Assembly: GCA_003157225.1 (NCBI GenBank)
Contig: PMIZ01000484.1
Span: forward strand, 7,261 to 13,007
Length of the DNA stretch: 5,747 bases
Direction: 5' to 3'
Origin: Actinomycetota bacterium
GTDB lineage: Bacteria; Actinomycetota; Thermoleophilia; RBG-16-64-13
Shown here one piece after another: positions 1-5,747 of this stretch. Position numbers and translations under genes: made by a program. Position 1 is the stretch's first letter; each line of letters opens with the position of its first letter. The notes below the pieces were generated by a model. It did not search any database, was not told where the DNA came from, and saw only the letters and a program-made list of their open reading frames with translations.

Positions 1-514
1 GGTGCAACTCCTCGTCGAACGAGTAGCGGCAGCCGGCGTGGAAGAGCACTTCCGCCTTTTCCTTGGTCAGATCCTTGGGCGTCAGCCCCGCGAGCCAGTT
101 GCCGCGGTCGGCTTTCTTGCCCTGCATCATGTTGTCTTCTTTGCGCAGGCCCTCGATCACCAACTGGTGGACCGGGTGCCCATACCCCTGCTCGACGCAC
201 ATGGTCCGGAGCTCGCGGATGTTCTCCAAAGGCTCCAGTTCCTGCACGGCTTTGCAGGAGATGTCGCAGCTGCCGTCCATCTGGCAGCGGTAGATGGCCT
301 CGAGAAGGCCGTCGGTTATCTCGGTTCGCCCACTCAGGTACGAAAGGGTGATGTTGAATTTCCCGCCCGAGGCATAGGCATGAAAGCCGTGTCTCGTGAC
401 TGCGGGGCACCCGTTCATGAAGTCCGGATGGCGCATGTTCTCGTAAGGGATGAATTTGCAGTACGAGCACCTGGTGCACCTCTGCGCGTCGTGCTTGCGG
501 TCTAGTAAAGCCAT
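1..514 (-). CDS. HdrD/GlcF-like iron-sulfur oxidoreductase subunit, partial (C-terminus beyond left edge)
   Basis: Translating the minus strand from the ATG at 514 gives 171 codons with no stop before the window edge. The product starts MALLDRKHDAQRCTRC. It has a first cluster motif C13-x2-C16-x2-C19 with a distant C36-P37, and a second motif C77-x5-C83-x3-C87 in which Asp80 sits where a cluster Cys is usual. The last visible residues (about 156-170, with G161-C162) look like the start of a CCG (cysteine-rich) domain. This order, two ferredoxin-type motifs then CCG domains, is that of HdrD, GlpC and GlcF proteins, which take electrons from a flavoprotein partner and pass them to a quinone, thiol or disulfide. 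Family members are usually about 400 residues, so over half is missing here. No signal peptide or membrane segment is visible in the part seen, so it is probably cytoplasmic. It follows the FAD gene by 11 bp, clearly in one operon. The electron acceptor is unknown. Confidence 0.88.
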   Translation of the reverse strand, partial: MALLDRKHDAQRCTRCSYCKFIPYENMRHPDFMNGCPAVTRHGFHAYASGGKFNITLSYLSGRTEITDGLLEAIYRCQMDGSCDISCKAVQELEPLENIRELRTMCVEQGYGHPVHQLVIEGLRKEDNMMQGKKADRGNWLAGLTPKDLTKEKAEVLFHAGCRYSFDEELH

Positions 515-522
515 AATCTCGA

Positions 523-527
523 CTCCT
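523..527 (-). promoter_or_regulatory. Ribosome binding site overlapping the upstream stop codon
   Basis: On the minus strand AGGAG lies 8 nt before the ATG at 514. Its first two bases are the last two of the TAG stop codon of the FAD gene. This fixes the start of the iron-sulfur gene and suggests that its translation is coupled to that of the FAD gene. Confidence 0.75.
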
Positions 528-1989
528 AGAAGCAGAGCTTGCCGGGATTGAGGATGTTGCCCGGATCGAAGATGTTCTTGACCTTGCGGTGCAGGATGGT
601 GGTGGTGGTCGCCTGGCCGTACGCCATCGTGGCCCAATCGCCGTAGGGGCGGGAGAAGAAGGCACCGGCCCGCAGCACATCCTCGGCGGCCTTGGCCGCG
701 ATTCCTCTGGCCTTCGCCACCTCGGCGGCCTTGGCCGGATCGTAGTAGAAGTCGAACTCGCAGTGGCAGCTCGTGCCTTGGGCCGTCATCTGCAGGTACA
801 CCCCGATGTCCCCGGCCGGGAACGCTTTCGCCGCCGCCAGGCCATCGATCGTCTCCACGAACCGCGGGGTCTGGTCGAGCGTCGTCAAGAAGAAGAGTTC
901 TTGCACACCCCCCCTGGCCCTCAGTTTCCAGTAAGGCTCGGGCGAAGGGGCCTGGAGGGCGACGCGCAGGTCGGCCGCCTTGATGCCTTCCAGCGCCTCG
1001 GCGGCTTCGAGACCGTTGGCGGCCACCAAGTCCCTGAAGTCGGCTTCCTGATACTCCACTTTGTCGGCCGCGAGAGGCCCTGCGCCTTCGATGCTGAACA
1101 TCATCACCCACCGGGGCACAGCCGCCGTTAGGCGCGCGATCTCAGCCGGGTCCTGGGCAACAAGGCAGGCCAGGTTGAGAGAGTTGACGATGAAACTGTG
1201 GTAGCCGAGCCTGGCTGTGTTCAATTGGTAGGTCAGCTCGAGCAAGGGGCCCAGCGCCGGTGAAGGTACCAGAAAGGCCCGCGTCTGTTCTGCCAGCGGC
1301 CGGCACTTGAGCGTGGCCCAGGTGACCAGCCCTATGGTGCCCTGAGCGCCCGAGATCAGCCGGTTCTGGTCGTACTGACCCGGACCGACCGGGGACATCT
1401 GCGCCTTGCCGATCTCCCATTGCTCTTCGACGGTGTCGGGCCCGGCGGCCTCACCGGTCCGGATCATGTCGCCGGTGCCGAGCACTATCTCGGCGCACAG
1501 CAGCGGGTCGAGCGCGTCCCAGTGATAGTTGGGGGTTGTGATCGGCTCTCTCTCCAGCATGGCCCCGACCACCGATTTCGAGGCTCGGGGGGCCAGCGGC
1601 AGGTACGCGGTCAGACCGGCTTTGCGCAGCTCGGTCTGGAGCTCCCCGTAGGTGACCCCGGGTTCGACCATCGCCACCCAGTTGATCGGGTCGATGCGGC
1701 GGATCTTCTTCATGCTACTGAGATCGACGATCACCGCGCCCCCAGCCGCAGGAACGGTGTCCCCTCGGAAATGGGGAGTACCGGAACTCACGGGGACGAG
1801 CGGGGTCGAAGTGGCGTTCGCCCACTTGACCAGCTCTTGGACCTGAGCGGTGGTCTCCGGCCTGGCCACGCACCAGGGTCTGACGTGAGGAGCGAAGCTC
1901 AGATCACCCGAGTGCTCTTCCAGAACAGCCGCATCGTCGAGCACGTTACCCCGGCCGACGATTGCTTCCAGATCGGTCGTTGCTCGCAT
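526..1989 (-). CDS. FAD-binding oxidoreductase, VAO/GlcD type (FAD_binding_4)
   Basis: A 487-residue protein of the vanillyl-alcohol-oxidase/glycolate-oxidase flavoprotein fold. Residues about 38-180 form the PCMH-type FAD domain: VARPETTAQVQELVKWAN (41-58), the phosphate-binding loop SSGTPHFRGDTVP (68-80), then VIVDLSSMKKI and EPGVTYGEL (109-117). GAQGTIGLVTWATLKC (214-229) is the second FAD-contact region. The C-terminus ends with the family signature FDPGNILNPGK. There is no signal peptide or membrane segment. Proteins of this type oxidise 2-hydroxy acids, alcohols or phenolic substrates; the substrate here cannot be named. The partner is the HdrD-like iron-sulfur protein encoded 11 bp downstream, as in GlcD/GlcF pairs, so electrons probably leave the flavin through Fe-S clusters rather than to oxygen. 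I chose the ATG at 1989 because GGGAGGTG lies just ahead of it. The in-frame TTG at 2001 would lengthen the protein by four residues but has no ribosome site. Confidence 0.9.
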   Translation of the reverse strand: MRATTDLEAIVGRGNVLDDAAVLEEHSGDLSFAPHVRPWCVARPETTAQVQELVKWANATSTPLVPVSSGTPHFRGDTVPAAGGAVIVDLSSMKKIRRIDPINWVAMVEPGVTYGELQTELRKAGLTAYLPLAPRASKSVVGAMLEREPITTPNYHWDALDPLLCAEIVLGTGDMIRTGEAAGPDTVEEQWEIGKAQMSPVGPGQYDQNRLISGAQGTIGLVTWATLKCRPLAEQTRAFLVPSPALGPLLELTYQLNTARLGYHSFIVNSLNLACLVAQDPAEIARLTAAVPRWVMMFSIEGAGPLAADKVEYQEADFRDLVAANGLEAAEALEGIKAADLRVALQAPSPEPYWKLRARGGVQELFFLTTLDQTPRFVETIDGLAAAKAFPAGDIGVYLQMTAQGTSCHCEFDFYYDPAKAAEVAKARGIAAKAAEDVLRAGAFFSRPYGDWATMAYGQATTTTILHRKVKNIFDPGNILNPGKLCF

Positions 1990-1991
1990 AA

Positions 1992-1999
1992 CACCTCCC
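1992..1999 (-). promoter_or_regulatory. Strong ribosome binding site of the FAD gene
   Basis: GGGAGGTG on the minus strand matches the extended anti-Shine-Dalgarno complement. It is 2 nt from the ATG at 1989 (4 nt counted from GGGAGG). It decides the start at 1989 over the TTG at 2001, which itself overlaps this site. Confidence 0.75.
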
Positions 2000-2021
2000 A
2001 AGGCCGGCCCCCACCCGCTGG

Positions 2022-2035
2022 TGACCGGAGCGTCA
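2022..2035. promoter_or_regulatory. Operator-like dyad, copy 1 (TGAC-N6-GTCA)
   Basis: TGACCGGAGCGTCA has the same TGAC/GTCA half-sites and 6-bp spacing as the copies at 2042 and 2164. It lies in the leader of the FAD operon, centred exactly 20 bp (about two helical turns) from the copy at 2042. It is probably bound by the divergently encoded TetR-family protein (inference). Confidence 0.5.
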
Positions 2036-2041
2036 GTTTGA

Positions 2042-2055
2042 TGACTGCATGGTCA
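2042..2055. promoter_or_regulatory. Operator-like dyad, copy 2 (TGACT-N4-GGTCA)
   Basis: TGACTGCATGGTCA sits just past the predicted start of transcription of the FAD operon (about +5 to +18 on the minus strand). It shares ten of ten outer positions, TGACT-N4-GGTCA, with the copy at 2164, and both are preceded by TTG plus one purine. A repressor bound here would block early transcription of the FAD operon. Confidence 0.6.
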
Positions 2056-2065
2056 ATGCCTCCAA

Positions 2066-2094
2066 AGACTATCGAACCACCAACCGGTTGTCAA
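2066..2094 (-). promoter_or_regulatory. Sigma70-like promoter of the FAD/Fe-S operon
   Basis: On the minus strand a perfect -35 box TTGACA (2094-2089) is followed by a 17-nt spacer and the -10 box TAGTCT (2071-2066, four of six consensus bases). Transcription would start near 2059, giving a leader of about 70 nt. The spacer and -35 box are overlaid by the palindrome at 2081-2090 and the inverted repeat at 2088-2122, so this promoter is probably regulated. Confidence 0.6.
2081..2090. repeat. Perfect 10-bp palindrome in the promoter spacer
   Basis: CAACCGGTTG is its own reverse complement and overlaps a second small dyad, GTTG-T-CAAC (2087-2095). A related AACC-A-GGTT dyad lies at 2123-2131. 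These lie inside and upstream of the FAD-operon promoter and could be a second protein-binding site. A chance origin is not excluded for so short a palindrome. Confidence 0.4.
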
Positions 2095-2122
2095 CAGACT
2101 TATCCCCACTATCTGTGGACAA
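2088..2122. repeat. 11-bp inverted repeat over the -35 box, with DnaA-box-like elements
   Basis: TTGTCAACAGA (2088-2098) and TCTGTGGACAA (2112-2122) are inverted repeats matching at 10 of 11 positions, separated by 13 bp. The left arm covers the -35 box of the FAD operon. The same stretch holds three sequences close to DnaA boxes: TTGTCAACA (2088-2096), TTATCCCCA (2100-2108) and, on the minus strand, TTGTCCACA (2122-2114). The last is identical to the box consensus known in high-GC Gram-positives. It may be an operator for a dimeric regulator or a DnaA-responsive element. The sequence does not decide between them. Confidence 0.5.
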
Positions 2123-2129
2123 AACCAGG

Positions 2130-2156
2130 TTGCGTACGGTCTCGGCGGCTGATAAT
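2130..2156 (+). promoter_or_regulatory. Possible promoter of the TetR-family gene
   Basis: GATAAT (2151-2156, five of six -10 bases) is preceded by TTGCGT (2130-2135) at a short 15-nt spacing. Transcription would start near 2163, immediately before the dyad at 2164-2177. The -10 box is good but the -35 match and spacing are poor, so the exact promoter is uncertain. Confidence 0.35.
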
Positions 2157-2163
2157 CTCTTGG

Positions 2164-2177
2164 TGACTCATAGGTCA
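2164..2177. promoter_or_regulatory. Operator-like dyad, copy 3 (TGACT-N4-GGTCA)
   Basis: TGACTCATAGGTCA lies at about +2 to +15 of the predicted regulator transcript. This mirrors the place of copy 2 on the FAD-operon side. Its position fits autoregulation by the TetR-family protein, which is common in the family. Confidence 0.55.
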
Positions 2178-2193
2178 TTTTGGAGCGAACCTA

Positions 2194-2203
2194 CAGGAAG
2201 AGG
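2194..2203 (+). promoter_or_regulatory. Ribosome binding site fixing the regulator start
   Basis: AGGAAGAGG (2194-2203 region) lies 4-8 nt before the ATG at 2208. It supports that start over the in-frame ATG at 2049, which has no such site and lies inside the operator region. Confidence 0.65.
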
Positions 2204-2207
2204 CCCG

Positions 2208-3164
2208 ATGACGATACCTTCGCCGATCGGCAGGCCGGCCGCAGAGCTCCTTGCCGCAGACGACAGCCAACGGGAAAAGCGAGACCGCATCATCGAGCGG
2301 GCCATCGTCATGTTCAACCAGATGGGCTACGACCGAGTGCGGGTAATCGACATCACCGATTCGCTCAACATCGGCAAAGGCACGTTCTATCTGTACTTCC
2401 GCGACAAGAAGAATCTGCTGCTCCGTTGCTTCGACCATGTCCGCGAGCTCATCCGAGAGCTCGAGTCCCTTCCCGAGATACGCGGGGGTGATTTCTTCGC
2501 AAAGGTCCGGCCACGCGTGGAAAACATCGGCCAGCGTGATTGGTTCCCCGGCCTTGTCAACCTGCTGCGGGCAGCGGAGCTGTCGCCCGACGAGGAGGTC
2601 AAGAGCAAGGCCCGCGAGGCATATGACAGCATCGCTGATCATCTCAGGCGCGACCTGCAGGAGGCGATCCAGACCGGCGAAGCCAGGGCGGTGGATCCCG
2701 ATCTGGCCGCGTACGGCTTCATCGGTATGGCGGAGAACCTCTGGTTCCGCTCCCGGCTCGACGACCGCTACCCGGCGGAGCAGGTCGTCAACTTCATGGC
2801 GGATGAGACCCGGCACTGGCTCTCGTCTGCAGGCGCCCCCACAACACAGCGCCGGACCGGAACGGTCGTCAGCTTGGTCTGTCGCGACGGCGAGCGGTTC
2901 GACCTCACCAATGTCCGATACAACGGCGAGAAGACCATGGCTGCGGCTCTTGGCCGGGCCCACCTCGACATCGAGCCGGCCCACTTGGTGAGCCTCGTGG
3001 TCCACGAAGGTGATGAGGAATGCCGCGTTGATGTGCGGACCAAAGAGGAATCGGAGGTCGAGGTGCGGGTGGCCGGCTCTCTGATGATCACAGGCGACGC
3101 CGCACTGGGCGGTGTGCGGCTGGCGTTACGGGATCTGGCAAGCCTCACCTGGAGTGAGCAGTAG
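2208..3164 (+). CDS. TetR/AcrR-family regulator with an extra C-terminal domain
   Basis: A 318-residue protein. Residues about 22-70 are a typical TetR DNA-binding domain: KRDRIIERAIVMFNQMGYD, then the helix-turn-helix VIDITDSLNIGKGTFYLYF (46-64) and RDKKNLL. Residues about 75-205 are mainly helical, as expected for the ligand-binding and dimer domain. Residues about 217-315 are an unusual addition, since most TetR proteins end near 190-220. This part is beta-rich and begins GTVVSLVCRDGERFDLTNVRY; it ends with a GGVRLALRDLASLTW strand that resembles small beta-barrel domains. Its role is unknown; ligand sensing or protein contact is possible. The gene is transcribed away from the FAD/Fe-S operon, and three matching dyads lie between them, so it is probably an autoregulated repressor of that operon. 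The effector cannot be named. I chose the ATG at 2208 on its ribosome site. Confidence 0.88.
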   Translation: MTIPSPIGRPAAELLAADDSQREKRDRIIERAIVMFNQMGYDRVRVIDITDSLNIGKGTFYLYFRDKKNLLLRCFDHVRELIRELESLPEIRGGDFFAKVRPRVENIGQRDWFPGLVNLLRAAELSPDEEVKSKAREAYDSIADHLRRDLQEAIQTGEARAVDPDLAAYGFIGMAENLWFRSRLDDRYPAEQVVNFMADETRHWLSSAGAPTTQRRTGTVVSLVCRDGERFDLTNVRYNGEKTMAAALGRAHLDIEPAHLVSLVVHEGDEECRVDVRTKEESEVEVRVAGSLMITGDAALGGVRLALRDLASLTWSEQ

Positions 3165-3216
3165 CCTCGCTCGCGCGCCCAGGCGCTCCGCCCTGTCGCT
3201 GCACCAAGCACAGCTT

Positions 3217-3267
3217 TCAGGCCCCGGCACATCTGGCGTTGTTGCCGCCGTTTGCGCCGGGGCCTGA
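3217..3267. terminator. Convergent intergenic hairpin, possible bidirectional terminator
   Basis: TCAGGCCCCGGC (3217-3228) and GCCGGGGCCTGA (3256-3267) are a perfect 12-bp inverted repeat around a 27-nt loop. The loop can itself form GGCG/CGCC (3235-3238 with 3246-3249). It lies between the ends of the regulator gene and the molybdoenzyme operon. No clear T-run follows on either strand (only TTT at 3215-3217 on the left side), so classical intrinsic termination is not assured. The rest of 3165-3293 shows no gene. Confidence 0.5.
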
Positions 3268-3293
3268 CGCGACACATATACTGCCGCAGGCCG

Positions 3294-4100
3294 TCAGCCG
3301 AGAGGGATGTCTCCGAGGTTCACGGCCTCTTCAGCACTGATGGAGGCATAGCTCTTCACCGGAAAGCCGGCGGCCGCGATCTCGAGCGAGTAGACGCCGG
3401 CCTCCAAGCCTTCGAACCAGAAGTCGCCGAACCCGTCGGTCGTGGCCTTTCGAGCGATCCCCGCGCCCGTGAGAGTGCATGTTGCCCCGCGCACTACCAC
3501 CTTCTCTGCCGGATCGTACACCGTGCCCGCGATGAACTTCTTGGGGATGTTCAGGTAGAAGACCCGGGGATTCTCCTCCTCAGGATGGAGCATCTCCGCG
3601 CGCTCGATCAACTCGAGGGCGTCCTCTTCGTCGAGGAACTTGAGCGCCGCCGTCGGGCAGGCGTCGACGCAGCGCGGCTCCTTCCAGCCGGCGTCCAGCA
3701 AATGCGCACACCCTGTGCACTTCTGGGCGATGTTCAAAGCCTCGTTGATGAAGATAGCGTGGCTCGAGCAGACGCTCACGCAGCTCATGCAGCCGGTGCA
3801 TTTCTCGGGGTCAATGACCACGAGACCATCGTCCCGCTTGTAGATGGCTCCCTCGACCTTGCAGGCCGCCGCGCATGCGGCATCGTCGCAGTGATTGCAG
3901 AGCGTGGGCAAGTAGTGAACCTTGACCTTGGGGATCGTCCCCCTGACATGCTCGTGCAGCTGCAGCCAGAACTGCCCGGTGTCGGGCTGCGGCTTCGCGT
4001 AGGGAGTCCAATCGTTGCTGCAATGCTCGTCCTTGCAGGCCAACTGACAGCAATAGCAGCCGTTGCACACCGAGGTGTCGAACGCGAAGACCTTGCTCAT
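3294..4100 (-). CDS. Molybdoenzyme Fe-S (beta) subunit, transhydroxylase small-subunit type
   Basis: A 268-residue electron-transfer subunit. Residues 1-155 form a DmsB/NrfC-type ferredoxin with four complete cysteine groups: C12-C15-C18-C22, C68-C71-C76-C80, C101-C104-C107-C111 and C128-C131-C144-C148, enough for four [4Fe-4S] clusters. After a linker, residues about 188-268 form a small beta-sandwich (IAGTVYDP..., DGFGDFWFEGLEAGVYSLEI), like Cna-B or carboxypeptidase-regulatory domains. The same arrangement, ferredoxin plus a C-terminal transthyretin-like barrel, is known in the small subunit of Pelobacter acidigallici pyrogallol-phloroglucinol transhydroxylase. That protein, as I recall it, has a degenerate third cysteine group and three clusters. 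There is no Tat signal or membrane anchor, so a cytoplasmic complex is likely. The start overlaps the large-subunit stop as ATGA, with GAGGGAGAG 5 nt ahead. The partner is certain; the exact reaction is not. Confidence 0.9.
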   Translation of the reverse strand: MSKVFAFDTSVCNGCYCCQLACKDEHCSNDWTPYAKPQPDTGQFWLQLHEHVRGTIPKVKVHYLPTLCNHCDDAACAAACKVEGAIYKRDDGLVVIDPEKCTGCMSCVSVCSSHAIFINEALNIAQKCTGCAHLLDAGWKEPRCVDACPTAALKFLDEEDALELIERAEMLHPEEENPRVFYLNIPKKFIAGTVYDPAEKVVVRGATCTLTGAGIARKATTDGFGDFWFEGLEAGVYSLEIAAAGFPVKSYASISAEEAVNLGDIPLG

Positions 4101-5747
4101 CTGGACTCTCCCTCATCAGCCTCCAGCACCCACGCCTCAAAGCGCAGCCCTGACGCTGGGTCGTACTCTCTCTCGAACGCTTCGGGGTACTTCTCGCGCC
4201 AGCCTTCCATCTCAGCCATGGTCACCTTCTGCACGTCGACCAGAAAGCCACTAGTCGCCATGCCCCAGCAGTTGGGCGAGATCCCGTTGAGCGGTGAGAT
4301 GAGGTTGTTTGCGCCGCCCCGGTCGATGTTGCCGTCGGGGCCACCGACGCAGATCATGTCGGCTCTCGCGCCGTGGTCGCTCGACACCGCGCCCGGCATG
4401 ATCCTTTCCCACACGAGCGCTCCACCGAGGACAGTGCCGCGCTCGTTGAACATCTTGACGAGGTCCCCATCCTTGATGCCCCGTGCTTCTGCATCGTGCG
4501 GATGCATCCAGATCGGCTCGTACATATAGCCGTCCCAGCCCTTGACCTTGCAGGTGAAGATCTCGCGCGTCCAGGGGATGTCGTCGTTCTGCGCGTGGAT
4601 CCTCCAGCGGCCGTGGTTGCTCATGAGCAGTAGCGGATACTTCTCGGCCCGCTCGCTCGAGATGCGCTCGTCGTGAAAGCTGTCCCTCTCGATCCACTTG
4701 GCCAGAGGTCCCCGCACCGTGTCGTCGGGGAAGATGTCGGCCAGCCGCTGCGAGTAGAACTCCAGCTTGCCGGTCGGCGTATCCAGCGGGTGCTTCTCAG
4801 GGTCCTCGTAGAACAGGCGGAGGCCCGGCGGCACCTTCTCCCACTCGGGATCGGTGGGGGCGATCCAGTACTCCTTGTCCTGGAAGTCATCCCAACTGAT
4901 GACCTGCGCGAGCTGCATGTTGTCGTAGCCGATCTTCATCTTCTCCCGGATGGACAGCGGCCCGGCGTACTCTTCGTAGAGCCCCAGCTTCTTGGCCACT
5001 TCACCCACGGCCTCGTAGTCGCTCAGAGATTCGCCGACCGGCTCGATGGCTTGGTTCTCGATGATGGCGCCGTGCACCGAGCGGCCTCCGGCGGAGAGGC
5101 GCATGATGTCTTCCTCTTCCAGCTTGGTGTTGATCGGCAGGATGAGGTCGGCGAGGACGGTGTCGTTCTCCAGCCACAAATGCTGCACGAGCAGCGTCTC
5201 GATCTTGGGGCTGCGCAAGGCCTCCACCGTCTTGAACCCGTCATTCCAGCAGGTCGTGCGGCAGGGGTTGTCCATCCAGATCATGCGGATCTCGGTGCCG
5301 CCTTCTTCCTTGGGTATCGGGTAGACGACCTTGCGGAACTGGTCTTCGAGCGGAGCGAAGAACATCGTGCTGCCCGAGCTCTCGGTGTGCCCCTTCATGA
5401 TCGCGTCGTACAGTTGGGTCTTGGGGATCAACTGCTTTGAGGAAGGCCACAACTGGCCCTGGCCGGGGAACAGGACCCCCTTCTCCTTACTCTCCTCGGC
5501 AGGGAAACGCAAGTCGGGAAGCTGGATGGCGGTCTTCGGGCCGTCATTCATCCAATGGTCGTCGCCGCCCATCTTGAAGTACTGGTGCACTCCGGGTTTG
5601 CCCAGACCCTGCATGCCGAGGAGATAGGCCTCCAGTCGCGCCGGCTCGTGCGAGTAAGGGCCGCGCACGTACGAACCGCCGTAGAAGTGGATGACGGTGG
5701 TGATCTGCTTGGCCCATTCCTGGGCCAGAGCCTTGATGGTCCATTCG
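4097..5747 (-). CDS. Molybdopterin oxidoreductase large (alpha) subunit, partial (N-terminus beyond right edge)
   Basis: The reading frame is open from the right edge (first full codon ends at 5746) to the TGA at 4099-4097, giving 549 residues. The GTG at 5668 is internal, not a start. It is the C-terminal part of a DMSO-reductase-superfamily enzyme that binds bis-molybdopterin guanine dinucleotide. Signs are MQGLGKPGVHQ (about 45-55), the segment VQHLWLENDTVLADLILPINTKLEEEDI (about 185-215), and the C-terminal cofactor domain starting near MSNHGRWRIHAQNDD (375-389), followed by EPIWMHPHDAEARGIKDGDLVKMFNERG. With its beta subunit it best fits the transhydroxylase/catechol dehydroxylase/acetylene hydratase branch, whose large subunits are about 850-900 residues. 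The Mo ligand and any N-terminal cluster or Tat signal lie outside the window, so substrate and location are inferred only from the partner. No frameshift is visible. Confidence 0.88.
   Translation of the reverse strand, partial: EWTIKALAQEWAKQITTVIHFYGGSYVRGPYSHEPARLEAYLLGMQGLGKPGVHQYFKMGGDDHWMNDGPKTAIQLPDLRFPAEESKEKGVLFPGQGQLWPSSKQLIPKTQLYDAIMKGHTESSGSTMFFAPLEDQFRKVVYPIPKEEGGTEIRMIWMDNPCRTTCWNDGFKTVEALRSPKIETLLVQHLWLENDTVLADLILPINTKLEEEDIMRLSAGGRSVHGAIIENQAIEPVGESLSDYEAVGEVAKKLGLYEEYAGPLSIREKMKIGYDNMQLAQVISWDDFQDKEYWIAPTDPEWEKVPPGLRLFYEDPEKHPLDTPTGKLEFYSQRLADIFPDDTVRGPLAKWIERDSFHDERISSERAEKYPLLLMSNHGRWRIHAQNDDIPWTREIFTCKVKGWDGYMYEPIWMHPHDAEARGIKDGDLVKMFNERGTVLGGALVWERIMPGAVSSDHGARADMICVGGPDGNIDRGGANNLISPLNGISPNCWGMATSGFLVDVQKVTMAEMEGWREKYPEAFEREYDPASGLRFEAWVLEADEGESR
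4106..4114 (-). promoter_or_regulatory. Ribosome binding site of the beta subunit inside the alpha gene
   Basis: GAGGGAGAG lies within the last codons of the alpha subunit, 5 nt before the beta ATG at 4100. Start and stop overlap as ATGA (4100-4097). This is the usual sign of coupled translation giving balanced amounts of the two subunits. Confidence 0.7.

What the first reader, a model, noticed from the sequence alone, without database searches (positions are those of the whole stretch)
2022..2177. Three copies of the dyad TGAC-N6-GTCA in the divergent control region and none seen elsewhere
The 218-bp gap holds TGACCGGAGCGTCA (2022), TGACTGCATGGTCA (2042) and TGACTCATAGGTCA (2164). Eight fixed bases should occur about 0.003 times in such a length by chance. 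My scan of every TGAC in the plus strand found no other hit in the window (the motif is its own reverse complement, so one strand suffices). Copies 2 and 3 share TGACT-N4-GGTCA and sit just after the predicted start sites of the two opposed promoters. Copies 1 and 2 are 20 bp apart, on one face of the helix. This is a strong candidate operator set for the TetR-family protein encoded next door.
Basis: partly seen in the sequence, partly recalled or inferred. Interest (0 to 1): 0.7.

Follow-up and report, generated by a model that had tools for sequence, protein, structure and literature searches.

The report
Operator sites of a TetR-type repressor
Three copies of a short mirror-symmetric DNA word sit between a regulator gene and an enzyme gene, and comparison with relatives indicates that they are the landing sites by which the regulator shuts off both genes, an ordinary arrangement here documented well from sequence alone.

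Summary
Exactly three TGAC-N6-GTCA dyads lie at 2022, 2042 and 2164 and none elsewhere in the window. Only 1 of 3000 shuffles of the gap gave three copies of any 4-Ng-4 palindrome.

The one genome found with a close ortholog (Thermoleophilia FR_37, 51% identity) carries two exact dyads in its divergent gap, although the divergent gene there is an AMP-ligase. A Desulfuromonadaceae relative has two in its divergent gap and one before the next gene; a deltaproteobacterial relative has one before an AMP-ligase operon. A TTGACA box starts exactly 39 nt before the dyad in three of these loci, the window included.

Thermus SbtR, whose measured 14-bp site is TGACYRNNYRGTCA, has almost the same recognition helix (GKGTIYLYFRDKRDLL against GKGTFYLYFRDKKNLL). 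Of 33 loci with GKGTFYL, 26 have a TGAC/GTCA pair upstream (1.9 expected).

Best reading: an autoregulating repressor with operators over both start sites. Copies 2 and 3 are firm. Copy 1 has no counterpart in the ortholog and breaks the half-site rule, so it is probably auxiliary. Binding and inducer are untested.

The parts
2042..2055 (.). Operator copy 2 (enzyme side): TGACTGCATGGTCA, over or just past the start site of the FAD-enzyme promoter
   Evidence: Exact dyad; 10 nt after the -10 box, 39 nt after the start of TTGACA, the same spacing as at L001 7714 and L003 7355; meets 4 of 4 inner SbtR positions
2164..2177 (.). Operator copy 3 (regulator side): TGACTCATAGGTCA, between a weak promoter and the regulator's ATG
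   Evidence: Exact dyad; L001 has an exact dyad at the matching place, 39 nt before its ATG against 30 nt here; 2 of 4 inner SbtR positions
2022..2035 (.). Operator copy 1 (auxiliary, probably weaker): TGACCGGAGCGTCA, 20 bp from copy 2, in the leader of the FAD-enzyme gene
   Evidence: Exact dyad; no counterpart in L001; one half-site has G where SbtR wants a pyrimidine
2089..2094 (-). -35 box TTGACA of the enzyme-side promoter
2066..2071 (-). -10 box TAGTCT (3 of 6) of the enzyme-side promoter, 17 nt spacer
2130..2135 (+). Weak -35-like TTGCGT of the regulator promoter (tentative)
   Evidence: Read from the sequence, letters checked; not found by the promoter scan
2151..2158 (+). -10-like GATAAT / TAATCT of the regulator promoter (tentative)
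   Evidence: GATAAT, 5 of 6; letters checked
2208..3164 (+). TetR-family regulator, 318 aa: TetR_N domain with recognition helix GKGTFYLYF, helical core, and a C-terminal beta domain (about residues 219-315)
   Evidence: Pfam TetR_N 4.7e-10; 34 of the 37 proteins found aligned with it; models
526..1989 (-). Presumed target: FAD-linked oxidoreductase of the vanillyl-alcohol oxidase / p-cresol methylhydroxylase kind
2..514 (-). Presumed second gene of the same operon: iron-sulfur protein (Fer4_8), cut by the window edge
   Evidence: no PDB match at E 0.001

Best explanation
The dyads are the operators of the TetR-family repressor encoded at 2208-3164. A dimer binds TGAC-N6-GTCA. At copy 2 it sits over the start site of the promoter of the FAD-enzyme/iron-sulfur operon and blocks RNA polymerase; at copy 3 it does the same at its own promoter, so it represses itself. 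Copy 1, about two helical turns from copy 2, probably gives a second, weaker site that strengthens repression of the enzyme operon. A small molecule of the pathway, most likely a phenolic compound or its CoA ester, would release the repressor. Shown here: the dyads, their conservation, their fixed distance from a -35 box on the enzyme side, and the match to SbtR in helix and site. Inferred: binding, repression, autoregulation, the role of copy 1, and the inducer.
For: Three exact dyads in one 218-bp divergent gap and none elsewhere, 1 of 3000 shuffles for any such palindrome. Ortholog locus L001 has exact dyads at 7714 and 7894, one near each divergent gene, although the divergent gene there is an AMP-ligase and the window's four enzymes have no tblastn match at E 1e-8 in L001-L049. 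L003: dyads at 7355 and 7614 in the divergent gap and 5889 before the next gene; L002: dyad at 1253 before the AMP-ligase operon. In 5 of these 9 regulatory dyads (3 window, 2 L001, 1 L002, 3 L003) a perfect TTGACA begins 37-44 nt upstream (39, 39, 39, 37, 44), against 0 of 50 other dyads of genome G001; the range was set. By a frame-composition rule of mine 45 of those 50 lie in coding DNA. SbtR consensus TGACYRNNYRGTCA, KD about 0.2 nM (PMC4948773, passages); SbtR structure 3VUQ aligns with GKGTIYLYFRDKRDLL on GKGTFYLYFRDKKNLL. G56, K57, G58, F60, Y61, L62 and F64 are invariant in the 35-row alignment. All 33 loci encode GKGTFYL; 26 have a TGAC/GTCA pair with spacing 0-10 within about 450 nt upstream, 1.9 expected: 26 of 28 with GKGTFYLY, 0 of 5 with another residue after GKGTFYL, a split made after the fact.
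Against: Only one genome with a close ortholog could be read at DNA level; the other 33 aligned proteins came without their DNA. L002's regulator lies at a contig end, so its own promoter could not be checked. Four exact dyads of L001-L003 lie inside genes (7368, 1481, 6010, 6319), so the motif alone is not sufficient. Copy 1 has no counterpart in L001 and departs from the half-site rule. Copy 3 and L001 7894 have no TTGACA within 60 nt. Seven of the 33 GKGTFYL loci lack a pair (L002 had only 111 nt to search), the 26 positives include many close relatives (8 Streptomyces, 5 Omnitrophota), and spacings differ: N6 in 9, N5 without N6 in 13, N2 alone in 4. The control group was first drawn too favourably: with 450 nt, 1 of 20 distant TetR loci had a pair (0.6 expected), but a fused MerR part pushes their promoters out of that stretch; with 900 nt it is 7 of 20 (1.5 expected), each with spacing N2 and each with a GHSTFY helix. 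So TGAC/GTCA words are not confined to the GKGTFYL helix; the N6 spacing is absent from all 21 of these loci within about 1.5 kb. No binding or expression data exist.
Confidence: 0.88

Rival explanations
1. The dyads are operators of a different, unlinked regulator that reads the same word (for example another TetR protein of the genome).
For: TGAC/GTCA words stand before many TetR genes with related helices (SbtR); related genomes show 9 to 20 TetR_N matches each.
Against: The dyads accompany this regulator while the neighbouring enzyme genes change, and its recognition helix matches that of SbtR, which reads this word.
Confidence: 0.06
2. The regulator activates the enzyme operon, using copy 1 and copy 2 as activation sites, instead of blocking the start site.
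For: Some TetR proteins activate (general knowledge; DhaS is named an activator in NCBIfam).
Against: Copy 2 lies downstream of the -10 box and copy 1 lies in the leader, places suited to blocking; the same downstream spacing recurs in L001 and L003. MbdR, a TetR repressor of an anaerobic aromatic operon, also binds across the start site (PMC4424350, passages).
Confidence: 0.05
3. Chance: three unrelated matches in a gap.
For: The motif was picked after inspection, and exact copies occur elsewhere in a related genome (63 in G001).
Against: 1 of 3000 shuffles even allowing any word and gap 0-12; recurrence in the ortholog's gap.
Confidence: 0.01

Closest known systems
SbtR of Thermus thermophilus HB8 (TTHA0167, PDB 3VUQ) and its operator TGACYRNNYRGTCA
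   Same: Same 14-bp framework TGAC-N6-GTCA; near-identical recognition helix (GKGTIYLYFRDKRDLL); in that paper 10 of 12 candidate target genes had sites overlapping or within the core promoter (passages).
   Different: SbtR has 189 residues, too short for the C-terminal beta domain; the proteins align only weakly (E 8.3e-8, residues 22-170); the target genes differ.
MbdR of Azoarcus sp. CIB, repressor of anaerobic 3-methylbenzoate degradation
   Different: Its operator is ATAC-N10-GTAT; no C-terminal beta domain appears in the passages read.
Regulator loci L001 (Thermoleophilia FR_37), L002 (Deltaproteobacteria) and L003 (Desulfuromonadaceae)
   Same: Related regulator, the same dyads before neighbouring genes.
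   Different: Neighbours are AMP-ligase or CoA-transferase plus old-yellow-enzyme-type reductase genes, in L002 also amidohydrolase and thiolase genes; the L003 regulator has a MerR domain in front, and its match to the window's protein ends at residue 206.

Membership tests
Operator set of a divergently transcribed TetR-family repressor | TetR_N domain protein encoded beside the sites | tested here: met
   [not shown]
Operator set of a divergently transcribed TetR-family repressor | Palindromic sites in the shared control region, more than chance | tested here: met
Operator set of a divergently transcribed TetR-family repressor | Sites overlap promoter or start site on both sides | tested here: inconclusive
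   Enzyme side clear (TTGACA 39 nt before copy 2); regulator side weak, no promoter at the scanner's threshold
Operator set of a divergently transcribed TetR-family repressor | Sites conserved with the orthologous regulator | tested here: met
   L001 dyads at 7714 and 7894; only one close ortholog with DNA, and copy 1 has no counterpart
Operator set of a divergently transcribed TetR-family repressor | Regulator binds the sites and represses | not testable with these tools
   Needs gel shift, footprint and reporter assays
SbtR-type site TGACYRNNYRGTCA | Outer TGAC and GTCA six bases apart | tested here: met
   3 of 3 copies
SbtR-type site TGACYRNNYRGTCA | Inner Y5 R6 Y9 R10 | tested here: inconclusive
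   Copy 2: 4 of 4; copies 1 and 3: 2 of 4 each. Pyrimidine at position 5 of both half-sites: copies 2 and 3 yes, copy 1 no; 7 of 9 regulatory dyads against 12 of 50 other G001 dyads
SbtR ortholog (the protein itself) | Full-length similarity and same architecture | tested here: not met
   Only weak similarity, E 8.3e-8, and an extra C-terminal domain; it works like SbtR at the DNA, it is not SbtR
ImpE/HsiE-type C-terminal domain | Fold of the duplicated beta domain | tested here: inconclusive
   [not shown]

The most novel reading that the evidence does not exclude
A readable recognition code: TetR proteins with the helix GKGT(F/I)YLY use TGAC/GTCA half-sites across at least five phyla, with only the spacing changing (2, 5 or 6 bases) between lineages; a GHSTFY variant keeps the half-site at spacing 2, and losing the second tyrosine loses it. 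In this branch that reading head has been joined to a C-terminal duplicated beta domain resembling ImpE/HsiE, which would be a second sensing or docking part, and the regulator with its operator keeps its place while the controlled catabolic genes are exchanged.
Probability: 0.42. Interest if true: 0.5.

Novelty: new member of a known kind. Interest (0 to 1): 0.33.

Why it matters
It gives a testable operator and inducer assay for what looks like a phenolic-compound gene cluster from a little-studied actinobacterial class (by its orthologs, Thermoleophilia). The helix-to-half-site correlation, if it holds more widely, lets operators of many uncharacterised TetR proteins be predicted from the protein sequence. 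The C-terminal domain is an addition to the usual two-part TetR plan whose job is open.

Tried and rejected
No whole genome is held for the window, so a genome-wide scan of the window's own organism was not possible; genome G001 of the ortholog L001 served instead (63 exact dyads; 50 listed, all 50 taken and classified, 45 in likely coding DNA by a frame-composition rule). Of the 13 not listed, 3 belong to the L001 locus (7368, 7714, 7894) and 10 were not classified. More orthologs with DNA were sought in 399 genomes of the class, 18 of the order and 396 of the phylum of G001; only G001 itself had a close match. In the class and phylum searches at most 5 candidates per genome were scored, and both groups were drawn from larger ones. 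In the phylum search 14 of 396 genomes passed E 1e-25, 13 of them with much weaker matches. The viral collection gave none; plasmids gave 9 records, all distant TetR proteins. Chance was rejected.

Control that changed on checking: of the 21 distant loci L050-L070, L065 had no tblastn match and dropped out. With 450 nt upstream 1 of 20 had a TGAC/GTCA pair (0.6 expected). Many of these proteins begin with a MerR-like part, so that stretch was mostly gene; with 900 nt it is 7 of 20 (1.5 expected), all N2, all in proteins with GHSTFY (7 of the 8 such: L053, L055, L057, L062, L063, L064, L070; not L059), 0 of the other 12. I had first taken this group as a clean negative; it is negative only for N6 (0 of 21). 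The odds of the novel case were lowered for this reason.

Less favourable test: in 60 TetR loci not chosen by helix (30 from G001/G758/G759, 30 from G760/G761) the preset class GKGT.YLYF had a pair in 2 of 3 (both known; the third, L002's regulator again, at a contig end), KGT.Y in 1 of 2, all others in 9 of 55 (3.06 expected). Two of those nine (L161, L165) carry full TGACTGA-type sites with helices QGTFYLYF and KGAFYLHF, seen only after the fact, so the bounds of the code are open.

The RutR operator (TTGACCA-NN-TGGTCAA, recalled, from no call) also fits the framework; two paper searches gave nothing on it (0 papers; 3 papers, none about it by title). The helix-to-site correlation was looked for in print only with searches, which is not a thorough search; one search was about the transhydroxylase. 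A separate protein search for the C-terminal domain was left out as not central.

Papers: PMC4948773, passages only; PMC5597230, passages only, not used in the argument; PMC4424350, start of abstract and passages; all others search listing only.

Full report
What is there. The window holds, from left to right: the start of an iron-sulfur protein gene (minus strand, cut by the edge), an FAD-linked oxidoreductase gene (526-1989, minus), the 218-bp gap, a TetR-family regulator gene (2208-3164, plus), and a molybdenum enzyme pair (3294-5746, minus). The FAD protein is closest in the PDB to a group with p-cresol methylhydroxylase and vanillyl-alcohol oxidase. The molybdenum pair is closest to pyrogallol hydroxytransferase, small subunit E 4.1e-45 and large subunit E 4.3e-43. 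The neighbourhood therefore looks like one for phenolic compounds; this is inference from similarity.

The observation. The three dyads are real, exact and confined to the gap. Allowing for the fact that the motif was chosen after looking, 1 of 3000 dinucleotide-preserving shuffles gave three copies of any palindrome of the form 4-Ng-4 with g from 0 to 12.

Conservation. The scan of genome contigs returned 33 loci; one is a full-length close ortholog, in a Thermoleophilia genome (L001, 51% identity over residues 23-318). Its divergent gap has two exact dyads, TGACTGACGAGTCA and TGACTCGCTGGTCA, one on each side; a third exact dyad lies inside the ligase gene. The whole 16.9-kb locus has 3 where shuffles give 0.24, reached by 0 of 300. 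Its divergent gene is an AMP-ligase followed by an old-yellow-enzyme-type reductase, not the window's FAD enzyme, and the window's four enzymes have no tblastn match at E 1e-8 in loci L001-L049. So the dyads follow the regulator, not the target. A deltaproteobacterial relative (L002, 34% over residues 19-315, including the C-terminal domain) has one dyad between the regulator and an AMP-ligase operon and one inside the ligase gene; shuffles reached 2 copies in 1 of 300. A Desulfuromonadaceae relative (L003, a MerR-TetR fusion) has two in the divergent gap, one before the next gene, and two inside a gene; five where shuffles give 0.16, reached by 0 of 300.

Geometry. On the enzyme side of the window the promoter reads TTGACA, 17 nt, TAGTCT, 10 nt, dyad. 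The first base of TTGACA lies 39 nt before the dyad in the window (copy 2), in L001 (7714) and in L003 (7355), 37 nt in L002 (1253) and 44 nt in L003 (7614). Among 50 other dyads of genome G001 none has TTGACA at 37-44 nt on either strand, and the four dyads inside genes of L001-L003 have none within 60 nt. The range was set. This places the operator on or just past the start site, where a bound dimer blocks the polymerase. Copy 3 and L001 7894 do not show this box; the regulator promoter is weak by consensus.

The reading head. The best-studied protein found with this site is SbtR of Thermus thermophilus. Its selected 14-bp consensus is TGACYRNNYRGTCA; KD for the best site is 0.2 nM, and a change at position 5 costs about 70-fold (PMC4948773, passages). 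The SbtR structure is 3VUQ. In the alignment of 3VUQ with the window's protein the recognition helix reads GKGTIYLYFRDKRDLL against GKGTFYLYFRDKKNLL. Residues G56, K57, G58, F60, Y61, L62 and F64 are invariant across the 35-row alignment. By the position-5 rule, copies 2 and 3 are good in both half-sites and copy 1 is bad in one; 7 of 9 regulatory dyads pass, against 12 of 50 other G001 dyads.

The wider pattern. The 33 loci were fetched through GKGTFYL or a second conserved stretch, and all 33 encode GKGTFYL. Of these, 26 have a TGAC/GTCA pair with spacing 0-10 within about 450 nt upstream (1.9 expected by shuffling): 9 with N6, 13 with N5 and no N6, 4 with N2 alone. The sample is redundant (8 Streptomyces, 5 Omnitrophota among the positives). 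Split afterwards by the next residue, it is 26 of 28 with GKGTFYLY and 0 of 5 with another residue. More distant TetR loci are not a clean negative: within 900 nt, 7 of 20 have a pair (1.5 expected), all N2 and all with a GHSTFY helix, while none of the 21 has an N6 dyad within about 1.5 kb. A test on 60 TetR loci not chosen by helix was less sharp (see Tried and rejected). The half-site is thus shared by several related helices; the N6 spacing is narrower. None of this weakens the local case, but it leaves room for another TetR protein that reads the same word.

Verdict. The dyads are, with high probability, the operators of the adjacent repressor: firm for copies 2 and 3, likely auxiliary for copy 1. 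The kind of system is well known. What is new is the member, the close agreement of site, helix and promoter spacing across phyla, and the added C-terminal domain.

Noticed in passing
3294-5746 (minus strand): Molybdenum enzyme pair closest in the PDB to pyrogallol hydroxytransferase (4v4c), small subunit with a carboxypeptidase-regulatory-like C-terminal domain; the large subunit runs off the right edge, so its promoter and any dyad there cannot be seen.
   Followed up: partly
[not shown]
   Followed up: partly
L003:7647-8600 and L050-L070: The L003 regulator is a MerR-TetR fusion; the distant actinobacterial relatives printed also begin with a MerR-like part, by eye. Seven of the eight with a GHSTFY helix have TGAC-NN-GTCA about 400-525 nt before the TetR domain, which falls near their gene starts (in L070 a second one at 742 nt).
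   Followed up: partly
L007, L008, L011, L013, L014, L015, L022: Omnitrophota, Elusimicrobia and one unclassified bacterium carry TGACTGAC-NN-GTCAGTCA-type sites (two overlapping N6 dyads; L008 one) at the start of a TetR gene with helix IGKGTFYLYF.
   Followed up: partly
L161, L165 (genome of L024, Paenibacillus): TetR genes with helices QGTFYLYF and KGAFYLHF have TGACTGATGAGTCAGTCA, and TGACTGACTGGTCA plus TGACCAGTCAGTCA, upstream.
   Followed up: no
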